Source of the DNA: Starkeya sp. ORNL1
Lineage (GTDB): Bacteria; Pseudomonadota; Alphaproteobacteria; Rhizobiales; Xanthobacteraceae
Reading direction: 5' to 3'
Length of the DNA: 64,000 nt
Assembly (NCBI RefSeq): GCF_012971745.1
Contig: NZ_CP048834.1
Location: 496,001 to 560,000, forward strand
The position numbers were made by a program, and so were the translations under genes. How positions within the stretch are numbered: the first letter of the stretch is position 1; each line of letters starts with the position of its first letter. Under the pieces are notes generated by a model, which did no database searches, was not told where the DNA came from, and was given only the letters and a program-made list of their open reading frames with translations. Of the stretch, positions 1-64,000 are shown in pieces.

Positions 1-133
1 TGTGAGTGGAGTATTACATCAAACCTCCGGTGGACGTCTTCAGACCGGCCGATGTGGCATCAGGACCGGCGTCGGCGCGGCGCGGCGCGGCGCAGCGCGG
101 CGCAGGGGATATGCCTGGTAAGCCCTTGAAGAG

Positions 134-430
134 CTAGAAGGCGGGCAGCTTCCCAATGAGAATGAAAATGGCAGTCGTGTCGCTCGCGCCCATGTCGGTC
201 AGGCGAATATCCACTATCTCCCCCGTGTCGAGAACCAGAACCGCGCTGCCTTCGATCCGGGCCACGACCAGCGCCCAGCCTTCAGCCGCGAGAACGCCCT
301 GCGTGACGGTCTGGCCCTGCTCCGGGCCGGACGTGTGGCGGTATATGGCAATGCGATAGGTGGCAACCGAGGAGCCAGCTTCCCGCGTGCTAAGCGATCC
401 AGTGCCCGTAAGGGTGGCGAGATGTTGCAT
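134..430 (-). CDS. Conserved small protein of unknown function, copy A
   Basis: 98-residue protein with no family I recognise. It is clearly paralogous to the protein at 6958-7248 (minus): both begin MQH(L/I)ATL, share a GSS-A-Y segment near residue 20, an SGP-x-x-GQ motif near residue 35, an AVLVL-x-TG segment near residue 65, and end in P-x-F. That conservation over the whole length is the main evidence that both are real. No signal peptide or membrane segment is seen, and the alternating hydrophobic pattern suggests a small beta-rich fold. The gene stands alone on the minus strand, with about 425 bp of gene-free DNA upstream. Function unknown. Confidence 0.7.
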   Translation of the reverse strand: MQHLATLTGTGSLSTREAGSSVATYRIAIYRHTSGPEQGQTVTQGVLAAEGWALVVARIEGSAVLVLDTGEIVDIRLTDMGASDTTAIFILIGKLPAF

Positions 431-855
431 GCAGTTATCTTCTCAAAAGCCCAGGCGCACCCGTCCATCCCGCACGGTTTGCGGTGTCGGGGAAACGACC
501 CTTACGGGGGGAGAGCGCGCCTGGTAGTGGAACGGGGCTGTCGCGGCCCCATGCCTGACTAACCTGCGGCTTTCCGCAAGGTTCCGGCGGCCAGGCATAT
601 TCGGCCACTGTGCAATTGTTTGAAGAATCTGTGCAATTTGCGGCCGCTGAAATATCCGATTGTGTCGCGCTGGCCAAAAAAAATGGCGCCGCTCTCGGGG
701 AAAGAGCGGCGCCTTGGTTCGGGCGGCGGGGCTGCGGGGTTCGGGGTGGATTGCCGCCCTGACTACTGTGGATCTCGTGCGTTCGGTTACACAACGCTCG
801 GATCGGGTTCCGGTTCCACTTTGTCAATCCGGGCGGTGATCACAGGCCGATAGCG
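431..855. other. Gene-free stretch rich in hairpins
   Basis: No convincing coding region. It contains several strong dyads: a stem between about 551 and 597 whose outer arms are ATGCCTG and CAGGCAT around an inner CTGCGG/CCGCAAG hairpin, a GGGGC/GCCCC hairpin near 533-549, and a minus-strand terminator at 676-713. It could hold a structured untranslated region or a small RNA, but no promoter can be assigned with confidence. Confidence 0.4.
676..713 (-). terminator. Rho-independent terminator, minus direction
   Basis: Perfect 11-bp stem (685-695 pairs with 703-713, GGCGCCGCTCT and its complement) with a 7-nt loop. An A-run at 676-683 reads as a U-run on the minus strand after one intervening base. 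It lies about 140 bp past the stop of the minus-strand reading frame ending at 856 and about 350 bp past the XRE gene, so it probably ends that transcript. Confidence 0.75.
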
Positions 856-1068
856 TCAGCCCCATTTGAACTTGATGCGCTCCACATTTTTTGTGACCAG
901 GTGCATTGCCGGGTATCTCACCTGATCGCACGAGTAAAATCCCGCCGGGACGGGACGATGAAGCGGATCTGGCCTGTAAATGCTAGCTCTCACTGCTCCC
1001 GGGATCGCTTCAAGGCCTGCCTCGTGATGATCGTGAGGCAGGCCAACAATGGACGCGAGCAGGGTCAC
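856..1068 (-). CDS. Possible 70-residue protein coupled to the XRE gene
   Basis: Short reading frame whose GTG start overlaps the TGA stop of the upstream XRE-type gene (GTGA arrangement), as in translationally coupled genes. The product begins with TLLASIVGLPHDHH and ends in KFKWG; it has one Cys and matches no family I recognise. A terminator follows about 140 bp downstream. The overlap and terminator are the only support, and the composition is not strongly protein-like, so this may be a chance reading frame. Confidence 0.35.
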   Translation of the reverse strand: MTLLASIVGLPHDHHEAGLEAIPGAVRASIYRPDPLHRPVPAGFYSCDQVRYPAMHLVTKNVERIKFKWG

Positions 1069-1382
1069 GCGCCAACGTTCTCACTCTTCGTCACGCTACG
1101 AATCTGATGGGCGGCAGTTCGAATCGCCTCGGGCCCACCGATGTCTCCATGAGGTAGACCGTTGGGTTTGCTTGTCGGGGGCCCCCAATATTTCCGGATA
1201 CCGAGTGCGAGAGCGGCGCAGGCCAGCTCAACCGTCCTTGGGATAACCACGCGTCGGCCTTCGGGTCGCGCGCCCGCCTCGTAGCTCTGCACGGCGCCGG
1301 CAGAAAGATCGAGCACCTCGGCTGCTTCGAGCAGCGTGTAGCCCATGCATGTGCGCCACTCCCTGAACTGTTCCGGTGTCAT
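1065..1382 (-). CDS. XRE-type helix-turn-helix DNA-binding protein
   Basis: 105-residue protein with an N-terminal Cro/C1-type helix-turn-helix at about residues 1-65. It begins MTPEQFREWR and contains LLEAAEVLDLSAGAVQSYEAG, the usual recognition-helix layout, then a second helix pair ending in ALALGIRKY. The C-terminal 40 residues have no recognised domain. I prefer the ATG at 1382 because a GAGG sequence lies 6 nt upstream; an ATG at 1388 and a TTG at 1394 are also in frame. A 13-bp palindrome directly upstream suggests autoregulation. Its targets are unknown; it sits in an accessory region next to the chromate-transport genes but is not obviously in their operon. Confidence 0.75.
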   Translation of the reverse strand: MTPEQFREWRTCMGYTLLEAAEVLDLSAGAVQSYEAGARPEGRRVVIPRTVELACAALALGIRKYWGPPTSKPNGLPHGDIGGPEAIRTAAHQIRSVTKSENVGA

Positions 1383-1398
1383 CGTCATCCTCAAATCG

Positions 1399-1411
1399 AG
1401 CGCGTCGCGCT
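1399..1411. promoter_or_regulatory. 13-bp palindrome upstream of the XRE gene
   Basis: AGCGCG-T-CGCGCT, a perfect dyad with 6-bp arms, 16 bp upstream of the chosen start of the XRE-type gene. Candidate autoregulatory operator by position and symmetry only. Confidence 0.35.
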
Positions 1412-1638
1412 AAAGCAGCCAAATCGTCGAGCGGGAGAGAAGGCGGGCCCTCCGGGGGTCGGCAAACCGGAGAGCACCGCCTGCCGAGCGTCCGCCCCCG
1501 CGCATCTCGGCCGATACAGAGTTCCGCATTTGCGGCGCGGAAGCTGTGACCGTCATCACGGATTGGCGGTTCTTCGCTCACGTCCCGAGCGCGGCTCGCT
1601 CGACGAGGGCCGCATCGGGGCAGGCGATGAGACGCCGG

Positions 1639-2163
1639 CTAAATCACACGCAGCCACCCGGCCAGACCGCACAGGGCCATGATGGCGAGCGGATTGAGGG
1701 CGGTCTTCCAGAACAGGATCGTGCAGCAGGCCGCAACGACATAGCCGGTCATGGAAAGCCCGGACGCACCCGCTATCGTCCATCCGCTCGCGAGGATAAG
1801 GCCTACGGCAATCGGGCCCAATGCTCGCTCCAGCGCCGTGTGCCAGGGAGCGTGCGAGGAAGAAAGCCATGCCTTGGACACTGCTAGCATAAGCAGCCCG
1901 GCAGGCAGCATCATCGCAATCTGGGCACTAATGGCTCCCAGCACGCCCGCGACCTTGTAGCCAATGAGAGCCACAATCAGATTGCTGGGCCCTGGCGTCG
2001 CCTGCGTTATCGCAAAAACGTCGGCGAACTGAGCGCTGGTAAGCCAGCCATATTGCTCGACGACGTGCCGGTGCATTTCCGGCACGACGCTGTTGCTGCC
2101 CCCGATCGATAGAATGGAAAGCATGCCGAAGAAGGAGATGAGCGAGATTATGCCCGGGTTCAT
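1639..2163 (-). CDS. chrA: ChrA-family chromate transporter, second subunit
   Basis: 174-residue membrane protein equal to one half of the ChrA/CHR family of chromate transporters. It has the family signature near the N-terminus (FFGMLSILSIGGSNSVVPEM, then WLT-x-x-QFAD-x-FAITQATPGPSNL), followed by about five hydrophobic segments. Its start overlaps the stop of the preceding half-size gene by 4 bp, so the two are made together as a short-chain pair that replaces the usual 400-residue fused protein. CHR proteins export chromate driven by the proton gradient; that this pair handles chromate rather than another oxyanion is inferred from the family. Confidence 0.85.
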   Translation of the reverse strand: MNPGIISLISFFGMLSILSIGGSNSVVPEMHRHVVEQYGWLTSAQFADVFAITQATPGPSNLIVALIGYKVAGVLGAISAQIAMMLPAGLLMLAVSKAWLSSSHAPWHTALERALGPIAVGLILASGWTIAGASGLSMTGYVVAACCTILFWKTALNPLAIMALCGLAGWLRVI

Positions 2164-2741
2164 TTAGGAGCGACCAGCCTTCTGGACCGGCGCAGCTCCA
2201 TGAAGAAAGCGATTGGTGCGAGCACGGCGACGACAACGAGCAAAGGAAGCTTCAGGAGAATAGATGCGCCGAACGCGACGATAATGAAGCCCAAAGCGAT
2301 GAAATCAGCCTTGAACTTTTCTCCCGTCTTGAAGCCCATGGACAGCGCCAATCCGATCGCCGCGGCCGTCACCCCTCTGAGGACATCCTGAACGGCGGGA
2401 ATTGAATGATTCCCGAAATAGAACGCCCCCAGGGCGAGCACGATGCAGAAGGGCACCAATGTGAGCCCGAGCACTGCGGCGCCTGCGCCCGCGAGGCCGC
2501 GGAATCGGTAACCCACATAGATCGCAAAGTTGGCCTGGTTGGCGCCGGGAAGCGCCCTGGCGAGGGCATAGGCACTGAGGAACTCCTCGTCGCTCAGCCA
2601 GGCCTTCTCCTCGACAATAATTCGTTGTGCCCACGCGGTAAGGCCGCCCCCAAAACTGACCAACGTTATCCGGTTGAAGGTGAGGAAAAGCGCCGCGATG
2701 CTTGGGAGGTCACCGCTACCCATGCTGAATCTCATTCGCAT
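2160..2741 (-). CDS. chrA: ChrA-family chromate transporter, first subunit
   Basis: 193-residue partner of the downstream half-size ChrA. It shows the family pattern FNRITLVSFGGGLTAWAQR, WLSDEEFLSAYALARALPGAN and about five membrane segments, with a basic C-terminal tail. The reading frame begins inside the 3-prime end of the phospholipase-D-like gene; ATG at 2741 is given, but ATG at 2723 would shorten that overlap to 8 bp and is about as likely. The order phospholipase-D-like, chrA half, chrA half with overlapping ends shows one transcript. Known family members in this split form pair as antiparallel subunits. Confidence 0.85.
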   Translation of the reverse strand: MRMRFSMGSGDLPSIAALFLTFNRITLVSFGGGLTAWAQRIIVEEKAWLSDEEFLSAYALARALPGANQANFAIYVGYRFRGLAGAGAAVLGLTLVPFCIVLALGAFYFGNHSIPAVQDVLRGVTAAAIGLALSMGFKTGEKFKADFIALGFIIVAFGASILLKLPLLVVVAVLAPIAFFMELRRSRRLVAPK

Positions 2742-3696
2742 GGAAAAGCTCAGCCTCTTCGGATTCGTCGAGTTGCTCCGTCGGATAAGGCGGCTCGTAT
2801 CTTCGTGATGCCTCCCAATCGCGCTCGAATATCGCCGAGAGTATTTTCACGGCCGGCCCGCTCTCCACAATGATCCCGACTTCCCGGCGCACATCGAACG
2901 CGGGCTGATCTATGTTCTGAGAGCTGACCAATGCCTTGATATTGTCAGCGATGATAAGCTTGCCATGCGAGCGCAGGTTTCGCTGCTTGTGCACGCGCCC
3001 GCCAAGCTCCCTCAACACCCGCCAGAGCGCAAAGGAATGCATAAGGTCCGGCTGATGAATGCCGTGCCTGCCGCCGCAAAGCACACGTACCTCTACCCCA
3101 CGTTTAAGCGCTGCATGAACCCTTTCGAATATCACGGGCTCGGCAAACTTGGGGTGCTGTATGTCGATGGACTTCTCTGCACCATCGAGCAAATCGCACA
3201 CCAGGCTCCGGGCATTCCCGGGGCTCCATGCCAGTTGATGGCTGTGCTGGGGCTTGAACTCGGTTCGTTGCCAGTCGTGTTCGAAGCAGGCGATCAGCTG
3301 TTCAACGGAAGTCGGATCGGTCGTGATAATTCCGTAGTCCCGAGTGTCGGAGAAGTATTTCTCCATGAAATTGAATGTCGCCAGAAGCGCAACTTCTCGA
3401 TCGACGACGATCGATTTTTCGTGTGTAACCAGGAAATTCGGGCAGCTCCACCCGACCGCGATTCCGGCATTTTCCAGAGCAGCGAACGTTGCATCGTTAA
3501 TTCGTTCGCCTGTCGCCTTCGCACCATTGAGCATCACCCGGACATGCACGCCGCGTTTGTGCAGGTTGAGCAACTCATCCAGTAATAGCGGGTGGTCGAA
3601 GGTGAATTGCTTGATCAGGATCTCCGACTTGGCGCTACGGAGAAAATCGATGACCGGAGCTACGCCATGGTCGGGCTGGACGATTGGTAATCTCAT
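2716..3696 (-). CDS. Phospholipase D-like protein with two HKD motifs
   Basis: 326-residue cytosolic protein with two PLD-type half-domains. The first HxK-x4-D motif is HEKSIVVD at about residue 120 and the second is HGKLIIAD at about residue 245, each followed by the small-residue stretch normal for the family (F-N-F, S-Q-N-D). Such proteins are cardiolipin-synthase-like transferases, nucleases or phosphodiesterases; no membrane segments are present, which argues against a classical cardiolipin synthase. It is the first gene of the minus-strand unit leading into the ChrA pair. ATG at 3696 is chosen; a TTG at 3732 is also in frame. The role beside chromate transport is unknown. Confidence 0.8.
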   Translation of the reverse strand: MRLPIVQPDHGVAPVIDFLRSAKSEILIKQFTFDHPLLLDELLNLHKRGVHVRVMLNGAKATGERINDATFAALENAGIAVGWSCPNFLVTHEKSIVVDREVALLATFNFMEKYFSDTRDYGIITTDPTSVEQLIACFEHDWQRTEFKPQHSHQLAWSPGNARSLVCDLLDGAEKSIDIQHPKFAEPVIFERVHAALKRGVEVRVLCGGRHGIHQPDLMHSFALWRVLRELGGRVHKQRNLRSHGKLIIADNIKALVSSQNIDQPAFDVRREVGIIVESGPAVKILSAIFERDWEASRRYEPPYPTEQLDESEEAELFHANEIQHG

Positions 3697-3828
3697 GACG
3701 CTTTCGCAAATCAGCTTGATGCGGGGGCTCAACTGAACTGGACCATAGAATCGTTATCCGGCAATGGGAATGTCATCTGATTGATTTGTGGGCCGACATT
3801 GGCGGATGGGGTGCCTGAATGGCTTTGG

Positions 3829-3872
3829 CTCGATATCCCGAATTCCGCTACTCGATATCCCGAATTCCGCTA
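3829..3872. repeat. Perfect 22-bp tandem duplication
   Basis: The 22 bp at 3829-3850 (beginning CTCGATATCCCG and ending ATTCCGCTA) recur exactly at 3851-3872. It lies in about 500 bp without an intact gene (3697-4200) between the phospholipase-D-like gene and the dehydrogenase remnant. It may be a relic of a mobile-element end, but no transposase sequence is visible. Confidence 0.8.
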
Positions 3873-4200
3873 ACGGCGCCCACGTATAGTTAATTCGCGG
3901 AAGCGTATAGGTTGGCTCCTGCCCCTTGAACTCGTGGTCGTCTCGCTCCGCGAACATGCGTCGGGACTGGTAAAGCAGCATCCCGTGAGTCCAAGTCAAA
4001 TACACTTCTATTCAAATTCTACTCGCGGCCGTGCGAAGTTTTCGCTGCGGCGCGGGGCCGGAGCAGCTTGCCAGCGCGAGTGCCGGACTTAAGGTAACTG
4101 TCGGCTCGGGCGGGCATCGTGGGGGCGAGCGCGTTCAATGTCGGCGAGAGAATTCGAGGGCAGGGTGGCTATGGTCACCGTCGCGGCTCGGGATTGGTCG

Positions 4201-4257
4201 TGTAACCGCATCGTCGGGCATCTGTTGGTGGTCGACGGCGGATGGATCGCCTACTAG
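4201..4257 (+). pseudogene. 3-prime remnant of a short-chain dehydrogenase
   Basis: The frame ending at the TAG at 4255 reads GHLLVVDGGWIAY, the typical C-terminal end of FabG-like short-chain dehydrogenases (TG-x-x-x-VDGG). Nothing of the Rossmann core, catalytic Tyr-Lys motif or N-terminus is present upstream, so the gene has been cut down to about its last 15-20 codons. Its stop abuts the ribosome-binding site of the ProC-like gene, so the intact ancestor was probably the upstream member of that operon. The family call is made from this tail alone. Confidence 0.6.
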
Positions 4258-4266
4258 GAGATCGTG

Positions 4267-5064
4267 ATGGCACGCCTGGGACTGGTGGGTTGCGGACAAC
4301 TGGGCGGCGCCATTGGCCGTGCGCTGCTCCGCGCGGCTTTCGTGGCGCCTGGGGAACTCCTGATCGCGAACCGCTCGGGCGCCCGGGCGGGCTTCGAGGA
4401 TTTCGCGGGTATCGGGTGGACTACTGAACTCCAGGCCCTGGCGGATGCAAGCGACATCATCCTGCTGGCTGTGCCGCCTGCAGCGGCGCGTGGCCTTCGC
4501 TTCGACGCCGCAGGCAAGCTCATCGTGTCGGTGATGGCAGGGATCGGCATAGCTCAACTCTCGGCCGTATCCGGCAGTTCGCGCGTGGTTCGCGCGATGT
4601 CGAACCCTGCCGCCGAAATCGGCTTGGCCTATTCACCGTTCTTTGCGGCGCCCACGGTTTGCGCCGAAGACAAGTCAACCGTTCGCAGCATCTTTCTGGC
4701 TTGCGGTGCCACCGATGAGGTGCCGAGCGAAGACCAGATCGACGTCTTCACGGCTGTCACCGGCCCGGTGCCCGGCTTCGTCGCTTTCTTTGCAGAGGCG
4801 ATGTCCGCATATGCTGTCGAAAACGGAGTCGATCCGGTCATCGCCGATCGCGCCGTGCGTCAGCTCTTCCTGGCCGGCGGGCGCCTGCTTGTAGACTCTT
4901 CTGCTACGCCTGCCGACCATGTGCAGGCGATGATCGACTATGCCGGAACCACCGCCGCCGGCCTCAACGACATGACGTCATCCGGCGTAGCTCGCGCCAT
5001 CGCCAATGGACTCGAAGCCGCCAGGCTGAGGGCGCTAACCATCGGCAAACCGGAGGCGGGATGA
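4267..5064 (+). CDS. Pyrroline-5-carboxylate reductase-like NAD(P)-dependent reductase
   Basis: 265-residue ProC-family protein. An N-terminal Rossmann fold opens with LGLVGCGQLGGAIGRALL, with ILLAVPP near residue 70 and VSVMAGI near residue 95. The C-terminal dimerisation part has the family's ATPADHVQAMIDYAGTTAAGL segment (a variant of the usual SPGGTT motif) near residue 220. Classical ProC makes proline from pyrroline-5-carboxylate; sequence drift and an accessory context next to a dehydrogenase relic leave room for another imine or lactam substrate. Start is ATG 4267 with AGGAG 6 nt upstream, rather than GTG 4264. It overlaps the MarC-family gene by 4 bp. Confidence 0.75.
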   Translation: MARLGLVGCGQLGGAIGRALLRAAFVAPGELLIANRSGARAGFEDFAGIGWTTELQALADASDIILLAVPPAAARGLRFDAAGKLIVSVMAGIGIAQLSAVSGSSRVVRAMSNPAAEIGLAYSPFFAAPTVCAEDKSTVRSIFLACGATDEVPSEDQIDVFTAVTGPVPGFVAFFAEAMSAYAVENGVDPVIADRAVRQLFLAGGRLLVDSSATPADHVQAMIDYAGTTAAGLNDMTSSGVARAIANGLEAARLRALTIGKPEAG

Positions 5065-5699
5065 TCGACTTCACGCTCACGGCGAAGCTCTTTGCAGCTT
5101 TATTCGCCATTATGGGACCGCTCAGCATCGTCCCGATCTTCCTGGCGCTGACGGCAGATGCCACCGCAGAGGCACGTCGCAGCACGCTGATCGCCATGAT
5201 CGCCACGGTAACCATCGGCGCGCTGGTATGCGCTCTCTCTGGACATGCCCTGCTGGAGCTTTTCGGCATCGATGTCGACCATTTCCGCCTGGCTGGCGGG
5301 CTGATCGTGCTGATGATCGCCCTTTCCATGCTGAGCGGCGACGATCATCCCTCGCATCAGGGATCGGACGAGGAGAAGAAGCAGTTCAAATCGACGGCCA
5401 ATGCCGGCGTCTATCCACTTGGACTGCCCATTGCGCTCGGACCGGGCACCATGGCGACGATCATCGTCTATGCTCAGGCAGCGCATGCACCGAGCGAAGT
5501 CACCGCGTTTTACGTCGGCCTTGTCGGATATCTGATCTTCTTCGCCGGCTCGATGGCTCTGGCGCCATGGCTTGGCTCGCGGCTTTCACCGACGGCGCTT
5601 TCCATCTCCAAGCGTTTGATGGGTATTATTCTCGCGGCCATCGCCATGGAAATGATCGGCGGCGCCCTCGGCGCGATGTTTCCCGGCTGGCTGCGGTAG
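5061..5699 (+). CDS. MarC family integral membrane protein
   Basis: 212-residue protein of the MarC/UPF0056 family. It has about six hydrophobic segments and the family's typical opening (FAALFAIMGPLSIVPIFLALT) and central segment GLPIALGPGTMATII. Family members are inner-membrane proteins of uncertain transport function; the early link of MarC to multiple antibiotic resistance has not held up. The ATG overlaps the stop of the ProC-like gene (ATGA), so the pair is translationally coupled, which hints that the membrane protein may move the substrate or product of that reductase. That link is inference. Confidence 0.85.
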   Translation: MIDFTLTAKLFAALFAIMGPLSIVPIFLALTADATAEARRSTLIAMIATVTIGALVCALSGHALLELFGIDVDHFRLAGGLIVLMIALSMLSGDDHPSHQGSDEEKKQFKSTANAGVYPLGLPIALGPGTMATIIVYAQAAHAPSEVTAFYVGLVGYLIFFAGSMALAPWLGSRLSPTALSISKRLMGIILAAIAMEMIGGALGAMFPGWLR

Positions 5700-5861
5700 T
5701 TGCGGCCGGGGCCCACGATCGAGGAAAACGACAGCTTGGTCTAGCACTTTGGCCTAACGCGCCGCTTTAGCCATTGAGCCGTCGGCCCATCTCGCTGAGG
5801 ATGACGCAAAGGCACCCGCGGGAAGGTGCCGTTACTCACCCCTTAGGGAGGTCGCTTCACG

Positions 5862-6836
5862 ATGGTTCGCAGAAAGCTTTTCGGCGCGCTGGCAATTGCC
5901 ATTCTAGGTTTCGCCGCGCCCGCTTCAGGGGCCGCCGATACATTTCCAACCCGGCCTATCACCCTGGTGATTCCGTTCGCTGCCGGCGGCTCGACCGACC
6001 TGGTGGGCCGCCTTGTGGCCCAGCATATGTCGGCTGATCTCGGGCAGACGGTGGTGGTCGAGAATCGGCCGGGCGCGGGCGGCAACACAGGCGCCGCTGC
6101 GGTCGCTAAAGCATCGCCTGACGGCTACACGATCCTGATGGGGACGGTCGCAACCCACGCGCTGAACCCCGCGCTGTACAAGAAGATGCCCTATGATCCG
6201 GTCACGAGCTTCGCGCCGGTTTCACTCCTCGTCATCGTCCCGAACGTGCTGGTGGTGAACCCCGCCTTCCCTGCGAAAACGGTGAAGGAGCTCATCGATC
6301 TGGTGAAGGCCAATCCGGACAAATACAGCTTCGCATCCTCGGGCAACGGAACGCCGCTGCATCTGTCGGGAGCGCTGTTCAACAGCATGGCCGGCACCGA
6401 CATGCAGCACATTCCTTATCAGGGCGCGGGGCCGGCCCTGATCGATGTGCTGTCGAACCAGGTGCCGATCATGTTCGACAATCTGCCGTCGTCCGCGGGC
6501 CACATCAAGCAAGGCAAGCTGCGTGCGCTTGGCGTCACCACAGCCAAGCGGGTACCGTCGCTGCCGGATGTACCCGCCATCGCCGAAGTACTTCCTGGGT
6601 ACGAGACATACACCTGGAATGCCCTGTTTGCGCCTGCGGGCACGCCTCCCGAAGTCGTCGCCCGGCTGAATGCGGTGGCGAACAAGGCGCTTGGCGATCC
6701 GCAGGTGCAAGCGCGGCTCGCGGAATCCAGCGCCATCGTGGTTGGATCCACCCCGGAGGAACTGGCTACCCACGTCAAGGCGGAACTCGCCAAATGGGCG
6801 CCCATCGTGAAGGCGTCCGGCGCGCAACTCGACTGA
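5862..6836 (+). CDS. Tripartite tricarboxylate transporter substrate-binding protein (Bug/TctC family)
   Basis: 324-residue periplasmic binding protein. A cleavable signal peptide occupies about residues 1-24, followed by the Bug-family pattern: FPTRPITLVIPFAAGGSTD, VENRPGAGG, A-SPDGYT, NP-L-KKMPYDP and, near residue 185, HIPYQGAGPAL. These proteins bind small carboxylates in the periplasm for TctAB-type importers. No TctA or TctB lies in the window, so this is an orphan receptor, as is common in the family. AGGGAG lies 11-16 nt before the ATG. The 160 bp upstream have no gene but contain a GGCACC/GGTGCC hairpin. Confidence 0.9.
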   Translation: MVRRKLFGALAIAILGFAAPASGAADTFPTRPITLVIPFAAGGSTDLVGRLVAQHMSADLGQTVVVENRPGAGGNTGAAAVAKASPDGYTILMGTVATHALNPALYKKMPYDPVTSFAPVSLLVIVPNVLVVNPAFPAKTVKELIDLVKANPDKYSFASSGNGTPLHLSGALFNSMAGTDMQHIPYQGAGPALIDVLSNQVPIMFDNLPSSAGHIKQGKLRALGVTTAKRVPSLPDVPAIAEVLPGYETYTWNALFAPAGTPPEVVARLNAVANKALGDPQVQARLAESSAIVVGSTPEELATHVKAELAKWAPIVKASGAQLD

Positions 6837-6957
6837 GCTCTCAGGGTGCAGCCGGAGCGGTCCGCCGCTCCGGCGCCCAATAAATCTGGCAGGTCGGCAT
6901 TCGCCCCGGCGGCGGGACTGGCCGGAGTTCATCACCGTCCACGAACCGATGCGTGCC

Positions 6958-7248
6958 TCAAAAGCCCGGCACGCTGCCGACCACGGCAAAATTCGCTTCG
7001 TCCGCCACGATATTATCAAGCTCGACTGCGACGGGGTCGCCGGTCGACAGCACCAGCACCGCTCGACCAGCAATGCGCGCTTCGATCATGATCGAGAGTT
7101 CGGCCGCGAGCTTGCCCAGGGCGACCAACTGGCCGGATTGCGGGCCGCTGTTGCGGCGCCAGACATTGAGCTCGTAACGCGCGGTAGAGGAGCCGGAGGA
7201 GCGAGTGCGGAGCCATCCTGCTCCGATGAGCGTGGCAATGTGCTGCAT
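6958..7248 (-). CDS. Conserved small protein of unknown function, copy B
   Basis: 96-residue paralogue of the product at 134-430 (minus), sharing the MQH(L/I)ATL start, GSS-x-A-Y, SGP-x-x-GQ-x-V, LAAE, AVLVL-x-TG and the terminal P-x-F. No signal peptide or membrane segment is seen. Both copies are on the minus strand about 6.8 kb apart, with unrelated genes between. Function unknown; the conserved central SGPxxGQ motif and the strand-like pattern are the only structural hints. Confidence 0.7.
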   Translation of the reverse strand: MQHIATLIGAGWLRTRSSGSSTARYELNVWRRNSGPQSGQLVALGKLAAELSIMIEARIAGRAVLVLSTGDPVAVELDNIVADEANFAVVGSVPGF

Positions 7249-7429
7249 AGGGCAAGCGCCGCTACAAACTGTCTGGAGCCTCCTGCCGCCGTCCGCTCGG
7301 GGCAGGGGAAATCAGGTCGCCTGAAGCGGCTTCCTTTACTGTGATGAACGAGGCGCCCGGCCCCTTGTGCGAAAAAGTCCGGCTGCCGGTTTAAGTTCCG
7401 CTAAGGGAAACAGATATTTTGCACCGCAC

Positions 7430-7648
7430 TCAGCGAGTGCGCAGGCGCCGGTATTCTTCCTGCAGTTCCCGGAAATTTGCGGGCACGATGATCGCGTCGG
7501 GCAGGCTGAGATTGCCGGTAATTTCCGCAGCGACGACCGGCCAATAGCGGTCGACCGCGGCTTCGTGATCCCGCAGCTTCGGATTCACGGCGGCGATATC
7601 GGCGGCGCAGAGCGCGCGCGCCCGGGCCTTCAGGTTCTCGTCCATCAT
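7430..7648 (-). CDS. Small hypothetical protein, helical
   Basis: 72 residues, strongly charged, beginning MMDENLKARARALCAADI and ending EEYRRLRTR. Predicted largely alpha-helical with amphipathic N- and C-terminal helices; no signal peptide or membrane segment. It is the last of a same-strand run of unknown small genes (8493 down to 7430), about 80 bp after its neighbour. Natural amino-acid composition and operon position support it; I recognise no family. Confidence 0.6.
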   Translation of the reverse strand: MMDENLKARARALCAADIAAVNPKLRDHEAAVDRYWPVVAAEITGNLSLPDAIIVPANFRELQEEYRRLRTR

Positions 7649-7727
7649 AGCAGGCTAGCACCTTTGCCGCACCTCGACTCCATCATTGGATGTGGAGATG
7701 CGCGATTGCCGCCCCGAACGGACAAAC

Positions 7728-7979
7728 TCATCCTTCCTCGTCCGCTCGGTGGTCGAGCGGACGATACTGCGCCGGCGTGAAGCCCAATGGCTGGCCGTTC
7801 GTGTCGTACCATCCCGCCGTCGGCGGGAGGTCATCGTCGCCATCGGCGGATGGCAGGCCAAGGTCGCAATAGAAGCCGATCGCCTGCTGATCCCCATTCT
7901 TCAGCCAGAATTCCTCACTGATGCCTTCATCATCGAGCTTCAGCTGAAGATGGGTGATCGACCGCCAGCTATGCGTCAT
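7728..7979 (-). CDS. Small hypothetical acidic protein
   Basis: 83 residues, acidic and probably beta-rich, with HLQLKLDDEG near the N-terminus, IGFYCDLGLP near residue 35 and PTAGWYDTNGQPLGF near residue 55. The composition is that of a genuine protein. The ATG overlaps the TGA of the upstream gene (ATGA at 7976-7979), so the two are translationally coupled. No known domain is recognised. It could be an immunity- or accessory-type protein, but nothing in the sequence fixes this. Confidence 0.6.
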   Translation of the reverse strand: MTHSWRSITHLQLKLDDEGISEEFWLKNGDQQAIGFYCDLGLPSADGDDDLPPTAGWYDTNGQPLGFTPAQYRPLDHRADEEG

Positions 7980-8170
7980 GCTCTGCCGATCCGCGGCAGC
8001 AACCAGATCAGCACTTGCCGATGGCGGTCGCCGCGCGAGCGAAACTGGTGCCTTTCGACGGCCTGAGCCGCGAAGGTGGCAGCCTGCTCCTGGTTCTTCC
8101 GCTTGTCACGGGGAAGCGACATCCATTCGCGGATAATCGCCCGGCGCGGGCCATGCTCGGGTTTCATCAT
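7976..8170 (-). CDS. Small hypothetical basic protein
   Basis: 64 residues, very basic (about a quarter Arg/Lys/His), beginning MMKPEHGPRRAIIREWMSLP. I place the start at 8170 because AAGGA lies just upstream of the ATGATG; the frame is open further to 8218. It has no recognised domain; the basic helical character would suit nucleic-acid contact, but that is only a guess. Its stop overlaps the start of the next gene by 4 bp. Confidence 0.55.
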   Translation of the reverse strand: MMKPEHGPRRAIIREWMSLPRDKRKNQEQAATFAAQAVERHQFRSRGDRHRQVLIWLLPRIGRA

Positions 8171-8214
8171 TGAGTCCTTAGATCTTGAGGTCGGGAATAT
8201 TGCGTCGCGGGCTG

Positions 8215-8493
8215 TCACGTCATCGACAGATGGACCAGTCGCAGCCCATGCGAGGCGGCCATCAGCCAGATCGCCTCATCGCAGAAGTTGAAGCTGGACG
8301 GGCTGAATTTTTGCCGGAAGATCAGCGCCGTTGCGGCGATAATGACGCCAAAGAGCGAGAGCCAGGCAGCCATGGCGATGAGATGGCCGGTCTTGCTGAA
8401 GATAGCGAGGAGGGCCGCGACGGCGAGTTTCTTCCCGAATCTCATGATCGTCTCGCGGGAGGTCCGATCAAGCGCAGAAGTCATGGACAGCAT
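8215..8493 (-). CDS. Small membrane protein of unknown function
   Basis: About 92 residues with two hydrophobic segments (around residues 22-34 and 42-56; AVAALLAIF and LFGVIIAATALIF), so probably a two-pass inner-membrane protein, with a C-terminal tail of about 30 residues. The start is uncertain: the frame is open to 8595 and overlaps the methyltransferase end, but ATG 8493 or 8484 fits better with the first helix. It heads the group of small unknown genes on this strand. Confidence 0.5.
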   Translation of the reverse strand: MLSMTSALDRTSRETIMRFGKKLAVAALLAIFSKTGHLIAMAAWLSLFGVIIAATALIFRQKFSPSSFNFCDEAIWLMAASHGLRLVHLSMT

Positions 8494-8591
8494 CGTCGAC
8501 ACCGACGGAAATTTCCGGTGGGACGCTGTAGGCCTGAACGGGATATTGGTTCGATACGGCATTCCTGCCGGCATCATAAAGTTTCGATAAG

Positions 8592-9095
8592 TCACAAGGC
8601 CGGCTTGCGGTACAGGCGGTAGGCGTCGGCGGGCGCTCCTGGCGGCAGTGCGATGCGCTCATAGTCCGGCAGGTCGAGCGGAAGGTCAGACATGATGATG
8701 CCGCCCGGCGCCATCAGCGGCGGCACCACCTCGGACACCATCGCGGCGATCACCGGATTGAGCGAGGCGTCGAACGTGCCGAGGTCGGTGTTGGCCAGGA
8801 CCACCTTGCCGCCAAGCCGGTCGTACATGGCGGGAACGGTGTCCTTCACATCGCCGATGACCAGGTAAGGTTCCGGCGGCTGGCAGTCGGGATAGGCCTC
8901 GTTCGCCCGGTCGAACACGTAGATCTCGCGGTCCGGCAGCAGGTTGCGCAGATGGTCGTAGGTCCTGCCATGGCCGAGGCCGAGCTCGGCGACGAGACCC
9001 GGCCGGTCCCGGATGGCCTCGAAAGCCCAGGCGAGGCAGGCGTGCTGCGCCTGCAGACGGAACAATGTTCTCTCGAGACGGGAGCGAGGGGCCAT
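8592..9095 (-). CDS. Class I SAM-dependent methyltransferase-like protein
   Basis: 167 residues with a Rossmann-type methyltransferase core. Motif I is VAELGLGHGRTYDHL near residue 33, an acidic strand end lies in IYVFDRA near residue 57, and LANTDLG and GGIIMSDLPLD correspond to later motifs. The fold is clear but the substrate is not; related rhizobial proteins are annotated only as class I methyltransferases. Start ATG 9095 is chosen because the upstream in-frame stretch reads like untranslated DNA. It lies just upstream of the run of small minus-strand genes and may share their transcript. Confidence 0.7.
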   Translation of the reverse strand: MAPRSRLERTLFRLQAQHACLAWAFEAIRDRPGLVAELGLGHGRTYDHLRNLLPDREIYVFDRANEAYPDCQPPEPYLVIGDVKDTVPAMYDRLGGKVVLANTDLGTFDASLNPVIAAMVSEVVPPLMAPGGIIMSDLPLDLPDYERIALPPGAPADAYRLYRKPAL

Positions 9096-9236
9096 GATGC
9101 GCAAACCAAGAGGGAATGGAGGAGAGGGACCATCAGTATGGATCGGCGTCGTCGCCCCGGCCATCGCCGGGACTATTGAAGGCGAGGACGCTCACTCGAT
9201 AACAGTATCCAGGACCTGCAACCAGGGAGCCCGTCT

Positions 9237-9731
9237 ATGGGACTGATGCTCAATGGCAGCTGCCGATGTGGCGCCGTGACGTTCACGGTCGAGAGCCACA
9301 CGCCGCAGCCCTACCAGCTCTGCTATTGCTCGATCTGCCGCAAGACCGCCGGAGGCGGCGGCTTCGCCATCAACATCATGGGCGTCGCCGATACGCTCGA
9401 TGTTGAGGGCAGGGATGCCCTCGGTATCTACCGCGCCGAGATCGAGGATCATCAAGGCCGCTGCAGCACCTCTTCGGGGCAGCGCCATTTCTGCCGCTCC
9501 TGCGGATCCGCGCTGTGGATGTTCGATCCGACCTGGCCCGACCTGGTGCATCCGTTCGCGTCGGTGATCGACAGCGACCTGCCGGTGCCACCGGAGAAGA
9601 CGCATCTGATGCTGCGGTTCAAGGCGAGCTGGGTCGAGCCGGACGTCGGGCCGGACGATCAGACGTTCGAGGAGTACCCGGTCGAATCGATCGAGGAATG
9701 GCATCGCTCGCGCGGCCTGTGGATCGATTGA
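9237..9731 (+). CDS. GFA/CENP-V family zinc protein
   Basis: 164 residues of the GFA (glutathione-dependent formaldehyde-activating enzyme-like) fold. The zinc ligands are visible: GSCRCGAVTF near residue 8, CYCSICRK near residue 30 and HFCRSCGSALW near residue 85. Members bind zinc through these Cys pairs; only some act on S-hydroxymethylglutathione, so the substrate here is open. AGGGAG lies about 7 nt before the ATG. It is transcribed in the same direction as gabD but 163 bp away. Confidence 0.85.
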   Translation: MGLMLNGSCRCGAVTFTVESHTPQPYQLCYCSICRKTAGGGGFAINIMGVADTLDVEGRDALGIYRAEIEDHQGRCSTSSGQRHFCRSCGSALWMFDPTWPDLVHPFASVIDSDLPVPPEKTHLMLRFKASWVEPDVGPDDQTFEEYPVESIEEWHRSRGLWID

Positions 9732-9894
9732 CGGGAGGGGCCGCGCGCGGCGCTGCGGTGCTCCGGCATGCCGTCTCGGCATCGCCGTCACCGCATCTGC
9801 GCATTTGTCTTGGCTGCGCGGATGGTGGACATACATGTCCCTGTGAACGTTGCTGCCCCGCCATGCCGGAGGCCGCCGGCAAGAGGATAACGCC

Positions 9895-11367
9895 ATGAAC
9901 ACCATCGACCGCGCCATCACCGCCCTGCCGCTGAATGATTCCGGACTGCTGCGCCGCCAGTGCTACATCGACGGCGAATGGGTAGGCTCGCCCGGCATCG
10001 ACATCACCAACCCCGCCACCGGCGGCCTGGTCGGCCGGGTGCCGGACTTTGGTGCGGATGAGGCGACGCAGGCGGTGGAAGCCGCGGCCCGTGCCTTCAA
10101 GCCCTGGGCGGCGAAGACGGCAAAGGAGCGCTCGGTGCTGCTGCGCCGCTGGTTCGATCTCATCATCGCCAACAGGGACGACCTGGCGCTGATCCTCACC
10201 TCCGAGCAGGGCAAGCCGCTCGCCGAGGCCAAGGGCGAGATCGACTACGCCGCCGCCTTTGTCGAATTCTACGCCGAGGAAGCCAAGCGTATCGCCGGCG
10301 AGACGCTGCCGAGCCACCGGGCGGACGCGCGCATCCTGGTGCTGCGCCAGGCGACCGGCGTCGTCGCCGCCATCACGCCGTGGAACTTCCCGGCGGCGAT
10401 GATCACCCGCAAGGTGGCGCCGGCGCTGGCTTCCGGCTGCACCGCGGTGGTGAAGCCGGCCGGCGAGACCCCGCTGACCGCGCTGGCGCTCGTCGCGCTG
10501 GCGGAGCGTGCCGGTATCCCGGCCGGCGTGTTCAGTGTCCTCACCGGCAATGCCCGCGCCATTGGCGGCGTGTTCACCAGCCATCCGGCGGTGCGCATCG
10601 TCACCTTCACCGGCTCCACCGAGGTCGGCAAAATCCTGATGAAGCAGGCTGCTTCCACGGTGAAGAAGGTGGCGCTGGAACTCGGCGGCAACGCGCCCTT
10701 CATCGTGTTCGACGATGCCGATCTCGACGCGGCGGTCGAGGGCGCCATGCTCTCCAAGTTCCGCAATATGGGACAGACCTGCGTGTGCGCGAATCGCATC
10801 TATGCGCAGGCCGGCATCTATGACGCCTTCATCGAGAAGCTCACCGCCGCGGTCGCCAGGCTGAAGGTCGGCAATGGCGTGGAGGAGGGGGTGACGCAGG
10901 GCCCGCTGATCAATCCGGCGGCGATCGAGAAGGTCGAGGCGCATCTTGCCGACGCCACGGCCAAGGGCGCCCGCATCGTCTCGGGTGGGCACCGCCATAC
11001 GCTGGGCGGCACCTATTTCGAGCCGACCGTGGTGGCGGGCGTGACCAGCGACATGGCGGTGGCGCGTGAGGAGACCTTCGGCCCGGTGGCCCCGGTGTTC
11101 CGCTTCGAGACCGAGGACGAGGTGATCGCGGCCGCCAACGACACCGAGTTCGGCCTTGCCGCCTATTTCTATGCGCGCGATGTCGGCCGGGTGTTCCGCG
11201 TCGGCGAGGCGCTGGAATACGGCATTGTCGGCATCAATTCCGGGCTGATCTCGACCGAGCTGGCGCCGTTCGGCGGCATGAAGGAAAGCGGCTTCGGCCG
11301 CGAGGGCTCGCACCACGGCATCGACGAGTTCGTCGAGAAGAAATACATGCTGGTCGCCGGGCTCTGA
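9895..11367 (+). CDS. gabD: Succinate-semialdehyde dehydrogenase
   Basis: 490-residue aldehyde dehydrogenase of the GabD type, oxidising succinate semialdehyde to succinate with NAD(P)+, the last step of GABA breakdown. Visible features are YIDGEWVG near residue 22, the cofactor strand TPWNFPAAMITRK near residue 160, FTGSTEVGK, the general base in LELGGNAPFIVFDDADLD near residue 262, the catalytic Cys in NMGQTCVCANR near residue 295, and EETFGPVAPVF near residue 392. AAGAGGA lies 8 nt before the chosen ATG. A REP-like pair and a terminator follow. The ureohydrolase and amidase at 13.4-15.3 kb could supply GABA (inference). Confidence 0.92.
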   Translation: MNTIDRAITALPLNDSGLLRRQCYIDGEWVGSPGIDITNPATGGLVGRVPDFGADEATQAVEAAARAFKPWAAKTAKERSVLLRRWFDLIIANRDDLALILTSEQGKPLAEAKGEIDYAAAFVEFYAEEAKRIAGETLPSHRADARILVLRQATGVVAAITPWNFPAAMITRKVAPALASGCTAVVKPAGETPLTALALVALAERAGIPAGVFSVLTGNARAIGGVFTSHPAVRIVTFTGSTEVGKILMKQAASTVKKVALELGGNAPFIVFDDADLDAAVEGAMLSKFRNMGQTCVCANRIYAQAGIYDAFIEKLTAAVARLKVGNGVEEGVTQGPLINPAAIEKVEAHLADATAKGARIVSGGHRHTLGGTYFEPTVVAGVTSDMAVAREETFGPVAPVFRFETEDEVIAAANDTEFGLAAYFYARDVGRVFRVGEALEYGIVGINSGLISTELAPFGGMKESGFGREGSHHGIDEFVEKKYMLVAGL

Positions 11368-11377
11368 GCGTTCATTC

Positions 11378-11459
11378 GTCATCCCCGGGCTTGTCCCGGG
11401 GATCCACGTCCTTGACGAAGGTGCAACCATGGATGGCCGGGACAAGCCCGGCCATGAAG
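11378..11459. repeat. REP-like inverted pair
   Basis: Two facing copies of a GTCATccCCGGgCTTGTcCCGGggATC-type unit (one at about 11378-11408, the inverted one at about 11430-11459), each itself a hairpin. The same unit occurs as an inverted pair at 45171-45253. Located just after the gabD stop, a usual position for REP elements. Confidence 0.8.
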
Positions 11460-11530
11460 GCGAGCAAGCGGTGAGCCGCCAGACGTCTCCACACGACCGT
11501 TGCTCGCCTGCCATCGAAAACTGCAGTTTC

Positions 11531-11582
11531 AGCCGGCTCGTGACGGCCGCTTCGGCGGCGTCGCGAGCCGGCTCTTCTTTTT
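11531..11582 (+). terminator. Probable terminator after gabD
   Basis: Inverted repeat AGCCGGCTCG (11531-11540) and CGAGCCGGCT (11564-11573) with a second inner hairpin, followed by a T-rich tail (CTTCTTTTT). About 165 bp after gabD. Confidence 0.65.
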
Positions 11583-11991
11583 ACGACCTTGCGGAATCCG
11601 GTCCGTTATAGTGGCCGCCCGGAGATCTGACGCTGCGTCCGATTATCCGCTGTACTGAGCGCACGAACCCTTCCGTTAAGTAATAATACTTACGTATGGT
11701 CAGTACAACTCCTCCGTATGTAAGCAACTAGTTCTTTCTACGCTGTTGAAGCTGCGACAAAACGTGCTACATGTCGACGACATGAAATATGCCACGGCAA
11801 TTCGGCGGGCGAACATTACCGAAGGTTAGTATTCACCTAGGGGAATGCTTCGTCGATCTAGTCTCCCCAGACCGAGATCCCGGCCAGCCCGGTTGCATGG
11901 CGCATTTTTATGTCGTGCGGCGCGTTCGCGCCTAAATGTCCGAAGGGCCATCAAGAGCCGCGGGATGCAGCAGAACAGGTCGAGGAAAACA
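11583..11991. promoter_or_regulatory. Palindrome-rich leader upstream of the oxlT-like gene
   Basis: About 400 bp of comparatively AT-rich DNA with no gene. It holds an inverted repeat of 11 bp (11689-11699 CTTACGTATGG with 11714-11724, 9 of 11 matching), a perfect 15-bp palindrome CATGTCG-A-CGACATG at 11770-11784, and a near-perfect 16-bp dyad at 11831-11846 centred on CCTAGG. These are candidate operators or RNA hairpins controlling the antiporter gene; no matching regulator is adjacent. Confidence 0.5.
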
Positions 11992-13335
11992 ATGGCCACT
12001 CCTGATACGTCCCTTCCTGAAGGCTCTGCCCAGACCACCGTCCGGGCGTGGGAGCCGTGGGTCCAGCTCGCCTGCGGCGTGCTCTGCATGGCGATGATCG
12101 CCAATCTCCAATATGGCTGGACCCTGTTCGTCGACCCGATCGATGCAGCCCACCATTGGGGCCGCGCGGCGATCCAGACCGCCTTCACCATCTTCGTGCT
12201 CACCGAGACCTGGCTGGTCCCGGTCGAAGCCTGGTTCGTCGATCGTTACGGCCCGCGTCTCGTGATCATGTTCGGCGGCGTGATGATCGCGCTGGCCTGG
12301 ATCACCAATTCCTACGCCACCTCGCTGCCCATGCTCTATGCGGGCGCGGTGTTCGGCGGCATCGGCGCCGGCTCGGTCTACGGCACCTGCGTCGGTAATG
12401 CGCTGAAATGGTTCCCCTATCGCCGCGGCCTCGCTGCGGGTGCCACCGCGGCCGGCTTCGGCGCGGGCGCCGCGCTCACCGTGGTGCCGATCGCCAACAT
12501 GATCGCTGCCCAAGGTTATGAGGCGGCCTTCCTGTGGTTCGGCATCGGCCAGGGCCTCGTCGTCTTCGTCCTCGCCCAGTTCCTCTATCCGCCGAAGTAC
12601 AAGATCGCGGCGCCGAAGAAGCTGAGCAGCCTGCCGCAGAGCAAGACCGACTACCGCCCTGCGCAGACGCTCTCCAAGCCGGTGTTCTGGCTGCTGTACC
12701 TGATGTTCGTCATGGTCGCTTCCGGCGGCCTGATGGCGGCGGCGCAGATTGGCCCGATCGCCAAGGATCTCGGCGTCGCGGATATTCCGGTCAATTTGTT
12801 CGGCCTGACGGCCGCGGCGCTGACGCTGGCCATCTCGCTCGACCGCATCTTCGACGGCTTCGGCCGCCCGCTGTTCGGCTACGTCTCCGATCGGATCGGC
12901 CGCGAGAACACCATGTTCATCGCCTTCGGCACGGCTGCCTGCGCGTTGCTCGTGATGGTCTATCACGGCAACAACCCGCTGGTGTTCGTGCTGGCGACCG
13001 CAGTGTTCTTCGGGGTGTTCGGCGAGATCTACTCGCTGTTCCCGGCGACCAGCGGCGACACCTTCGGTTCGAAGTTCGCTGCCACCAATGCCGGCATGCT
13101 CTACACCGCCAAGGGCACCGCGGCGCTGCTGGTGCCGCTCGCCAGTGTCGTCGCCGCGGCCTATGGCTGGTATTCGGTGTTCGCAATCGCGGTGGGCCTG
13201 AATGCGGTCGCGGCCCTGCTTGCGCTGTTCGTGCTGAAGCCGGTGCGCAACCGTTTCATCGCGCGCAGCGCCCAGCCGGAAGCGGCTTCGGTCCCGGTCG
13301 GCATGCCGGTTCAGTCCGGCAAGGCGATGGGCTGA
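11992..13335 (+). CDS. oxlT: Oxalate/formate antiporter-type MFS transporter
   Basis: 447-residue major facilitator protein with about 12 membrane segments. It opens like OxlT-type oxalate:formate antiporters (WVQLACGVLCMAMIANLQYGWTLF), with the A-type loop DRYGPR near residue 83 and its second copy DRIGREN near residue 300. OxlT imports oxalate in exchange for formate and, with oxalate decarboxylation, supports oxalate use. No formyl-CoA transferase or oxalyl-CoA decarboxylase lies in the window, so another small dicarboxylate is possible. ATG 11992 has GAGGA 6 nt upstream. A strong terminator follows. Confidence 0.82.
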   Translation: MATPDTSLPEGSAQTTVRAWEPWVQLACGVLCMAMIANLQYGWTLFVDPIDAAHHWGRAAIQTAFTIFVLTETWLVPVEAWFVDRYGPRLVIMFGGVMIALAWITNSYATSLPMLYAGAVFGGIGAGSVYGTCVGNALKWFPYRRGLAAGATAAGFGAGAALTVVPIANMIAAQGYEAAFLWFGIGQGLVVFVLAQFLYPPKYKIAAPKKLSSLPQSKTDYRPAQTLSKPVFWLLYLMFVMVASGGLMAAAQIGPIAKDLGVADIPVNLFGLTAAALTLAISLDRIFDGFGRPLFGYVSDRIGRENTMFIAFGTAACALLVMVYHGNNPLVFVLATAVFFGVFGEIYSLFPATSGDTFGSKFAATNAGMLYTAKGTAALLVPLASVVAAAYGWYSVFAIAVGLNAVAALLALFVLKPVRNRFIARSAQPEAASVPVGMPVQSGKAMG

Positions 13336-13355
13336 CATCTCTCGGAGAAAGCTTT

Positions 13356-13390
13356 GCCCGGCCCCGGATCGTCCGGGGCCGGGCTTTGCT
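13356..13390. terminator. Terminator between convergent genes
   Basis: Perfect 13-bp stem (13356-13368 with 13372-13384, GCCCGGCCCCGGA and its complement) with a 3-nt loop and a T-rich tail on the plus strand; AAAGC precedes the stem, so it may also serve the minus-strand amidase gene. Confidence 0.8.
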
Positions 13391-13404
13391 TATTCCGGCA
13401 CTGC

Positions 13405-14214
13405 TTATCCCGGCACTTGTGCGAGGGCGCGATAGGCCTCCGGCCGGCGGTCCTTGAGGTGGGTATTGACGGTGCGGGCGACGCCGACCTCACCAATCTC
13501 GATGTCGGCGAAGATCAGTTCCTCACCGTCCCCCGCCATGACTAGATTGCCGCCGGCGGGACCCGCGACACTGCTCAGGCCGTAATAGTCGAGCTCGGCC
13601 TCGCGCCCGCAGCGGTTCGCATACGCGACATAGATGCCGTTCTCATAGGCCCGCGCCGGCACCAGCAGGTGCGAGACCGGCTGATAGGGCTGCATGTTGG
13701 CGGTGGGGACCAGGATGAGATCGGCGCCAGCCAGCGCGAGCGCGCGCACCGCCTCGGGGAATTCGACGTCGTAGCAGATCAGCAGGCCGACGGTGAACGG
13801 GCCGAGACGCGCGGTCTCATAGCTGCCGGTGCCGGCGGCAAACATCGAGCGGTCGAGTGCGGCGAACAGATGCGCCTTGCGGTAATCGAGCAGGCGCCGG
13901 CCGCCGGCATCGATCAGGATCGCCGCATTGTAGACGCTGCCGTCTTCGCCGCGCTCGGGATAGCCATAGGCGAGGGCGATGCCATTGGCCTGCGCGATCT
14001 CGGCGGCGCGGCGGGCGGAGACGCCGTCCGCCGGCTCCGCCTTTTGCTCCGCCGACTCACGGCCGATGGCGTAGCCGGTGAGGAACATTTCCGGCGCCAC
14101 CAGCAAATCGGCGCCGCCCGCCTTAGCCCGCTTCGCCGCCTCCGCGAGCCGGTCGAGATTGGCGGCCGGCTCGTTCGCCGGGTCGCCGGCGGTCTGGAGC
14201 AGGGCGATGCGCAT
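13405..14214 (-). CDS. Carbon-nitrogen hydrolase (nitrilase superfamily amidase)
   Basis: 269 residues with the complete nitrilase-superfamily triad: Glu in LLVAPEMFLTGY near residue 42, Lys in DYRKAHLF near residue 114, and Cys in LLICYDVEFPEAVR near residue 146. These enzymes cut C-N bonds in amides or N-carbamoyl compounds; the length fits aliphatic-amidase-like or RamA-type members rather than nitrilases. It begins 4 bp after the ureohydrolase gene on the same strand, so the two are co-transcribed. A role on 4-guanidinobutyramide or a similar intermediate would fit that neighbour and nearby gabD, but this is inference. Confidence 0.85.
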   Translation of the reverse strand: MRIALLQTAGDPANEPAANLDRLAEAAKRAKAGGADLLVAPEMFLTGYAIGRESAEQKAEPADGVSARRAAEIAQANGIALAYGYPERGEDGSVYNAAILIDAGGRRLLDYRKAHLFAALDRSMFAAGTGSYETARLGPFTVGLLICYDVEFPEAVRALALAGADLILVPTANMQPYQPVSHLLVPARAYENGIYVAYANRCGREAELDYYGLSSVAGPAGGNLVMAGDGEELIFADIEIGEVGVARTVNTHLKDRRPEAYRALAQVPG

Positions 14215-14218
14215 CCGC

Positions 14219-15277
14219 TCAGCCTCCCCGCCGCGTCTTCAGCGAGGTGACCGACAGGCAGAAGATCTCGAACAGCATCTGCGCTGCGGCGTGCGCGGTG
14301 TTCGAGGTGCCATCATATTGCGGGGCCACCTCGACGACGTCGCCGCCGATCACATCGATGGCGCCGTTCATGCCGCGGAAGATCTCCAGCACCTCGCGCG
14401 TGGTCAGCCCGCCGATCTCCGGCGTGCCGGTGCCCGGCGCGAAGGCGGGGTCGAGGCTGTCGACGTCGAACGACACATAGACCGGACCGTCGCCCAGCAC
14501 CGCCTTGGCCTTCTCGATGATGGCCGGTACGCCGAGCCCGGTGACCTCCTCGGCATGGATCACGGTCATGCCGCTCTCGTAGGAGAATTCCCACAGGAAC
14601 TCGGCGCCGCCGCGAATGCCGATCTGGATGACCCGCTCCGGATCGAGCACGCCGTCGAGCACGGCTTTGCGGAACGGGCCGCCATGGTGGAATTTCGAGC
14701 CCTCATAGACGCCGCTGGTGTCGCAATGGGCGTCGATGTGCAGCATGCCGACCGGCCGCTTCTCGCCGACCGCCTTCAGGATCGATGAGGTGATGGAGTG
14801 GTCGCCGCCAATCGAGATCGGCACCACGCCGGCGGCGACGAGCTTCTTGTAGGCGGCCTCTAAATCCTCATGGCAGCTCTCCAGCGAGAAGCGCGAGCGG
14901 AACGGCACGTCGCCGATATCCGCGGCCTTCACTTCGGCCATCGGCACCATGCCGAGCACGTGCTCATAGGGGCCGATGCGCTCGATGGCGCGTACCGCGC
15001 GCGGCCCAAGCCGGGCACCGGCGCGGTTGGTCACGCCGAGGTCCATCGGCACGCCGATCAGCGCGATGTCGAGCCCGCCGAAATCCGCCAGGTCCCAGGC
15101 ATCCGGACGATAGGGGGCGTCAAGGAAGGTCGCGGCATTGGCGAACGGCCAGACGCGGCGATCGCCATCCTTGAACTGGAGGTCGGCGACCCGCTTGAAG
15201 GTCGGGTCGTAGATCACCCCGCCGGGAATGTCCGCATAGCGCGCGCGCAGATGGTCGAGCTTGGTCTTGTCGGTCAT
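14219..15277 (-). CDS. Ureohydrolase, agmatinase or guanidinobutyrase
   Basis: 352-residue binuclear manganese enzyme of the arginase/agmatinase family. Metal ligands are visible in SIGGDHSIT near residue 160, HIDAHCDTSG near residue 185, and SFDVDSLDPAFAPGTGTPE near residue 275. It releases urea from a guanidino compound; the N-terminal extension of about 60 residues and the partner amidase make guanidinobutyrase at least as likely as agmatinase. Start ATG 15277 has AGGATG 6 nt upstream. It is the first gene of a two-gene unit with the amidase. Confidence 0.88.
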   Translation of the reverse strand: MTDKTKLDHLRARYADIPGGVIYDPTFKRVADLQFKDGDRRVWPFANAATFLDAPYRPDAWDLADFGGLDIALIGVPMDLGVTNRAGARLGPRAVRAIERIGPYEHVLGMVPMAEVKAADIGDVPFRSRFSLESCHEDLEAAYKKLVAAGVVPISIGGDHSITSSILKAVGEKRPVGMLHIDAHCDTSGVYEGSKFHHGGPFRKAVLDGVLDPERVIQIGIRGGAEFLWEFSYESGMTVIHAEEVTGLGVPAIIEKAKAVLGDGPVYVSFDVDSLDPAFAPGTGTPEIGGLTTREVLEIFRGMNGAIDVIGGDVVEVAPQYDGTSNTAHAAAQMLFEIFCLSVTSLKTRRGG

Positions 15278-15471
15278 GACGCATCCTGAACCTGGTTCCT
15301 GCACCAAGACTAGCGGCAGGATGCGGCTTCCGGGAGCCGGCGCGCCGGGTATTTTCGGCTAACAATCGACGCATGGCTAAATCTTGGGCGGCAAGATTCC
15401 TCACGCAGCGGCATGAACCGAATCATGCGCTCGGGCGTTTGCCCGGCAGTCGAAACTTCGGGAGACCGATA

Positions 15472-15708
15472 ATGAACAGCCGTTCGATTATCCGCGCCGT
15501 CTTTGCCGGTGCCATCGGCGCATCGCTGCTGGCCGCCCCGGCCGTTGCCTATGAGCAGAAGCCCAAATGGGGCGACAGCGAGTACCGCAAGGATGCCTAC
15601 CGGCATGAGAAGGTACGCAAGCAGCAAGTCCGGCAGACCCGCCACACCGGCCCCTTCAAGCCGATCTTCCATCCCCTGACCAGCGCCTGGAACAAGGTGG
15701 TCCGCTAG
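15472..15708 (+). CDS. Small secreted basic protein
   Basis: 78-residue protein with an N-terminal signal peptide (hydrophobic residues about 7-23, ending AAPAVAYE) and a basic, tyrosine-containing mature part rich in Lys, Arg and His (YRKDAYRHEKVRKQQVRQ). GGGAGA lies 8 nt before the ATG. Function unknown; such short exported basic proteins are common in this order. Its TAG stop is the first three bases of a dispersed 61-bp repeat, as is also the case for era. Confidence 0.7.
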   Translation: MNSRSIIRAVFAGAIGASLLAAPAVAYEQKPKWGDSEYRKDAYRHEKVRKQQVRQTRHTGPFKPIFHPLTSAWNKVVR

Positions 15709-15766
15709 AGCCCTTTCCGTTCGGATGGAATCATTCGAACGCCAGGAAAGTGCTCCAGATTCAATA
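15706..15766 (+). repeat. Dispersed 61-bp repeat, copy A
   Basis: 61 bp beginning TAGAGCCCTTTCCGTTCGG match 61830-61890 at 56 of 61 positions. It contains a CGTTCGGATG hairpin arm facing CATTCGAACG (one mismatch in this copy). The first three bases are the stop codon of the small secreted protein. Confidence 0.85.
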
Positions 15767-15780
15767 CGGTGGGACCTGTT

Positions 15781-15817
15781 CCAGGCCGTGTGGACGGATG
15801 TTGTCCACACGGCCTGG
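15781..15817. repeat. Strong perfect hairpin
   Basis: 15-bp perfect stem (15781-15795 with 15803-15817, CCAGGCCGTGTGGAC and its complement) and a 7-nt loop, directly after the 61-bp repeat. There is no T-run, so it is not a typical terminator. It may be part of a larger repeat unit or an RNA-stability element. Confidence 0.7.
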
Positions 15818-15947
15818 TGTCTGTCGAAAATAGTTGATGGTGAAGTTGAACGGATGCTCGGGGCCGTGCTCCGCCCTGGCGACCACTGGCGCGCGCCAAA
15901 CACTCCTCTATCGTCATTCCGGCATTAAATGCTTCGATCCCGACGAG

Positions 15948-16352
15948 CTATTGCATAGCGGAGGGGTTCATCCACAGGAACTCCCAGACGTTACCGTCGG
16001 GGTCTTCGATGTGGCGGTTGAACATGAAACCGAGATCCTGCGCTGGATTGGGATCAGCTCGGCCGCCTGCCGCCACGCCCTTCTCGATTTTGGCATTGAC
16101 CTCGTCTTTGCTGTCGGCGGTGAGCGCGATCAACATCTGGCTGTCACGCCTGGGCTCGCCGATCTGCCGCGTCGTGAACTGGCCATAATGCTCGTGCGTC
16201 AGCAACATGACCCCAATCGAGTCGGAAAACATGATCGAGCTGGCTTGGTCGTTCGAGAAATGCGGGTTCAGCGTGCCCCCGATCGCGAGATAAAACTTGG
16301 TCGCTGCCTGCAGATCGCGCACCGGCAGATTCACGAAGATCATCCTGGTCAT
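15948..16352 (-). CDS. VOC superfamily protein (glyoxalase/bleomycin-resistance fold)
   Basis: 134 residues with the paired beta-alpha-beta-beta-beta modules of the VOC fold: MTRMIFVNLPVRDLQAATKFY at the start, a central IMFSDSIGVMLLTHEHY, and the C-terminal metal-site segment HIEDPDGNVWEFLWM. Members include dioxygenases, isomerases and drug-binding proteins; the extended form and DPDGN-x-WE ending are typical of uncharacterised VOC proteins. ATG 16352 is chosen because the domain starts there. It is divergent from a TetR regulator with paired inverted repeats between, so it is likely a target of that regulator. Confidence 0.82.
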   Translation of the reverse strand: MTRMIFVNLPVRDLQAATKFYLAIGGTLNPHFSNDQASSIMFSDSIGVMLLTHEHYGQFTTRQIGEPRRDSQMLIALTADSKDEVNAKIEKGVAAGGRADPNPAQDLGFMFNRHIEDPDGNVWEFLWMNPSAMQ

Positions 16353-16379
16353 CGGTCTAAAACCTTGCCTTCGTTGGCG

Positions 16380-16441
16380 GGTACTAGTCGGTCCAGTACC
16401 GTACTTCGTAGCTATCATGGAGGAACGGAACCGTCTAGTAC
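16380..16441. promoter_or_regulatory. Candidate TetR operator pair in a divergent promoter region
   Basis: GGTACT...AGTACC (16380-16400) forms a dyad. The 11-mer GTACTAGTCGG at 16381-16391 recurs inverted as CCGTCTAGTAC at 16431-16441 (10 of 11). Both lie between the divergent VOC and TetR genes, a usual position for TetR-family operators. Confidence 0.45.
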
Positions 16442-16459
16442 TGAGCCAAAGGGGGCGAC

Positions 16460-17092
16460 ATGAAAATCGATGGTGAGACCAGATCAGCCCGCAAGGATCG
16501 TGAAATCATCCAGGCGGCCACGGCGGCGTTCGTCAGCAAGGGTTATGATGGAACCAGCATGGAGGAAATCGCCACCAAGGCGGGCGTCTCCAAGCAGACC
16601 ATCTACAAACATTTCACGGATAAGGAGACGCTCTTCGGCGAAGTCGTTCAATCAACCGCTACCCAAGCCAACGATGTTATCGCGTCCGTGACAACACTGC
16701 TTTCCGAGGCGAAATTTATGAAGGGTGGTCTGCAGCAGCTCGCCCGGCGTTTGATAACGATGCTCATGGATGAAGAGTTATTGAAGCTGCGGCGCTTGAT
16801 TATCGCCAATGCGGATCGAATGCCGCAGCTTGGCCGCAGTTGGTACGAAAAAGGCTTCGAGCGCATGCTTGCCTCAATGGCGTCCTGCTTTCAAAAGCTC
16901 ACGAGTCGAGGCCTCCTGCGAACCAGTGACCCCCATTTGGCAGCCAGTCATTTTTTCGGAATGCTTCTTTGGATCCCGATGAATGAAGCCATGTTCACTG
17001 GAAGCAACCCGCGCTCGAAGGCGGAACTTGAACGGCACGCGGATGCCTCGGTTGAGGCGTTTCTTGTCGCTTATGGGATGCAGTCGAAATAG
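16460..17092 (+). CDS. TetR/AcrR family transcriptional regulator
   Basis: 210 residues. The N-terminal helix-turn-helix at about residues 12-58 matches the family closely (IIQAATAAFVSKGYDGTSM, IATKAGVSKQTIYKHFTDKETLF). The C-terminal all-helical part resembles the AefR-like dimerisation domain. It probably represses the divergent VOC gene and itself through the inverted repeats between them. The ligand is unknown. GGGGGC precedes the ATG by about 5 nt. Confidence 0.9.
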   Translation: MKIDGETRSARKDREIIQAATAAFVSKGYDGTSMEEIATKAGVSKQTIYKHFTDKETLFGEVVQSTATQANDVIASVTTLLSEAKFMKGGLQQLARRLITMLMDEELLKLRRLIIANADRMPQLGRSWYEKGFERMLASMASCFQKLTSRGLLRTSDPHLAASHFFGMLLWIPMNEAMFTGSNPRSKAELERHADASVEAFLVAYGMQSK

Positions 17093-17182
17093 TCGCGTTC
17101 CTCTCTCCCGACGTTTGGGGGTCTCGAACACATCGCGCTGGCTCAGCCGCCGGAACAGTTTCCACACGACCCGGTTGCACGT

Positions 17183-18214
17183 TCAGCGGTCAGTGGGAAC
17201 CCCGTAATAGCTTCGGTACCAGTCGACGAAGCGCGTTGCACCCTCCTCGATGGAGGTGCGCGGCGCGAAGTCGACGGCTTCGGCGAGGTCCTTGACGTCG
17301 GCGAAGGTGGCGCGGACGTCGCCGGGCTGCATCGGCTTGAAGACGAGTTCGGCCTTGTGGTTGGTGGCGTGTTCCAGCACTTCGATGAGCCGCATCAGCT
17401 CGACCGGCTCGCTATTGCCGATATTGTAGATGCGGTAGGGCGCCAGCGAGGTGCCGGGATCGGGATGGGCGCCGTCCCATGACGGGTTTGGCGCCGCCGG
17501 CTGGTCGATCAGCCGCACGACTGCCTCGACGATGTCGTCGATATAGGTGAAGTCGCGGCGCATCTGGCCGTTGTTGAACACCTCGATCGGCCGGCCCTTC
17601 ATCAGCGCATCGGTGAAGATGAACATCGCCATGTCGGGGCGGCCCCACGGGCCGTAGACGGTGAAGAAGCGCAGTCCCGTGGTCGGCAGCCGGTAGAGAT
17701 GGCTGTAGGTGTGAGCCATCAATTCGTTGGCCTTCTTGGTCGCGGCGTAGAGGCTGACCGGATGGTCCACATTGTGATGGACCGAGAAGGGCAGGGCGGT
17801 GTTGGCACCATAGACCGAGCTCGACGAGGCATAGAGCAGATGCTCGGTGCCATTGTGCCGGCAGCCTTCCAATATATTGAGGAATCCCACCAGATTGGAT
17901 TCCGCATAGGCATGCGGGTTGGTGAGCGAATAGCGCACGCCGGCCTGCGCCGCCATGTGCACGACGCGGCGCGGCTTGAGCGTGGCGAACAGGCTCGCGG
18001 TCTCCTCGCTGTGAGCGAGGTCGAGGCGGCGGAAGTCGAAGCCGGGAAGCCTGGCCAATTCGGCGAGGCGCGCTTCCTTTAGGGTCGGGTCGTAATAGTC
18101 GTTGATGCTGTCGACGCCGACGACGGGAACGCCTTGCTCCAGCAAGCGGCGGGCAATGTGAAAGCCGATGAAGCCCGCTGCGCCGGTGACGAGAATGGGG
18201 GCGGGGAGGGGCAT
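17183..18214 (-). CDS. NAD-dependent epimerase, UDP-glucuronate 4-epimerase type
   Basis: 343-residue extended short-chain dehydrogenase. Seen are the NAD site ILVTGAAGFIGFHIARRLLEQG at the start, DSINDYYDPTLKEARL near residue 36 (characteristic of UDP-glucuronate 4-epimerases), HMAAQAGVRYS near residue 85, SSSSVYG near residue 130, the catalytic Y-x3-K in YAATKKANE near residue 155, and RFFTVYGPWGRPDMA near residue 182. It would supply UDP-galacturonate for surface polysaccharide. It stands alone on the minus strand between two regulators. AGGA precedes the ATG. Confidence 0.88.
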   Translation of the reverse strand: MPLPAPILVTGAAGFIGFHIARRLLEQGVPVVGVDSINDYYDPTLKEARLAELARLPGFDFRRLDLAHSEETASLFATLKPRRVVHMAAQAGVRYSLTNPHAYAESNLVGFLNILEGCRHNGTEHLLYASSSSVYGANTALPFSVHHNVDHPVSLYAATKKANELMAHTYSHLYRLPTTGLRFFTVYGPWGRPDMAMFIFTDALMKGRPIEVFNNGQMRRDFTYIDDIVEAVVRLIDQPAAPNPSWDGAHPDPGTSLAPYRIYNIGNSEPVELMRLIEVLEHATNHKAELVFKPMQPGDVRATFADVKDLAEAVDFAPRTSIEEGATRFVDWYRSYYGVPTDR

Positions 18215-18443
18215 CGGGAATCCTCAAATCGATTGTGACAGAGCTCCAAACAGCTTTACGCCGAAGTGGGACTGTTCGCCAGATGCAGATGGTCGCTGGG
18301 TAAGAGACGAATCCAGCGCCTTCCAAGGCTTTCACAGCAGCCAATAGTCTTTCCGACGACGATCGGCTTCACTGGCTGGGTCATGATTTTGGAACTAAAT
18401 GGATGTCGAAAGGTTTTATTTTCATCCTTTCAACAGACCTTGA

Positions 18444-19214
18444 ATGGACATGACAGACTCAGCCGGTTTTGCCCTTCATCGCCCCCATCTCACTCATAAT
18501 CTCACCGCGGGCGATGAGAAGTTGCGGCGTCTGATGAGCGCGAACGTGCGCACCGTTTCTGCCGGAAGCACACTCATCGAGACCGACAGCCCCCATGACT
18601 ATGTCTATCGACTGCGCAAGGGCTGGGTGGCGCGGGTTCGCACCCTCGAAGACGGTCGCGCGCAGTTCATCCTGATCTTCCTGCCGGGCGATCTCTTCGC
18701 GGTGAAGAGCATGTTCGTGACGCATCATCCGGATGCGGTCCACGTGCTCTCCGACGCAGTCGTGGAGCAGATCGACTATCGCCGGCTGAAGGAAGCCTAT
18801 GACCAGGATGCCGACATCTCGCTTCGCTGCACCTGGCAGATCGTCGAGGAGGAGCGCCGCCTGCACAATTGGGTGGTGGGCCTCGGCCGCGGCAGCGCCG
18901 AGGAGCGGCTGTCTGTGTTGTTCCTCGATTTCCGGGCGCGGCTCGTCCTCTCCAAGACCCTGCCCGAGGGAACATTGAGCTTCGAGGTGCCGATGACCCA
19001 GGAACAGATCGCCGACCATGTCGGCCTGTCGACCGTCCATGTGAACCGCGTGCTGCGTAATCTGCGCGAACTAGGAGTCGCCACGCTGCGTGGCCGCACG
19101 GTTACCATCCAGAACGAGAAGGCGCTGCGGCGGCTCGCTTATCCGCTGCTGGACAGCTTCGAGCGGCGCAGCGCGCAGTTCGGAAAATCGCGTGAGGAAG
19201 CCGAGGGTAGCTAG
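18444..19214 (+). CDS. Crp/Fnr family transcriptional regulator
   Basis: 256 residues with an N-terminal cyclic-nucleotide-binding-like beta roll (about 25-140; LIETDSPHDYVYRLRKGWV, FLPGDLFAVKSMF) and a C-terminal winged helix (about 165-235; PMTQEQIADHVGLSTVHVNRVLRNLRELG). No FNR-type N-terminal cysteine cluster is present, so oxygen sensing by an iron-sulfur cluster is unlikely. Such orphan Crp-like regulators are abundant in the order. The next gene starts with GTG immediately at its stop codon, so the two are translated together. Confidence 0.88.
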   Translation: MDMTDSAGFALHRPHLTHNLTAGDEKLRRLMSANVRTVSAGSTLIETDSPHDYVYRLRKGWVARVRTLEDGRAQFILIFLPGDLFAVKSMFVTHHPDAVHVLSDAVVEQIDYRRLKEAYDQDADISLRCTWQIVEEERRLHNWVVGLGRGSAEERLSVLFLDFRARLVLSKTLPEGTLSFEVPMTQEQIADHVGLSTVHVNRVLRNLRELGVATLRGRTVTIQNEKALRRLAYPLLDSFERRSAQFGKSREEAEGS

Positions 19215-19505
19215 GTGGCAGACCAGCAGAATATCTATCAGAGCCGGCGCGTGCCGGAGCAACTGACCACCCACGCCACGGCCCAGGCCGCGCTGATGCT
19301 GGTGGAAAGCCTGGCGCTCGCACTGGTCGAGAGCGGCGTCCTGACCAGCGACAAGGTGGTGGACGCGTTCGAGAATGTCGTCGAGACCAAGCGGCGCATG
19401 GGCGAAGAGAGCGAAGACGCCATGGTCGCCGCCAAGGCGGGTGGCCTGATCAGCAACATCGTCAATAGCCTGCGGCTCGCCCATAGCGACAAGTCCACGG
19501 ACTAA
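19215..19505 (+). CDS. Small helical protein coupled to the Crp-like regulator
   Basis: 96 residues, GTG start directly abutting the TAG of the Crp-like gene. Predicted all-helical, with an amphipathic centre (ALMLVESLALALVESGVL, then DKVVDAFENVVE). It resembles the convergent 101-residue protein at 19585-19890 in pattern (a long Leu-rich helix, then G-(V/L)-L and a second acidic helix), suggesting one family. No signal peptide. The coupling suggests it works with or is controlled together with the regulator; function unknown. Confidence 0.7.
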   Translation: MADQQNIYQSRRVPEQLTTHATAQAALMLVESLALALVESGVLTSDKVVDAFENVVETKRRMGEESEDAMVAAKAGGLISNIVNSLRLAHSDKSTD

Positions 19506-19513
19506 GAGCCGAA

Positions 19514-19535
19514 GGCGCGGGTGCTTTCCCGCGCC
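19514..19535. terminator. Hairpin between convergent small genes
   Basis: 8-bp GC stem (GGCGCGGG with CCCGCGCC) and a 6-nt loop just after the stop of the plus-strand gene. There is no T-run, so this is only a possible bidirectional terminator. Confidence 0.4.
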
Positions 19536-19584
19536 CCTGATAGCGGCATGCGGCCCTCGTCAGTGGCGCCGCGCCAAGCCGAGT

Positions 19585-19890
19585 TCACTCGCCCGCAGGC
19601 GCGCGGGCGTTCTGCTTCGTTGACCCCACCCGCGAGGCGATCCCGCAGAAGTCGAGCCCGTCCGGCCCGGATTCCAGCGCCCGCTTCAGGAAGCGGATGG
19701 GAAAATGGATGGCGTCGATATTGGCGGTGCGCAGGTCCGAGGTGTCACCGCGCGCCTTCGCCGCGGTCTCCGCAGCGCGCAAGGCATCGTGGATCTCGGC
19801 GTCGCTGAGGAGGCCCTTCTGTTTCATCGTCATGCACAGCGCGGAGAGGGCGAGCAGCAGGCCCTCGAGCTGAAGATTGGCGGTGTTCAT
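19585..19890 (-). CDS. Small helical protein related to its convergent neighbour
   Basis: 101 residues. A strong ribosome-binding site (AAGGAGGG, 5 nt) fixes the ATG at 19890. The N-terminal half (LEGLLLALSALCMTMKQKGLL, then DAEIHDALRAAE) has the same layout as the 96-residue protein at 19215-19505: a leucine-rich helix, a G-L-L turn, and an acidic helix with D-A. The C-terminal half is less patterned. No known domain. It may be the counterpart of the small gene coupled to the Crp-like regulator. Confidence 0.65.
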   Translation of the reverse strand: MNTANLQLEGLLLALSALCMTMKQKGLLSDAEIHDALRAAETAAKARGDTSDLRTANIDAIHFPIRFLKRALESGPDGLDFCGIASRVGSTKQNARAPAGE

Positions 19891-20100
19891 GTTCCCTCCT
19901 TCTGCGCACCCGCCGGCGACCATTCGCCGGCCAGCCACCACGGCAAAGGGGCGGTTGGTTCCGCCCACTCCGGCTTGTCGCAGCCAAGGCCGATCACGCT
20001 TTCGGCCAGCGGCTCCACGCGCCGCGGGCTGCGATCTTAGAATCATTACACCCACGCACCGATCTTGCCGATGATTTCAGCGCGGTTCGACCGGCCGCGA

Positions 20101-20334
20101 TCAGATATTCGACCGTGTCGGCTCCGGTGAACCGCCATCCGGCGGGAGTTCCACAGGCGTTTCGCCAGGCTGGTCTTCGGGCTGGTCGATGCCGGGGACG
20201 ATATCCGGCGACTGGCCGGGTGGAGTTGCCGGGTCCTCGATGGGCGAGGGCGTGCGGTCGGGGTTCTCCGCCGGCGGCGGGATGTCCGGCCGGTTCGGCT
20301 CGGGGGTCTTGGGCGGACTGGTGGGGCTTGTCAT
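20101..20334 (-). CDS. Proline-rich small protein, probably disordered
   Basis: 77 residues, about one third proline and rich in Asp, Glu, Ser and Thr, beginning MTSPTSPPKTPEPNRPDIPP. No signal peptide, membrane segment or domain. Similar short proline-rich proteins are common hypothetical genes in this order. The composition is biased, so the call rests on a good start context (TAGAGGAAGCCGCC before the ATG) and on the minus strand being otherwise unused here. Confidence 0.55.
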   Translation of the reverse strand: MTSPTSPPKTPEPNRPDIPPPAENPDRTPSPIEDPATPPGQSPDIVPGIDQPEDQPGETPVELPPDGGSPEPTRSNI

Positions 20335-20441
20335 GGCGGCTTCCTCTATGATGGTGGAAGCCTAACCATGTAGAGGGACACGACGTTCCCGCCGGTGGCG
20401 GCTCGGCGCGGCGGCGAGGCGCCGCACACGACCGCATGGCG

Positions 20442-21341
20442 TCATCTCATGAGCGCTTCGTTCGAGAGCCAGTCCGCGAACGCGGCAGCCAGCAAGGCAT
20501 GGGGGCCGCCGGAATCATAACCGAGCCGATAGTCGGGGCCGGCGATGCGCAGATCGGGAAACGGTTCGACCAATTCGCCGCGCGCCAGCAGGTCGGCGAC
20601 CACTTCGATCGGCGCGGCCAATAGTCCCTGGCCGGCGAGCGCCGCCTCCAGCGCGATGTAGAAATGGCCGAATCGCGTCGCCCGGCCGGCCTGGTCGGGC
20701 GGTAGCCCGGCTGCAATGAGCCACCTTGAGAGTTCTCCCGGGCGGGTCACGGCTTCGAGCAACTGGCTCCCAGTCAGGCGCGAGGGGCCCTCCCTGGCGT
20801 GGTCGCCGAGGACGTCGCCAACGATGTCGGCTCTCGCCACCAGTGTGATCTCCTCGCGGAACAGCGACACCACGCGCAGATCGGAAGGCAGCGCATCGCC
20901 GCGGCGGATGACCACGTCGAAGGGGATGTCGGCCCAATTCTCGGTGGTGTGCGTCGGCCGCACCAGCACGTCGACGTCACCGATCTGGGCCTGGAACATC
21001 GGCAGGCGAGGGATGAGCCAGCGCATCGCGAAGGTCGCCGGCGCGATGACCCGCAGCACTTCCGGCGCAGCCTGTGGCGCCATCGTCTCGATAGCCGAGG
21101 CCATCAGGTCGAACGCCGCGCCGGTCGCTGTCGCGAGTTGGGCAGCGGCTGCCGTCGGCAGCATTTGCCGCCGATTGCTCGCGAACAGCGGCACGCCGAG
21201 CCAGGCTTCGAGCACCGAGAGCTGCTTGCTCACCGCGCTGTGCGTCACCCCGAGCTCGTCCGCCGCGCCGGTCACGCTGCCGATGCGGGCCACTGCTTCG
21301 AACGCCACCATTGCCTTGAGGGGCGGAAGATTGCGCCGCAT
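20442..21341 (-). CDS. LysR family regulator divergent from the phnA operon
   Basis: 299 residues. The N-terminal winged helix is of the GcvA-like LysR group (LPPLKAMVAFEAVARIGSVTG, HSAVSKQLSVLE), followed by the two-lobe LysR effector domain (about 90-295). It is divergent from the phosphonoacetate hydrolase gene with about 150 bp between, the standard arrangement for a LysR activator of a catabolic operon; phosphonoacetate operons elsewhere also carry a LysR gene (phnR). The effector is probably the phosphonate or an intermediate (inference). A 20-bp dyad lies in the shared promoter region. Confidence 0.9.
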   Translation of the reverse strand: MRRNLPPLKAMVAFEAVARIGSVTGAADELGVTHSAVSKQLSVLEAWLGVPLFASNRRQMLPTAAAAQLATATGAAFDLMASAIETMAPQAAPEVLRVIAPATFAMRWLIPRLPMFQAQIGDVDVLVRPTHTTENWADIPFDVVIRRGDALPSDLRVVSLFREEITLVARADIVGDVLGDHAREGPSRLTGSQLLEAVTRPGELSRWLIAAGLPPDQAGRATRFGHFYIALEAALAGQGLLAAPIEVVADLLARGELVEPFPDLRIAGPDYRLGYDSGGPHALLAAAFADWLSNEALMR

Positions 21342-21447
21342 TCATCTGTTCCGAAATCTCACACGATGACGGAACTAATATCGCTTTACTCCAAGCCTCA
21401 CCACTCAATAATAGATCATACATAACAACGGCTAAAGACAACTGAAA

Positions 21448-21467
21448 AACGCACAAGCTTATGCGTT
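21448..21467. promoter_or_regulatory. Candidate LysR operator upstream of phnA
   Basis: AACGCA-CAAGCTTA-TGCGTT is a dyad with perfect 6-bp arms and 18 of 20 symmetric positions, 32 bp before the chosen phnA start and about 107 bp from the lysR start. Position and symmetry suit a LysR-type binding site. The surrounding 150 bp are more AT-rich than the flanking genes. Confidence 0.45.
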
Positions 21468-21499
21468 GAGTGCGACAGTTTTATTACGGATTGGTGTTG

Positions 21500-22780
21500 A
21501 TGGATATGTCAAGGCAGGACGCCGATGCGTCTCGCGAATACGTTGTCGTGAATGCGCGGCGCTATCGCAAGCCGGTGCAGCCGGTGGTGGTCATCTGCTT
21601 CGACGGATGTGACCCGGCCTATATCGAGGCGGCGCAGGCGGCAGGCGTCATCCCGACCCTGACGCAGATGCGGGGCGACGGGTTCGAAGCGCTGGCGCTG
21701 GCGGCGATGCCGACCTTCACCAATCCCAACAATGTCTCCATCGTCTGCGGCGCGCCGCCGACGGTCCATGGCGTCGCCGGCAATTTCTATCTCGACCGCG
21801 AGACCGGCGAGACCGTGATGATGCTGGACGCGGCGCTGATGCGGGCACCGACCATCCTCGCCGGCCTTGCCAGCGCCGGCAGCCGGGTCGCCGTGGTGAC
21901 CGCGAAGGACAAGCTGCGCAAGGCGCTCGCCCATGGGCTTACGCTCACGCCCGGTCTCGGCGCCATCGCCTTCTCGGCGGAGTATGCCGACGCCTCCACG
22001 GAGGAAGAGCACGGCATCGCCAATGCGGCGGCCTTCGTCGGCGTTCCGAAGCCGGCTCAGTATTCGGCAGAGCTGTCGCTCTTCGTGCTCGATGCCGGCA
22101 TCCGGCTCATCGAGGCCGGGCGCGCCGACGTGCTCTATCTCTCGCTGTCCGACTATGTGCAGCACAAGCACGCGCCCGAGACCGAGGAAGCGCTGGCCTT
22201 CATGGCTGCCGTCGACCAGCGGCTCGGCCGGCTGATCGAACTCGGCGCCATCGTCGGAGTCACCGCCGATCACGGCATGACCGACATGGCCGGGCCGGAC
22301 GGAGCACCCAGCGTGGTCTATCTCGGCGACGTGCTGGATGCGGAATTCGGGGAGGGCGCTACCCGCGTCATCTGCCCGATCACCGATCCTTTCGTGCGCC
22401 ATCATGGCGCGCTCGGCGGCTTCGTCCGCATCCACATTCTCAGGGACGGCATTGACCCCGCCACGGTGCTCGAACGGATTCGGGCAAAACCGGGTGTGGC
22501 GCTGGCCTTGCCCGGTGATGAGGCGGCCGCCCGCTTCGAAATGCCTGGGGATCGCGAGGCCGACATCGTCGCCGTCGGCGCGGCCGGCGTCGCGCTCGGC
22601 GCCCGTGCCGTCGACCACGACCTCAGCCAGCTCGCAGGCGAGCGGCTGCGCTCGCACGGCAGTCTTTCCGAGCAGAGCGTGCCTTTCATCCTCTCGCACC
22701 CGCTGCGCGGCACCGAGCCGGTGCCGGAAGCGCTGCGCAACTTCGACATTTTCGACTTTGCCTTGAACCGGGTGGGGTAG
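21500..22780 (+). CDS. phnA: Phosphonoacetate hydrolase
   Basis: 426-residue zinc enzyme of the alkaline phosphatase superfamily, cleaving the C-P bond of phosphonoacetate to acetate and phosphate. Characteristic parts are the metal Asp in VVICFDGCDPAYIEAA near residue 33, the nucleophile Thr in MPTFTNPNNVSIV near residue 72, the metal pair in SLSDYVQHKHAPE near residue 220, TADHGMTDM near residue 255, and a late His in RSHGSLSEQS near residue 390. Length matches known PhnA (about 420). ATG 21500 is chosen over GTG 21470; the ribosome-binding site is weak. It leads a six-gene operon. Confidence 0.92.
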   Translation: MDMSRQDADASREYVVVNARRYRKPVQPVVVICFDGCDPAYIEAAQAAGVIPTLTQMRGDGFEALALAAMPTFTNPNNVSIVCGAPPTVHGVAGNFYLDRETGETVMMLDAALMRAPTILAGLASAGSRVAVVTAKDKLRKALAHGLTLTPGLGAIAFSAEYADASTEEEHGIANAAAFVGVPKPAQYSAELSLFVLDAGIRLIEAGRADVLYLSLSDYVQHKHAPETEEALAFMAAVDQRLGRLIELGAIVGVTADHGMTDMAGPDGAPSVVYLGDVLDAEFGEGATRVICPITDPFVRHHGALGGFVRIHILRDGIDPATVLERIRAKPGVALALPGDEAAARFEMPGDREADIVAVGAAGVALGARAVDHDLSQLAGERLRSHGSLSEQSVPFILSHPLRGTEPVPEALRNFDIFDFALNRVG

Positions 22781-22783
22781 GGG

Positions 22784-24082
22784 ATGCGCCGCGCCGTCAT
22801 CGTCATGCTCGATGGGCTTCGCCGCGATTTCGTCGATGAACGGCGGACACCCCATCTCGCCGCGCTCGCTGAGCGCGCCGAGCGCTTCTCCGCCTATCGC
22901 TCGGCCTTCCCGTCTGCCACCCGTGTGGTGTCCTCGACACTGGCGACCGGCTGCTATCCGGCTCGCCATGAGCTCCAGGGCAACACCATGGTGCTGATGG
23001 AGGAGGGGCGCCTGGTCCGTCACGATGCCGGCCTGCCCGACTTTCTGCAATGGAAGCGCCAGGTGACGGGGCGATCGCTCGCCATGCCGACCATGGCCGA
23101 GCGCGTGGCCAACCATGGCGGCGCGATCATCTTCAACAATGTCTCGCCCGGCGCTGCCTATGCGCACGATCCCGACGGCCACGGGCAGGTCCATCACCGC
23201 GCCGGCTCCTATGGTCCGGGGCGCACGCCGCTGGCCCGCCAGCTCGACATCGCGCTGGACGTCGCCGGCGACCGCGCCATGACGGAGCGCTTCATCACCG
23301 AGGCGCTTGGCGAGGCGGCTCCTGCTCTCGCGGTGATCTGGTTCGGTGAGCCGGACCATATCCAGCACGAGCGGCCGCTCGGCTCGCCGGAAAATCTCGC
23401 CGTGCTGCGCGAGGCCGACCGCAATCTCGGCATAATCATCGCGGCGGTAGAACGCCTGCGCGAGGGCGGCGACGAGGTGCTGCTCATTGCCGGCTCCGAC
23501 CACGGCCACGAGACGGTGACCGGCATCGTCGACATCGAGGACGAACTGGTCACCGCAGGCCTGAAAGCTTCGATGCGGTCCGAGGACGTGGTGATTGCCG
23601 CCAACGGCACCTCGGCGCTGGTCTATGTTCATCCCGACCATGCGGCCCGGCTCGACGCGCTCGACGATTTCCTCCATTCGCGCCCTTGGGCCGGTGTCGT
23701 GATCTGTCCTGAGGACCTGGGAACGGTCGGCCAGGCGTCGCACCACGGCCTCGCCTTCGCCATCTCCCTGAAGGGCGACGACGCCCCCAACGAATTCGGC
23801 GTGCCCGGCTCCTGCCTCGCGGTGAAGCCGCAGGGCGGCAAGGTCGACCGGCTCGGCTTCGGCCAGCATGGCGGGCTCAATGCCTATGAGCAGTCACCGG
23901 TCCTCGTCATTGACGGTCCCGGCTTCACGGCCGGCGCCTCGCGCAGCGCGCCTGCGGCCGTCGTCGATATCGCCCCGACCGTGCTTTCCCACCTCGGCCT
24001 GCCGGCCGAGGGCATGGACGGCACGCCGCTGCAAGCTTTCCCGCAACCGTCCCGCTCTCCTGTCCCGGAGGATCGTTCATGA
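22784..24082 (+). CDS. Alkaline phosphatase superfamily hydrolase (phosphodiesterase type)
   Basis: 432 residues with the metal and nucleophile motifs of the type I phosphodiesterase/nucleotide pyrophosphatase group: VIVMLDGLRRDF at the start, PSATRVVSSTLATG near residue 43 (Thr as likely nucleophile), WFGEPDHIQHE near residue 187, AGSDHGHETV near residue 240, and GFGQHGGLNAYE near residue 360. It starts 3 bp after phnA. It is a distant relative of PhnA but clearly another enzyme; a phosphonate ester or phosphodiester that is hydrolysed before or beside PhnA is the simplest idea (inference). The substrate cannot be read from sequence. Confidence 0.85.
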   Translation: MRRAVIVMLDGLRRDFVDERRTPHLAALAERAERFSAYRSAFPSATRVVSSTLATGCYPARHELQGNTMVLMEEGRLVRHDAGLPDFLQWKRQVTGRSLAMPTMAERVANHGGAIIFNNVSPGAAYAHDPDGHGQVHHRAGSYGPGRTPLARQLDIALDVAGDRAMTERFITEALGEAAPALAVIWFGEPDHIQHERPLGSPENLAVLREADRNLGIIIAAVERLREGGDEVLLIAGSDHGHETVTGIVDIEDELVTAGLKASMRSEDVVIAANGTSALVYVHPDHAARLDALDDFLHSRPWAGVVICPEDLGTVGQASHHGLAFAISLKGDDAPNEFGVPGSCLAVKPQGGKVDRLGFGQHGGLNAYEQSPVLVIDGPGFTAGASRSAPAAVVDIAPTVLSHLGLPAEGMDGTPLQAFPQPSRSPVPEDRS

Positions 24083-25635
24083 CGATCGCTAACCTCAATC
24101 GCCGCGCCTTCCTGGCCAGCACCGCCGCAGCCGGCTTTTCAGGCCTGCTGCCGGACTTCGCTTTCGCCCAGGCCGCCACTGGCTCGCCGAGCCATGGCGG
24201 TGTGCTGAAATATGCGACGCTCGGCCTCGACACCGCTGATCCGCATCGCCACACCGGGAGCATCGCCGTCCAACAGATCTATGCCGAGGCGCTGACCTCG
24301 ATCGCCGGTGACGGCTCGGTCGAGCCCTTCCTGGCGGAATCCTTCGATATCTCGCCGGACGGCAAGACCTATATGTTCCGCTTGCGCGAGGGTGTCGTCT
24401 TCCACAATGGCGACGTCCTGACCGCCGCCGACGTGGTCGCCAATGTCGAGCGCGTGAAGACCAAGGTCACTGGCGGCTGGCTCGCCTCGGCGATGAAGCT
24501 GGTCGACACCGTGACCGCGCCGGACACGCGCACCGTTGTCCTCGCCATGCGCGAGCCCTATGCGCCGCTTGCCAATCTGATGTCGGAACTGTGGATCCTG
24601 TCACCGAAGTCCGACGGCTGGGCGGAGACCATCAAGACCCCGATCGGCACCGGGCCGTTCCGCTTCGGCGAGTGGCAGCCCAAAGTGAAGCTCACCGCGC
24701 CGGCCCACACCGCCTATTGGCGCAAGGGGATGCCCTATCTCTCCGCCATCGAGGCGGACCTGCGCGACGATGTCGACCGCTCGCTGGCGCTGCGCGCCGG
24801 GGAGTTGCACATCGCCAGCGTCTCCACCGACATCGCCAAGCAACTGGCTAGCGACACCAACATCAAGGTCCGCCCGCTCAAGGATGCCGGTTGGTACTTC
24901 GTCGCCTTCAACAACCGCAAGCCGCGCAAGCCGTTCGACGATGTGCGGGTGCGCCAGGCACTGGCCTATGCCGTCGACAAGGCCGCCTTCATGAACTTCG
25001 CCTCCTCCGGCACCGGTGTCGTCAGCAACCAGATGGTCGGGCCGGGCAATCTCTATTTCGACGAGGCTACCTTCAAGGCCGATCTCCACGCCAAGCCGAA
25101 CCTCGACAAGGCGCATGCGCTGCTCAAGGAAGCCGGCGTCGATCCGGTCAAGGAGACCATCGAGTTCGTGTCCTGGCAGGAGAATTATCCGCAGGTCGTG
25201 GTGCAAATGGTGCGCAAGCTCGGCTTCAAGGTGAACCATGTCGCGCTCGACGATCTCGGCGCGCAGAAGCGCCTCGGCCAGTACGACTGGGACATGAACT
25301 GCATGGACTCCGGTCCGCGCGCCGACATCTTCCTGCGCTACGTGCGCATGATGAGCGACGGCCCGAACCCGGTGCTGTGGGGCGGCGTACAGGATCCCGA
25401 GTTCGACAAACTGGTGAAGGCCGCCGTGGCAGAGCCCGCCATCGACGCCCGCAAGAAGCTCTATCTCGCCGCCTGGAAGCGGGTGATGGACAATTATTAT
25501 GTCGTTGTGCTCGGCCTCGCAGCCGACCAGATCGCCATGCGCACTGACGTGAACGGCTATGAGCCGGGCTTCACCTGGTCGCCGAACTGGGTGAGCGGCG
25601 GCGTCGCGCAGACCTGGCTCGCGGGCCGGTCATGA
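24079..25635 (+). CDS. ABC transporter substrate-binding protein, peptide/opine family, Tat-exported
   Basis: 518-residue family 5 solute-binding protein (DppA/OppA/NikA type). A twin-arginine signal (NRRAFLASTAAAG, cleavage near AFAQA) directs export of the folded protein. Family features are GVLKYATLGLDTADPH, an ESFDISPDGKTYMFRLREGV segment near residue 93, VRVRQALAYAVDKAAF near residue 290 and GTGPF near residue 192. Its ATG overlaps the preceding stop by 4 bp. Ligands in this family are di- and oligopeptides, opines, nickel or glycosides; here the ligand is expected to be the substrate of the two upstream hydrolases (inference from operon). Confidence 0.9.
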   Translation: MTIANLNRRAFLASTAAAGFSGLLPDFAFAQAATGSPSHGGVLKYATLGLDTADPHRHTGSIAVQQIYAEALTSIAGDGSVEPFLAESFDISPDGKTYMFRLREGVVFHNGDVLTAADVVANVERVKTKVTGGWLASAMKLVDTVTAPDTRTVVLAMREPYAPLANLMSELWILSPKSDGWAETIKTPIGTGPFRFGEWQPKVKLTAPAHTAYWRKGMPYLSAIEADLRDDVDRSLALRAGELHIASVSTDIAKQLASDTNIKVRPLKDAGWYFVAFNNRKPRKPFDDVRVRQALAYAVDKAAFMNFASSGTGVVSNQMVGPGNLYFDEATFKADLHAKPNLDKAHALLKEAGVDPVKETIEFVSWQENYPQVVVQMVRKLGFKVNHVALDDLGAQKRLGQYDWDMNCMDSGPRADIFLRYVRMMSDGPNPVLWGGVQDPEFDKLVKAAVAEPAIDARKKLYLAAWKRVMDNYYVVVLGLAADQIAMRTDVNGYEPGFTWSPNWVSGGVAQTWLAGRS

Positions 25636-26501
25636 CCTTGGCGCTCGCCATGGCCGCGGAGGGCAGGGCGCGTACCGGATTTCCGGTGCGCGCCAGCCTG
25701 TCGGTGATCATCCTCGCTATCATCGTGGCGGTGGCCATCGCCGCCCCGCTGATCGCGCCGTATGACCCGCTCGACCAGGACCTGCTGTCGCTGAACCAGT
25801 GGCCAGGTCCCGAGCACTGGCTGGGCACCGACCATATTGGACGCGACGTGTTCTCGCGCCTCGTCATGGGCGCGCGCACCACGCTGCTGGTCGGCCTTGG
25901 CGGCGCCGCGGCGGCATTCGTGCTCGGCGCCGGTTTCGGCCTCGTTGCGCTCTCGCTCGGCCGCATCGCTGAAACCATCCTCTACAGCGCCATCGATCTC
26001 ATCCGCGCCATGCCGGACGTGCTGCTGGCGCTGCTGCTCATCGTCGCGCTCGGCGAGGGGGCAGGGCCGGTGGCGATCGCGCTCGGCATCTCCTTCGCGC
26101 CGTTCTTCGCCTATGTGGCGCGCGCCATCTACCGGCGCGAGGCGGCGAAGGATTATGTGACGGCGGCGCGGCTGTTCGGCGGCGGCCCGCTGCACGTGCT
26201 GCGCCTGCATTTCGCGCCGAACCTTGTAGGCGGGCTGGTGACGCAGGCGGCGATCCTGATGCCGCGCTGCATCGTCACTGAATCCGTGCTCAGCTTCCTC
26301 GGCCTCGGCTCCTCGCCCGACGCCCCGACCTGGGGCCGCATGGGGGCGGAGGCCAGCCGCTATATCGAGGTGGCGCCGCACACCATACTGGCGCCGGTGC
26401 TGGCCATCATCCTGCTGACGCTCTCGCTGTCCTTCGTCGGCGATGCGGTGCGCGTGAGGCTCGATCCGCTGCGCGAAGCTGACGCGACGAGGTCGGTATG
26501 A
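25632..26501 (+). CDS. ABC transporter permease, DppC type
   Basis: 289 residues, about six membrane segments. The N-terminal OppC-like segment (IIAIVAVAIAAPLIAPYDPLDQD region) and the following HWLGTDHIGRDVFSRLVMGARTTL are diagnostic of DppC/OppC permeases; the EAA loop, contacting the ATPase, is at about residues 165-190 (REAAKDYVTAARLFGGG). It overlaps the neighbours on both sides by 4 bp. In this operon the C-type permease comes before the B-type, the reverse of the usual dpp order. Confidence 0.9.
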   Translation: MTLALAMAAEGRARTGFPVRASLSVIILAIIVAVAIAAPLIAPYDPLDQDLLSLNQWPGPEHWLGTDHIGRDVFSRLVMGARTTLLVGLGGAAAAFVLGAGFGLVALSLGRIAETILYSAIDLIRAMPDVLLALLLIVALGEGAGPVAIALGISFAPFFAYVARAIYRREAAKDYVTAARLFGGGPLHVLRLHFAPNLVGGLVTQAAILMPRCIVTESVLSFLGLGSSPDAPTWGRMGAEASRYIEVAPHTILAPVLAIILLTLSLSFVGDAVRVRLDPLREADATRSV

Positions 26502-27409
26502 AAAGCCTCGCCGCCGCCAGTCTCGCCCTCGTCCGCATGGTTGCGCAGGCGGTGGGCATCATGGTGATCGTGTTCCTGCTGGCCCGTGTCATCCCCGGCG
26601 ACGCCGTCGACTTCAAGGCGATCCAGGGCGATCTGACGGCCAGCCAGCAGCAGGCGATGCGCCATGAGCTCGGGCTCGACCAGCCGGTGCTGACCCAGTT
26701 CGGCGAATGGACCTTGCGCGCGCTGCACGGCGATTTCGGCGAGTCGCTGCGCTTCAGCCGGCCGGTGTCGGACATGCTGGCGACCGCGCTGCCGGGCACG
26801 CTGGTCTTTGCCAGCCTGAGCTTCGCACTGGCGCTCGCGCTCGCCATCGGCATCGCTGTCGGCGCGGTTATGACGGGCAGCCCGATTCTGCGGGCGCTGG
26901 TCGATATCACCAACATCTGGTCCATCGCGCTGCCCACTTTCTGCATCGGCGTGGTCGGCATCCTCATCTTCTCGGTGTGGCTGCACTGGCTGCCGGTGCT
27001 GGGAGGCATGCTGCTGCCGGTGTGCATCATCGGCATCGACGGTGCCGGGCAGATCGTGAAGCCGCTCTACGAGGAACTTCGCGAGGCGGCGACCTCCGCG
27101 CATGTGCGCACCGCGCGCGCCAAGGGGCTCTCGCCCTGGCGCATCACCCTCCGCCATCTGATGCCGACTGCGGTGCCGGTGGCGCTAGCTTTGTCGAGCC
27201 TGGTGCTGGCGAGCCTTGTTGCCGGAACCCTCACCATGGAAGTGCTGTTCGGCCTGCCCGGCATTGGCAGCCTGATGCTCAATGCCATTCACGGGCGCGA
27301 CTATCCGGTGATCCAGGCTTCCATACTGGTCACGGCGGTGGCCCTGGTCCTCATCAACGGGCTCACCGATCTGCTCCACCGCCTGGCCGATCCGAGGCTA
27401 TCCCGATGA
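26498..27409 (+). CDS. ABC transporter permease, DppB type
   Basis: 303 residues with six membrane segments and the DppB/OppB features: VFLLARVIPGDAVDF near residue 25, RHELGLDQPVLTQFGEW near residue 53, and the EAA loop LREAATSAHVRTARAKGLS near residue 190. The final helices contain LEVLFGLPGIG-like sequence (MEVLFGLPGIGSLM). It overlaps the ATPase gene by 4 bp. Together with the C-type permease it forms the membrane channel of the importer. Confidence 0.9.
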   Translation: MKSLAAASLALVRMVAQAVGIMVIVFLLARVIPGDAVDFKAIQGDLTASQQQAMRHELGLDQPVLTQFGEWTLRALHGDFGESLRFSRPVSDMLATALPGTLVFASLSFALALALAIGIAVGAVMTGSPILRALVDITNIWSIALPTFCIGVVGILIFSVWLHWLPVLGGMLLPVCIIGIDGAGQIVKPLYEELREAATSAHVRTARAKGLSPWRITLRHLMPTAVPVALALSSLVLASLVAGTLTMEVLFGLPGIGSLMLNAIHGRDYPVIQASILVTAVALVLINGLTDLLHRLADPRLSR

Positions 27410-28995
27410 GTGCGCCGGTTCTTGCTCTTCGTAATCTCGTCATCGCCAAGGGGGCACGCCGGCTGGTGGACGGCGTGTCACTGACGCTGGTGCGCGGCCG
27501 CACGCTCGGCGTCATCGGCGAGTCCGGCTCCGGCAAATCGCTGACCGCGCTGGCCATCCTCGATCTGCTGCCTGCAGGGTTGACGGTCGATCCGGCCTCC
27601 GCCATCGAGATCGACGGCGTTGTACTACCGCGGCGCGATGAACGGGCCATGCGGGCGCTGCGCGGCCGCAAGGTGGCCATGGTGTTCCAGGATCCGATGG
27701 CCTGCCTCAACCCGTTCATGCGGGTCGGCGCGCAGCTCGACGAGGTGCTGGCGAAACTTGGGCAGGCGCGGCCGGTCCGCGGCCATCGCATCGAGGAACT
27801 GCTCCGCGAAGTCGACCTTCCCGATCCTGCCGCGCTCGCCCGCCGCTACCCGCACGAACTCTCAGGCGGCCAGCAGCAGCGGGTGATGCTGGCGATGGCG
27901 CTCGCCGGCGAACCCGACCTGCTGATCGCCGACGAGCCGACCAGCGCCCTCGATGCCAGCGTCCAGGCGGAGATCGTGGCGCTGCTCGCGGCGGTGCAGC
28001 GCCGGCGCCAGCTCGCCATGCTCATCATCACCCACGATCTCGCGGTGGCCGGCGCGCTGGCGCACGATCTTGCGGTGATGCAGCGCGGCCAGATCGTCGA
28101 GACCGGCCCCGCGGCCAACATCCTCGAAGCGCCAAGGCATTCCTATACGGCACGCCTGGTCGCTGCGCGCCGCACCCTGCTGGCGGCAATGTCGGATGCT
28201 CGCCTCGACGCGCGGGCGCCGTTGGTCGAGGCGGAGGCGATGGCTGTCGACTATGCCGGCCGCGGCCTGTTTGCTCGCCCGTTCCGGGCGGTGGAGGGCG
28301 CCTCGTTCCGCCTGCTGCCCGGCCGCACGCTCGGCATCATCGGCGAATCCGGGTCGGGCAAGAGCACGCTGGCGATGGCGGTGGCCGGACTGAGGCCGCT
28401 CGCGCAAGGAAGCATCCGGCTGCTCGGCCATGAGTTGACACCGTCGAGCCGAACCGTGCCCCGCGCGCTACGCCGGCGCTGCCAGGTGGTTTTCCAGAAC
28501 CCCTATGGCGCGCTCAATCCGCGGCTCGCTATCGCCCGCGCGCTGGCCGAGCCGCTCGACCTCGCCGGGATTCCGGCGCGCGAGCATGCCGGACGGATCG
28601 CAGCGGCGCTGCAGGAGGTCGGCCTCGAGGCCGAGCATGGCACGCGGTTCCCGCACCAGCTCTCCGGCGGCCAGCGCCAGCGCGTCTGCATCGCGCGGGC
28701 ACTGATCTGCGAGCCGGATGTGCTGATCTGCGACGAGGTGGTCTCGGCGCTCGACATGACCGTGCAGGTGCAGATCCTGCAGCTTCTGCGACGGCTCCAG
28801 GCCGAGCGCGGCTTCGCCATGGCGTTCATCGGGCACGACATCGAGGTGGTGCGCTGGATCGCCGACGACGTGCTCATCATGAACAAGGGCCGCGTCGTCG
28901 ACAGTTGCCCGGCCCATGACCTGACGGCGACCCCGGCACGCGACGCCTACACGCGCCATCTGCTTTCCGCCCGGCTGAAACCGCTCGCGGCGTAG
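27406..28995 (+). CDS. Fused double ABC ATPase, DppD-DppF type
   Basis: 529 residues holding two complete ABC domains. Domain 1 has Walker A GESGSGKSLTA near residue 41, signature LSGGQQQRV near residue 155 and Walker B LLIADEPTSALD near residue 175; domain 2 has GESGSGKSTLA near residue 315, LSGGQRQRV near residue 420 and VLICDEVVSALD near residue 440. In most dpp operons these are two separate genes. ATG 27406 overlaps the permease stop (ATGA). It energises the importer and is the last gene of the operon. Confidence 0.92.
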   Translation: MSAPVLALRNLVIAKGARRLVDGVSLTLVRGRTLGVIGESGSGKSLTALAILDLLPAGLTVDPASAIEIDGVVLPRRDERAMRALRGRKVAMVFQDPMACLNPFMRVGAQLDEVLAKLGQARPVRGHRIEELLREVDLPDPAALARRYPHELSGGQQQRVMLAMALAGEPDLLIADEPTSALDASVQAEIVALLAAVQRRRQLAMLIITHDLAVAGALAHDLAVMQRGQIVETGPAANILEAPRHSYTARLVAARRTLLAAMSDARLDARAPLVEAEAMAVDYAGRGLFARPFRAVEGASFRLLPGRTLGIIGESGSGKSTLAMAVAGLRPLAQGSIRLLGHELTPSSRTVPRALRRRCQVVFQNPYGALNPRLAIARALAEPLDLAGIPAREHAGRIAAALQEVGLEAEHGTRFPHQLSGGQRQRVCIARALICEPDVLICDEVVSALDMTVQVQILQLLRRLQAERGFAMAFIGHDIEVVRWIADDVLIMNKGRVVDSCPAHDLTATPARDAYTRHLLSARLKPLAA

Positions 28996-29022
28996 GCGTC
29001 GCGACACTGGCTCGGCGCGCCG

Positions 29023-31002
29023 CTATTGCGGCGGTACCGGCTGGCGGCGCGGATCCGGCTGGGCGTCGGTAGAGCCCTTCGACCCGCCCTGCTGCCCCGG
29101 AGCCTGTTCGGGCCGCGGCTTTTCCTGCTGCGGCCGCTGCCCCTGATCTTCACGCTGCTGCATCTGCTGGCGTGGCTGCTGCTGGCCGCGCGGCTGCTGC
29201 GCATCCGGTTGCGGCTGGCGGCGCTGTTCGGGCTGCTGGTTTCGCGGCGCGGTGTCGGGACGCTGCTGTTGATCGGGGCGCTGGTCCGTCTGCGGCTGGC
29301 GGCGATCCTGCTTCTGGCTCGGCGGCTGCTGCGCATCCGGCTGCGGCTGACGGCGCTGATCGGGCTGCTGGCCTTTCGGCCCTGCCTCCGGCCGCTGCTG
29401 GTCGGGGCGCTGCTGCGCATCCGGGCGGCGGCGATCCGGTTGCTGCTGGGTTTCCTGAGGCTGCGCATCCGGTTGCGGCTGACGGCGCTGATCGGGCTGC
29501 TGGCCTTTCGGCCCTGCCTCCGGCCGCTGCTGATCGGGGCGCGGCTGCTGCGCATCCGGACGGCGGCGATCCTGCTGCTGCTGCTGTTGGTTTCCCTGAG
29601 GCTGCGCATCTTGCGGCTGCGGGCGGCGCTGATCGGGCTGCTGGCCTTGAGGCCCTGCGTCCGGCCGCTGCTGATCGAGGCGCTGCTGCGCATCCGGGCG
29701 GCGACGATCGGGTTGCTGCTGGGTCCCCTGCGGCTGGCCTTGCTGCCCGTTGGGCTGATTCTGCCGGTTCGGCGCGCCGATTCCCGGCTGGCCGGACGGC
29801 TGATCGCTTCGCGGGGCGCCGGCCGGTGCCTGCACCTGGCGCGCCCGTTCACGACGCTCCTGATTGAAACGATCGAGGCGCTGCTGTCGCTGCTCAATCG
29901 CCTCGCGACGCTCGCGCTCCAGCGCATCGCCACGCGCATCCGCTTGCTGGCGAAGCTCCCGAATGCGGTCGGCGCGATCGCGCTCCAGTTCCTGCACGTC
30001 GCGCTGATAGCGGTCGCGGTCGGATTGGCGGCGTTCACGCAGTTCGCGCCGGCGATTGTCATCGAGAGCGCTGAGAAGGGCGACGGACGGTGCGAACAGC
30101 CCGGGCGTATCGTCGCGCACATATTGGCGTACGACGACGCGGCGGTCTGGCTCGATGGTGCGCACCACGCGTCGGGGCGGCCCGAAGCGGTCGCCGAACG
30201 CGATGCGCGGCGCGAAGACGCCGATGCGCCCGCCGGCGTCGTCATAGAAGAGGTCGTCGCTCCGATCCACGTCCACGATCTCGCGGCTGACGATTCGGGT
30301 GCGGGCCACCCGGTCATAGGCGCCGCGTTCGATGCCGCGATTGACGTAGTAGCCATTCTCCCAGATCGGGTCGTATTCCTGCGGCGCGGCGCGCAGATAG
30401 ACGCTGATCTGGGGAATCGGCGCGGCATGGATGCCGATGTCCCGCTCGCCCATGTACTGGTCGTCGATGAAGACCCAGCTTTCCGCAACGGGAGCGTCAT
30501 AGTGGCTCGCCCGGCCGGTGGCGAAGCCGTCGCGATCGGGTGCGATGGGCGCCCAACCGGTGCGGCCGCCGCCCCGCCGCCACGTCACCCAGGCCGGCGC
30601 CCAGGTGTCGCCCGGAACCCAGAACCAGCCATAGGCCGGATCGTAGCTCCAGCGGCCGTAATGATAGGTTGCCCAGCCGAACGGCTCGTCGGAATCCCAG
30701 TACCAGCCATAGGCGTCGGTCCAGACCCAGCGTCCCTCCTGATAGGGCCGCCAGCCGGGGCCGACATCGGAGGGCACGAACACGTACCGATAGTCCGGGT
30801 GCTCGACCCATGTGCCGTGATCGGCGAGCTGGTCATAGAAGACGTTGATGTCCATCGGGGCGCCCGCTCGCGGTCCGCCTTGGGGACCAGCCTGTGCCAG
30901 GCGTATCGCAGAGGTCTCCGCATTGGCAGGCGGCACGAGCGAGCTGGCAAGGAAGCTTGCCGCCAGGCCAGCAACGAGCCATCGGCTTCCAGAATTCATC
31001 AT
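29023..31002 (-). CDS. DUF6600-type secreted protein with long Gln/Pro-rich repeat tail
   Basis: 659 residues. A signal peptide (about 1-28, ending VPPANAE) is followed by an aromatic-rich region at about 45-190 with repeats of the YGWYWDSDEPFGWATYHYGRW / PAYGWFWVPGDTW kind, typical of DUF6600/FecR-associated proteins. A charged helical segment (about 315-390) follows, then about 250 residues of tandem repeats rich in Gln, Pro, Asp and Arg. Related proteins are exported and of unknown function. It is convergent with the dpp-type operon and separated from it by 27 bp. AGGGA precedes the ATG at 31002; an internal ATG follows directly. Confidence 0.8.
   Translation of the reverse strand: MMNSGSRWLVAGLAASFLASSLVPPANAETSAIRLAQAGPQGGPRAGAPMDINVFYDQLADHGTWVEHPDYRYVFVPSDVGPGWRPYQEGRWVWTDAYGWYWDSDEPFGWATYHYGRWSYDPAYGWFWVPGDTWAPAWVTWRRGGGRTGWAPIAPDRDGFATGRASHYDAPVAESWVFIDDQYMGERDIGIHAAPIPQISVYLRAAPQEYDPIWENGYYVNRGIERGAYDRVARTRIVSREIVDVDRSDDLFYDDAGGRIGVFAPRIAFGDRFGPPRRVVRTIEPDRRVVVRQYVRDDTPGLFAPSVALLSALDDNRRRELRERRQSDRDRYQRDVQELERDRADRIRELRQQADARGDALERERREAIEQRQQRLDRFNQERRERARQVQAPAGAPRSDQPSGQPGIGAPNRQNQPNGQQGQPQGTQQQPDRRRPDAQQRLDQQRPDAGPQGQQPDQRRPQPQDAQPQGNQQQQQQDRRRPDAQQPRPDQQRPEAGPKGQQPDQRRQPQPDAQPQETQQQPDRRRPDAQQRPDQQRPEAGPKGQQPDQRRQPQPDAQQPPSQKQDRRQPQTDQRPDQQQRPDTAPRNQQPEQRRQPQPDAQQPRGQQQPRQQMQQREDQGQRPQQEKPRPEQAPGQQGGSKGSTDAQPDPRRQPVPPQ
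29240..29780. repeat. In-frame tandem repeats inside the DUF6600 gene
   Basis: A unit of about 132 bp (44 codons; QPDRRRPDAQQ, DQQRPEAGPKGQQPDQRR) occurs about three times with near identity between the copies centred near 29370 and 29500, and with more drift elsewhere. Its multiple-of-three length keeps the frame, so repeat number may vary among strains. Confidence 0.7.
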
Positions 31003-31311
31003 AGACAAGTTCCCTACGCATACGAGAAGGCACGGATTAACGCGATTGCCGCCTTTTGGTTGCGAAGCAATCAGCATAATTGCGAGGGTAATAGCGCTCC
31101 AAATTATTGTGGCGCAAACATGTCAATGAATAGATCGGTGTTCAGGTATGCTATCGCGTTGCTCGTGCAGATTGCGAAACTGGAGCGAATGACGCCGTCA
31201 TATGTTTGCCTGAGTTGGCGAACGCTGCGTCGTTCCTTTACGCTTGGCACGGAGACGCAGGCCGCGGGCTTCTTACAGGCTCGCGCGGCGTCGCCTCCAG
31301 CCCACGGCCCG
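31003..31311. other. Gene-free upstream region
   Basis: 309 bp between the DUF6600 gene and the ABM gene, both minus. It is relatively AT-rich near 31040-31130 and should contain the DUF6600 promoter. I see no gene and no clear repeat. Confidence 0.4.
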
Positions 31312-31608
31312 CTATTTCATCGAGAGGACAACCGGTCCCGCGACCGGGTCCGTTACGCCGAGCCCGCCACCCAGATCCTCAAGTGTCTGGCGGAAGCTGT
31401 CGAGCGTGGCGATCATCGCCGGGCGTCCGGCGGCCAGCGCCTCCGTGCTCTCCCATTCCGCGATGATGCAGTAGCGTCCCTCGCCAGTCTTTATGATGTT
31501 GGCGTGCCGCATCCCGGGCCAACTTCCGGCGATGTTTCTATGGGCGTCGAGAAAAGCCTCGTCCATGCCAGGCTTGACCTTGAAACGCACGACGTTGAAC
31601 GCAGTCAT
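31312..31608 (-). CDS. ABM-family monooxygenase-like protein
   Basis: 98 residues of the antibiotic biosynthesis monooxygenase ferredoxin-like fold: FNVVRFKVKPGMDEAFLDAH at the start, a central IIKTGEGRYCIIAEWES, and a final helix with RPAMIATLDSFRQTL. Many members are heme-degrading or quinone-forming enzymes, others only bind small molecules, so the role is open. GAGGAGGG lies about 4 nt before the ATG. It is 38 bp downstream of the nitronate monooxygenase gene on the same strand, so probably co-transcribed. Confidence 0.8.
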   Translation of the reverse strand: MTAFNVVRFKVKPGMDEAFLDAHRNIAGSWPGMRHANIIKTGEGRYCIIAEWESTEALAAGRPAMIATLDSFRQTLEDLGGGLGVTDPVAGPVVLSMK

Positions 31609-31646
31609 GATCCCTCCTCATGGCAAGTATGATGGTAGCGATGGCT

Positions 31647-32633
31647 TCAATCGGCGATCCATCGCGGGCCGTCCGCGAGCAGACGCTCGGCTTGTCCGAC
31701 AATGTCATTGATCACGCGTGCGGCCGACTCCACGCTGTGGATCAAGCCGGCTGCTTCTCCCATTAGGACCCCGGTGTTCTCGGCGTCGCCGGCGTGGAAA
31801 GCATCCCAATAAAGCCTGCTCTGGACTGACAGCGTCGGCTCCTGCGCCAGTTGATCTTCGCGGCCGTGCCAGGCCGCGACAAATCGATTGTTCAATACGC
31901 GCGTGACGAACTCGGTTGTCGGCCAATGATAGTTGCGGGCAATGTCCACGGTCTTGGTCTTGATCGTCTGATCGCCGTCGGCGGCGACAATCGCCTCACG
32001 GAATCCCTGCGGCGCGGCAGATTCCAAAGTTGCCAGGAACCGTGTGCCGATCAGCACGCCGTCGGCGCCGAGCATCAGCGCCGCGGCGAGCGAGCGGCCG
32101 TCGCCGACACCGCCCGCGGCGACCAGAACCGTCTCCGGTGCCTGTTTCGCGAGAAGATCGGCTATTTCGGAAACGAGCGTGAAGGTCGAGCGGGAACCGC
32201 TGTGGCCGCCGGCTTCATTGCCCTGCGCGACGATGACGTCCGCGCCCGCTTCGAGCGCCCGACGTGCATGCGTCATCGACTGGACCTGGCAGAGGACCGG
32301 CACTCCCGCTGCTTGGGAGCGCGCCGCAAAGGGCGCGGGCGAGCCAAATGAAAACATGAGCGCCACGGGTCGCCGCGCCAGCACGAGATCGAGCAGATGT
32401 GGCCGGGTTGCCAGCGACCACGTGATGAAGCCGCATCCGACACGCGCTTTGCCCGCGGCAGCAAACTCCTTGTCCAGCCAGGCTTCGTCGCCATAGCCGC
32501 CGCCGATCAGACCGAGTCCGCCGGCATTGGACACCGCTGCCGCAAGCCTCCCGCCGGCCATCACCCCCATCGGGGCAAGTACGATGGGATGCCGGATGGA
32601 AAAACGCTCGGTAAGTCGTGTGCTCAGGGGCAT
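31647..32633 (-). CDS. Nitronate monooxygenase family flavoprotein
   Basis: 328-residue FMN-dependent TIM-barrel protein (NMO/2-nitropropane dioxygenase family). Visible parts are HPIVLAPMGVMAGGRLAAAVSNAGGLGLIGGGYG near the start (FMN site), a QGNEAGGHSGSRSTFTLV segment near residue 143 with the family's catalytic-type His, and VAAGGVGDGRSLAAALMLGADGVLIGTRFLAT near residue 175 (phosphate-binding loop). It oxidises alkyl nitronates or related compounds. ATG 32633 is chosen over an in-frame start 7 codons upstream. Confidence 0.88.
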   Translation of the reverse strand: MPLSTRLTERFSIRHPIVLAPMGVMAGGRLAAAVSNAGGLGLIGGGYGDEAWLDKEFAAAGKARVGCGFITWSLATRPHLLDLVLARRPVALMFSFGSPAPFAARSQAAGVPVLCQVQSMTHARRALEAGADVIVAQGNEAGGHSGSRSTFTLVSEIADLLAKQAPETVLVAAGGVGDGRSLAAALMLGADGVLIGTRFLATLESAAPQGFREAIVAADGDQTIKTKTVDIARNYHWPTTEFVTRVLNNRFVAAWHGREDQLAQEPTLSVQSRLYWDAFHAGDAENTGVLMGEAAGLIHSVESAARVINDIVGQAERLLADGPRWIAD

Positions 32634-33010
32634 GGGCAGGGCCCATTGGATCACCGAGACACCATAGCAGGATAAGCCCTACCTACACACCGGGGAGCAA
32701 AACAATCCGATGCGTGCCGCAGCAAGATTAGGTCGCTCGAAATCGTCGGTAGCGGAGTGACGCGTCCTAGGGAGGCTAAGCGTCAGTCTCGAAGCATCAG
32801 CAAAATCACCGCATTAAGTCGCCGTGCGTTGTCTGAATTGGCTGAAAATTGTATGGCTTGCCTGCACGGTTGGCAACGCCACAACAGAGTTGGGAGGTTA
32901 TCGTGCTCTAATCCCAATCACGTTCCAGATGGGATCTTGACAATGACAGGGCGGACCTCTCGACGGATCCGCCCCGCTTATGTGATGTTTTCGAACTCTG
33001 GAGGCGTTAG
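32634..33010. other. Gene-free stretch
   Basis: About 377 bp between two minus-strand genes. A GGCGGA/TCCGCC hairpin at about 32952-32985 may terminate transcription near the sulfatase 3-prime end. No credible gene. Confidence 0.4.
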
Positions 33011-34513
<1,503 letters not shown>

Positions 34514-34899
34514 TTGCTTCCTCCTGCTCTGCTTTCTGCTGAGCTAATGCGTCATTGGCTATCTCGACCGGCGGACCGCCGGGTGCCCCAAGTAGAATGC
34601 CTGAACTAAGGTCGATGCAAGGAAATGTTGCCCTCGAATTTACCACTCTTATGTCAGAAGCTTTCAGCAAAGCAGGTGGTAGAAAGTCGACGAACTATCG
34701 CCAACATCATTTGTAAACCAACATTGTAGAATTATTTATACCGCATTATATGACAGTGAATGCCAAGCCGGATGCGGATGGAAATTACTATGAAAGGCGC
34801 ACTATTCGCGAGCGCGAATCTTCGCCAAAGAGATTTGCTTTTGAGTCAGACCGTCAATACCTTCTGGCAGCAAATGCTTGAAGGTTGCGGCGGGTTGTC
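34514..34899. other. Gene-free divergent promoter region
   Basis: 386 bp, clearly more AT-rich than the rest of the window (especially 34670-34830), between the divergent sulfatase and DUF202 genes. It must hold both promoters. No repeat or operator stands out. Confidence 0.4.
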
Positions 34900-35343
34900 A
34901 TGGCGGCAGAACCGGTAGACCACGATGCGAGCCGCTTCACGGTCAAGCCGACATCGGACAGTCATTTTGCGTGGCTTCGCACGCGCCTCAGCCTTGAGCG
35001 GACCTTGATGTCTTGGGTTCGGACGTCGGTGTCGCTCATCGCGTTTGGCTTCACCATCGTCCAGTTCTTCGAGCGCTTCGGCAACATGCCCGGCGTTGCG
35101 GATGCCTCCGACCCACAGGCGCCGCGTTATCTCGGCCTGGCCATGATCGCGGCCGGTATCCTCGCACTTGTCGTCTCTGTTTGGCAGTATCACAGAGTTT
35201 CCAGGTACCTGAACGGAGGCAACTTCACTCCGCTTGTTGGCGTAGAAGATGGACCCATACACACGCCGCTTTATGCCGTCTCGATTACGCTGATCCTCAT
35301 AGGCGTCTTCGCATTTTTTGCGGTGGTGACGCGGTCGCTCTGA
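34900..35343 (+). CDS. DUF202 (YidH) family membrane protein
   Basis: 147 residues with three membrane segments and the DUF202 core FAWLRTRLSLERTLMSWVRTSVSLIAFGFTI at about residues 24-55, a highly conserved helix of this family. The function of the family is unknown; members are small inner-membrane proteins. ATG 34900 is chosen since the preceding in-frame TTG lacks a ribosome-binding site. It is the first of three membrane-protein genes on this strand (34.9-36.7 kb). Confidence 0.85.
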   Translation: MAAEPVDHDASRFTVKPTSDSHFAWLRTRLSLERTLMSWVRTSVSLIAFGFTIVQFFERFGNMPGVADASDPQAPRYLGLAMIAAGILALVVSVWQYHRVSRYLNGGNFTPLVGVEDGPIHTPLYAVSITLILIGVFAFFAVVTRSL

Positions 35344-35392
35344 CGAGTGTTATCGACGCCTGCTTCGCCACAAACGAGACGAGCCGGAAGCC

Positions 35393-36253
35393 ATGACGGC
35401 AGCACAACTTATCCCGCTCATCATCAGCATCAGCATCTTTCTGCTCGTGCTTGCGCTAGGGCTCGACGCGGAACGCAAGGACGCACTCTATCTGTTTCAC
35501 CGACCTTTGCTGCTGTTCCGGTCGATTGCGTCTATGAACGTGGTTATGGTGATCATCGCCGCAGCGATTGCGCTTCTGGTCGACATGGCCCGCCCGGTTG
35601 AAATCGCGCTCGTGGCGCTCGCAATTTCTCCTGTGCCACCGATACTGCCCGGCAAGCAGCGAAAGGCGGGCGGTTCGGAGCGTTACGCGATCGGTCTGCT
35701 GGTCGCCGCCTCACTGTTCTCGGTGTTGCTGGCCCCACTTGGGGTGAGCCTTGTCGGACTGCTTTTCGGTCTCCATCTCGGGGCGCCTCCGACAAGGATT
35801 GCGTTCATCGTTTTGATAACGGTCCTCGCGCCGCTAGTGACGGGTATTGCGGTCAAGCGCTTCCTGCCGGAGCTTGCGGCCCGCGTGAAGCGTCCGACCG
35901 CCTTGGTCGCAATGGTGTTGTTGGTGCTCGCCTGTCTGCCCGTTCTCTTCACAACGTGGCCCGTGGTGTGGGGATTAGTCGGAAACGGCGTCGCGCTTGT
36001 GCTGATTGCCTTCACGTTGATTGGCCTGCTGGTCGGCCACAGTCTTGGTGGGCCAGTTGCGGGGGATCGCACGGCCTTGGCATTGGCCACGGGAACTCGG
36101 CATCCGGGCGTTGCCATCGCGATCATTAGTCTGAATTTTCCTGACGAGAAAGCCGCGCTCGCGGTCGTGCTCTATCATCTCGTCGTCGGGACTTTGGTAT
36201 CCATTCCGTACGTTCGCTGGCGGCGAAAGACTGCTCGGAGCACCCTCGGATAA
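35393..36253 (+). CDS. BASS-like sodium/solute symporter family protein
   Basis: 286 residues with about nine or ten membrane segments. The pattern of an early Asp/Glu-containing segment, a central PVPPILPGKQ and a late TGTRHPGVAIAIISLNFPDEKAAL resembles the bile-acid:sodium symporter fold, in which the two crossing helices bear such motifs. The transported solute is unknown. It follows the DUF202 gene by 49 bp and may share its transcript. Confidence 0.7.
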   Translation: MTAAQLIPLIISISIFLLVLALGLDAERKDALYLFHRPLLLFRSIASMNVVMVIIAAAIALLVDMARPVEIALVALAISPVPPILPGKQRKAGGSERYAIGLLVAASLFSVLLAPLGVSLVGLLFGLHLGAPPTRIAFIVLITVLAPLVTGIAVKRFLPELAARVKRPTALVAMVLLVLACLPVLFTTWPVVWGLVGNGVALVLIAFTLIGLLVGHSLGGPVAGDRTALALATGTRHPGVAIAIISLNFPDEKAALAVVLYHLVVGTLVSIPYVRWRRKTARSTLG

Positions 36254-36376
36254 CGGCGGCGGAGACGGGAGGAATGCAGATGCTGCGCCATAACTGGCGG
36301 CGGCGGCGCGGCGTCCCCGGATTGCTGCCACAGCGGTCAACGGCGTCGATGCGCCGGGCGAGCTATTGCAAGAAGC

Positions 36377-36736
36377 GTGGAGGCGGCCGTGGTGCGTGAA
36401 TGGCTCCTCGCCCTGACCGAAATCGTGGTCCCCACGATCGAGCTGATGGCTCTTCTGTTTATCGCAGGCGGAACGCTACAGGCCTTTGTCAGTGGTCTGC
36501 GTTTCATGTTTGCGCGCTGCGAGGATATCCCGGGTTCCCGTGTGGTGTGGCTTCGCTATTCGCGCTGGCTCATTGCTGGATTAACGTTCCAGCTAGGCGC
36601 TGATATCATAGCTACTTCATCGGCTCCAAGCTGGAACGAGGTCGGCCAGCTCGGCGCTATTGCTGTCATCCGCACGTTCCTTAATTTCTTCCTTGAACGC
36701 GATCAACGGGAGATGAAGACGGAAGAGCCCGAATGA
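36377..36736 (+). CDS. DUF1622 family membrane protein
   Basis: 119 residues, about three membrane segments. The C-terminal AVIRTFLNFFLERDQRE motif and the LRYSRWLIAGLTFQLGADIIAT segment are typical of DUF1622. Function unknown. GTG 36377, 36389 or 36392 could start it; the first is given. It follows the BASS-like gene by 123 bp. Confidence 0.75.
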   Translation: MEAAVVREWLLALTEIVVPTIELMALLFIAGGTLQAFVSGLRFMFARCEDIPGSRVVWLRYSRWLIAGLTFQLGADIIATSSAPSWNEVGQLGAIAVIRTFLNFFLERDQREMKTEEPE

Positions 36737-36890
36737 ATCCTCTAGGTCCACCGTGGGAGCTTCACGAGGGCTCTCGCTTAGAGAGCGCCGCGCGGTAGAC
36801 GGGCTGGTCCTACTCAAGCAGTTCCCCGTGGGGGATGTGGTGATCGTCTTCCATGCCTCGGCGGTTGAAGTCGATGTGCACAAGGTCGGG

Positions 36891-37061
36891 CTACTTCGCC
36901 CGCTCTTTGGAGGTTTGGAACTGGCGGTGGCCGTCGCCGTCCTTGCGCGGCGCCTCGTCGGCGGCCAGAAGCTCGCGCAAGAACTCCGCCTCAATGTCGG
37001 AAAGCGCGATCCCGGCGGTTAGCCGACTTGTATCACCCGATTGTATGAGGGCGGCAGCCAA
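36891..37061 (-). CDS. Possible short reading frame or gene remnant beside tRNA-Glu
   Basis: A minus-strand frame with no ATG (TTG at 37061 possible) reads TAGIALSDIEAEFLRELLAADEAP and ends QTSKERAK. The acidic helical stretch looks protein-like, but the missing start, short length (56 residues) and Arg-rich overlapping frames make a gene remnant or chance frame equally possible. The rest of the 36737-37108 stretch holds nothing else I can support. Confidence 0.25.
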   Translation of the reverse strand: MAAALIQSGDTSRLTAGIALSDIEAEFLRELLAADEAPRKDGDGHRQFQTSKERAK

Positions 37062-37108
37062 AGGCGTTGATTTACGGAAACTTCAGGCCAGCACAAAGGC
37101 TTGGCAGC

Positions 37109-37183
37109 TGGCGCGCCCTAGGGGAGTCGAACCCCTCTCTCCACCGTGAAAGGGTGGCGTCCTAACCGATAGACGAAGGGCGC
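37109..37183 (-). tRNA. tRNA-Glu (TTC)
   Basis: 75-nt cloverleaf on the minus strand. Acceptor arms GCGCCCT and AGGGCGC pair; the anticodon arm is CCACC-CTTTCAC-GGTGG with anticodon TTC; the T-arm has GGTTCGACTCC; the 3-prime G-CCA is encoded in the DNA. Confidence 0.95.
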
Positions 37184-37349
37184 GCAGGCGGGTGCCTTAT
37201 AGGGGCAAGGAACGGGGTGCACAAGACGTCTCGCACCCCGTCATCCACAGCGCGATGAATCCCCTCATTGAGGTTTCTTCAACGCGTCTCGTCAGATGGC
37301 CGCGACGTTGACGCTAAAAGGTCGCCACAGCCGTCCTGTTATCCCGGCT

Positions 37350-37769
37350 TCACCACTTACCGGTGTTGGGCATGGAGAGCCACGGCTCCTGCGGCTCGCG
37401 CTTGCCGCCTTTCTGCAGCAACTCGATCGAGACATTGTCCGGCGAGCGCACGAACGCCATGTAGCCATCGCGCGGCGGGCGGTTGATGGTCACTCCGGCC
37501 TTTTGCAGCTTCTCGCAGGTCGCATAGATGTCATCGACCTCGAAGGCGAGGTGGCCGAAATTGCGGCCTTCACCATATTCCTCGGGATCCCAATTATAGG
37601 TCAGCTCGATCTCGGCGCCTTCCTGGCCGGGAGCGGAAACGAAGATCAGCGTGTAGCGGCCCTGCGGCGACTCGCGGCGGCGGGTCTCCTGGAGGCCGAG
37701 CTTGTTGACATAGAAGTCGAGCGAGGCGTCGATATCGGTGACACGCACCATCGTGTGCAAATACTTCAT
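37350..37769 (-). CDS. gloA: Lactoylglutathione lyase (glyoxalase I)
   Basis: 139 residues of the VOC fold with typical glyoxalase I segments: [26 protein letters not shown] at the start (metal His in LHTMVR), [12 protein letters not shown] near residue 65 (metal Glu), [12 protein letters not shown] near residue 80 (metal His), and a final [10 protein letters not shown] with the last metal Glu. It converts the methylglyoxal-glutathione adduct to S-lactoylglutathione. ATG 37769 is chosen at the conserved MKYLHTM start. It is divergent from the sirtuin gene. Confidence 0.92.
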
Positions 37770-37846
37770 GGCAATCCCCGTAATGGCCGGCACCCCGCAT
37801 AATGGTCGGTGGCCGTGCCTGAGCGGCGCATAGGCGGCAGCAACAT

Positions 37847-38617
37847 ATGGTGGTGGACGGCGACATCAAGGCCGCGCGCACGGAACTTAGGCGCGTGGTC
37901 GCGGGCATGCGGGCCGGGCTCGCCTTCACCGGCGCCGGCATCTCGACCGAGTGCGGCATACCGGATTTCCGCTCGCCCGGCGGGCTGTGGACCAGGAACC
38001 GGCCGATCGATTTCGACGAGTTCGTCGCCAGCCGGACGGCGCGCAACGAGGCGTGGCGGCGGCGCTTCGCCATGGAGCAGGCATTCGGCGGCGCGCAGCC
38101 GGGCAGGGGACACAAGGCGCTCGCCGACATGGTGGCGGATGGCCGGCTGCTCGGCGTCGTCACCCAGAACATTGACGGGCTGCACCAGGCGTCCGGCGTG
38201 CCGGACAGCAAGCTGGTAGAATTGCACGGCAACAGCACCTACGCGACCTGCCTCGATTGTGGCACGCGCTATGAGCTGCCTTGGGTGCGCACCCGTTTCG
38301 ACGCCGCGGGCGGCGCGGCGCCGGACTGTCCGGATTGCGACGGGCCGATCAAGACCGCGACCATCTCCTTCGGCCAGGCCATGCCGGTGGACGAAATGGC
38401 GCGGGCGCGCAAGCTGAGCCTCGCCTGCGACGTTTTCCTCGCCATCGGTTCTTCTCTGGTGGTCTATCCTGCTGCCGGTTTTCCGATCGAGGCGAAGCGG
38501 GCGGGTGCAGAACTCGTCATAATCAACCGCGAGGCGACGGAACTCGACGATTTCGCCGACCTCGTCATCCACGCCGACATCGGCGACGTACTCGAAGGGA
38601 TATCCACAGCGCATTAA
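37847..38617 (+). CDS. cobB: Sir2 family NAD-dependent protein deacylase
   Basis: 256-residue sirtuin. NAD-binding [18 protein letters not shown] is near residue 29, the TQNIDGLHQ motif near residue 106, the catalytic His in ELHGNST near residue 126, and the zinc site is formed by C-x2-C (TCLDCG) and a second pair (DCPDCDG). SFGQAMP and [13 protein letters not shown] are further cofactor-pocket parts. It removes acyl groups from lysine residues with NAD+. The in-frame first codon at 37847 is GTG-type with a close ATG absent, so the start is slightly uncertain. Confidence 0.88.
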
Positions 38618-38758
38618 CGAAGCGGTGCACGAACGTTACGCGAATCAATTTGGGTGTTTTCGTGGCGCAATGCAGTGTTATGCTGGGCAATAGCGGGGAA
38701 TCGACTAGGTACTCGCTTAAGGCGTCAAGGGTTTTGCGTGGCGGGGGCGTAGGGCTGC

Positions 38759-39364
38759 ATGGTGTCCGATGCATCGGGACCCAGATATGGTCTGAATGAT
38801 CGCGGTTCGTTCGACGAACACGCGGACGATTTGAACCCGGATACGGTGCCGGGCCTGGTACAGATCGCCGGCACCATAAAATGGTTCGACGTTTCAAAGG
38901 GTTACGGCTTTATCGTGCCGGATCGTGGCGGTGCGGACGTGCTGTTGCATGTTACCTGCCTGCGCCGCGGCGGCTACCAGACGGCACAGGAAGGTGCCCG
39001 CGTCGTCTGCGAGGCGGTGGCGCGCGACCGTGGCTTCCAGGCGCTGCGGGTGATCTCGATGGACGAGAGCACCGCGGTGCACCATTCACAGCTGCCACAG
39101 GCGCGCACCCACGTCTCGGTGCAGCCGACCGGCGGTTTCGAGCGCGCCTTCGTCAAATGGTTCAACCGGCTGCGCGGCTTCGGCTTCCTTTCGCGCGGGG
39201 AGGGCACGCCGGACATCTTCGTGCACATGGAGACGCTGCGCCGCCATGGCCTTACCGAATTGCGGCCCGGCCAAGTGGTGCTGGTGCGCTTCGGGCCGGG
39301 GCCGAAGGGCCTGATGGCCGCCGAGGTGCGCCCCGACGGGGCGTCGACGCCGTCATCGCATTGA
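38759..39364 (+). CDS. Protein with two cold-shock domains
   Basis: 201 residues. Domain 1 at about 34-100 (AGTIKWFDVSKGYGFIVPDRGGADVLLH) and domain 2 at about 130-195 (AFVKWFNRLRGFGFLSRGEGTPDIFVHMETLRR) each carry RNP1- and RNP2-like segments (KGYGFI, DVLLH; RGFGFL, DIFVH). Such double-domain proteins bind RNA or single-stranded DNA and are usual in this bacterial class. The N-terminal 30 residues and the linker are disordered-looking. Expression control by temperature cannot be read from the sequence. Confidence 0.9.
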   Translation: MVSDASGPRYGLNDRGSFDEHADDLNPDTVPGLVQIAGTIKWFDVSKGYGFIVPDRGGADVLLHVTCLRRGGYQTAQEGARVVCEAVARDRGFQALRVISMDESTAVHHSQLPQARTHVSVQPTGGFERAFVKWFNRLRGFGFLSRGEGTPDIFVHMETLRRHGLTELRPGQVVLVRFGPGPKGLMAAEVRPDGASTPSSH

Positions 39365-39464
39365 TCGCTTTAGCTTGAAGCGGCGCCGCCTTGATTGCGA
39401 CGGCATTGCGAGTGCATTGATCGCTGTCCCGCCACCGAGGGGAGCGCCAGCCGCTCCTCATTCC

Positions 39465-39995
39465 ATGCGATTTGCACCCATGCGATCTGTCCTTGCGCGA
39501 TTTGCGATTTCCGGACTTGCTCCTGCCAGCAGGCGCTCCTTGCTCGCCGCCGGCCTCGTCATGGCGGCGCTCGCTTTTGCCGCTGCCGCGTGTGTGCCGT
39601 CTGCCCACGCGGCGACGGTCGAGCCGCTCAGCATAGATACCAAATCGGGGCCGGTGGCCTTCAAGGTGGAGATGGCGCTCACCTCGGACGAGCGCGCCAA
39701 GGGGCTGATGTACCGCACCGAACTCGCCCCCGACGCCGGCATGCTGTTCGATTTCCGCACTGACCAGCAGGTTTATATGTGGATGAAGAACACTTACCTG
39801 CCGCTCGATATGGTGTTCATCCGCTCGGACGGGCGCATCGCCAGCATCGCGGCGAACACCACGCCGCTTTCCACCGAGACCATCTCCTCCGGCGGCCCGG
39901 TGCGGGCGGTGCTGGAACTGCCGGCCGGTACCGCCAAGGCGCGCGGCATCGCCGTGGGTGACCGGGTGCGCCATCATCTGTTCCCGAACGATTAG
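39465..39995 (+). CDS. DUF192 family exported protein
   Basis: About 176 residues. A hydrophobic leader ([19 protein letters not shown] region) is followed by the DUF192 domain: [23 protein letters not shown], and [15 protein letters not shown], which is diagnostic of the family. The Cys after the hydrophobic stretch could be a lipoprotein site, or the protein is cut later at SAHAAT. Function unknown. Starts at 39465, 39480 or further upstream are all possible. Confidence 0.8.
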
Positions 39996-40076
39996 GGCGG
40001 TCGGCCAGGTCGGCATCGCGCCGCTTGACGCTCGGCGTCCGCCATGTCATCCGACGTGGACGTGATGTGGCCGGTG

Positions 40077-40153
40077 CGGGGCATAGCGCAGCCCGGTAGC
40101 GCGGAAGTTTTGGGTACTTCAGGTCGCAGGTTCGAATCCTGCTGCCCCGACCA
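40077..40153 (+). tRNA. tRNA-Pro (TGG)
   Basis: 77-nt cloverleaf. Acceptor CGGGGCA pairs with TGCCCCG, the anticodon arm is GAAGT-TTTGGGT-ACTTC with anticodon TGG, the T-arm contains GGTTCGAATCC, and CCA is encoded. Confidence 0.95.
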
Positions 40154-40236
40154 GCCGGCCGCGTCGCGTCGGGAACGCTGCGGCAGGCGGCGGACCCGGG
40201 CATGAGTGCCTGGGAATGAGTGGGAGCGAGGGGCAG

Positions 40237-40542
40237 ATGGTTGCACGCATCTACAAGCCGGCCCGGAATGCGATGCAGTCCGGCAACGCCAAGACCGAAC
40301 TCTGGGTGCTGGACTATGAGCCCGAGCAGCCTCGCCAGGTCGAGCCGCTGATGGGCTATACCTCTTCAGGCGACATGAAGAGCCAGCTCCGGCTGACGTT
40401 CGACACCAAGGAAGAAGCCATCGCCTATGCCGAGCGCCGCGGCATCGCCTTTCAGGTGCAGGAGCCGAAAGAGCCGATCCGGCGCAAGATCGCCTATTCC
40501 GACAATTTCAGCTTCCGCCGCATCGGCCAGTGGACGCACTGA
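40237..40542 (+). CDS. Complex I accessory subunit, NDUFS4-like
   Basis: 101 residues of the ETC complex I subunit family (NDUFS4, 18-kDa subunit): [15 protein letters not shown] at the start, a central [28 protein letters not shown], and the C-terminal [13 protein letters not shown]. In alphaproteobacteria this protein is a supernumerary subunit of respiratory complex I. It lies between two tRNA genes, away from the nuo operon. ATG 40237 is chosen because the conserved MVARIYKP start is there. Confidence 0.92.
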
Positions 40543-40579
40543 GCCCCGCGGCATTTTCGTCTATAACAGCCGCTGCATC

Positions 40580-40656
40580 GGCCCCGTAGCTCAGCTGGAT
40601 AGAGCAGCCGCCTTCTAAGCGGCAGGTCGCTGGTTCGAGCCCAGCCGGGGTCGCCA
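40580..40656 (+). tRNA. tRNA-Arg (TCT)
   Basis: 77-nt cloverleaf. Acceptor GGCCCCG pairs with CGGGGTC, the anticodon arm is GCCGC-CTTCTAA-GCGGC with anticodon TCT, the T-arm has GGTTCGAGCCC, and CCA is encoded. Confidence 0.95.
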
Positions 40657-40862
40657 GCCTTCTTCCGCTGCGAACGTCGGGATTGCTGTCCCGTTTGGTC
40701 CTGGCGCCGGCTGTCGGGTGCATCAGGGCCGTTGCCGCGGTAGGCTGATCCATTGTGCCGTTCTGCACACGGAACCATCCCCCACATCGGAAGTTGTCTG
40801 TCCGAATGCAGCGCACGCTGTGCGCATCGTTCCGAGACTTCCAAAGAGGATGGAGAATAACC

Positions 40863-41186
40863 ATGCGCAAGATCGTTCTTGCTGCCGCTACTCTGGGAAT
40901 TCTGTCGATCGGTGGCATCATCAATGCGAACGCCCAATACTATCAGGTCGATCCGTATGCCCGTGGCGAGGTCTATGCCCAGCCGGGCGTGACGGTTGTC
41001 GAGCCGGGCTACGCGGGCCCTGTTTATGAAGGCCGCAATGTGTATGTCGAGCCGGGCCCGGGCCCGATCTATGATCACGAGGCGACTGTGCCCAGTCAGA
41101 AGACCGCTCGTGACCTTCTGATCTGGAAGCAGCCGGGCGACCAGAACATCATCAATCAGGAACGCGCAAACGAGCGCGCTAAATAA
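40863..41186 (+). CDS. Small secreted protein of unknown function
   Basis: 107 residues. A signal peptide (MRKIVLAAATLGILSIGGI, cleavage near NANAQ) is followed by a Tyr/Gly/Pro/Val-rich mature part (YYQVDPYARGEVY, PGVTVVEPGYAGPVYEG) and a charged C-terminus. AGAGGATGGAGAA lies before the ATG. A good terminator follows, so the gene is monocistronic. Function unknown. Confidence 0.8.
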   Translation: MRKIVLAAATLGILSIGGIINANAQYYQVDPYARGEVYAQPGVTVVEPGYAGPVYEGRNVYVEPGPGPIYDHEATVPSQKTARDLLIWKQPGDQNIINQERANERAK

Positions 41187-41221
41187 CTGCGCTCCGGACG
41201 ATCGCACCTGTCACGTAGAAG

Positions 41222-41248
41222 GGCGACCCAGAAATGGGTCGCCTTTTT
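41222..41248 (+). terminator. Rho-independent terminator
   Basis: 9-bp stem (GGCGACCCA with TGGGTCGCC) with a GAAA tetraloop and T5, 36 bp after the small secreted protein gene. Confidence 0.9.
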
Positions 41249-41370
41249 CGTGTCCGGCGCAATCGCGACGGCCTTTGCCGGCTTTTCTGCGGCGGCACTC
41301 TTGATCCTGCCCCAGTCTCTTGTTCCCTTGTGGGACAAGAAGGGCACCTTGCCCGGGATCGGAGAGTTCC

Positions 41371-42630
41371 ATGACCAAACATGCCGGCGCGCTTGTCGAC
41401 ACCCTTTCGCATGAGGAGCGGCTCGACCGGCTCGGCGAAGTCGCGGTGCATGTCGGCCTTGGCCTGAAGCCCGGCCAGGAACTGGTGATGACCGCGTCGA
41501 TCGATGCGCTGCCGCTGGTGCGGCGGATCACCGAGCATGCCTACAAGGCCGGCGCTTCGCTCGTCACCACGCTGTTCAGCGATGAAGAGGCGACGCTGGC
41601 GCGCTTTCATTACGCGCCGGACGCGAGCTTCGATGCCGCCAGCGCCTGGCTCTATGACGGCATGGCGGCAGCGTTTCGCTCCGGCGCGGCGCGGCTTGCT
41701 ATTTCCGGCGAGAATCCCTCGCTGCTCGCCAATGAGGATACGGGTAAGGTCTCGCGGGCCAATCGGGCGCGCTCGAAGGCCTACATGCCGGCGCTGTCGC
41801 TGATCGCCGGGTTCGACATCAACTGGACCATCGTCTCCTTCGCCTCGCCGGCATGGGCCAAGGCGATGTTCCCGGATGATCCCGAGGACATCGCGGTCGC
41901 CAAGCTCTGGCACGCCATCTTCTCTGCCTCACGGATCGACACGCCGGATCCGGTGGCGGCATGGCGCGCGCACAATGCCGAGCTCAACGCCCGCACCACG
42001 CAGCTCAACGCGCGGCGCTATGCGTCCCTGCGCTTCCGCGGGCCGGGTACCGACCTCACCGTCGGCCTCGCCGATGACCATGAATGGGCGGGCGGCGCTT
42101 CCACCGCCAAGAACGGCGTGGTCTGCAACGCCAATATCCCCACCGAGGAAGTGTTCACCACGCCGCACAAGCTGCGGGTGGACGGTCATGTCGCCAGCAC
42201 CAAGCCGCTCTCCTACCAGGGCACGCTGATCCAGGACATCGCGGTGAAGTTCGAGGGCGGGCGCATCGTCGAGGCCCGCGCCCGTACCGGGCAGGACGTG
42301 CTGGAGAAGGTGCTGGAGACCGACGAGGGGTCGCGCCGTCTCGGCGAGGTGGCGCTGGTGCCGCATTCCTCGCCGATTTCGAAGAGCGGGCTGCTGTTCT
42401 TCAACACGCTTTATGACGAGAATGCCGCGAGCCACATCGCGCTCGGCCAGTCCTACAGCAAGTGCTTCATCGACGGCGCTTCATTGACGCCCGAGCAACT
42501 CGCCGAGAAGGGCGCCAATTCCAGCCTGATCCATATCGACTGGATGATCGGTTCCGGCGAGATCGATGTAGACGGCATTAGCTTCAGCGGCGAGGCCGAG
42601 CCGGTGATGCGCAAGGGCGAGTGGGCTTGA
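41371..42630 (+). CDS. M29 family aminopeptidase
   Basis: 419-residue metallo-aminopeptidase of the AmpS/PepS/M29 family. The N-terminal Rossmann-like part (about 1-170) is followed by the metal-binding domain: NIPTEEVFTTPHKLRVDG near residue 255, FEGGRIVEARA near residue 290, LGEVALVPHSSPI near residue 325, FNTLYDENAASHIALG near residue 345, and HIDWMIGSGEIDVDG near residue 390, which carry the Glu, His and Asp metal ligands of the family. Cytosolic, releasing N-terminal residues from peptides. GGAGAG lies about 5 nt before the ATG. Confidence 0.92.
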   Translation: MTKHAGALVDTLSHEERLDRLGEVAVHVGLGLKPGQELVMTASIDALPLVRRITEHAYKAGASLVTTLFSDEEATLARFHYAPDASFDAASAWLYDGMAAAFRSGAARLAISGENPSLLANEDTGKVSRANRARSKAYMPALSLIAGFDINWTIVSFASPAWAKAMFPDDPEDIAVAKLWHAIFSASRIDTPDPVAAWRAHNAELNARTTQLNARRYASLRFRGPGTDLTVGLADDHEWAGGASTAKNGVVCNANIPTEEVFTTPHKLRVDGHVASTKPLSYQGTLIQDIAVKFEGGRIVEARARTGQDVLEKVLETDEGSRRLGEVALVPHSSPISKSGLLFFNTLYDENAASHIALGQSYSKCFIDGASLTPEQLAEKGANSSLIHIDWMIGSGEIDVDGISFSGEAEPVMRKGEWA

Positions 42631-42748
42631 CGCGCCGGGTGAGCGGGTTCGCCGCGGACAAGTTCGCTTCCTGATGCGCGCGAACTATGGTGAACTCCCG
42701 CCGCGCCTGGGGAGGCGCACGGGGAAGATCTCAGGGGAGACGGAGCGC

Positions 42749-44878
42749 ATGTGTCGCTGGCGCGCATGGTGGAAGGGGCTGCCGCCTCTTGCCCTCCTTA
42801 TCGCCGCGGCCGTGTTCTTCTCACGCGCACCGGTGGAGAGCGATCTCTCCGAGCGTGCCGAAAACCTCATGAACGAGATCGGCGAATCCTGGGCGCGAGC
42901 CAGCTTTGACGGGCGCGACGCGCTGCTGCAGGGCGAGGCGCTCTCCGAGGATGCGCGACTGAAGGTGCGCGCCGAACTCGCCCGCATGTCCGGCGTGCGC
43001 ACGGTTGAGGACCGCACCACGCTGCTGCCGGAGCGCCGGCCCTTCACGCTGTCCGCCATTCGCGATGGCTCGAACCTGCGGCTCGAGGGCTATGTGCCCT
43101 CGCGCTATGCACGGGTGCGTATCGTGGAGGCGGCGCGCACCATGCTGCCGGGCGTGACGGTGAGCGGCGCGGAAGGACTGGTGCGGGCGCGCGGCGTGCC
43201 GGCCGGCGATTTCGCCGGCGTCGTCGCCTTCGGCATCGCTCAATTGGCCAAGATGCCGTCAGGGCGCGTCACCATCTCCGACGATGCGTTTTCCATCGAG
43301 GGCCGGGCGCCGGACTTCGCCACCTATGATGCGCTGGAAGTGACCGTGCGCACCGAGCTGCCGTCGGATTTCAAGCTGGCGCGCTTCGCCGTGCTGCCGC
43401 CGGCGGTTTCGCCCTTCCTGTGGTCGGCACAGCGTGAGGAAGACGGCGTCCAGCTCTCCGGCTACATCCCGCTCGGCGATGCCCGGCGCTCGCTGCTCGA
43501 CGCGGTGCGCGGCGCGGTGCCGGGTGCGGCGATCTCGGACCAGCTTCGCCTCGCCGATGGCGCGCCGCCGACCGATGGCTGGCTGCGGGCGGCCGCGTTC
43601 GCGCTCCAGCAACTTGGCCGGCTGCCGGGCGGCAAGGTGACGCTTTCCGATACCACCATCGCCCTTGAGGGCCGGGCGCCGGATTTTGCCGCCTACGACG
43701 CCCTCGCGGCGGCTCGCCGTGCCGTGCCCGAAGGCTATACGGTCACGCGTTTTGCCGTCGAGCCGCCGACGGTCGCGCCCTTCACCTGGGGCGTGCTGCG
43801 CGGCGCCAATGGCCTGCGCGTGGTCGGCTATGCGCCCTCCGAGGATGCCAAGCGCCTGGTCGGCGACGCGGTGCGCGCCGCTTTCCCCGGTGTGCCGGTG
43901 AGCGACGAGATGCGCATCGCCTCGGGCGGGCCGTCCGCCGAGACCTGGGTGGCAGCGACGGTGTTCGGGGTGAATCAGCTGGCCAAGTTGCGCATCGGCG
44001 AGATACGCGGCATCGGCGCCAAGCTTTCTATCATCGGCGAGGCGCAGGATTCCGCCGCCTATGGTGCGGTGAGTACGGCACTGGCCGCGCCGCTGCCCGG
44101 TGGCTTCGCGCTGGAGAAATCCGATGTGCGCCCGCCCGTGGTGAAGCCCTACGTGTTCGGGCTGCGCAAGGACGGGCAGGGGCTCACGGTCTCCGGCTTC
44201 TATCCGGTGCGTCAGGATCATGACGCGCTGCTGGCGCTTGCGCGGGTGCAATTGCTCGGCGCGGCGGTGAACGATGTCTCGGCGGTGGCGCTCGGCGCGC
44301 CGGACGGCTTCGCCCGCGCCGCGGCGGTCGCTTTGCGCGAACTGGCGCGGCTGGAGGGTGGCGAAGCCCGGCTCGACGACCAGAAGCTGCGCTTCTCCGG
44401 CACCGCGCTCTATCCGGCAGCGGTGGATGCGATCCGTGCCGCGCTGGCCGCGGACCTGCCGGCGGGTTTTTCCGCCGAGGTGACGCTGGAGATCGCCCCG
44501 CCGCCGCCGCCGATGGACAAGGTCAGTTGCCAGAAGGCGCTGACCGATCTGCTGAGCCGCGGCTCCGTCAGCTTCCAGAAGGGCAGCGCGGCGCTCGATC
44601 CGACCAGCCGCGGCCTGCTCGACCATCTCGCGGCCGTCGCCTCGGGTTGCCCGGAAGCGACCATCGAGATCGCCGGCCATAGCGGTGCGCAGGGCGACGG
44701 CGCCGACAATCACGACCTCGCGGCGCAACGCGCGCAATCGGTCGCCGATTATTTCGCCCAGGCCGGAATCTCCGCCGGCCGGCTGGTCGCGATCGGCTAT
44801 GGCGAGAGCGACGGCCTGCCGGCTGCGAACACCACCGGCCTGCCGGACGGCCGGCGCATCGAATTCATAGTGAGGTAA
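42749..44878 (+). CDS. OmpA-family envelope protein with four internal repeats
   Basis: 709 residues. One N-terminal membrane segment at about 10-27 anchors the protein; about 95-620 consist of four tandem copies of a roughly 150-residue BON-like unit (recurrent PPxVxPFxW, GYxPSxDA, LAxLPxGxVxLSD, GRAPDFAAYDAL). A proline linker (APPPPPMDK) leads to an OmpA-type peptidoglycan-binding domain at about 620-709 (SVSFQKGSAALDP, EIAGHSGAQGDG, NHDLAAQRAQSVADY). It therefore links the inner membrane to peptidoglycan. The layout recalls ArfA/OmpATb-type proteins, but with more repeats. Two micro-proteins follow directly. Confidence 0.85.
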   Translation: MCRWRAWWKGLPPLALLIAAAVFFSRAPVESDLSERAENLMNEIGESWARASFDGRDALLQGEALSEDARLKVRAELARMSGVRTVEDRTTLLPERRPFTLSAIRDGSNLRLEGYVPSRYARVRIVEAARTMLPGVTVSGAEGLVRARGVPAGDFAGVVAFGIAQLAKMPSGRVTISDDAFSIEGRAPDFATYDALEVTVRTELPSDFKLARFAVLPPAVSPFLWSAQREEDGVQLSGYIPLGDARRSLLDAVRGAVPGAAISDQLRLADGAPPTDGWLRAAAFALQQLGRLPGGKVTLSDTTIALEGRAPDFAAYDALAAARRAVPEGYTVTRFAVEPPTVAPFTWGVLRGANGLRVVGYAPSEDAKRLVGDAVRAAFPGVPVSDEMRIASGGPSAETWVAATVFGVNQLAKLRIGEIRGIGAKLSIIGEAQDSAAYGAVSTALAAPLPGGFALEKSDVRPPVVKPYVFGLRKDGQGLTVSGFYPVRQDHDALLALARVQLLGAAVNDVSAVALGAPDGFARAAAVALRELARLEGGEARLDDQKLRFSGTALYPAAVDAIRAALAADLPAGFSAEVTLEIAPPPPPMDKVSCQKALTDLLSRGSVSFQKGSAALDPTSRGLLDHLAAVASGCPEATIEIAGHSGAQGDGADNHDLAAQRAQSVADYFAQAGISAGRLVAIGYGESDGLPAANTTGLPDGRRIEFIVR

Positions 44879-44882
44879 GGCA

Positions 44883-45032
44883 ATGTTGTTCCTGGCGCTG
44901 GAGCTCTGGCCCTATTTGCTCGTCGCGCTGGCGATCGGCCTCGCCACCGGCTGGCTCAGCGGCTGCGCGCCGCGCCGCGTGGCAATCGACACCGTCGCGC
45001 CCGCTGCCGAGCCGGCGGAGGGGACACCATGA
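44883..45032 (+). CDS. Micro membrane protein downstream of the OmpA-like gene
   Basis: 49 residues starting 4 bp after the OmpA-like stop, with GAGGTAAGG as ribosome-binding site. One strong membrane segment (ELWPYLLVALAIGLATGWLSG) is followed by a short Pro/Ala tail. Short single-pass proteins of this kind may stabilise a larger envelope complex. Position, ribosome-binding site and the ATGA coupling to the next small gene support it. Confidence 0.6.
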   Translation: MLFLALELWPYLLVALAIGLATGWLSGCAPRRVAIDTVAPAAEPAEGTP

Positions 45033-45127
45033 TGGCTTTCGCCGCGCAGGTTGGGGCGCTGCTGCTCGTGGCCTTCGTTGCAGGTTGCGGCGGCGGCTGC
45101 TGGCTGCGGCGTAGTCTAAGGGGCTGA
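45029..45127 (+). CDS. 32-residue micro-protein, membrane or lipoprotein-like
   Basis: 32 residues; the first ATG overlaps the upstream TGA and a second ATG follows, with GGAGGGG upstream. The hydrophobic stretch GALLLVAFVAGCGGGCWL holds LVAFVAGC, which could be a lipoprotein cleavage site with the Cys as modified residue, or the whole may be a short transmembrane peptide. Its tail is RRSLRG. Too short for family assignment. Confidence 0.45.
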   Translation: MMAFAAQVGALLLVAFVAGCGGGCWLRRSLRG

Positions 45128-45170
45128 CCCAAGAGTCGACGATCGGTCCCAAGGGCCGGTCGTTCCCACC

Positions 45171-45253
45171 GTCATGGCCGGCCTTGTGCCGGCCATCTCG
45201 ATTCCCGATGCGCTGTCCGGAATCGAGATCCCCGGCACAAGGCCGGGGATGAC
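45171..45253. repeat. REP-like inverted pair, second copy
   Basis: Two facing about 35-bp units (GTCAT..CCGGCCTTGTGCCGG..ATCTCGATTCC) form an almost perfect long inverted repeat around a 12-bp spacer. The same unit type occurs at 11378-11459. It sits between convergent genes. Confidence 0.85.
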
Positions 45254-45296
45254 GGTCATTTTGGATGCATCGGTCTGGTCCCGTTAGACCGCAGGC

Positions 45297-47534
45297 TTAA
45301 AGCCCGCCCACGGCTTCGGTCTTCGGGCGGGAGCCACGCAGGTCGGCTTCGATCTGCAGCGTGCCGCGGCCGCCGAAGCGGGTCTTGTAGACCTGCGCAT
45401 TCTCCATCACCCGCTGCACATAATTGCGGGTCTCGGAGAAGGGGATGCGCTCCACCCAATCGATCGGGTCGATGGCGGGATCGCGTGGATCGCCATAGGC
45501 GGCAACCCATTTGGCCACGCTGCCGCGCCCGCCATTATAGGCGGCGAAGGTCAGCACATAGCTGTTGTCGTAATTGTCGAGCAGGCTGCGCAGCTCCGCC
45601 GCACCGAACTGCACATTCACCGTCGGGTTGTTGTGCAGGCTCTTGACGTCGAAGGGGACGCCTTCGCGCTTGGCGATGGTGCGCCCGGTGGCCGGCATCA
45701 CCTGCATCAATCCGGTGGCGCCGGCGCGCGAGACCACGGCGGCGTTGAACATGCTCTCCTGCCGGGCAATGGCGTAGACCACGGCGCGGTCGACATCCGG
45801 TCCGATCGGGCGGTAGCTCGGAATGCCGATGGTCGGATAGGCGTCGGCTTCCAGCGGAATGCCGCGGTTGAGCGCATTCTTGCCGATCACCACCATGGCC
45901 CGCGCATTGCGCTGACCCTCGGCGATGTCGGCGAGCAGGCCGAGCGAAGCGGCGTCCGGCAGGCGCTCGGACAGGTCGGAGGCCAGGGCCATGGCGAGGT
46001 CGCGCTCGCCGAGCTGGAGCAGCAGCTTGAAGATCTGCACGCCTTCGTCACGCGAGAAGGCTGTGCGCTGGGCCGCGCTCGGTGCCGGTGCCTCGCGCAC
46101 GCTCATCGCCGTCAGGCCGAGCCGGGCGCGGGCGATCAGGCCGTAATAGGCGGTCGGGTAATTGGCCGCGACCTGGTACTGGCTGCGGGCGCCGGCATTA
46201 TTACCGAGCGCCTCGGCAGCACGGCCCTGCCAATAGAAGCCGCGGGCGATGGTCGCGGGATGCGACTGGCCCTCGGCGATCTTGGCGAAATGCTGCTGGG
46301 CGGTGCGGGCATCGCCGAGGAAGCGCAGGGCGATCCAGCCGGCGGTGAATTGCTGCTCGGAGCGCTTGTTATCGTCTTCCGGCGGGGCGGCGTCGCGCGC
46401 GATCTTGTAGGCGGTCTTGGCGTCGCCGAGATCGAGCAGTTCGCGGGCGACCAGCCGGCGCTCGACCCACCATTCATCCGGGTCGACGATGGCGGCGGCC
46501 TCCTTTGGAGCGCTCGACAGGATGCGGGCTGCGGTCGCGTCGTCTCCGGCGCGGCGTGCAATCTTGGCCTGGGTGTAGAGATAGGCCGGGTCGTTGCGCA
46601 GCCCGAGCGGCACGGCGGCAAGCAGCTTGGTCGGATCACCATTCTTGGCGAACAGCGCGATGCGGGCGCGGGCGAGGGCGACGACATCGTCACCGGCACG
46701 CTGCGCCGCACGCAGGCCGCGGGTCGCGTCCTCGGCGTAGAGCAGCTTGTCGGCGCGGTATTTATGATCGGCGCGGGTGAGCAGGCCGCCGAACTCCACC
46801 ATGACGGTGGATTCGGTATCTTCCATCAGCGGATCTTCGCGCCAGGCGTCGCGCAGCCACGCGGTGCCGCCGGTGCGGTCGCCGGCGGCGAACAGGGCAC
46901 GGGCAAGCGCGAGCTTGCCCTCGCCGGAGATCGGCCGTTGCTCGGCGAAGAAGGCGCGTACCGTGCCGGGATCGCGGTTCTCGGCGAACAGCAGATATTC
47001 GAGCCGTCGGCGCAGCACGGTAGGAGTCGGCAGCGTCGGGTGCTGCTGAATGATTGCGACCGCCCGGTCGAAGCCGAGATCGCGGGCCGCGGCACGGATG
47101 GTCAGCCAGCGCACCAGAGCGCGGGCGCCGGGATCGCTGAGCTGGTCGGCGGCGGCAAGCGCCGCGGCGGACTGGCCCTTCTCGGCGAGATCCATGGCGC
47201 TCTGCAGCGAGCCGAGCGCGCCCGGAAGCGGCGCCGGCTTGACTGAGCCGGTGGACTGCGAATCAGCAGGCTTGGCGTCGTCCTTCTTCGCCGAATCCTT
47301 TTTCGCCACGTCTTTCTTGGCGGCGTCTTTTTTGGCGTCCTTTTTCGACGCTTCCTTCTTGCCGCCGTCCTTCTTGGACGCGCTCTTCTTGTCGGTGGGC
47401 TTGGCCGCCGTGGTCTTTGCGGGTGGCTTCTTGGCCTCTGCGCTCGCAGGCGCGGTGAAGCCGGCCGCCACAAGCATCAGGACGGCCGCAAACGGCATCA
47501 GAACGCCAAGACGGCGCGCGCTTATATGGCGCAT
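45297..47534 (-). CDS. slt: Soluble lytic murein transglycosylase, Slt70 type
   Basis: 745 residues. A signal peptide (about 1-32, ending APASAEA) is followed by an unusual lysine-rich stretch of KKD/KK-E repeats (about 35-85), a long alpha-helical superhelix (about 105-560), and the C-terminal lysozyme-like domain with catalytic Glu in YAIARQESMFNAAVVSRAGATGLMQVMPATG near residue 590, then NVQFGAAEL and FAAYNGG. It cuts peptidoglycan glycan strands forming anhydromuropeptides in the periplasm. ATG 47534 is chosen over a GTG at 47555. It is divergent from dapA. Confidence 0.92.
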   Translation of the reverse strand: MRHISARRLGVLMPFAAVLMLVAAGFTAPASAEAKKPPAKTTAAKPTDKKSASKKDGGKKEASKKDAKKDAAKKDVAKKDSAKKDDAKPADSQSTGSVKPAPLPGALGSLQSAMDLAEKGQSAAALAAADQLSDPGARALVRWLTIRAAARDLGFDRAVAIIQQHPTLPTPTVLRRRLEYLLFAENRDPGTVRAFFAEQRPISGEGKLALARALFAAGDRTGGTAWLRDAWREDPLMEDTESTVMVEFGGLLTRADHKYRADKLLYAEDATRGLRAAQRAGDDVVALARARIALFAKNGDPTKLLAAVPLGLRNDPAYLYTQAKIARRAGDDATAARILSSAPKEAAAIVDPDEWWVERRLVARELLDLGDAKTAYKIARDAAPPEDDNKRSEQQFTAGWIALRFLGDARTAQQHFAKIAEGQSHPATIARGFYWQGRAAEALGNNAGARSQYQVAANYPTAYYGLIARARLGLTAMSVREAPAPSAAQRTAFSRDEGVQIFKLLLQLGERDLAMALASDLSERLPDAASLGLLADIAEGQRNARAMVVIGKNALNRGIPLEADAYPTIGIPSYRPIGPDVDRAVVYAIARQESMFNAAVVSRAGATGLMQVMPATGRTIAKREGVPFDVKSLHNNPTVNVQFGAAELRSLLDNYDNSYVLTFAAYNGGRGSVAKWVAAYGDPRDPAIDPIDWVERIPFSETRNYVQRVMENAQVYKTRFGGRGTLQIEADLRGSRPKTEAVGGL

Positions 47535-47871
47535 GGGTTCACGCTCTCCCGACACTGACGCGAGACTTCTTCTGACCGCCGCGCTCGCAAGCCGGCACGG
47601 CTAGTTGTCCCGCGATCTTATTGACGAAACGCTAACCACAACCCCAGTCCGCGCAATCATAATTCGCGCGGCAGGCGTGTTTCTGCCTCCGCAAGAGGGC
47701 GAAACCGGGGCAGCCTCCCGTATGACGTGCGAGGCAGGAACGGAGCACCATCAGGGTTGACGTGCCAATAAGGCGCTTCCCCGCGGGCGCGTGACGCGAT
47801 ATCTGATTGCCCCTTCGCCTGGAACATCATTCGCGGGCGAAGCCGTCGCAGAGATTCCCCAGGAGCGCGCC

Positions 47872-48762
47872 ATGCCCCACCAGCCGCCATTCCGTGGCTC
47901 ATTTACGGCTCTCGTCACGCCGTTCCGTGATGGCGCGCTCGACGAGAAAGCCTTTCGCGGGCTGGTCGACTGGCAGATCGAAGAGGGCATACACGGCCTG
48001 GTTCCGGTCGGCACCACTGGCGAGAGCCCGACGCTGTCCCACGACGAGCACCACAAGGTGGTGGAGTGGTGCGTCGAGCAGGCCGGCGGCCGCGTACCGG
48101 TGATCGCCGGCGCCGGCTCCAACAGCACGGCGGAAGCGATCGGCCTCGCGCAGCATGCAGAGAAGGCGGGAGCGAATGCGGTACTGGTGGTGACGCCCTA
48201 TTACAACAAGCCGGGCCAGGAAGGCCTGTACCAGCACTACAAGGCGATCAACGACGGCATCGGTATTCCGATCATCATCTACAACATTCCCGGCCGCTCG
48301 GTCGTCGACATGTCGGTGGAGACCATGGCGCGGCTGTTCGAACTGAAGAACATCGCCGGGGTGAAGGACGCCACCGCCAATCTGGTGCGTGTCAGCCAGC
48401 AGCGCGCCGCGATGGGGCCGGGCTTCAACCAGCTCTCCGGCGAGGATGCCACCGCGCTCGCCTTCATGGCGCATGGCGGCGACGGCTGCATCTCGGTCGC
48501 CTCCAACGTGGCGCCGAAGCTGTGCTCGGAATTCCAGAACGCCTGCCTGTCCGGCGACTACCACACCGCGCTGAGCTACCAGGACCGGCTGTTCCCGCTG
48601 CACCAGGCGCTGTTCGTCGAGACCAACCCGTCGCCGACCAAATATGCGCTCTCGCTGCTCGGCAAGCTGGTCGACGAAGCGCGCCTGCCGATGGTGCCGG
48701 TGAGCGAGAAGACCAAGCAGACGGTGCGCGCCGCCATGGTCCATGCCGGGCTGCTGAACTGA
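47872..48762 (+). CDS. dapA: 4-hydroxy-tetrahydrodipicolinate synthase
   Basis: 296-residue TIM-barrel aldolase making the first committed intermediate of diaminopimelate and lysine. Visible are [12 protein letters not shown] at the start, [10 protein letters not shown] near residue 45, the active-site Tyr in [14 protein letters not shown] near residue 135, and the Schiff-base Lys in GVKDATANL near residue 163. AGGAG lies 8 nt before ATG 47872. Next to smpB as usual, but a parDE-like module now separates the two. Confidence 0.95.
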
Positions 48763-48786
48763 GGCTGCCGTGGTAGGCTCGTCGGC

Positions 48787-49014
48787 ATGACCAAGCTGCT
48801 GGACGAGGCCATCGCGAAGCTGAAGGCATTGCCGGACCAGGAACAGGATCGGATCGCCGACCTGTTGCTGGAGCTTGCCGTTGCGGATGGCGCTGATCAC
48901 GAACTCACTCCCGAGCAGATTCGGGAGGTGGAGATCGCGATGGAACAGGCCGCCCGCGGCGAGTTTGCTAGCGACGAGGAAATGGCAGAGATCTGGCTCC
49001 GGTTCGACCTTTGA
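48787..49014 (+). CDS. Antitoxin-like protein of a ParE-type module
   Basis: 75 residues, acidic and helical, beginning MTKLLDEAIAKLKALPDQEQD and ending WLRFDL. Its end overlaps the TTG start of a ParE-type toxin frame by 4 bp. It resembles the short antitoxins that precede ParE toxins in proteobacteria, with an N-terminal dimerising helix pair and an acidic tail. It remains intact while its toxin partner is frameshifted, so it may be an orphan antitoxin. Confidence 0.7.
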   Translation: MTKLLDEAIAKLKALPDQEQDRIADLLLELAVADGADHELTPEQIREVEIAMEQAARGEFASDEEMAEIWLRFDL

Positions 49015-49303
49015 GGGTTCGTTTCACTCTCAAGGCGCGCAGTCAGCTGGCCAGTATCGAAGCCTTCTGCGAGCGCGCTCACCACGCGGCTTGAAAACCG
49101 TATCGGGAGCGATCATGCGGTCGCTCGCCAATATCGCCTCAGCTCCCCAGGCGGGACGGCCAGCCGTCCATCCAGGCAATCGCAGGTGGCGGGTGGCGGG
49201 CCTGCCTTACGTCATTATCTATTCCATCGACAATGAACGTGACGAGATCGCGATCCTTGGCGTATTTCACACGGCCCAAAACCGCGACGATGCAATGAAG
49301 TGA
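49011..49303 (+). pseudogene. ParE-type toxin, frameshifted
   Basis: The frame from TTG 49011 reads RVRFTLKARSQLASIEAFCERAHHAA and stops at 49092; the frame one base back then continues LKTVSGAIMRSLANIASAPQ, WRVAGLPYVIIYSIDNE and AILGVFHTAQNRDDA to the stop at 49303. Together these make one ordinary ParE protein of about 97 residues with the normal GLPYVI and final VFH-A-Q motifs. A single missing base near 49085-49092 explains the break. Either the toxin has been inactivated or the sequence has an error at this place. Confidence 0.75.
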
Positions 49304-49312
49304 GACGTGCCG

Positions 49313-49786
49313 ATGACCGAGAAGAAAGTCCTCCCCCGCAAGGTCGTCGCCGATAATCGGCGGGCGCGGTTCGACTATGAGATCGGCGAGGTCTTCGAGG
49401 CCGGCATTGCGCTGTCCGGCACCGAGGTGAAGAGCCTGCGCGGCGGCAAGGCGACCATTGCCGAAAGCTACGCCACGGCCAAGTCCGGCGAAGCGATCCT
49501 CTACAACTCGTTCATCCCGGAATATCTCCAGGCCAACCGCTTCAATCACGAGCCTCGCCGGCCGCGCAAGCTGCTGCTGCACCGGCGCGAGATTGCCAAG
49601 CTGTGGCAGGCGGTGGAGCGCGAGGGCATGACCGTGGTGCCGCTGCGCATCTATTTCAACGAGCAGGGCCGAGCCAAGGTCGAGCTTGCCATCGCGCGTG
49701 GCCGCAAGGCGCATGACAAGCGAGAGGCGCTGAAGGCCAAGGACTGGGCACGCGACAAGCAGCGGCTGATGCGCGACCGCGGCTGA
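49313..49786 (+). CDS. smpB: SsrA-binding protein
   Basis: 157-residue partner of tmRNA in ribosome rescue. The typical features are [13 protein letters not shown] near the start, [24 protein letters not shown] near residue 32, LLLHRREI near residue 85, and the basic tail [19 protein letters not shown] that reaches into the decoding centre. ATG 49313 is chosen; GTG 49307 is also possible. A bidirectional terminator follows. Confidence 0.95.
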
Positions 49787-49795
49787 CCGGCCAAC

Positions 49796-49825
49796 AAAAA
49801 AGGCGCCGGTAACGGCGCCTTTTTC
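49796..49825. terminator. Bidirectional terminator between smpB and efp
   Basis: AGGCGCCG-GTAA-CGGCGCCT stem-loop (49801-49820) with an A-run before and a T-run after, serving the convergent smpB and efp genes. Confidence 0.9.
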
Positions 49826-49847
49826 TCATGACGCCAATGGCTTGGCG

Positions 49848-50417
49848 TCAGTCCTTCGCGCGCTCCACATAGGAACCGTCCGACGTCATGACGACGATGC
49901 GGGTGCCGATGCCGACATGCGGCGGCACCGCGGAGCGTACGCCGTTCGAGAGGATGGCGGGCTTGTAGGAGGACGAGGCGGTCTGGCCCTTGGTCACCGG
50001 CTCGGTGTCGGTCACTTCCAGCACCACGCGCTGCGGCAGATCGATGGCGATGGCGTTGCCCTCATGCATGGATAGCATGACCTGCATGCCCTCCTGGAGA
50101 TAGGCGGCCTGATCGCCGATGACATCCTTCTGCACCGCGACCTGGTCGTAATTCTCCGGGTTCATGAAATGATAGCCCTCGCCGTCCGAATACAGGAAGG
50201 TGTGCGGGCGGTCTTCGACATGGGCGCGCTCCACCTGCTCGGTGGTGCGGTAGCGCTCGGAGATCTTCACGCCATCGGAGATGCGGCGCATGTCGAGCTG
50301 CGTGACCGGCGTGCCCTTGCCGGGGTGGATGTTGTCGGCGGTAAGAACGACATAGAGCTTGCCGTCGATGTCGACCACGTTGCCCTTGCGCAGCGTGCTG
50401 GCGATGACCTTGACCAT
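49848..50417 (-). CDS. efp: Translation elongation factor P
   Basis: 189 residues with the three beta-barrel domains of EF-P; it helps ribosomes through polyproline stretches. The modified lysine is Lys34 in [10 protein letters not shown], the normal context for beta-lysylation by EpmA. The C-terminal segment [21 protein letters not shown] is typical. It is divergent from epmA, whose product modifies it. Confidence 0.95.
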
Positions 50418-50535
50418 TACGGTCCTCTGGCTGTTGGGTGCGGCGGGGCCGCTGCACCGGGATTCCGTTGGGCGCCTCCTATACAAGCGCGCCCGCCTGC
50501 CGCCAACCCCGCCTCGATGTTGCGAGTGAAGCAGA

Positions 50536-51582
50536 ATGAACGTTCCAGCCTCGCCCTGGTGGGATCCCGGTCAATATGCCGACCGCCGGCCCTTCCTGCT
50601 GGCACGGGGGCGCATCACTGCGGCGGTGCGGGATTTCTTCACGGGACAGGGGTTTGTCGAGGCGGAGACGCCCATTCTCCAGGTCTCGCCCGGCAACGAG
50701 ACGCATCTGCATGCCTTCGCGACCTCGCTGATCGCGCCCGATGGCACGGCGCAGCCGCGCTATCTTCACACCTCGCCGGAATTCACCGCCAAGAAACTGC
50801 TGGCGGCGGGGGAGGAGCGGCTGTTCGTGCTCGCCCGCGTGTTCCGCAATGGCGAGCGGACCGGATTGCACCATCCCGAATTCACCATGCTGGAATGGTA
50901 TCGGGCGAGCGAGACCTATGACGCGCTGATGGCGGACTGCTCCGCCTTGCTGCGCGCCGCTGCCGAAGCGGTGGGAACTCGCATGTTCCGGTTTCGCGAT
51001 CTGGCTGCTGATCCGTTCGCGGAGCCGGAGCGGCTGACGGTCACGCAGGCTTTCGAACGTTATGCCAGCATCGATCTTGCGGCGAGCCTAGGCCCGGATG
51101 GCCGGACCGATCGCGACGTGCTGTGGCGTGCCGCAAGCGCTGCGGGCATCCGGGTGGCGCCGGACGACGTCTGGGCCGACGTTTTCACCCGGGTGATGGT
51201 GGAGAAGATCGAGCCGTTCCTCGGCATCGGCCGGGCGACGATCCTCACCGAATACCCGATCTCGGAGGCCGCGCTGGCGCGGCCGAAGCCCGGCGATCCG
51301 CGCTTTGCCGAGCGTTTCGAGCTCTATGTCTGCGGTGTCGAGTTGGCGAACGCGTTCGGCGAACTGACCGACGCCGCCGAGCAGCGCCGCCGTTTCCTCG
51401 CCTGGATGGGCGAGAAGCAGCGCATTTATGGCGAGCGCTACCCGATCGACGAGGAGTTCCTCACCGCGCTGGAATCGATGCCGGAGGCTTCCGGCATCGC
51501 GCTCGGGCTCGACCGCCTCGTCATGCTGGCGACCGGTGCAAGCCGGATCGAGCAGGTGCTTTGGGCGCCGGTGGCGCCTTAA
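50536..51582 (+). CDS. epmA: EF-P--(R)-beta-lysine ligase
   Basis: 348-residue class II lysyl-tRNA-synthetase paralogue lacking the anticodon-binding domain (GenX/PoxA/YjeA type). Motif 2 is in [27 protein letters not shown] near residue 95, motif 3 in [17 protein letters not shown] near residue 318, and [11 protein letters not shown] near residue 265 forms part of the lysine pocket. It attaches beta-lysine to Lys34 of EF-P. No EpmB (lysine 2,3-aminomutase), which makes the beta-lysine, is in the window. It is convergent with the next gene by a 4-bp stop overlap. Confidence 0.95.
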
Positions 51583-52241
51583 GCGAGATGCGCCTTCACC
51601 GCGGCAAACACCGTGTGGAACATCGCCGGCGTCAGCACGCCGGTGTTCGTGTTGTAGCGGGAGCAATGGTAGCTGTCGAAAAGCCGGAGCCCGCCGATCT
51701 CGTGCGCCGCGCCGTGTGCAAACTTGAACCGCGACAGCCTCTCGCCATGTGCCGCCAGCACCTGATCGTGCGCAATCTTTCCAAGTGCAACTATCGCTTG
51801 CAGCTGTAGCATGCCGGCTATGGTGGCGTGTAGGAACGGCCGGCAGGTCTTCATCTCGTCGGTGGTCGGCTTGTTCTCCGGCGGCACGCAACGCACTGCA
51901 TTGGTGATGCGGGTGCCGATGAGGCGCAGACTATCGTCCGCCCGCGCTTCGAAGTGGCCATCGGCAAAGCCGTATTGGATCAGCGTCGAATAGAGCAGGT
52001 CGCCGGCATAGTCACCGGTGAACGGCCGGCCGGTGCGGTTGGCGCCGCGCAAGCCGGGCGCGAGGCCGACGATCAGCAGGCGCGCATCCGCGTTACCGAA
52101 GGACGGCACCGGCGCATTGTGCCAGTCATGCTCGACGGCACGCCATTGCTCGCGGAAGGCCACGAGCCGCGGGCAGCGCGGGCAGTCGCGCGTCGGCTCG
52201 GTGCCGGCGCCCGCAACGGGACCAGCGTCGGCAGCGAACAT
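51579..52241 (-). CDS. Uracil-DNA glycosylase, family 5 (UDGb) type
   Basis: 220 residues. The N-terminal CPRCPRL Cys pair supports an iron-sulfur cluster with further Cys residues in TNAVRCVPPENKPTTDEMKTCRPFL near residue 115. The active-site motif GLAPGLRGANRTGRPFTGDYAGD near residue 58 is the UDGb type, lacking the catalytic Asp of family 1. FDSYHCSRYNTNTGVLTPAMF near residue 188 is the second uracil-binding segment. It removes uracil and related lesions from DNA. Confidence 0.9.
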   Translation of the reverse strand: MFAADAGPVAGAGTEPTRDCPRCPRLVAFREQWRAVEHDWHNAPVPSFGNADARLLIVGLAPGLRGANRTGRPFTGDYAGDLLYSTLIQYGFADGHFEARADDSLRLIGTRITNAVRCVPPENKPTTDEMKTCRPFLHATIAGMLQLQAIVALGKIAHDQVLAAHGERLSRFKFAHGAAHEIGGLRLFDSYHCSRYNTNTGVLTPAMFHTVFAAVKAHLA

Positions 52242-52256
52242 GAGGACCGCCCGCGA

Positions 52257-52877
52257 TCAGGTTTCGGAGAATTCGTCGGCGGTGCCCGACGGGGCAGGGC
52301 CCCGGCGTTCCAGGAAGCGCGGCGTCTCCTGCATGCGGTTCGAGCGCTCGCCGGGGTCGCGGCCGATCTTGGCCTGCAATTCAACGAGATCGATGAAGGC
52401 GTCCGCCTGCCGGCGCAGGTCGTCCGAGATCATCGGCGGCTGGGTGTGGACGGTGGAGACCACGCTGACCCGCACGCCCTTGCGCTGGATCGCCTCGACC
52501 AGCGAGCGGAAATCGCCGTCGCCGGAGAAAATCACGATGTGATCGACATGGCCGGCGAGCTCCATGGCGTTCACCGCCAGCTCGATGTCCATATTGCCGC
52601 GCACCCGGCGGCGTCCCTGGCTATCGGTGAATTCCCGCGCCGGTTTGGTGACGACCGAGTATCCGTTGTAGTCGAGCCAGTCGAGCAGCGGCCGGATCGA
52701 CGAATACTCGGTATCCTCGATCAGAGTCGTATAATAGAAGGCCCGGAGAACATAACCACGCCCCTGGAATTCTTTCAGGAGCCGCTTATAATCAATGTCG
52801 AAGCCGAGCGATTTGGTGGCGGAATAAAGATTAGCGCCGTCGATAAATAGTGCGATCTTTTCCATGTTCGTAGCCAT
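52257..52877 (-). CDS. NYN domain protein (LabA/DUF88 family)
   Basis: 206 residues with a PIN-like NYN nuclease fold: IALFIDGANLYSATKSLG near the start, RGNMDIELAVNAMEL near residue 97, and HIVIFSGDGDFRSLVEAIQRKGVRV near residue 112 provide the conserved acidic residues for metal binding. Members are presumed RNA nucleases. In this order the gene lies near rpoZ and rsh, as here. ATG 52877 is chosen; ATG 52865 is also possible. A C-terminal acidic tail follows. Confidence 0.9.
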   Translation of the reverse strand: MATNMEKIALFIDGANLYSATKSLGFDIDYKRLLKEFQGRGYVLRAFYYTTLIEDTEYSSIRPLLDWLDYNGYSVVTKPAREFTDSQGRRRVRGNMDIELAVNAMELAGHVDHIVIFSGDGDFRSLVEAIQRKGVRVSVVSTVHTQPPMISDDLRRQADAFIDLVELQAKIGRDPGERSNRMQETPRFLERRGPAPSGTADEFSET

Positions 52878-52997
52878 TTGACGCAATACCTTGTGAAGTC
52901 CGTCGAAAAGCGACGTATCAGCTGGGTTCGCCCAAGCTGTAGTTCAAGAGCTTTAGACACCGCGACTTTGTGGCGGGTGCAAGGCGGATGCTGAGCC

Positions 52998-53014
52998 GGA
53001 ACATGGCATGTTCC
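52998..53014. promoter_or_regulatory. 17-bp palindrome between NYN gene and rpoZ
   Basis: GGAACATG-G-CATGTTCC, perfect 8-bp arms (also GAAC-N7-GTTC), in the divergent promoter region 121 bp upstream of the NYN start and 126 bp upstream of rpoZ. Candidate operator; no cognate regulator identified. Confidence 0.35.
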
Positions 53015-53139
53015 TGAGCCGGCGCCGCACCTGTGCATGACGGGCATACGACAGCCCGGTGACGCACGGCGCTTGCTCTTCTCGCTGCGTTCGGATAAAG
53101 CCAGCAGCTTCCCGAAATCACCGACAGGAGTGCCGAGGC

Positions 53140-53529
53140 ATGGCCCGTGTCACCGTCGAGGACTGCATCGACAAGGTCGACAACCGCTTCGAGCTCGTTC
53201 TTCTTGCCGGGCATCGCGCCCGCATGATCTCGTCCGGCGCGCCGATCACCGTCGACCGCGATAACGACAAGAATCCGGTTGTCGCGCTCCGCGAGATCGC
53301 CGACGAGACCATCTCGCCGGAAGACCTCAAGGAAGACCTCATCCATTCGCTCCAGAAGTTCACCGAGGTCGACGAGCCCGAGCCCGAAACCGTGCCGATG
53401 ATCGCTTCCAGCGTGGAAGGCAGCACGGACGATTCGGACGTCATGCTCGACCGCATGACCGAGGAAGAGCTGCTCGCCGGCCTTCAGGGCTTGGTGCCGC
53501 CCGAGCCGAGCGACGACGACGAGGGTTGA
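53140..53529 (+). CDS. rpoZ: RNA polymerase omega subunit
   Basis: 129 residues: the conserved [28 protein letters not shown] start, [24 protein letters not shown] in the middle, and a long acidic tail typical of alphaproteobacterial omega. It assists assembly of RNA polymerase and with it forms a ppGpp site in many proteobacteria. It is upstream of the rsh gene on the same strand, with a terminator and a small minus-strand gene between. Confidence 0.95.
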
Positions 53530-53562
53530 TTCTTTCGGGATCGAGCCCGTTACGACAGATGC

Positions 53563-53597
53563 CGCGACCGGTCGCCAGCAAGCGCCGGTCGCGTTTT
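53563..53597 (+). terminator. Terminator after rpoZ
   Basis: CGCGACCGG (53563-53571) pairs with CCGGTCGCG (53585-53593), followed by TTTTC, 34 bp after the rpoZ stop. Confidence 0.75.
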
Positions 53598-53632
53598 CAT
53601 TTGGGCGGCAGACGGGGAAAAGTAGGCTCGGC

Positions 53633-53851
53633 TCAGGCCGCGAGTCCTTCCGAGCAGCCATAATGTCCGGCTTGCTGAGCTTCGGGCAGGCGCTCGTCTT
53701 CGAGCGTCTTCAGCTTTTCGCGCAGTTCCTCGTTCTCGGCGCGGAGCGCGGATTGGGCCGAGCCGCAGAACATGGCGGCTCCGAAAAACCCGGCGAGACC
53801 ACCCAGGACATAAGCTGCCAGATAGCCGATCCATGGCAGGATGTCGTCCAT
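53633..53851 (-). CDS. Small membrane-anchored coiled-coil protein
   Basis: 72 residues: an N-terminal membrane segment (ILPWIGYLAAYVLGGLAGFFGAAMF) and then a short coiled coil (ALRAENEELREKLKTLEDERL). GAGGAGGC lies about 6 nt before the ATG. The layout resembles small septum- or envelope-associated proteins, but no family is recognised. It lies on the opposite strand between rpoZ and rsh. Confidence 0.75.
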   Translation of the reverse strand: MDDILPWIGYLAAYVLGGLAGFFGAAMFCGSAQSALRAENEELREKLKTLEDERLPEAQQAGHYGCSEGLAA

Positions 53852-54045
53852 CCCAAGCCTCCTCAGTGAGCGTCTTTGTTATTAATTTATTTCGAAATTG
53901 ATAGCACGCTTATAAGCTGATTTCTACCTGTCGTTGTCCAATTTCTCCGGCCTGCCGTTTTCCGTGCTTGCATCGCCTCCGAGTGATGGCGATATCTAGA
54001 TTCCCGGTCGTCGAAACTACCGGTCCTCTCACGGGTTAAGCTGTC

Positions 54046-56256
54046 ATGATGCGGCAGTACGAGCTCGTCGAGCGCGTGCGCCGGTACAATCCCCACACCG
54101 ACGAGGCGCTCCTCGATCGCGCCTATGTCTATGCCATGCGTGCGCACGGCACGCAGACGCGCGCCTCCGGTGATCCGTACTTCTCGCACCCGCTTGAAGT
54201 GGCGGCGATTCTCACCGACCTGAAGCTCGATGACGCCACCATCGTCGCGGCTTTGCTGCACGACACCATCGAGGACACCGGGGCGACTCGCGACGAGATC
54301 GACCGGCTGTTCGGCCCGCAGATCGGCGCGCTGGTCGAGGGTCTCACCAAGATCAAGAAACTTGACCTGGTCTCCAAGCAGGCCAAGCAGGCGGAGAACC
54401 TGCGCAAGCTGTTGCTCGCCATCGCCGATGACGTGCGCGTGCTGCTGGTCAAGCTCGCCGACCGGCTGCACAACATGCGCACGCTCAAATGGGTGCCGCA
54501 GGAGAAGCGCAACCGCGTCGCCGAGGAGACGCTGGACATCTATGCCCCGCTCGCCGGGCGCATGGGCATGCACGACATGCGCGAGGAACTGGAGGACCTG
54601 TCGTTCCGCCAGCTCTCGCCGGAGGCCTATGAATCGATCCGCTCGCGCCTCCAGGCGCTGAAGGAGAAGAATGGCGAGCTGGTCGTGGCCATCGAGCGCG
54701 AACTCTCCGACGCCTTCACCAACAAGGGCATCGCCGCCAAGGTGAAGGGCCGCGAAAAGCGCCCCTATTCGATCTGGCGCAAGATGGAGCGCAAGTCGGT
54801 CGCGTTCGAGCAGCTCTCCGACATTTACGGCTTCCGGGTGTTCGTCGAGAGCGTGGAGGAGTGCTACGCCGCGCTCGGCGTGGTCCACACCAAGTGGCCG
54901 CTCGTGCCGGGCCGCTTCAAGGACTACGTCTCGACGCCGAAGCAGAACGACTACCGCTCGATCCATACCACCGTGGTCGGCCCCGGCCGGCAGCGCGTCG
55001 AACTGCAGATCCGTACCCGCAAGATGCACGAGATCGCCGAGTACGGCATCGCCGCGCATGCGTTGTACAAGGATGGCGGGGCAGGCGAGGACCTGCTGAC
55101 ACGGGATTCCAGCGCCTATGGCTGGCTCCGCCGCACCATCGAATTGCTGGCGGAAGGCTCCAGTCCCGAGGAGTTCCTGGAGCACACCAAGCTCGAACTT
55201 TTCCACGACCAGGTGTTCTGCTTTACCCCCAAGGGGCGGCTCATCACCCTGCCGCGCCGGGCGACGCCGATCGATTTCGCCTATGCGGTGCACACCGACG
55301 TCGGCAATATGGCGGTCGGTGCCAAGATCAACGGCAAGGTCTCGCCGCTGGTCTCCGAACTGCACAATGGCGACGAGGTTGAGGTCATCACCTCCAAGAC
55401 CCAGTCGCCGCCCGCCGCGTGGGAATCCATCGTTGTCACCGGCAAGGCGCGCGCCGCGATACGCCGCGCCACCCGTGCGGCGGTGCGTGCGCAATATGCC
55501 GGCCTTGGCCGCAAGATCGTCGAGCGCGCCTTCGCCCGTGCCGGTAAGGGCTTCTCCGAGGAGAAGCTGTCCGGGGCGCTGGGGCGGCTGGCCCGCGCCT
55601 CGCTCGACGACGTCTATGCCGCGGTTGGCCGCGGCGAGATGCGCGCCGACGACGTGGTGAAGGCGATGCACCCGGAATGGACCGGTCCGCGCGCGCCGGA
55701 GGAGCGGGCAGGGACCCCCAAGGGCGAAGGCTGGTTCGAGCTGAAGGGCGGCCAGAGCCTCAAGTTCAAGATCCCCGGCATCGAGGCCGATCCGGACCCC
55801 AGGACCGCGATCCCGATCCGCGGCATCAACAGCGAATTGCCGGTGCGCTTCGCGCCGAATGGCGGTGCCGTGCCGGGCGACCGTATCGTCGGCATCCTAT
55901 CGCCCGGCGAAGGCATCACCATCTATCCGATCCAGTCGCCGGCGCTGCAGGATTTCGAGGAAGAGCCGGAGCGCTGGCTCGATGTGCGCTGGGATATTGA
56001 CGAGGACGACCCGCACCGCTTCCCGGTGCAGATCGTGGTGGTGGCCACCAATGAGCCGGGCTCGCTCGCCCAGATCGCCCAGGTGATCGGCGAGCGCGAC
56101 GGCAATATCGACAATGTCCGCATGTCGTCACGCTCGGCCGACTTCACCCGCATCGTCATCGATGTCGAGGTCTACGACCTGCGCCACCTCAACGGCATCA
56201 TCGCCGATCTGCGCTCGCGGCCGGTGGTCTCCAGCGTCGAGCGGGTGAACGGCTAG
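54046..56256 (+). CDS. rsh: Bifunctional (p)ppGpp synthetase/hydrolase, RelA/SpoT type
   Basis: 736 residues. The hydrolase HD domain at about 20-200 has HPLEVAAILTDL, ALLHDTIEDT and KLADRLHNMRTL; the synthetase domain at about 230-360 has GREKRPYSIWRKM, DIYGFRVFV and YRSIHTTVVGP; a TGS domain at about 390-455 (FTPKGRLITLPRRATPIDFAYAVH) and a C-terminal ACT domain (VVATNEPGSLAQIAQVIGE near 663) complete it. It makes and destroys the starvation signal (p)ppGpp. Single long Rsh proteins are the rule in this order. Confidence 0.95.
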   Translation: MMRQYELVERVRRYNPHTDEALLDRAYVYAMRAHGTQTRASGDPYFSHPLEVAAILTDLKLDDATIVAALLHDTIEDTGATRDEIDRLFGPQIGALVEGLTKIKKLDLVSKQAKQAENLRKLLLAIADDVRVLLVKLADRLHNMRTLKWVPQEKRNRVAEETLDIYAPLAGRMGMHDMREELEDLSFRQLSPEAYESIRSRLQALKEKNGELVVAIERELSDAFTNKGIAAKVKGREKRPYSIWRKMERKSVAFEQLSDIYGFRVFVESVEECYAALGVVHTKWPLVPGRFKDYVSTPKQNDYRSIHTTVVGPGRQRVELQIRTRKMHEIAEYGIAAHALYKDGGAGEDLLTRDSSAYGWLRRTIELLAEGSSPEEFLEHTKLELFHDQVFCFTPKGRLITLPRRATPIDFAYAVHTDVGNMAVGAKINGKVSPLVSELHNGDEVEVITSKTQSPPAAWESIVVTGKARAAIRRATRAAVRAQYAGLGRKIVERAFARAGKGFSEEKLSGALGRLARASLDDVYAAVGRGEMRADDVVKAMHPEWTGPRAPEERAGTPKGEGWFELKGGQSLKFKIPGIEADPDPRTAIPIRGINSELPVRFAPNGGAVPGDRIVGILSPGEGITIYPIQSPALQDFEEEPERWLDVRWDIDEDDPHRFPVQIVVVATNEPGSLAQIAQVIGERDGNIDNVRMSSRSADFTRIVIDVEVYDLRHLNGIIADLRSRPVVSSVERVNG

Positions 56257-56350
56257 AACATATTCCCCAAGCCGGGATTTCCGTCGTACGCAAAGGAACC
56301 GGCTTCGAGGTTCCGCGTTTGTCCTGTCACACAACAGGGGAGAAGCGGCC

Positions 56351-56527
56351 ATGCAGACGGAACAGCTTCGCGGCGTGCTCAAGATCGCTGCCGGCAAGGC
56401 CAGGGAATTCCTCGGTCGCCTGGTGCATGACGGCTCTCTCGAGGCGCACGGCAAGGTCCAGCAATTGTCTGGCCGCGCCGCGCTCGCCTGTGTCCGCGTC
56501 CGCTCGGGCGTGAAGGGCGTCGCATAA
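56351..56527 (+). CDS. CsbD-like small stress protein
   Basis: 58 residues, beginning MQTEQLRGVLKIAAGKAREFLG and containing EAHGKVQQLSGRA, the repeated A-G-K-x-x-x-x-x-G pattern of the CsbD family. Family members are small, hydrophilic general-stress proteins. GGGGAGAAG lies about 6 nt before the ATG. The C-terminal third differs from canonical CsbD. It lies between rsh and the transglutaminase-like gene. Confidence 0.7.
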   Translation: MQTEQLRGVLKIAAGKAREFLGRLVHDGSLEAHGKVQQLSGRAALACVRVRSGVKGVA

Positions 56528-56595
56528 CGGGTCGTCCCGCGTTGGCCCATCCGCCGCCATAGGCGGAGCCCCCGTCAGATCATGAGGACGATCCG

Positions 56596-57435
56596 ATGCG
56601 AATCCGCTTCGGCTTTCGCATCGCGCTTGATTGCGCGGTGCCGACCCCCGCCACCTTTGCACTCGACGTCCACCCCGACCGGGCGCGCGACGTCATTGCC
56701 CAGTCGCCGCTCGTGCTGCGCCCGAACGTTCCCGTCGTCGCCATGACCGACGCGTTCGGCAATATTATTCGTCGCGCCATGCTGCCCGCCGGGCGCATCA
56801 CCATCGAGCGCGACGGGCTGATCGACGACAGCGGTGCACCCGACACCGTCAATTTCGCCGCGGAGCAGACGCCGGTCGACAAGCTGCCGGTCGAGGCGAT
56901 GCCCTACCTGCTGGGTAGCCGCTATTGCGAGACCGACGTGCTGAGCGCGGAGGCGTGGCGCTTGTTCGGCCATGTGCCGGAGGGCTGGTCGCGGGTGCAG
57001 GCGATCGTCGATTTCGTCCACGACCACATCAGCTTCGACTATCAGCTCGCCGACGCCACACGTTCGGCAGCCCGGGCCTATCAGGAGCGGCACGGCGTGT
57101 GCCGCGACTTCGCCCATCTCTCCATCGCCTTCTGCCGGGCGATGAACATCCCGGCGCGCTATTGCACCGGCTATCTCGGCGATATCGGCGTGCCGCGCGA
57201 TCCGGCGCCGATGGATTTCTCGGCCTGGTTCGAGGTCTATCTCGGCGGGCGCTGGTACAGCTTCGATGCGCGCCATAACAAGCCGCGCATCGGCCGCGTC
57301 GTGATGGCGCGCGGGCGCGACGCCACCGACGTCGCCATCGTCCACACCTTCGGCCAGCACGTGCTCGCCGGATTCGAGGTGTGGACCGACGAGGTCACCG
57401 CCGAGGCATCGGGCGCCGCCGTCGCCGCCGAATAG
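56596..57435 (+). CDS. Transglutaminase-like protein
   Basis: 279 residues. An N-terminal beta domain (about 1-130) precedes the transglutaminase core with Cys in RHGVCRDFAHLSIAFCRAMNIPARY near residue 170, His in the GGRWYSFDARHNKPRIGRV segment near residue 225, and an Asp in the same place, giving the papain-like triad. Bacterial members are probably peptidases or amidases rather than cross-linking enzymes; the substrate is unknown. Cytosolic by absence of a signal peptide. Confidence 0.88.
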   Translation: MRIRFGFRIALDCAVPTPATFALDVHPDRARDVIAQSPLVLRPNVPVVAMTDAFGNIIRRAMLPAGRITIERDGLIDDSGAPDTVNFAAEQTPVDKLPVEAMPYLLGSRYCETDVLSAEAWRLFGHVPEGWSRVQAIVDFVHDHISFDYQLADATRSAARAYQERHGVCRDFAHLSIAFCRAMNIPARYCTGYLGDIGVPRDPAPMDFSAWFEVYLGGRWYSFDARHNKPRIGRVVMARGRDATDVAIVHTFGQHVLAGFEVWTDEVTAEASGAAVAAE

Positions 57436-57524
57436 GGTGAGGCGGTTTCAAGCTGCGACAGCTTCGTGACGGCGCCCGCGGGATCGGCTATCACCTCGTC
57501 CGATTTCCGCAACGGGTCGCTGAC

Positions 57525-58118
57525 ATGACGCACGACGAAGTTCTGGGCGAATTCCGCGCCGCCGGCGCGCTGCTCGAAGGCCATTTCATTCTGACCTCGG
57601 GGCTGCGCAGCCCGATTTTCCTCCAGAAGATGTTCGTCTTCATGGATCCGGTGCGCACCGAGCGGCTGTGCCGCGCACTCGCCGAGAAGGCGCGGGCCAC
57701 GTTCGGCACCATCGACTATGTGGTCTCGCCCGCGGTCGGCGGCATCGTGCCGGGCTACGAGACTGCCCGCCAGCTCGGCGCGAAGGCGGTGTTCGTCGAG
57801 CGCGAGGACGGCAAGTTCGCGCTGCGACGCGGCTTCGTCATTCCCGAGGGCGCGCGGGTGCTGATGGTGGAAGACATCATCACCACTGGCCTGTCCTCGC
57901 GCGAGTGTCTTGCGGCCATCGCCGAGTATCCCGGCCATGTGGTCGGCGCCGCCTGCCTGATCGACCGTTCCAATGGCAAGGCCGATCTCGGCGTGCCGCT
58001 GGTGGCGTTGGCGACGCTCGACATCCCGACCTATCCCGCCGATGCTCTGCCGCCCGAACTCGCCGCGCTGCCGGCGGTGAAGCCAGGCAGCCGTGGCATT
58101 CAGGGGGTGAAGGCGTGA
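57525..58118 (+). CDS. pyrE: Orotate phosphoribosyltransferase
   Basis: 197 residues; joins orotate to PRPP to give orotidine monophosphate in pyrimidine synthesis. [16 protein letters not shown] near residue 20, [12 protein letters not shown] near residue 67, and the PRPP-binding loop [16 protein letters not shown] near residue 108 are clear. Its TGA overlaps the GTG start of pdxJ (GTGA), so both are translationally coupled. Confidence 0.93.
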
Positions 58119-58897
58119 ACGCAGTTGCCGCGGTGCTGCCGATCCGGCTCGGCGTGAATGTCGATCACGTTGCGACGGTGCGCAATGCCCGCGGCGGCGC
58201 GCTCCCCGATCCGGTTCGGGCGGCGCTGCTGGCGGTCTCCGCCGGTGCGGACGGCATCACGGCGCATCTGCGCGAGGATCGCCGCCATATTCGCGACGAC
58301 GACATGCGCCGCCTCAAGGCAGAATTGTCGGTGCCGCTGAATTTCGAGACGGCGGCAACCGAGGAGATGGTCGCCATCGCCCTCGACATCGCGCCGCACG
58401 CCTGCTGCCTGGTGCCGGAGCGGCGCGAGGAGCGCACCACGGAAGGCGGGCTCGACGTCATTGCCGGTGGTGCGGCGCTCGCGCACAAGGTCGGGGCGCT
58501 GGGCAGGACGGGCATCCGCGTCTCGCTGTTCGTCGCCCCCGATCCCCGGCAGATCGCCGCATCCGCGGGCATTGGCGCCGCGGTGGTCGAACTGCACACC
58601 GGCACCTGGTGCGAGGCGCTGGCGGCCGGTCACCGCGTGGAGGCCGATGCCGAGCTTGGCCGGCTGCGCGCCGCGGCGACCCAGGCAGCCTCGCTCGGGC
58701 TGGAGGTCCATGCGGGGCATGGGCTCGACTTTGCCAGCGCCGAGACTATTTCCGCCTTCGGCGAGGTACGCGAGCTCAATATCGGCCACTTCCTCATTGG
58801 CGAGGCGATCTTCGAGGGGCTGGAGACCTCGATCCGCCGCATGCGCGAGGCGATGGCGCGGGGCCGTGCGGCTTTGCGCACCGGCGCGGTGGTATAA
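58115..58897 (+). CDS. pdxJ: Pyridoxine 5-phosphate synthase
   Basis: 260 residues, GTG start overlapping the pyrE stop. It condenses 1-deoxyxylulose 5-phosphate and 3-amino-1-hydroxyacetone phosphate to pyridoxine phosphate. Recognised by [17 protein letters not shown] near the start, [12 protein letters not shown] near residue 50, the catalytic Glu in [10 protein letters not shown] near residue 77, and [10 protein letters not shown] and [15 protein letters not shown] toward the end. Confidence 0.95.
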
Positions 58898-58906
58898 GGC
58901 GACAGC

Positions 58907-59317
58907 ATGATCCTCGGCATCGGCTCGGACATCACGGACGCCCGCCGCATCGCACAGGCGCTGGAGCGCCATGGCGAGCGCTTCCTCGATCGGGTGTTCA
59001 CGCCGACCGAGCGCGCCAAGTCCGACCGTCGCGCCCGCCGCGCGGAGAGCTATGCCAAGCGCTTCGCCGCCAAGGAGGCCTGCGCCAAGGCGCTCGGCAC
59101 CGGGTTGGCGCAGGGGGTGTTCTGGCGCGACATGGGCGTGGTCAATCTGCCGTCCGGGCGGCCGACCATGCAGCTCACCGGCGGGGCGGGCGAACGGCTC
59201 GCCGCGATGACGCCACCCGGCTATGAGGCCCGGATCGATCTCACCATTACCGATGACGGCCCGCTGGCGCAGGCCTTCGTCATCATCAGCGCGGTGCCGA
59301 AAACCAATGCGGAATGA
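58907..59317 (+). CDS. acpS: Holo-[acyl-carrier-protein] synthase
   Basis: 136 residues, 9 bp after pdxJ. It transfers phosphopantetheine from CoA to acyl carrier protein. The magnesium site is formed by Asp in [14 protein letters not shown] and Glu in [15 protein letters not shown] near residue 57; VFTPTERAK and the final beta strands are typical. Confidence 0.95.
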
Positions 59318-59452
59318 CGCAAGGATAGCTCCGGTGATCGTGAATTCAACGCAACCCGACGCGTTGCCGCAGGCGTGCCGAGCCGCTATAGAGCCCTCCG
59401 GCCCTGCTTCGGAGGCCGTCCGGCCGTGCGCGGCGTCCCATCGGAACACTCC

Positions 59453-60205
59453 ATGACCTCGACCACCGAACCGAAGAAGGAAGGCGGCGTCGGCGAAACC
59501 GTCCGCGTCATCATCCACGCCTTCCTCATTGCCATCGTCATCCGCACCTTCCTGTTCCAGCCCTTCAATATACCGTCGGGCTCGATGAAGGAGACGCTGC
59601 TGGTCGGCGACTATCTGTTCGTCTCGAAATTCAGCTATGGCTATAGCCGGTTCTCGCTGCCCTTCTCGCCGCCGCTGTTCAGCGGCCGCATCTTCGGCTC
59701 GACGCCGGAGCGTGGCGACGTGGTGGTGTTCAAGCTGCCGCGCGACGAAACCACGGATTACATCAAGCGCGTAATCGGCCTGCCGGGCGACCAGATCCAG
59801 ATGATTGGCGGCGTGCTGCACATCAATGGCCAGGCGGTGAAGCGCGAGCCGGCCGGCACCTGGGTCGATGACGAGGGCGGCGGGCAGTCGCAAACCGTCA
59901 AGGTGTGGACCGAGACGCTGCCGAACGGCGTGAGCTACCACACGCTCGACCTTGTGGATAACGGCTTCTACGACAACACGCCGGTCTACAACGTGCCGCC
60001 CGGCCATTATTTCATGATGGGCGACAATCGCGACAATTCCACCGACAGCCGCGTCCTGAGCCAGGTTGGCTATGTGCCCTATGAGAACCTGATCGGCCGG
60101 GCACAGGTGCTGTTCTTCTCGGTGAAGGAAGGCGAGGCGGCCTGGCAGTTCTGGAAGTGGCCCTGGACGGTGCGCTGGGATCGACTGTTCTCTTTGGTGC
60201 GATGA
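59453..60205 (+). CDS. lepB: Signal peptidase I
   Basis: 250-residue membrane protease that removes signal peptides. A single N-terminal membrane helix (VRVIIHAFLIAIVIRTFLFQP) is followed by the catalytic Ser in IPSGSMKETLLVGD near residue 44 and the catalytic Lys in YIKRVIGLPGD near residue 103; GHYFMMGDNRDNSTDSR near residue 184 is box E. ATG 59453 follows the long 5-prime gap after acpS. Its end overlaps rnc by 4 bp. Confidence 0.95.
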   Translation: MTSTTEPKKEGGVGETVRVIIHAFLIAIVIRTFLFQPFNIPSGSMKETLLVGDYLFVSKFSYGYSRFSLPFSPPLFSGRIFGSTPERGDVVVFKLPRDETTDYIKRVIGLPGDQIQMIGGVLHINGQAVKREPAGTWVDDEGGGQSQTVKVWTETLPNGVSYHTLDLVDNGFYDNTPVYNVPPGHYFMMGDNRDNSTDSRVLSQVGYVPYENLIGRAQVLFFSVKEGEAAWQFWKWPWTVRWDRLFSLVR

Positions 60206-60921
60206 GCAAAGGCAGCAAGCGGGCGGCCGGCGACGGCGACTATTCCGAGCTCGAGGAACAACTCGGGCATGTCTTTGCCGATCGCGGCCATCTTGCGCTC
60301 GCTCTGACCCATATCAGCGCCATCACCGCGCTCACCGGGCCGGCGGCGCGGTTGAAAAGCTACCAGCGGCTGGAGTTCCTCGGCGACCATGTGCTCGGCA
60401 TGGTGGTTTCCGACATGCTCTATCGGGCCTTTCCGCAGGCCGACGAGGGCGACCTGTCACGCCGGCTCGCCGAGCTGGTCTGCGAGGAGGCGTGCGCCGA
60501 GGTCGGGCTGGCGATGGGGCTCGGACCCTTCATCCGGCTCGGCGCCGGCGAGGCACGCTCCGGCGGCCATCAGCGGCCGACCATCCTGGCCGATATCGCC
60601 GAGGCGGTGCTGGCGGCGGTGTATCTCGACGCCGGATATCCCGCGGCGGCGGAGATGGTGGAACGCTTCTGGCGCCCGCGCTTCGCCGCTCTCAAGGGGC
60701 TGGTCCGCGACGCCAAGACCGCCTTGCAGGAATGGGCGCAGGCTCGCGGCTTGCCGCCGCCGGTCTATCATGTGGTGGAACGGCAGGGGCCGGACCACAA
60801 TCCCGAATTCCGCGTCGCCGTCGAGATTCCCGGCTATGATCGGGTCGAAGGCGTCGGCAGCTCGAAGCAGGGCGCGCAAAAGGCGGCGGCGGGCGTCTTC
60901 CTCGAACAGGTCAAGGCATGA
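60202..60921 (+). CDS. rnc: Ribonuclease III
   Basis: 239 residues. The catalytic domain has the signature YQRLEFLGDHVLGMVVSD near residue 52 and the second acidic patch in DIAEAVLAAVYLDAG near residue 127; the double-stranded RNA-binding domain occupies about 165-235 (TALQEWAQARGLPPPVY, GSSKQGAQKAAAG). It processes rRNA and other double-stranded RNA. ATGA overlaps on both sides couple lepB, rnc and era. Confidence 0.95.
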   Translation: MSKGSKRAAGDGDYSELEEQLGHVFADRGHLALALTHISAITALTGPAARLKSYQRLEFLGDHVLGMVVSDMLYRAFPQADEGDLSRRLAELVCEEACAEVGLAMGLGPFIRLGAGEARSGGHQRPTILADIAEAVLAAVYLDAGYPAAAEMVERFWRPRFAALKGLVRDAKTALQEWAQARGLPPPVYHVVERQGPDHNPEFRVAVEIPGYDRVEGVGSSKQGAQKAAAGVFLEQVKA

Positions 60922-61832
60922 ACGACGACACGTCGGAGACACGCTGCGGATTCGTCGCGCTGATCGGAGCGCCGAATGCGGGCAAGTCGACGCTTACAAA
61001 TGCGCTGGTCGGCACCAAGGTCTCGATCGTCTCGCACAAGGTGCAGACGACGCGCTCGCTGGTGCGCGGCATCGCCATCGAGGGCGTGAGCCAGATCGTA
61101 CTGGTCGACACCCCCGGCATCTTCGCGCCGAAGCGGCGGCTGGAGAAGGCGATGGTGCGCTCGGCCTGGGGCGGGGCCGGGGATGCCGATGCCGTGGTGC
61201 TGCTGATCGATGCGCGGGCCGGCATCACGGAGGAGGTCGAGGCGATCGTGCGCGGCCTCGCCGAGGTGCGACGGCCGCGCGCGGTGCTCCTGAACAAGAT
61301 CGACCTGGTGAAGCGCGACAGCCTACTCGGCTTGGCCGCGGACGTGGCTGCCAAGATCAGCGTTGACCGGCTGTTCATGGTCTCCGCGCTCGAAGGCGAC
61401 GGCCTTGCCGAACTGCGCGCCTGGCTGGCCGAGACCGTGCCGCCCGGGCCGTGGCTCTATCCGGAAGACCAGATCTCCGATGCACCGATGCGCATGCTCG
61501 CTGCTGAGATCACTCGCGAGAAACTGTTCCACCGGCTGCACGAGGAGCTGCCCTATCGTTCCACGGTCGAGACCGATTCGTGGAAGGAGTTGAAGGACGG
61601 CTCGGTGCGCATCGAGCAGACCATCTTCGTGGAGCGCGAAAGCCAGCGAAAGATCGTGCTCGGCAAGGGCGGCGAGACCATCAAGGCGATCTCGACTGCC
61701 TCGCGCAAGGAACTCGTCGACATCGTTGAGGCCAAGGTGCACCTGTTCCTGTTCGTGAAGGTGCGCGAGAATTGGGCGGACGATCCCGAGCGCTATCGCG
61801 AAATGGGGCTCGATTTTCCCGGCGCGGATTAG
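60918..61832 (+). CDS. era: GTPase Era
   Basis: 304 residues. GTP-binding motifs are GAPNAGKSTLTNAL near residue 17 (G1), DTPGIFA (G3) near residue 64, and NKIDLV (G4) near residue 125; the C-terminal KH domain at about 215-290 has IVLGKGGETIKAIST. It assists 30S ribosome maturation by binding 16S rRNA. Its TAG stop is formed by the first bases of the dispersed 61-bp repeat. Confidence 0.96.
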   Translation: MNDDTSETRCGFVALIGAPNAGKSTLTNALVGTKVSIVSHKVQTTRSLVRGIAIEGVSQIVLVDTPGIFAPKRRLEKAMVRSAWGGAGDADAVVLLIDARAGITEEVEAIVRGLAEVRRPRAVLLNKIDLVKRDSLLGLAADVAAKISVDRLFMVSALEGDGLAELRAWLAETVPPGPWLYPEDQISDAPMRMLAAEITREKLFHRLHEELPYRSTVETDSWKELKDGSVRIEQTIFVERESQRKIVLGKGGETIKAISTASRKELVDIVEAKVHLFLFVKVRENWADDPERYREMGLDFPGAD

Positions 61833-61890
61833 AGCCCTTTCCGTTCGGATGGAATCATCCGAACGACAAGAAAGTGCTCTGGATTCAATA
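61830..61890 (+). repeat. Dispersed 61-bp repeat, copy B
   Basis: Second copy of the element at 15706-15766, 56 of 61 bases identical. Here the hairpin arms CGTTCGGATG and CATCCGAACG are a perfect 10-bp inverted repeat with a GAAT loop. The first three bases are the era stop codon. Confidence 0.85.
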
Positions 61891-61973
61891 GCCTGGAGCT
61901 TTTTCTAATCGCTAAGGTCATTCAACTTTTGCGGAAAATGCGCTAGAGCGCGCTCCCGCAACAAGGTCTGCAC

Positions 61974-62714
61974 ATGGAGTGGACCGACGACGGCGTCATT
62001 CTCGGCGTGCGGCGCCATGGCGAAGGCAACGCCATCGTCGAATTGCTGACGGCTGCCCATGGCCGGCATCTCGGCCTGGTGCGCGGCGGCGCCTCGCGCC
62101 GTCACGCGCCGTCGCTGCAGCCCGGCAATGCGGTGCGGGCGACGTGGCGGGCGCGGCTCGACGAACATCTCGGCAGCTATGCCATCGAGGTGACGCGCGC
62201 TCGCGCCGACCGGCTGATGGACCATGCCCACGCTGCCTTCGCGCTCGGCCATATGGCGGCGCTGGTACGACTGCTGCCGGAGCGCGATCCGCATCCGGAA
62301 CTCTACGGGCTGTTCGACGAGATGGTGGAGCAGCTCGACGCGGCCTCGCTCGCCGGCATGATGGTGGCGCGCTTCGAGCTGGTGATGCTGTCGGAACTCG
62401 GCTTCGGGCTGGAGCTCGACCGATGCGCGGCGACCGGCGGGCGCAATGACCTGCTCTATGTATCGCCGAAATCGGGCCGGGCGGTCAGCGCCTCCGCCGG
62501 TGAGCCGTGGCGCGGCCAATTGCTCGACCTGCCGTATTTCCTGGTGGGGGAGGTGGCCGAGCTGCCCGGTGCCAAGGAGATCGACGCGGCCTTTGCGCTG
62601 ACCGGCTTCTTCCTGGCGCGGCGGGCCTTCGAGCCGCGCGGGCTCTCCATGCCGGAGACCCGCGCGGCGTTCCTGGCTGCGCTGGCACGCGAACGCACCA
62701 GCGCACGCTCATGA
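61974..62714 (+). CDS. recO: DNA repair protein RecO
   Basis: 246 residues. An N-terminal OB fold ([40 protein letters not shown]) is followed by a helical domain with one conserved Cys region ([10 protein letters not shown] near residue 148); the usual four-Cys zinc site of RecO is not complete. RecO loads RecA at gaps with RecF/RecR. It follows era across the 61-bp repeat and an untranslated gap of about 80 bp. Confidence 0.93.
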
Positions 62715-62722
62715 TCGAGAGG

Positions 62723-63019
62723 TCAGTTGATGCGGACGGTGAAGCCACGGTCGCCGTAATAGCGGCCATTGTGGTAGTAGCGCGGGCCGGCCCAGACGCG
62801 ATCGCAATCGCGGACGGTAACGCGGGTGCGCTTGCCCCACTGGTTGGTGCGCCACACCGTGCGGTTCCTGCAGACGGTACGCCACGCTACGTCCTGCACG
62901 AGCGGGGCGGCGGTTTCACGGGCCAGTCCCGGTGCGGCGAGCGGGGTGGCAGATGCCGAACCGGCAGCAAACAGGCCGAGCGCAGCAGAACCGAAAGCGG
63001 CAAGCACAAAATTACGCAT
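62723..63019 (-). CDS. Small secreted protein of unknown function
   Basis: 98 residues. A signal peptide (MRNFVLAAFGSAALGLFAAG, cleavage near SASA) is followed by a basic, aromatic mature part with two Cys (TVCRNRTVW, VRDCDRVW) and a C-terminal YYHNGRYYGDRGF. Similar GYYG/RYYG-type small exported proteins are common in rhizobia. GGAGGC lies 6 nt before the ATG. Convergent with recO, 8 bp from its stop. Function unknown. Confidence 0.8.
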   Translation of the reverse strand: MRNFVLAAFGSAALGLFAAGSASATPLAAPGLARETAAPLVQDVAWRTVCRNRTVWRTNQWGKRTRVTVRDCDRVWAGPRYYHNGRYYGDRGFTVRIN

Positions 63020-63340
63020 GAAAGCCTCCATGGGGGCGTTGAGTCGCCGACCGGGAGAACTTTTACCGACGGATTCGGTTCCGAACGTGAATGAAGTTGC
63101 GAAATTCAGCCATAAGCGTGAATGCTTATTCAGACAAACTGACATGCCGGCGAAGTAACACGTTAGGGTGGTAACTTCGCACTCCGGATTTGCTGATTCG
63201 CAGCTTGCGCGCGCGAAATATTACAGAGATTTAATCCGCGTCCGAGACGCCAGAATTCACGCTCACCACGGACGTTCGCTACTTGTTCACGTCACGCTCT
63301 CGATGTAGCCAAGAAACCATGAAAACCATGGACAAGAATC
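63020..63340. other. Gene-free divergent region
   Basis: 321 bp between the divergent small secreted protein gene and parC, with AT-rich parts near 63100-63240 that probably hold the promoters. No repeat or other gene is seen. Confidence 0.4.
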
Positions 63341-64000
63341 ATGGGTGAGAGACCGATTCCGCCGGATGGCGGCTCGATCGAGCCGGTTGGCCTGAAGGCG
63401 GCGCTCGAGGAGCGCTACCTCGCCTATGCGCTCTCCACCATCATGCACCGCGCGCTGCCGGACGCCCGCGACGGGCTGAAACCGGTGCACCGGCGCATCC
63501 TCTATGGCATGCGGCTGCTGCGGCTCGATCCCGGCACGGCGTTCAAGAAATCGGCGAAGATCGTCGGCGACGTGATGGGTACCTTCCATCCGCACGGCGA
63601 CCAGGCGATCTATGACGCGCTGGTGCGCCTCGCGCAGGATTTCTCGCAGCGTTATCCGCTGGTCGACGGGCAGGGCAATTTCGGCAATATCGACGGCGAC
63701 AACGCCGCAGCGCACCGCTACACCGAAGCGCGCATGACCGAAGTCGCGCGCCTGATGCTCGACGGCATCGACGAGGACGCGGTCGCCTTCCGTCCTAATT
63801 ATGACGGCCAGAGCGAGGAGCCGGTCGTCCTTCCCGCCGCCTTCCCGAACCTGCTGGCGAACGGCTCGACCGGCATCGCGGTGGGCATGGCGACCTCGAT
63901 CCCGCCGCACAATGCGGCCGAGCTGATCGATGCCTGCCTGCATCTCATCGATAATCGCTCGGCTACCACCGACGATCTGATGCGCTTCGTGAAGGGGCCG
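63341..64000 (+). CDS. parC: DNA topoisomerase IV subunit A, 5-prime part
   Basis: 220 codons, open to the window end. The start [22 protein letters not shown] leads into the type IIA topoisomerase breakage-reunion domain: [32 protein letters not shown] near residue 28, [22 protein letters not shown] near residue 80, the active-site Tyr in [12 protein letters not shown] near residue 128, and [22 protein letters not shown] near residue 170. ParC rather than GyrA is suggested by the short N-terminus and [19 protein letters not shown]. The gene continues beyond the window. Confidence 0.93.

Follow-up and report, generated by a model that had tools for sequence, protein, structure and literature searches.

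The phnA–phnR locus of Pseudomonas fluorescens 23F contains, according to the cited excerpt, the phosphonoacetate hydrolase gene phnA, an upstream LysR-type regulator PhnR, which is required for induction by phosphonoacetate, and transporter genes (PMC10574752). The same source states that phosphonoacetate was regarded as a synthetic compound, and that the wide occurrence of phnA has led to the inference of a biogenic origin (PMC10574752). In a published census, as far as the excerpt gives it, 121 out of 145 phnA genes are clustered with phnY, leaving 24 (PMC12366243). The Salmonella “phnA” mentioned in an excerpt of PMC5351497 is a different gene and was set aside.

The window analyzed here, 64,000 nucleotides of Starkeya sp. 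ORNL1, has a locus resembling that of strain 23F in that it likewise combines PhnA with transporter genes and with a LysR-type regulator encoded upstream; however, the excerpt on the 23F locus lists three putative transporters and names no second hydrolase, whereas the window has a second hydrolase of the alkaline-phosphatase superfamily, below referred to as PDE, and a five-part Dpp-type importer (PMC10574752). The PhnWYA pathway for 2-aminoethylphosphonate likewise ends in PhnA, but neither PhnY nor PhnW is found above the curated cut-offs in the window genome (top scores 370.5 vs. 635.65, and 120 vs. 400.8, respectively), and hence 2-aminoethylphosphonate catabolism was rejected as the purpose of the unit.

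Operon layout and control region

The arrangement given in the preliminary description, with a LysR gene divergent from phnA, PDE, and a complete Dpp-type importer, was confirmed in coordinates, order and spacing, and the same order recurs in relatives:

20442..21341, minus strand: LysR-type regulator, GcvA-like (PF00126, PF03466)
21347..21413, no strand assigned: conserved control region (alignment of seven genus relatives)
21500..22780, plus strand: PhnA, phosphonoacetate hydrolase (TIGR02335 above cut-off)
22784..24082, plus strand: PDE, NPP-like, predicted to hydrolyze phosphonate esters (PF01663)
24079..25635, plus strand: family 5 substrate-binding protein, SBP_bac_5 (PF00496)
25632..26501, plus strand: permease C, DppC/OppC-like (PF00528, BPD_transp_1; PF12911, OppC_N)
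26498..27409, plus strand: permease B, DppB/OppB-like (PF00528, BPD_transp_1)
27406..28995, plus strand: fused two-domain ATPase, DppD-DppF-like (two ABC_tran stretches)

The phnA frame is open from GTG at 21470, the most likely start being the ATG at 21500, aligned in seven out of seven genus relatives. A 3-bp gap separates phnA from PDE, and at each of the four following junctions the genes overlap by 4 bp; this spacing is only suggestive of a co-transcribed, substrate-induced phnA operon. Chance placement of an unrelated importer beside phnA was rejected given the identical order in relatives.

The LysR protein has GcvA as its top NCBIfam match, under the cut-off (182.2 vs. 288 bits). In the alignment of the seven relatives, the control region features TGTTCC at 21347–21352 and a block at 21368–21390 with 22 out of 23 positions invariant; it also contains a promoter-like TTTACT-16-AATAAT at 21385–21412. 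The promoter scan yielded one site against a mean of 0.9 in shuffles, and thus conservation is the sole evidence for the control region.

The two hydrolases and the predicted ester route

PhnA scores 547.6 bits with TIGR02335 (curated cut-off 407.55), and its nearest solved chains are the phosphonoacetate hydrolases 3szy and 1ei6. Asp35, Asn95, Lys136, Lys138, Asp218, His222, Asp257, and His258 are present in all 136 PhnA rows, and His386 in 135, the remaining row having a gap; we take these residues to be the metal ligands and the Lys pair (Lys136, Lys138).

PDE belongs to PF01663, with a weaker PF00884 match confined to residues 5–92, and matches no NCBIfam family at E ≤ 0.001. Its nearest solved chains are nucleotide pyrophosphatases/phosphodiesterases (NPPs), the Xanthomonas-type 2gsn and ENPP7 5tcd, with low scores (28.7 and 33.9 bits, respectively). 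Residues D10, T46, N67, D191, H195, D239, H240, and H362 are invariant in 93 out of 93 PDE rows; Thr46 is presumably the nucleophile, N67 the NPP Asn, and the remaining six the metal ligands, all of them aligning with those of the solved NPPs. Judging by the PF01663 domain and these residues, PDE keeps the catalytic set of the NPPs, while differing from 2gsn and 5tcd in the low scores, the invariant Arg47 directly after the nucleophile, and the linkage to phnA. Phosphonate monoester hydrolases are sulfatase-type enzymes using formylglycine; they catalyze the same reaction as predicted for PDE, which, in contrast, has a Thr nucleophile and the PF01663 fold family. No signal peptide was seen on PDE by eye.

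The gene order, its conservation, the protein families, the catalytic residues, and the PhnY score under the cut-off in the window genome are observations; that the cargo is an ester, which hydrolase acts first, and what the inducer is are inferences. On balance, though by a modest preference, we favor a unit that scavenges a phosphonoacetate conjugate, most likely a P–O ester, through the importer, then PDE, then PhnA. The cargo would be an alcohol R-OH, with serine and glycerol as candidates for R, esterified to the phosphonate group of phosphonoacetate. The binding protein and the Dpp-type importer would take up the intact ester; PDE would then use Thr46 and two metal sites to cut the P–O bond inside the cytoplasm, yielding R-OH and free phosphonoacetate, from which PhnA would produce acetate and phosphate. 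Activation of the unit would be the task of the LysR protein, the inducer probably being phosphonoacetate, as for PhnR of P. fluorescens 23F.

Association of phnA with PDE

The neighborhood, whose conservation had been set beforehand as a check, is indeed conserved across genera: phnA lies directly upstream of PDE on the same strand in 47 out of 78 named PDE loci with readable upstream DNA. Of the 52 PDE-linked PhnA rows, 49 fall into one clade, with none of the 84 PDE-less rows inside. At loci L129 and L130, the PDE is from the same family but its partner is a distant PhnA, and a constraint grouping all 52 rows was rejected (p-AU 0.014); therefore, there was more than one origin or renewal of the phnA–PDE pairing.

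The PDE family also works without phnA, since 33 out of 80 PDE loci lack it, and only six out of 32 searchable genomes with an unpaired PDE have phnA elsewhere. Some of these loci keep a Dpp or Ugp set, and thus the importer is tied to the substrate of PDE. The loci without phnA, including Bradyrhizobium loci with only PDE and a UgpBAEC-like set, together with the phosphodiesterase activity of the NPP relatives, would fit a parallel rather than serial operation, in which the importer takes phosphodiesters and perhaps phosphonoacetate, PDE handles the phosphate diesters, and PhnA handles phosphonoacetate, so that a single operon would encode two phosphorus-scavenging systems independent of each other. 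We consider this unlikely, though less so than the other alternatives, as the tight 5′ position of phnA (47/78), the PhnA clade specific to the pair, and the distant PhnA paired with PDE in L129 and L130 argue for a shared substrate chain.

In a class-wide sample of 385 genomes, phnA was found in at least 10 out of 12 genomes with PDE versus 34 out of 373 without it (Fisher 8e-9), the counts being lower bounds, as at most four candidates per genome were scored. This co-occurrence is weakened by the adjacency of the two genes in only three out of 12 genomes, the relatedness of the genomes, the limit on scored candidates, and the rarity of phnA in genomes with an unpaired PDE (6/32). In a phylum sample of 398 genomes, the respective numbers were four out of five and 16 out of 393. 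Some G loci lie on the same contig as named loci (e.g., L060 and L107), and the two sets were not summed.

phnY is the usual partner of phnA. In our census, 11 out of 95 phnA places adjoin PDE, and phnY is near one of these 11 versus 60 of the other 84 (Fisher 1.1e-4). PhnY above the curated cut-off was found in none of the 11 genomes with the Dpp-type unit, and PhnW in two; all 11 have aldehyde dehydrogenases under the PhnY cut-off, one of which might make phosphonoacetate. Thus, the proposal of a distinct phosphonate scavenging route holds in part: a route feeding PhnA without PhnY is likely, while the suggested peptide cargo found no support.

Importers, cargo and the supply of phosphonoacetate

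The window importer has all the parts of the Dpp/Opp importers, a family to which the opine-type binding protein AgaA belongs: an SBP_bac_5 protein, two permeases, and two ATPase domains. It differs from them in the fusion of both ATPase domains into one protein (439.1 bits vs. cut-off 408 with NF008453, a dipeptide ATPase subfamily in NCBIfam), the unconserved peptide anchors, and the operon shared with phnA and PDE. The top solved match of the binding protein is AgaA (6hlx, 117.4 bits), and its N-terminus looks Tat-like by eye. The peptide anchors of Escherichia coli DppA are, we assume, Asp408 and Arg355. In the MAFFT alignment, the Asp408 position is Pro in 35 out of 35 rows, and the Arg355 position is Gln in 24, Glu in nine, Val in one, and Gly in one; the profile alignment instead places Asp408 opposite D410 of the window protein, which is not invariant; identity is ~27%. 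These alignments do not support a peptide cargo. The importer is not of the PhnCDE or AepXVW kind: PhnD-type (PF12974) or AepX-type binding proteins, the latter defined as pfam13343 in the cited excerpt (PMC8316502), are absent from the operon, the binding protein matching SBP_bac_5 only.

Importers of the phnA–PDE pair are exchangeable: the 47 pairs stand beside 24 Dpp-type, 14 UgpBAEC-like, and nine other sets, including a TRAP and a PhnD/PhnE-like one, and hence a reading of substrate size from the importer class is not supported. “Ugp-like” is a loose label, as all four proteins are under the Ugp cut-offs (70.9 vs. 411 for the binding protein, for which a putative maltose-binding protein ranks first among solved structures, ahead of UgpB); we take the set to be of the CUT1 type. 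The L163 cluster encodes a PhnD-like protein (PF12974), under the TIGR03431 cut-off (80.3 vs. 261.1), and a PhnE permease above its cut-off.

The phosphodiesterase residues suit a phosphonate ester as the predicted substrate class of PDE, whereas the phosphonopeptide offered with it in the preliminary description is disfavored by the DppA anchors. An amide or peptide of phosphonoacetate, cleaved by an amidase or peptidase encoded elsewhere, with PDE in a side role, is improbable: 19 out of 47 named phnA–PDE pairs have a match to an amidase (PF01425) in their vicinity (Pfam-checked in L120, L128, L129, and L163), but the window operon and most Dpp-type clusters have none, and the peptide anchors are not conserved. 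That PDE is a second C–P hydrolase for a different phosphonate is very improbable, since, despite its distant relationship with PhnA (profile comparison probability 93.8%), the Lys pair of all 136 PhnA rows sits in a stretch of ~26 columns absent from PDE, and the nearest solved relatives are phosphodiesterases.

The ester route is favored by phnA upstream of PDE (47/78), the scarcity of phnY (1/11 vs. 60/84) and PhnY (0/11), the PhnA clade (49/52), the catalytic residues of PDE (93/93) with the PhnA Lys loop absent, the Dpp or Ugp set kept at some PDE loci without phnA, and the PhnD-like protein and PhnE permease of L163. Against it count the 33 out of 80 PDE loci without phnA, the rarity of phnA elsewhere in such genomes (6/32), the L163 PhnD-like protein below its cut-off, the aldehyde dehydrogenases in all 11 genomes, and a possible role of NPP-like enzymes in cleaving ordinary phosphodiesters.

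More tentatively, and with slightly less than even confidence, the pair may represent a separate phosphonate branch, composed of a distinct PhnA clade, a phosphonate P–O esterase, and plug-in importers, with an amidase added in some lineages. Such a branch would consume phosphonoacetate conjugates made by other organisms, so that phosphonoacetate here would derive from conjugates rather than from 2-aminoethylphosphonate. The plug-in importers would be Dpp-type, UgpBAEC-like, PhnD/PhnE-like, and TRAP-type.

As to the source of phosphonoacetate for PhnA outside the 2-aminoethylphosphonate pathway, the phnA–PDE pair offers a testable answer for a part of the phnY-less phnA genes, namely, conjugated phosphonoacetate, and points to candidates for the esterase, the importer, and the regulator. 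If true, this variant of phosphonate catabolism would provide PhnA, a phosphonate-degrading enzyme already known, with a second source of substrate.

Divergent operon and its two hydrolases

The following genes lie at 20442–28995, within a single 6.29-Mb contig:

20442..21341 (-), LysR-type regulator gene
21500..22780 (+), phnA, phosphonoacetate hydrolase
22784..24082 (+), second alkaline-phosphatase-superfamily hydrolase (PDE)
same strand as phnA, up to 28995, family 5 binding protein, two permeases and fused two-domain ATPase

The preliminary description of a LysR gene divergent from phnA, PDE and a tightly joined Dpp-type importer holds: phnA and the PDE gene are 3 bp apart, and each of the four later junctions overlaps by 4 bp. 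Beside the operon end lies a 684-aa frame (29023–31077, -), in whose C-terminal half Gln, Pro, and Arg are highly enriched.

PhnA exceeds the TIGR02335 cut-off (547.6 vs 407.55), and the solved structures nearest to it are phosphonoacetate hydrolases. PDE matches PF01663; no NCBIfam name was found for it. Its residues T46, N67, D10, D191, H195, D239, H240, and H362 align with the nucleophile, the Asn, and the metal ligands of NPP (5tcd, 2gsn) and, like R47, are invariant in 93 family rows. The PhnA segment that carries the Lys pair has no counterpart in PDE, where the alignment is gapped over about 26 columns. From its sequence, PDE is expected to cleave a P–O ester, not the C–P bond.

The binding protein is about 27% identical to DppA, whose anchors Asp408 and Arg355 are not conserved in either of two alignments. 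In the MAFFT alignment of 35 family members, Asp408 is opposite Pro in all 35, and Arg355 is opposite Gln (24), Glu (9), Val (1), or Gly (1); the profile alignment places Asp408 opposite D410 of the window protein, a position not fully conserved across 27 phnA-linked members, in which S411, G412, P413, R414, and D416 are invariant. At this identity, the lack of conserved anchors is suggestive only.

The divergent region of seven genus relatives, including the window, retains TGTTCC and a 23-base block (22 positions invariant), in which GTTCC and GGAAC make up an inverted pair. Next comes a promoter-like TTTACT-16-AATAAT, with 0.9 such sites expected by chance. PhnR of P. fluorescens 23F is reported to respond to phosphonoacetate (PMC10574752).

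Distribution of the phnA–PDE pair and its importers

PDE matches occur in 14 of 101 relatives (E <= 0.001), some of them weak. Among 40 neighbourhoods fetched from matches of PDE and TIGR02335 searches in relatives, the complete order phnA–PDE–binding protein–permeases–ATPase recurs in eight (L056, L057, L062, L065, L081–L084), so the conservation beyond the window, named beforehand as a check, was confirmed. Five loci (L058, L060, L061, L063, L080) have phnA–PDE followed by a UgpBAEC-like set. In L085 the pair is accompanied by a family 5 set that is far more diverged. L086 (32% identity to PDE) lacks phnA. In L080, phnA (9665–10785) is broken across two frames, by either decay or assembly error, with PDE and importer open. 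Genome G005 carries two clusters, L082 with the Dpp-type set and L085, the latter also with a Na/Pi symporter.

A 20-row alignment of PDE, run against genome contigs, recovered 135 relatives, several records being metagenome bins with doubtful names. Among the best 80 of 135, 78 loci have at least 1300 bp 5' of PDE, and in 47 of these 78 phnA is directly upstream on the same strand. The binding protein at these 47 loci is Dpp-type in 24, Ugp-like in 14, and neither, by the same test, in nine:

L157, divergent family 5 set and Na/Pi symporter
L121, another family 5 protein
L163, PhnD-like protein (PF12974; below the PhnD model cut-off) and PhnE permease (251.9, over the cut-off of 216.7)
L129, L130, TRAP-type set (DctP and DctQ scanned in L129; L130 assigned by similarity)
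L120, L125, L126, L128, Bradyrhizobium, amidase upstream

Thus, the phnA–PDE pair is conserved and the importers are exchangeable. Regulator matches at the 47 loci are LysR (24), SorC-type (PF04198; 22), or neither (one), and 19 loci have an amidase match nearby. On the PDE tree (97 distinct rows), all 16 phnA-linked Ugp-like rows fall inside one 28-row group (93/90) and Dpp-type rows are scattered over the remainder, hence the Ugp-like importer looks like a later exchange. Since a SorC-type regulator accompanies the Dpp-type set in L056 and L057, importer and regulator have been swapped separately.

The PhnA lineage linked to PDE

TIGR02335 places over the cut-off numbered 33 in the family sample, 46 in the class, and 23 in the phylum (95 after removal of duplicates); PDE adjoins phnA at 11 of the 95. 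Within 10 kb in the fetched stretch, phnY was found at one of these 11 vs 60 of the 84 others (Fisher 1.1e-4), several stretches ending at contig ends, where phnY may be missed at both kinds of places alike. A further context is seen at L047–L055, the nine phnA loci in the window's family whose TIGR02335 scores are highest: they have neither PDE nor phnY nearby, and PstS is a neighbour in L047.

On the PhnA tree (84 rows), a single clade (100/99) unites 49 of the 52 PDE-linked rows and contains none that lacks PDE; as PDE-linked rows come mostly from the PDE scan, this purity rests on the phnA-side census. The clade remained pure after addition of 52 further phnA loci (FastTree, 136 rows). L156 is just outside it, L129 and L130 are far away, and a single grouping of all 52 is rejected (p-AU 0.014). 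At L129 and L130 (about 8.7–15.9 kb), the pair adjoins TRAP-type genes and an amidase, and PhnA is only 46% identical; it seems to have been displaced or recruited anew.

Source of phosphonoacetate

We lean slightly toward a serial route, in which a phosphonoacetate P–O ester would be imported, cleaved by PDE, and passed to PhnA. The main rival is parallel phosphorus scavenging, with PDE used apart from PhnA. Adjoining phnA is absent at 33 of the 80 loci (best 80 of 135 relatives), two of them too short upstream to tell, and in 26 of 32 genomes with unpaired PDE no phnA reached E <= 1e-30. PDE must accordingly serve other purposes in which PhnA has no part, and this rival stays in place. Where neighbours of phnA-less PDE were scanned, they included TctC proteins, a SorC-type regulator, and amidases, besides housekeeping genes with no evident connection. 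Four Bradyrhizobium loci (L101, L110, L113, L151) have PDE and a Ugp-like set without phnA; the genome of L110 has three phnA elsewhere.

In 11 genomes with the Dpp-type unit, including the window's, PhnY over the cut-off was found in none, PhnW in two, and the C–P lyase PhnJ in nine. Phosphonoacetate could instead arise inside the cell, as other aldehyde dehydrogenases below the PhnY cut-off abound in these genomes; import is the simpler explanation. Possible cargoes are suggested by O-phosphonoacetic acid serine, a known natural product, and by 2-hydroxyphosphonoacetate, which has been put forward as the head group of a phosphonolipid (PMC12723261). No publication on the phnA–PDE pair was found in the literature searched, which covered few subscription papers, and three genome-context papers on phosphonate clusters contain none of the words phosphodiesterase, pyrophosphatase, oligopeptide, amidase, and alkaline phosphatase. 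The serine compound we take to be a P–O ester.

Ten Bradyrhizobium-type phnA–PDE loci (nine distinct sequences) have phnY nearby, over the cut-off where checked (L060), so two feeds converge on PhnA there. Nine such clusters (L060, L098, L099, L100, L104, L107, L121, L128, L133) contain Liv-type importer genes, amidase, phnA, PDE, and phnY, most also with the Ugp-like set; in these, amide, ester, and aldehyde feeds possibly enter one PhnA.
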